From a bacterium (lineage in GTDB: Bacteria > Eremiobacterota > Eremiobacteria > Baltobacterales > Baltobacteraceae), in NCBI GenBank assembly GCA_021784715.1, contig JAJYHP010000057.1, positions 7,290-17,457 of the forward strand: a stretch of DNA of 10,168 nucleotides, read 5' to 3'. The translations under genes were made by a program, and so were the position numbers. Positions 1 to 10,168 of the stretch are shown piece by piece (the stretch's first letter is position 1; each line of letters begins with the position of its first letter). Under the pieces are notes generated by a model. That model made no database searches, was not told the DNA's origin, and saw nothing but the letters and a program-made list of their open reading frames with translations.

Positions 1-253
1 GGCGCGTTAAGCGAAGCGTGCTACGTCGATCCCAAAACGAGACGCCGAGAGCGCCGAAATAATCGAAGCCGGCATCGGGGCTATAAATTTTGGCGATCGC
101 TCCGGTCGGTTTTAAGACGACGGTGCAGCGCGGGGCGCCGAGCGTACTGCCCTGCGCCATCTGGTCGTCGTCGAGAATATAGGCAAAGCGTCGGCTGGCG
201 GCGCTGCCGCTCGAGGGGTCGGCGATGGGGTCGACGGATTCGTATTGCGTCAT
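1..253 (-). CDS. Partial exported-or-cytosolic sugar enzyme, possibly GH15-type glucoamylase (N-terminus only)
   Basis: Only the first 84 codons are present; the gene continues past base 1. The ATG (253-251 on the minus strand) shares its A with the TAA stop of the upstream SDR gene (TAATG), so translation is probably coupled. There is no signal peptide. After a polar N-terminus, residues near 38-70 read LGAPRCTVVLKPTGAI, then KIYSPDAGFDYFG and VSFWDRR. This pattern resembles the beta-strand-rich N-terminal domain of bacterial GH15 glucoamylases, where a strand and turn of the type VxLxxxGxIxxxYxPxxG precedes the catalytic barrel. No catalytic residues are visible, so the family call is tentative. 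The glucose-dehydrogenase-like partner supports a role in releasing or using glucose. The reading frame itself is secure. Confidence 0.6.
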   Translation of the reverse strand, partial: MTQYESVDPIADPSSGSAASRRFAYILDDDQMAQGSTLGAPRCTVVLKPTGAIAKIYSPDAGFDYFGALGVSFWDRRSTLRLTR

Positions 254-1020
254 TATAACGAGCCCGCCTGGCGCATCATGCCGCCGTCGATGACGACCGT
301 CGTTCCGGTGATATACGAGGCGGCGTCGCTACAGAGCCAGAGTACGAGCTCGGCGACCTCTTCGGGCGTACCCCATCGATGAAGCGGAATTTCGTCGAGT
401 AGCTCGGTGTCGAGTTTTTTATCGGCGATCGTCGCCGCGTCCATCGGCGTATCGATCGCTCCCGGTGCGACGTTGTTGACGGTGATCCCGTGCGGGGCAA
501 GTTCCAATGCAATCGTGCGCGCGAGCATGCGGACGCCGCCCTTTGAAGCGCAATAGGGCGCGTTCGTCGGCGCGGCAACATCTTCGTGGATCGAGGAGAT
601 ATTCACGATGCGGCCTCCGCGCGCTTGCGCGATCATCTGCTTTGCCGCCGAACGGCTGCAATAGAACGGGCCGCTGAGGTTGACGGCGATCTCGCGCTGC
701 CATACTTCATCGGGAGTATCGACGAACGGATAGCGCGCCTCGATTCCGGCATTATTCACGAGAATATCGAGCGAGCCGAACTGCGAAACCGCTGCCGCGA
801 CGAGTCTGTCGGCATCTGCGGCGAGCGAAACGTTCGCCTCGCAGGCGATCGCTTTGCCGCCGCGGCTCGCCAACTCGGCGACGAGCGCCTGGGCGGGTGC
901 GGGATCGCCGACGTAGTCGATGACGGTGTTGATTGCGGCGGCAGAGAGTGCGCGAACGATGGCGGCGCCGATCCCGGTCGCTCCGCCGGTAATGACGGCA
1001 GTGCGCCCTTGTGATTGCAT
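253..1020 (-). CDS. Short-chain dehydrogenase/reductase, glucose 1-dehydrogenase-like
   Basis: A complete classical SDR of 255 residues, the usual length. The Rossmann cofactor motif TGGATGIG is at residues 11-18 and NNAG at 89-92. The catalytic tetrad is Asn114, Ser143, Tyr156 and Lys160 (YCASK). The stretch ISSIHED (141-147), followed by PYCASKGG and NNVAPGAIDTP (182-192), is the pattern of Bacillus-type glucose 1-dehydrogenases (SSVHE, YAASKGG, NNIGPGAINTP). Oxidation of glucose to gluconolactone is therefore the best guess, but 3-oxoacyl-ACP reductase or another sugar or alcohol reductase cannot be excluded. Asp35 at the end of beta-2 could favour NAD over NADP. An in-frame stop just upstream makes the ATG at 1020 the first possible start; its ribosome binding site is weak. 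It is the first gene of a coupled pair, and an 18-bp dyad lies 37 bp upstream. Confidence 0.9.
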   Translation of the reverse strand: MQSQGRTAVITGGATGIGAAIVRALSAAAINTVIDYVGDPAPAQALVAELASRGGKAIACEANVSLAADADRLVAAAVSQFGSLDILVNNAGIEARYPFVDTPDEVWQREIAVNLSGPFYCSRSAAKQMIAQARGGRIVNISSIHEDVAAPTNAPYCASKGGVRMLARTIALELAPHGITVNNVAPGAIDTPMDAATIADKKLDTELLDEIPLHRWGTPEEVAELVLWLCSDAASYITGTTVVIDGGMMRQAGSL

Positions 1021-1056
1021 ATCTAGCGCTGTGCCCTACCCGATGGGGTTCTCCTT

Positions 1057-1074
1057 CACAAGCGAGCGCTTGTG
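1057..1074. promoter_or_regulatory. Candidate operator, perfect 8-bp inverted repeat
   Basis: CACAAGCG-AG-CGCTTGTG is a perfect dyad with a 2-bp spacer in the divergent region between the SDR gene and the flagellin gene. Its size and CGnnCG core are typical of sites bound by dimeric TetR-family repressors. It lies 37 bp from the SDR start and 110 bp from the flagellin start, so control of the SDR unit is the more natural reading. No regulator gene is present in the window. Confidence 0.45.
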
Positions 1075-1092
1075 TGGAGCATCGCGTCTATA

Positions 1093-1119
1093 TCAAACAA
1101 ACCATGCCAACGCTGAATC
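1093..1119 (+). promoter_or_regulatory. Weak sigma-28-like promoter candidate for the flagellin
   Basis: TCAAACAA and GCTGAATC are separated by exactly 11 nt, the spacing of flagellar sigma-28 promoters (TAAAGTTT, N11, GCCGATAA). The base match is poor: 3 of 8 in the upstream box and 4 of 8 in the downstream box. Start of transcription would leave a leader of about 60 nt. The call rests on spacing and on the fact that flagellin genes usually use this sigma factor. Confidence 0.2.
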
Positions 1120-1183
1120 TTAACCTTGTGAGGCAGTGAAAAGCCGGCTCGGGCCGAAGTCAAGACCTGCAAGGAAGCAGCTG

Positions 1184-3073
1184 ATGAATGGATTCTCGCT
1201 AGCGACGAATGTAAACTCCGCTTTCGCGCAGTTCAACCTGAATCTGCGGCAGGCCGCTTTGCAATCCGATGTAAGCAAGCTGTCTTCAGGGCTGCGGATT
1301 CAAAGCGCCGTTGACGACCCATCCGGGTTTGCGATCTCGCAAAACCTACAAGCCCAGGTCGCAGGCTACCAAGCCGCGATCGGCAACGTGCAGACGGCGC
1401 AGAATGCGACATTTGTCGCCGAGCAATCGCTTAGCACGATCACGGACATTCTTCAGCGCATTCGCTCGCTCGCGATCGAAGCGGCAAACGACGTTTCATC
1501 CGGTTTGGATCGCGCCGACATCCAGGCGGAGGTCAATCAACTTCGCGCGGAGATCGTCACAATCGTGCGGGATACAAACTTCAACGGGAAGCAATTACTC
1601 GACGGCTCCAACGCGCTCAATCTTGCCTTTAACGGCGCGCCGATTCTCCCGGGCGCGGCGTCACCCGGACCGACCTTGAATAATGCATCGTTCGAAATCC
1701 CAAACGTCGGCTCGGGGACTTTTAATGCATTCAAGTATGATCCAATCGGAGCGGGATGGACGTTCTCAACCTATTCCGGGATAACGGGTATAAATAGCGG
1801 TTTCTCGTCGGGAGCTCCGCCGCCGCCAAACGGCGTGCAAGAGGCCTTCATCCAAAGTTACAGCGGTTCGAACGGCACGATCACGCAAAATGTGACGTTG
1901 CAAGCAAACACGGTCTATACCGTCACGTTCGCGGCAACTCAACGAACAAATTACGAAAACGGCGGCGAGGTTGTTCTGGTGGAGCTCGACGGCCAAAACA
2001 TCGGGCGGGTCTTTGCAAGCAGTGGTACCTATTCATTCTACTCGTCCGCACCGATCGTTACGACCGCCGGCGTGCATACACTAAGTTTTGTCGGAGTCGA
2101 TCCAAACGGCCTGGACAACACGGCCTTTATCGACAACGTCAAAATCGTCGCACAACCGCTGCCGTACCCGGGGCCGGCGGTTCCCGATGGCAGCTTCGAA
2201 CAAGTGCCGATTAACGCCGGCTACACGTTTGGCGCATTTCAGTACGATCCAACGGGCACGCCCTGGTTTTTCACCGGCAATGCCGGCGTGTCGTCGAACG
2301 GTTCCGGCTTTACCTCGGGAAACCCAATCGCGCCCGACGGTGGCCAAGTTGGGCTCGTGCAGTTCACCGGATCGATGCAGGAAGATATCAGCGGCTTCCA
2401 ATCGGGCGTTACCTACGAACTTGCGTTGCTCGCGGCAAATCGCGTGAGTTCGCCCGGCGGGCAGACGCAGACAATTTCCATTTCCATCGATGGCCAGGCG
2501 ATCGCGACGATCACGCCGACGACTGCGAATTATCAGCAGTTCTACACGTCGTCGTTCGCGCCGGGCGCCGGAACCCACGTCTTAAGAATAACCGGGCTCG
2601 ATCCTTACGGAAACGACGAAACGGCCTTTATCGACCACCTGCAAATATTTGCCAGTAATGCCGCAACGACCCCCGAAACGTCGTTGGTCGTCCAGGACGG
2701 GGCGAGCGAAGGAAACCAAATTTTGCTCACGTTACCGGACGCGCGCCCGGTTTCGTTGGGCGTTCCATCGATCGATGTATCGTCGTTCGCAAGTGCCGAG
2801 ACAGCAATCGGGCAGATGGATGGCGCGCTCGGCATCTTAATGCAGGCGCGTGCACAGCTCGGTGCGCAAGTAGTCGCATTGGGAGAAAACGCGCAAAACG
2901 GCGCGCTGGCGGTCCTCAACGAGACGAATGCCCTATCGAGTATTCGCGACCTCAACGTTGGGAAAGCTGTTGGAAGGTTCACTCGCGATTCGGTGATGCA
3001 GCAAATCGCAACGTCGGTGCTCGCACAGGCAAATAACGATCCAAGGCTTGTGCTCGCTCTATTTAGGCCGTAG
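1184..3073 (+). CDS. fliC: Flagellin with two tandem jelly-roll-like domains in the variable region
   Basis: 629 residues. The start is the ATG at 1184, preceded by AAGGAAG (1171-1177) at 6-nt spacing. An in-frame GTG at 1136 would add 16 basic residues ahead of the usual flagellin N-terminus. Residues 1-145 are the conserved D0/D1 region (SKLSSGLRIQSAVDDPSGFA at 31-50, LQRIRSLAIEAAND at 90-103, NFNGKQLLDG at 132-141). Residues 515-629 are the C-terminal D1/D0 region, with SSIRDLNVGKAV and LAQANNDP. Between them sit two homologous units, about 161-326 and 328-491. Each starts near SFE, has an YDPxG...W strand, and ends DPxGxDxTAFIDxxxI. They resemble DUF642/CBM-like beta-sandwich domains of secreted proteins. 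The product should form the filament, with these domains facing outward. No other flagellar gene is nearby. The gene looks more AT-rich than its neighbours, so transfer is possible. Confidence 0.9.
   Translation: MNGFSLATNVNSAFAQFNLNLRQAALQSDVSKLSSGLRIQSAVDDPSGFAISQNLQAQVAGYQAAIGNVQTAQNATFVAEQSLSTITDILQRIRSLAIEAANDVSSGLDRADIQAEVNQLRAEIVTIVRDTNFNGKQLLDGSNALNLAFNGAPILPGAASPGPTLNNASFEIPNVGSGTFNAFKYDPIGAGWTFSTYSGITGINSGFSSGAPPPPNGVQEAFIQSYSGSNGTITQNVTLQANTVYTVTFAATQRTNYENGGEVVLVELDGQNIGRVFASSGTYSFYSSAPIVTTAGVHTLSFVGVDPNGLDNTAFIDNVKIVAQPLPYPGPAVPDGSFEQVPINAGYTFGAFQYDPTGTPWFFTGNAGVSSNGSGFTSGNPIAPDGGQVGLVQFTGSMQEDISGFQSGVTYELALLAANRVSSPGGQTQTISISIDGQAIATITPTTANYQQFYTSSFAPGAGTHVLRITGLDPYGNDETAFIDHLQIFASNAATTPETSLVVQDGASEGNQILLTLPDARPVSLGVPSIDVSSFASAETAIGQMDGALGILMQARAQLGAQVVALGENAQNGALAVLNETNALSSIRDLNVGKAVGRFTRDSVMQQIATSVLAQANNDPRLVLALFRP
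1664..2656 (+). repeat. Two tandem homologous domain-coding units inside the flagellin
   Basis: The flagellin codes two related units of about 163 residues (161-326 and 328-491, counted from the ATG at 1184). Both share PGPxxxxxSFE near the start, a GTF/YTF then AF(K/Q)YDP(I/T)G strand, SGF(S/T)SG then PxGxQ, YxxxxAAxR, (D)GQxI, and the ending G(V/L)DPxGxDxTAFIDxxxI. DNA identity is low, so this is an old duplication or two related imports rather than a recent copy. Confidence 0.8.
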
Positions 3074-3095
3074 AAAGGGCATCCCATTACGCGTA

Positions 3096-3133
3096 AAGAG
3101 AGACGGCCCGCCGCAAGGCGAGCCGTCTCTCTT
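3096..3133. terminator. Strong hairpin, probably a bidirectional terminator
   Basis: AAGAGAGACGGC (3096-3107) pairs perfectly with GCCGTCTCTCTT (3122-3133), a 12-bp stem. An inner GCC/GGC helix closed by a GCAA tetraloop (3110-3119) caps it. It lies 22 bp after the flagellin stop and 25 bp beyond the stop of the convergent lipoprotein gene, so it can serve both transcripts. Neither side has a long T run: plus reads CTCTCTTACT, minus reads CTCTCTTTACG. Confidence 0.75.
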
Positions 3134-3158
3134 ACTCGACGCGTTCAGCGTTTTGTAA

Positions 3159-4292
3159 TTACGGGCGGCACTTCCGTCCGTGGCAGATCGGCGTCGGCGT
3201 CGGAGCCGGCGTCGGGCTGGAGGTGGGAACCGGGGTCGGCGTGGGAGCCGGCGTCGGGCTCGTCGTCGGAACCGGCGACGGGGTCGGGGTCGGGCCGACC
3301 GAGCCGTAGGTGATCACGCAGCTGCTGCTGGCGTTGCTCCAGAGCGGTTGAACCGGATAGGTTTGGCCGTTCGGGAATGTGTAGTTCTGGAGGTTCGTCC
3401 AGGCGCACTTGTCGCCTATCTCCGAACCGCTCGAATCGAGCCAGCCGTTGCCCGCACCCGGGTCGGTCTGCGTCTCGGCTTCTTCATGGCCGCCGACGAT
3501 GGAGACGCCGTCGAGCGTTCCCGGCGAGTTTACCGAACCGACGCCGCAACCGGTCCCTGCATCGGGGGTGTACGGGAGGTTGGTATAGGCGAGCGGGTTG
3601 CCCGAGGGATCGGTCGTGGTGTTGTGATAGCCGCACCACTGCGTCGCGAAACCGCTTTGCGTGTAGCCGGTCGGCGTCACGACGATGAAGTTCGCATTCG
3701 AGCTATAGGTGCCGAAATGCGCCGCCGCATTGAGGGCTTCTGCCGCTACTTGCGCATCGGTATAGGTTTTCGGCGGTACCGAGCTGTCGTACCACACGCC
3801 TGCGTACTGCGGGTTGGTGTTGGCAATGTAGGTCGTCGCGCCGCCGAGCGTCTGGTAATACTGCGTATCGGTATTGACCCAGAGGCTGCCGCCGATCGAC
3901 TGCATGTAGCCGGTCAAGTAGGCCGCCAAGCCATCGGGGTCGGCGGTCGTGTCGTTCGAGCTCTGCCATCCCCAAAATACGAGATAGACCTGCGGCGCCG
4001 TTTGCACGGGGCCGCCGTTATAGAGCAGGTTCGAGGTCGTCGTGCGCTGAGCCGACATCGTCGTACGCGCATTGGGGCCCCATTGGAAGCTCGGATGCGA
4101 CGCTAAATAATTCTTCGAATAAAAAATCTGCGGTTTTCCAACGCGCACCGATTGCGCGGAGACGCGATGGGGCACGGGGTTCGATGCGGTGTTGCCGCTC
4201 GGGAGCATCGAGCTACTATGCCCTCCGCTACAGGCAGCGAGAATAGACGATGCAGCAAGCATCGCCACAAGAATTCTGCCGGGTGTTCTCAA
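3159..4292 (-). CDS. Secreted lipoprotein with HEEAE motif and Pro/Thr-rich tail (uncharacterised family)
   Basis: The TTG at 4292 is chosen because GGAGG lies 8 nt upstream (377 residues). A GTG at 4307 would add five residues and would itself contain the GGAGG. Numbering below is from the GTG. A short basic n-region and hydrophobic stretch end in the lipobox LAAC (Cys26). The folded part, about 90-335, has [18 protein letters not shown], an [12 protein letters not shown] helix, VVTPTG, then [12 protein letters not shown] (271-282) followed by [16 protein letters not shown] (288-303). The same signature (GGHExAET, GWLDxxGxExGDKCAW) recurs in secreted proteins of unknown function in Actinobacteria and Acidobacteria. 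His/Glu spacing suggests a metal site, possibly peptidase, but this is unproven. Cys225, 254, 301 and 330 could form disulfides. Residues 339-373 are a Pro/Thr/Ser spacer, and the end is CHGRKCRP. Confidence 0.85.
3189..3293 (-). repeat. Low-complexity Pro/Thr-rich coding repeat at the lipoprotein C-terminus
   Basis: The frame codes two near-identical units, [16 protein letters not shown] and [14 protein letters not shown]. The DNA on the plus strand is a run of GGCGTCGGnGnnGG-type words. It is likely an extended, possibly glycosylated wall or periplasm spacer. Such tracts vary in copy number by slippage. Confidence 0.7.
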
Positions 4293-4335
4293 ACGAGGAT
4301 CCTCCACAGTACGAGAGTTGAGTGTAGCAAGCAGT

Positions 4336-4379
4336 GCAGCAGATACGGAGAGGAAGGGATGGGGAGAGGTACCTGCTGC
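4336..4379. other. Inverted repeat around an all-purine loop, upstream of the lipoprotein gene
   Basis: GCAGCAG (4336-4342) pairs with CTGCTGC (4373-4379). After one A/C mismatch, TAC pairs with GTA. The 22-nt loop (4347-4368) is purine except for one T on the plus strand. It starts 44 bp upstream of the lipoprotein start and could fold in that gene's leader RNA, where the loop would be pyrimidine-rich. Its function is unknown. Confidence 0.4.
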
Positions 4380-4433
4380 TCCGACTTACGTTGTATTTGA
4401 AGCCTGAGGTTCCTCTGAATTTCTAACAAAAGA

Positions 4434-4461
4434 TTTACAATAGCGACACGTCACAGATAAG
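4434..4461 (+). promoter_or_regulatory. Candidate housekeeping promoter for the thiC unit
   Basis: TTTACA (5 of 6 match to TTGACA) and GATAAG (4 of 6 match to TATAAT) are 16 nt apart. A start site near 4468 would give a leader of about 165 nt that contains the whole TPP aptamer, which is what the riboswitch requires. The local stretch 4391-4470 is AT-richer than its surroundings. Confidence 0.35.
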
Positions 4462-4535
4462 GGTAAATCGTCACTCGATAGAGCGAAGGCGTTCGGAGAG
4501 CGATTCGAGGACGCGCGATGCAGGGCGCGAAGCAT

Positions 4536-6793
<2,258 letters not shown>

Positions 6794-6824
6794 TGCGCCG
6801 CTCTCACGCCGAGGCACGCGGATG

Positions 6825-7481
6825 CTAGGGCTCGCCGATACGATCTGTTGAGGAGATCCAGTAACGTTCGTCGGGAGTCGCGTGACGGAGCGAGAGTCCG
6901 TGCGTTGCGTGGACGCTTCGGGCGACGCGTCGCCAAAGGCGCGTAACCTTCACGACGTAATGTTGCGTCTCGTAATACGGCGGAATGCCGCCGTATTCTA
7001 CGACCGCCTTCGGGCCGGCGTTATAGGCGGCGATGGCGTTGCGGTACGGATGATGGGTTTTTGCGAAACGCTGCACTTGCTCGCTCAGGTAGCGCGCAGC
7101 GCCCGAGAGGTTCTGCAGCGGATCGTGGGGATCGATGCCCATGCGGGCTGCGGTTCCCGGCATGAGTTGTCCTAAACCGACTGCACCCGCCCACGAACGC
7201 GCGTGCGTGTGCCAACTCGATTCCACCGTGACCAACGCGACGAGTAAATTCGCATCGATGTGATAATGCCAGGCGCTGCGCAATGCGTGTAGCGCGAGTT
7301 GCTCGCGCTGCCAGCGCGGCATCTGCGGATTGACCTTCTGCAGGAAGCGCGCGTAAGCGCGGGCGTTGCCGATGGTCGCCGGAATCGGCTGGGGGCGGGG
7401 AGCCGCGAGAAGGCGTAGCGGCGCGAGGACGAGCAGGCCCACAGCAAATGCCGCGGGGAGCAGGGTTCGATATCTCCGCAT
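6825..7481 (-). CDS. Exported SLT-family lytic transglycosylase
   Basis: 218 residues from the ATG at 7481. This start puts a Sec-type signal (MRRYR, then a hydrophobic stretch to about residue 27 ending LLAAP) at the N-terminus. A start at 7598 would add 39 residues of a non-export type and overlap the divergent gene. The catalytic domain spans about 60-190. Glu87 is the catalytic acid in VTVESSWHTHA, followed by WAGAVGLGQLMPGTA (97-111), DPLQNLSGAARYL (120-132) and AYNAGP (152-157), the classic goose-lysozyme-like SLT motifs. It should cleave peptidoglycan to 1,6-anhydro products in the periplasm. No secretion-system or pilus genes are near, so a wall-remodelling role is assumed. No strong ribosome binding site precedes this ATG. 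It converges on the HAD gene with a 31-bp gap and no visible terminator. Confidence 0.92.
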   Translation of the reverse strand: MRRYRTLLPAAFAVGLLVLAPLRLLAAPRPQPIPATIGNARAYARFLQKVNPQMPRWQREQLALHALRSAWHYHIDANLLVALVTVESSWHTHARSWAGAVGLGQLMPGTAARMGIDPHDPLQNLSGAARYLSEQVQRFAKTHHPYRNAIAAYNAGPKAVVEYGGIPPYYETQHYVVKVTRLWRRVARSVHATHGLSLRHATPDERYWISSTDRIGEP

Positions 7482-7518
7482 GAAGGCCGAGGGTTCGCGC
7501 CGTGCCGAAGAGAGCCCT

Positions 7519-7674
7519 ATGAGCCGCTTTTCGCAGATGAGCCCGACTGGTAAACGTGCCTGGGGGGTAGGATTGATCCTCTTTTTTGTCCTGCTCATCG
7601 GCGCAATCGGGTATTCCCAGTGGTACGCGATTCACGTCAACGTGCCGCACTACGAACGCACCGGCACTCCATAA
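7519..7674 (+). CDS. Small single-pass membrane protein, unknown function
   Basis: 51 residues. MSRFSQMSPTGKRA is followed by one hydrophobic helix (about 15-32, GVGLILFFVLLIGAIGY) and a polar tail ending HYERTGTP. Lys12-Arg13 before the helix suggest the N-terminus stays in the cytosol and the tail faces the periplasm. The ATG at 7519 has only a poor GAGAG-like ribosome binding site; the ATG at 7537 is an alternative. It is divergent from the lytic transglycosylase with 37 bp between starts and ends about 40 bp before the fluoride aptamer. Support is its hydrophobic profile and lack of a competing gene on this stretch. I do not recognise the family, and a spurious frame remains possible. Confidence 0.5.
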   Translation: MSRFSQMSPTGKRAWGVGLILFFVLLIGAIGYSQWYAIHVNVPHYERTGTP

Positions 7675-7715
7675 CGGGAGGATTGCTCCGTGCGTCTATC
7701 GCACTGCCGCGGTAA

Positions 7716-7782
7716 GAGGGTGGAGGGGTTCACCCGGCGTCGGCACGACGCGAAGCGCCCGCAGCGGGCCAATGACTCCTGA
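7716..7782 (+). promoter_or_regulatory. Fluoride riboswitch (crcB RNA)
   Basis: The 5' stem-loop GGGTGGAGGGGTTCACCC (7718-7735) corresponds to the GGnGAUGGnGUUCnCC element. A GCCC/GGGC helix (7757-7760, 7766-7769) follows, then the hallmark AATGACTCCTGAC (7771-7783; consensus AAUGACUCCUAC). The pseudoknot pairs GGAG (7722-7725) with CTCC (7776-7779). An extra hairpin, GCGTCG-GCA-CGACGC (7737-7751), sits in the linker. The following genes are DUF190 and CrcB, the usual targets, so fluoride should switch them on. Upstream promoter elements are not clear. Confidence 0.9.
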
Positions 7783-7800
7783 CGAGCTATCGAGTTCTTC

Positions 7801-7808
7801 AGAAGGAG
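7801..7808 (+). promoter_or_regulatory. Ribosome binding site of the DUF190-crcB unit, complementary to the aptamer
   Basis: AGAAGGAG lies 10 nt before the ATG at 7819. Its AGGAG (7804-7808) is the exact complement of CTCCT (7776-7780), the pseudoknot strand of the fluoride aptamer. This is a plausible fluoride-free off state. Confidence 0.6.
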
Positions 7809-7818
7809 CCCGCCGACC

Positions 7819-8157
7819 ATGATGACACGCATGCAACTCTTACGCGTCTACCTCAATGAGGGCGATCGTTTCGACGGTCGGCCCGCTTACGCTGCGCTCG
7901 TCGAGCGCCTGCGCGCGGCGGGAGCGGGCGGAGCGACGGTCTTTAAGGGAATCGAGGGCTTCGGCAGCAGCGGTACCCTCCGGTCGGCGCGGGTCTTCGA
8001 TCTCTCCACCGATCTGCCGATCGTCGTCGAGGCGATCGAGAGCCCCGAGAAGATCGCCGCGCTCCTCCCGATCGTTCATGAGGTCCTCAGCGGCGGGATC
8101 GTCACGCTCGAGGGAATCGAGATTCTGCAGCTCGCCGCGACGGGGGGCGAGGGATGA
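7819..8157 (+). CDS. DUF190 family protein (PII-like fold), fluoride operon
   Basis: 112 residues, a complete DUF190 protein. Its typical blocks are LLRVYLNEGDRFDG (7-20), GATVFKGIEGFGSSG (38-52) and DLPIVVEAIESPEKI (65-79), ending near VTLEGIEIL. DUF190 proteins have a PII-like ferredoxin fold and are frequently encoded with CrcB, but their exact job (possibly regulating or assisting the channel) is not established. The ATG at 7819 is followed at once by a second ATG at 7822; the first is better spaced from AGAAGGAG. The stop overlaps the crcB start (ATGA). Expression should be induced by fluoride through the riboswitch upstream. Confidence 0.93.
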   Translation: MMTRMQLLRVYLNEGDRFDGRPAYAALVERLRAAGAGGATVFKGIEGFGSSGTLRSARVFDLSTDLPIVVEAIESPEKIAALLPIVHEVLSGGIVTLEGIEILQLAATGGEG

Positions 8158-8543
8158 GCTTGAAGGCGCTCCTCGCCGTCGCCCTCGGCGGCGGCATCGG
8201 GTCGGCATTACGATACGGCGTGAACTTCGTCGTCATCGCGCGCTTCGGCCCCGGCTTTCCGTTCGGTACGTTCCTCATTAATATTACCGGCAGTCTGCTG
8301 ATCGGGATCGTGGCGGAGCTCGCCGCGACCTCCTCGGTGGGGATGGCGCCCCTCCTGCGCCTGTTTCTCGCCGTCGGCGTGCTCGGCGGTTATACGACGT
8401 TCTCCACCTTCGCACTCGATACGGTCACGCTCGTCGGGGACCGAACGCTGGGGATGGCGACGCTCTACGTTCTCGCGAGCGTCGCGCTCGGTGTGGTTGC
8501 CGCTTTTGCCGGGCAGGTGCTCGTGCGCTTGGCGATGCGCTAA
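8154..8543 (+). CDS. crcB: Fluoride ion channel CrcB/Fluc
   Basis: 129 residues with four hydrophobic helices, the standard length. The protein dimerises in antiparallel orientation in the inner membrane and lets fluoride out of the cell. Family motifs are GGGIGSALRYG (12-22), GTFLINITGS (38-47) with pore Asn43, and VLGGYTTFSTF (76-86) whose Phe83 and Phe86 are the fluoride-lining Phe-box residues. These match the Asn and Phe residues known in characterised Fluc channels. A single gene is present, so a homodimer is expected rather than the two-gene heterodimer seen in some Gram-positives. The start codon sits in a 4-nt overlap with the DUF190 stop, with GGCGAGGG just ahead. Confidence 0.97.
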   Translation: MSLKALLAVALGGGIGSALRYGVNFVVIARFGPGFPFGTFLINITGSLLIGIVAELAATSSVGMAPLLRLFLAVGVLGGYTTFSTFALDTVTLVGDRTLGMATLYVLASVALGVVAAFAGQVLVRLAMR

Positions 8544-8668
8544 GCGCGCGCCTTTGCGAGCTCCTTACAGATCGGGAGCAACCCCGCATTTACCCGAGGA
8601 GTTATGCTGCGAGATTCCCGCCGAGGGGATTTCCGCACGTAGAATTTTTCGTTAAAAGAGGAGCATTC

Positions 8669-9040
8669 ATGCACGATCGGGATCTGATCGAACGCGTCGA
8701 AGCAATGAGCGCACAAGAGATCGACGGATTGCCCGTCGGCGTTATTACCTTAGGGCTCGACGGAAAAATACTTCGCTACAATCGTACCGAGGCGGAGATG
8801 GCGCGCCTCGACCAGCGCTCGCAGGTGGGGCGAAACTTCTTTACCGAGGTCGCACCCTGCACGGCGAATCCGGAGTTTCAAGGCCGCTTCACGACCCTGG
8901 CCGCAAAGACGAGCGGCGGCATCGAGACCTTCGACTACACCTTCCGCTTTGCTTGGGGCGCGCAGCGCGTGCATATTACGTTCGTGCGCAAGGCGGGTCG
9001 CGATGACGTCGACGTGCTCATCACGCGAATGTCTGCCTAA
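8669..9040 (+). CDS. pyp: Photoactive yellow protein homologue (single PAS domain)
   Basis: 123 residues against 125 in Halorhodospira PYP, alignable along the whole length. IDGLPVGVI, LDGKILRYNRTE and GRNFFTEVAPCTANPEF (54-70) match the PYP segments LDGLAFGAI, GDGNILQYNAAE and GKNFFKDVAPCTDSPEF. Tyr37, Glu41 and Cys64 fall on PYP Tyr42, Glu46 and Cys69 at a constant offset of 5. Cys69 carries the p-coumaroyl chromophore, and the other two hydrogen-bond its phenolate. PYP Thr50 and Arg52 are replaced by Ala45 and Leu47, and PYP Met100 by Trp96 after a one-residue insertion. AGAGGAG (8657-8663) fixes the start. It is a single gene with its own terminator. No tyrosine ammonia-lyase or coumarate ligase gene is in the window, so light sensing is unproven; a chromophore-free PAS sensor is the alternative. 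Confidence 0.8.
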   Translation: MHDRDLIERVEAMSAQEIDGLPVGVITLGLDGKILRYNRTEAEMARLDQRSQVGRNFFTEVAPCTANPEFQGRFTTLAAKTSGGIETFDYTFRFAWGAQRVHITFVRKAGRDDVDVLITRMSA

Positions 9041-9076
9041 AACCCCTGCGAATCGCCGAGTTTTGAGCAACATTTG

Positions 9077-9102
9077 AGGCCGCGCTCGCAGGAGCGCGGC
9101 CT
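9077..9102 (+). terminator. Hairpin terminator after the PYP-like gene
   Basis: AGGCCGCGCTC (9077-9087) and GAGCGCGGCCT (9092-9102) form a perfect 11-bp GC-rich stem with a GCAG loop. It lies 37 nt past the stop and is followed by TCCCTCT. The T tract is weak, but stem strength and location between two genes support termination. Confidence 0.7.
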
Positions 9103-9157
9103 TCCCTCTAGGACTTCCCGGGCAAGAATCATGACGCTCTTTTCGAGGAGGTTCTCG

Positions 9158-10168
9158 TTGTCTCGCACATCCGTACGCTGGGCGCTCGCCGCCGCAGCAC
9201 TTTTTGCACTTAGCCTTCCGTCGTTCGCGCGCGCCGCGGGCGCCGCGAGCCCCCCTCCCGCCAAGAGCGCGGTGAAGGCCACGCCGAAGCCGACGCCCAC
9301 CCCGACCCCGCCGCCGCCCTACAAGCAGATGCATTGGCGGGAGATCGGACCGGCCGCAGGCGGCGGACGCGTGACCTCGGTCGCCGGATCGGCGACGAAC
9401 GTGAAGCTCTACTTTGTGGGCTCCGCCGGCGGCGGCGTCTGGAAAACGATCAACGGCGGCTTCACGTGGACGCCCGTGTTCGCGAATCAAAAGGTCGCGG
9501 CGATCGGCGCGGTCACCATCGATCCCAGTAACAATAATATCGTCTGGGTCGGAACCGGCGAGAGCAATCCTCGCAACGATGTCAGTTACGGCGACGGTCT
9601 TTATAAGTCGACGAACGGCGGCATGACTTGGAAGCGGGTCGGCCTCAAGGGCGTGCGTTCGATCTCTCGCATCGTCGTCGATCCCAAAGACGGCAACCAC
9701 GTTGTTGTCGCTGCCTTCGGTGACCCGTATCGCAACAGCGTTCATCGCGGCGTCTACGTCACGTTCGACGGCGGCAAAACATGGAAGAAGACGCTCTATC
9801 TTGCGCCCGATAGCGGCGCGAGCGATCTTGCGATGGTGCCGAGCGATCCGAACGTCATCTATGCCGGCATGTGGGAGTTTCGCCGTAAACCCTGGACCTT
9901 CCGTAGCGGCGGTCCGAACGACGGGCTCTATAAATCGACCGACGGCGGCAAGAGCTGGACGAAACTCGTCGGCAATGGTTTACCGACCGGAATTACCGGG
10001 CGCATCGGCCTCGCGGTCTCGCAGAGCGATCCGAATTATGTCTACGCGCTGATCGAAGCGGCGAACGGTATCCTTTGGCGCAGCGAGAACGCCGGCAAGA
10101 CTTGGAAGATGGTCAGCGATAATACGCTCGTCGACCAACGTCCCTTCTATTTCACGCACATCGCCGTC
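9158..10168 (+). CDS. Exported BNR/sortilin-like beta-propeller protein (partial, 5' end)
   Basis: The first 337 codons are present and the frame is open to the window edge. The TTG at 9158 is chosen because GAGGAGG (9145-9151) lies 6 nt upstream; an in-frame ATG at 9131 would place that site inside the gene. A Sec signal (MSRTSVRW, hydrophobic to about 22, ARA-AG) is followed by a Pro/Thr linker (TPKPTPTPTPPPP, 42-54). The propeller then begins: WREIGPAAGGGRV (60-71), GGGVWK, and five Asp-box repeats at TINGGFTW (97-104), STNGGMTW (151-158), TFDGGKTW (202-209), STDGGKSW (260-267) and SENAGKTW (309-316). Blocks such as VWVGTGESNPRNDVSYGDG and MWEFRRKPWTF are typical of the large (about 1000-residue) VPS10/BNR-repeat proteins of unknown function in Acidobacteria and relatives. 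Catalytic activity cannot be judged; sialidase or GH74 activity should not be assumed. Confidence 0.9.
   Translation, partial: MSRTSVRWALAAAALFALSLPSFARAAGAASPPPAKSAVKATPKPTPTPTPPPPYKQMHWREIGPAAGGGRVTSVAGSATNVKLYFVGSAGGGVWKTINGGFTWTPVFANQKVAAIGAVTIDPSNNNIVWVGTGESNPRNDVSYGDGLYKSTNGGMTWKRVGLKGVRSISRIVVDPKDGNHVVVAAFGDPYRNSVHRGVYVTFDGGKTWKKTLYLAPDSGASDLAMVPSDPNVIYAGMWEFRRKPWTFRSGGPNDGLYKSTDGGKSWTKLVGNGLPTGITGRIGLAVSQSDPNYVYALIEAANGILWRSENAGKTWKMVSDNTLVDQRPFYFTHIAV

Follow-up and report, generated by a model that had tools for sequence, protein, structure and literature searches.

The window, by which we mean the whole stretch of 10,168 nucleotides analyzed here, carries near its 3′ end a gene for a photoactive yellow protein (PYP) homologue. 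The open reading frame (8669–9040, + strand) opens with ATG, encodes 123 amino acids, and closes with TAA. It is preceded by a ribosome-binding site, GAGGAG (8658–8663, +), read directly from the sequence, and the motif GGAGCAT ahead of the gene is common to all nine aligned loci. Profile, PDB, tree, and fold evidence agree that this is a genuine, conserved PYP homologue from Candidatus Eremiobacterota (Vulcanimicrobiota). The nearest genome match is DX1.bin104 (L001), which is 99% identical, with Candidatus Eremiobacterota MAGs among the next ones; all whole-genome statements below rest on the genomes of such relatives, not on the window's own. Across 36 pairs of nine orthologues, the median dN/dS is 0.044 (range 0.010–0.072), an approximate figure given that dS is often close to 1 and that few changes separate the window–L001 pair, and this low ratio indicates strong purifying selection on the protein.

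The surroundings of pyp are highly conserved. In 15 orthologous loci, crcB lies upstream in 14 and a DUF190 gene in 13, while a VPS10/BNR-repeat protein gene follows pyp in all 15. In the window, the latter gene starts at 9158 and runs off the end (9158–10168, +); its GAGGAGG suggests that translation begins at a TTG, and its N-terminus predicts secretion. Most relatives have two consecutive large VPS10/BNR-repeat genes after pyp (9158–10168 in the window; 10406–16784 in L001). Neither the window nor any of the 15 orthologous loci has a signaling gene next to pyp, and a motif scan of L001–L014 returned a single kinase-like box, in L013 at a distance of some 9 kb. The protein is free-standing, with no output among the neighbors of its gene, as originally predicted. 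We also considered a pyp–crcB–DUF190 operon as functional evidence, but it carries no information in view of a gap of ~130 bases and the general synteny. Elsewhere, the window contains a TPP riboswitch (Rfam) ahead of thiC at 4535–4641, and at 1136–3073 a 645-residue flagellin with HpiC1-like/DUF642 matches between its N- and C-terminal flagellin domains.

Several lines of evidence place the protein closer to PYP than to other PAS domains. It matches the photo_yellow profile TIGR02373 with an E-value of 3.8e-24 (85.1 bits), compared to 2.6e-5 for Pfam PAS_4, and every one of its 33 PDB matches at E ≤ 1e-3 belongs to PYP, Ppr-PYP, or the PYP-derived FAST. An AlphaFold2 model (mean pLDDT 88.5) was computed from alignment A2, which comprises the window protein and 49 of its 100 database hits. 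The closest structure to this model found by Foldseek is the PYP entry 2qj7 (TM 0.89, rmsd 1.9); chains of PYP, Ppr-PYP, or FAST fill ranks 1–40 (E 3.3e-12 to 3.3e-8), and no other PAS domain comes before rank 41 (E 3.7e-7). On profile scores and fold ranking, we reject a non-photoactive PAS domain. The phylogenetic tree used below (hereafter the careful tree), whose rows include no non-PYP PAS protein, places the window protein among PYPs. The profile search and tree that had been suggested as checks therefore give no grouping with non-photoactive PAS families, and the end-to-end homology holds. The score nevertheless falls below the curated cut-off of the TIGR02373 equivalog (143.05 bits), as does every match in five related genomes, so the protein is not filed as that equivalog, a model that covers only ~20% of the PYPs found by BLAST according to Xing et al. 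2022 (PMC9664959). It belongs instead to the wider PYP family defined by Cys69 (Xing 2022; Dohmen 2025).

The alignment equates Tyr37, Glu41, and Cys64 of the window protein with Tyr42, Glu46, and Cys69 of PYP, which bears out their predicted retention. Cys64, the predicted site of chromophore attachment (codon 8858–8860, +), is the only cysteine in the protein. In PYP numbering, Phe62, Val66–Pro68, and Phe96 are kept as well. These residues are well conserved across the phylum: Tyr42 is found in 43 of 43 tree rows, Glu46 in 42 of 43, and Cys69 in 44 of 45 PYP-domain rows (the 43 tree rows and L132 with it, L133 without). L133, a PYP-like domain of genome G084, carries Trp where Cys69 would be. 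Ala45 and Leu47 occupy the positions of Thr50 and Arg52, as the original prediction stated, but the unusual pocket that it read from them does not stand, as Ala50 and Leu52 are the consensus among 984 published PYPs (Dohmen et al. 2025, PMC12826048); the same paper gives 435–465 nm for four PYPs with Ala50. Among our 126 tabulated tree rows, Ala50 occurs in 84 and Leu52 in 49. The real peculiarity is Trp96 (codon 8954–8956, +), which aligns with Met100 of PYP, offset by a one-residue insertion in the 80s loop.

The predicted replacement of Met100 by Trp is likewise correct, but it is a trait of a whole clade rather than of this protein. Trp100 and Gly101 (PYP numbering, used from here on) are invariant in all 50 sequences of A2. 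Of the hits left out of A2 (P0009, P0033, P0043, P0047, P0054, and P0055–P0100), P0009, P0033, P0043, and P0047 also have Trp100, and P0054 lacks a residue there. In the tabulated rows, Trp100 occurs in 36 of 126, namely 28 of 43 from genomes of the phylum and 8 of 83 others, the latter eight being database proteins within the same clade; seven duplicate gene copies, the second domain of L065, the incomplete L132, and L133 were dropped before tabulation. Met100 is a minority state (17 of 126) in this sample, which is biased towards relatives of the window protein. The careful tree was obtained from an earlier one of 127 rows by removing 24 (long branches and near duplicates) and adding ten sequences; with 113 rows and few columns (121), many of its forks are unsettled. 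The Trp100 proteins nonetheless form one 36-row clade (support 99/96), nested in a 75-row clade (100/99) without Halorhodospira, Ppr, or Burkholderiales proteins. All 33 tabulated rows of the smaller clade have Trp100, as do, by eye, the remaining P0106–P0108 (P0106 and P0107 with Ala rather than Gly at 101); none of the 90 tabulated rows outside the clade has it, and the sister group has Phe100 (5/5).

Compared to the Halorhodospira halophila protein (2phy/1nwz), which it resembles in end-to-end alignment, fold, the Tyr42/Glu46/Cys69 set, and being free-standing, the window protein is ~32% identical, has Trp for Met100 and Gly for Thr101, lacks Trp119 in the alignment, and carries one extra residue in the 80s loop. 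It has the Cys69 PYP domain in common with the clades A, B, and C described in PMC9664959, and it keeps Phe92 and Phe96. As in clade C, Trp119 is lost, but clade C is described there as keeping Met100 and losing Phe92/96, unlike the window protein. Membership in clade C is unsupported, as the presumed C-type proteins L176 and L178 lie on the other side of the tree; these are plasmid proteins annotated as 'phosphonate transporter', taken as C-type from the misannotation mentioned in PMC9664959. The PDB matches listed include Met100 variants with His, Asp, Glu, Gln, Asn, and Lys in the F96oCNF background, according to entry titles, and no Met100-to-Trp structure; nor did literature searches find a result for an M100W mutant. 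Met100 mutants with other substitutions recover slowly. Xing et al. 2022 (PMC9664959) describe Met100 as a proposed catalyst of re-isomerization, with the pCA–Met100 distance needing consideration.

PYP in this phylum is not limited to one copy per genome. A2 matches 25 of 149 genomes at E 1e-3, 23 of which we count as PYP-bearing; the half-length matches of ~20 bits within kinase-like open reading frames in G035 and G039 were rejected, and G084 is counted although it has only a domain without Cys69. Five genomes carry two copies, G119 and G099 four, and G016 and G094 six, one of those in G094 being incomplete; phylum membership here follows the collection's assignment for G001, while NCBI records that agree with G094 and G099 in contig size are titled Rhodospirillales. 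G119, a single contig of 3,508,363 bases with pufLM, has one copy of the Trp100 type (L110) among its four. A second Trp100 PYP, 54–55% identical, is found in G001, G002, G004, G005, and G014. In L019 (8421–10357), the stop codon of a glycerol-kinase-type FGGY gene marks where the frame of such a second PYP begins, and two FAD-linked oxidoreductase genes lie ahead of the FGGY gene; the PYP gene is situated between the latter and a PfkB-type kinase gene, an arrangement that by eye recurs in L115. Most PYPs of the phylum form groups of their own on the careful tree, with L134 (G016) clearly elsewhere. The phylum label requires 11 changes, a figure inflated by unlabeled database proteins within the phylum's groups, and seven of these are forced by starred branches.

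Pigment supply is a point against the assignment as a photoreceptor. The lyase family PF00221 is present in all 16 genomes of a first set and in 16 of 20 of a second. Among the 23 PYP-bearing genomes, 22 have an ammonia-lyase (in two pieces in G015) and G094 has none; L153, a second, divergent lyase of G091, lacks the MIO Ala-Ser-Gly and was not counted. The motif following the YG..TGFG segment is Ser-His in all 22 lyases, which we take to mark histidine ammonia-lyase; two lyases encoded next to spirochaete pyp genes have Tyr-His instead. The two lyases tested, from G001 and G119, score 668 and 667 bits with the hutH model (cut-off 539) and reach none of the cut-offs set for tyrosine ammonia-lyase models. 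The spirochaete lyases score 371 and 402 bits with hutH, and as they too are below every tyrosine-lyase cut-off, the models do not prove their substrate. Urocanase is present in 22 of the 23 genomes, and in 20 of 22, all except G004 and G016, it shares a contig with the lyase at a distance of no more than ~5 kb. We thus recognized no tyrosine-type ammonia-lyase among the 23 PYP-bearing relatives.

A similar picture emerges for the ligase. None of the 149 genomes, mostly MAGs of unknown completeness, exceeds the cut-off of the 4-coumarate-CoA ligase model TIGR02372 (334.7 bits). Weak matches occur in 139 of 149 and equally in 12 of 14 controls, and the only near-full-length match is in G016 (302 bits), followed by 67 bits for the next best. 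Because a positive control, the pyp-adjacent ligase of Caballeronia, reaches 291 bits and is also under the cut-off, what matters is the drop from 300 to 67 bits. The window's own clade has no PYP-type ligase. The absence of pigment genes repeats in the 15 orthologue-bearing genomes (G001–G014 and G072), which in this respect differ from H. halophila, and in the single-contig G119. The original prediction had made the assignment depend on a genomic route to p-coumaroyl-CoA; such a route is missing insofar as relatives have no recognized tyrosine-type lyase or PYP-type ligase, yet a gene resembling those for aromatic-acid-CoA ligases does occur. G001 has three AMP-binding genes; of the two that we classified, one is benzoate-CoA-ligase-like (366 bits, cut-off 375). 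In G119, an acyl-CoA ligase gene whose best match is FadD7 (433 bits, cut-off 650) lies ~60 bases 5′ of the Trp100-type PYP gene. Because neither enzyme was recognized in the orthologue-bearing genomes, formation of the holo-protein is not assured.

This leaves room for a PYP fold and cysteine retained without p-coumarate in the cell, binding another acyl thioester, a free ligand, or nothing, and sensing a metabolite or thiol chemistry instead of light. The Ser-His motif in all 22 lyases, the nearby urocanase in 20 of 22, and the finding of a near-full-length PYP-type ligase match in one of 149 genomes, with none in the window's clade, are all in keeping with this, as is the location of Trp100 within the 94–101 segment, changes in which alter ligand use in FAST, an engineered PYP derivative. 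We nevertheless consider it unlikely, if worth serious attention, since Tyr42, Glu46, Cys69, Phe62, Val66–Pro68, and Phe96 are kept as expected for p-coumarate, the nearest relative has the benzoate-CoA-ligase-like gene, and sister PYPs adjoin bch genes. Moreover, absence of pigment genes nearby is common, with 5% of predicted pyp operons holding a lyase gene and 32% a ligase gene (PMC12826048). Alternatively, the hut histidine ammonia-lyase could also accept tyrosine, in which case the genome would make its own p-coumarate. Nearly all these genomes offer just one lyase as a candidate, and PMC9664959 names histidine and phenylalanine ammonia-lyase as possible alternative sources; we still regard such a dual role as most unlikely, given that the G001 and G119 enzymes pass hutH and fail the tyrosine ammonia-lyase models, while the lyases beside spirochaete pyp genes fall under the hutH cut-off and have Tyr-His in place of Ser-His. 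Our best reading is that p-coumarate is taken up or made by an unrecognized route.

A different kind of alternative, that pyp is functionally tied to the secreted VPS10/BNR protein, for example by light control through an intergenic element, arises from the sequence between the two genes. Just 3′ of pyp lies a spaced repeat, TTGA-N6-TTTGA (9063–9077, +), which is present in 14 of 15 loci including the window and missing in L010; 8 of 20 genomes contain a single copy of the pattern each. It is followed by a GC-rich hairpin (9076–9103, +), seen in single-sequence folds, and ~40 intergenic bases (9061–9103 in the window) are nearly identical in nine loci. At greater distance, most loci still fold into a hairpin, although the bases of its stem differ, single-sequence folds being the weaker kind of evidence. 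The hairpin matches no Rfam family at the gathering cut-off, with chance-level matches otherwise, and RNAalifold found no consensus structure in the short alignment A4, perhaps because the changed stems are misaligned. A sigma-70 promoter scan returned nothing, and a scan for T-rich terminators did not report the hairpin, which is possibly a terminator or a leader element. The conservation of both elements and the presence of the BNR gene on the same strand after pyp in 15 of 15 loci, even in L009 where crcB and DUF190 are missing, would suit a functional tie. Yet crcB (14/15) and DUF190 (13/15) are nearly as constant, so the adjacency may be plain synteny. The hairpin could be a terminator that separates the genes, the RNAalifold result speaks against a conserved element, and by eye the phylum's other PYP lineages have no BNR-like neighbor. 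We therefore consider such a tie very unlikely.

Having weighed these alternatives, we return to a PYP-type photoreceptor, for which the neighborhoods of sister PYPs offer hints of possible outputs. L129 is a PYP-PAS-GGDEF-EAL fusion, a GGDEF gene overlaps pyp in L134, and a GGDEF-EAL gene adjoins it in L118. A methyl-accepting chemotaxis protein (MCP) gene adjoins pyp in L120, where it is cut by the contig end, and lies near it in L111 and L121. The MCP-domain match near the PYP of L111 (about 8293–9204; G119:C1:2820370-2820906) has one in-frame TAG. Crp-type regulators are found beside pyp in L111 and L117, and AhpC/TSA-type genes ahead of it in L113 and L131. A bchZ-like gene adjoins pyp in L112 and L124 and is near it in L121, with scores of 437, 449, and 370 bits, respectively, below the BchZ cut-off of 529; L112 also passes the bchG and bchP models. 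Five of the 23 PYP-bearing genomes have reaction-centre genes, among them all three with a bchZ-like neighbor; none of G001–G014 has them, and these carry 2–9 MCP-domain matches each. Together with the flagellin in the window, the MCP matches and the lack of reaction-centre genes make a motile, non-phototrophic host with a trans-acting PYP a reasonable supposition.

We think it fairly probable that the gene product is a photoreceptor of the PYP type, free-standing and native to Candidatus Eremiobacterota, that works as follows; a function in light sensing is likely. By analogy with the known PYP mechanism, p-coumarate would join Cys64 as a thioester and be isomerized by blue light, Glu41 would give up its proton, and partial unfolding would yield a signaling state read by a partner encoded elsewhere. 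Dark recovery is probably slow with Trp100, because Met100 is held to speed re-isomerization of the chromophore; a protein of this kind would report accumulated light. More speculatively, the partner might be a chemotaxis or c-di-GMP protein, as the neighbors of sister PYPs hint, and p-coumarate might come from outside the cell, with a general aromatic-acid-CoA ligase activating it. A bolder version, which seems to us quite improbable, is that the whole Trp100 branch is specific to the phylum, has become uncoupled from pigment synthesis, and is loaded only by hydroxycinnamates imported from outside or by a different acyl thioester; each copy, in genomes with as many as six PYPs, would then report light and compound together through long-lived signaling states.

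That this phylum has PYPs was published before (PMC12826048, PMC9758169). The notion that PYPs are known from few lineages is outdated, as PMC12826048 lists Candidatus Eremiobacterota among many PYP-bearing phyla. A homologue from the same phylum as the window's, WPS_26150, is the one PYP gene named for Vulcanimicrobium alpinus WC8-2 in the account of PMC9758169; this organism moves toward blue light, which speaks for the photoreceptor reading. The main text of PMC9664959 contains neither 'Eremio' nor 'metagenom', and our searches of the open literature did not find the Trp100 clade, the copy numbers in the phylum, or the missing pigment genes. The present case is of interest because nature has replaced Met100 by Trp throughout a clade, at a position considered to govern PYP recovery, because PYPs have multiplied here in a lineage outside the well-studied groups, and because it is puzzling that the chromophore cysteine is conserved where the known chromophore genes are missing. 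Since several PYP lineages hold together within one phylum, it also has a bearing on the published proposal of a Myxococcota origin of PYP with later transfer to other phyla (PMC9664959).

Some further observations concern PYPs in other settings. One 3.7-kb Thermoanaerobaculia contig (L063) carries three PYP domains in separate open frames. A viral or phage origin of the window gene was rejected, as the single protein has no match in viral contigs or phages; searching via A2 matched two IMG/VR PYPs, which are 41 and 35% identical. The IMG/VR contigs L080 and L081, of 51 and 58 kb, encode distant PYPs that keep Cys69 and are possibly host DNA.
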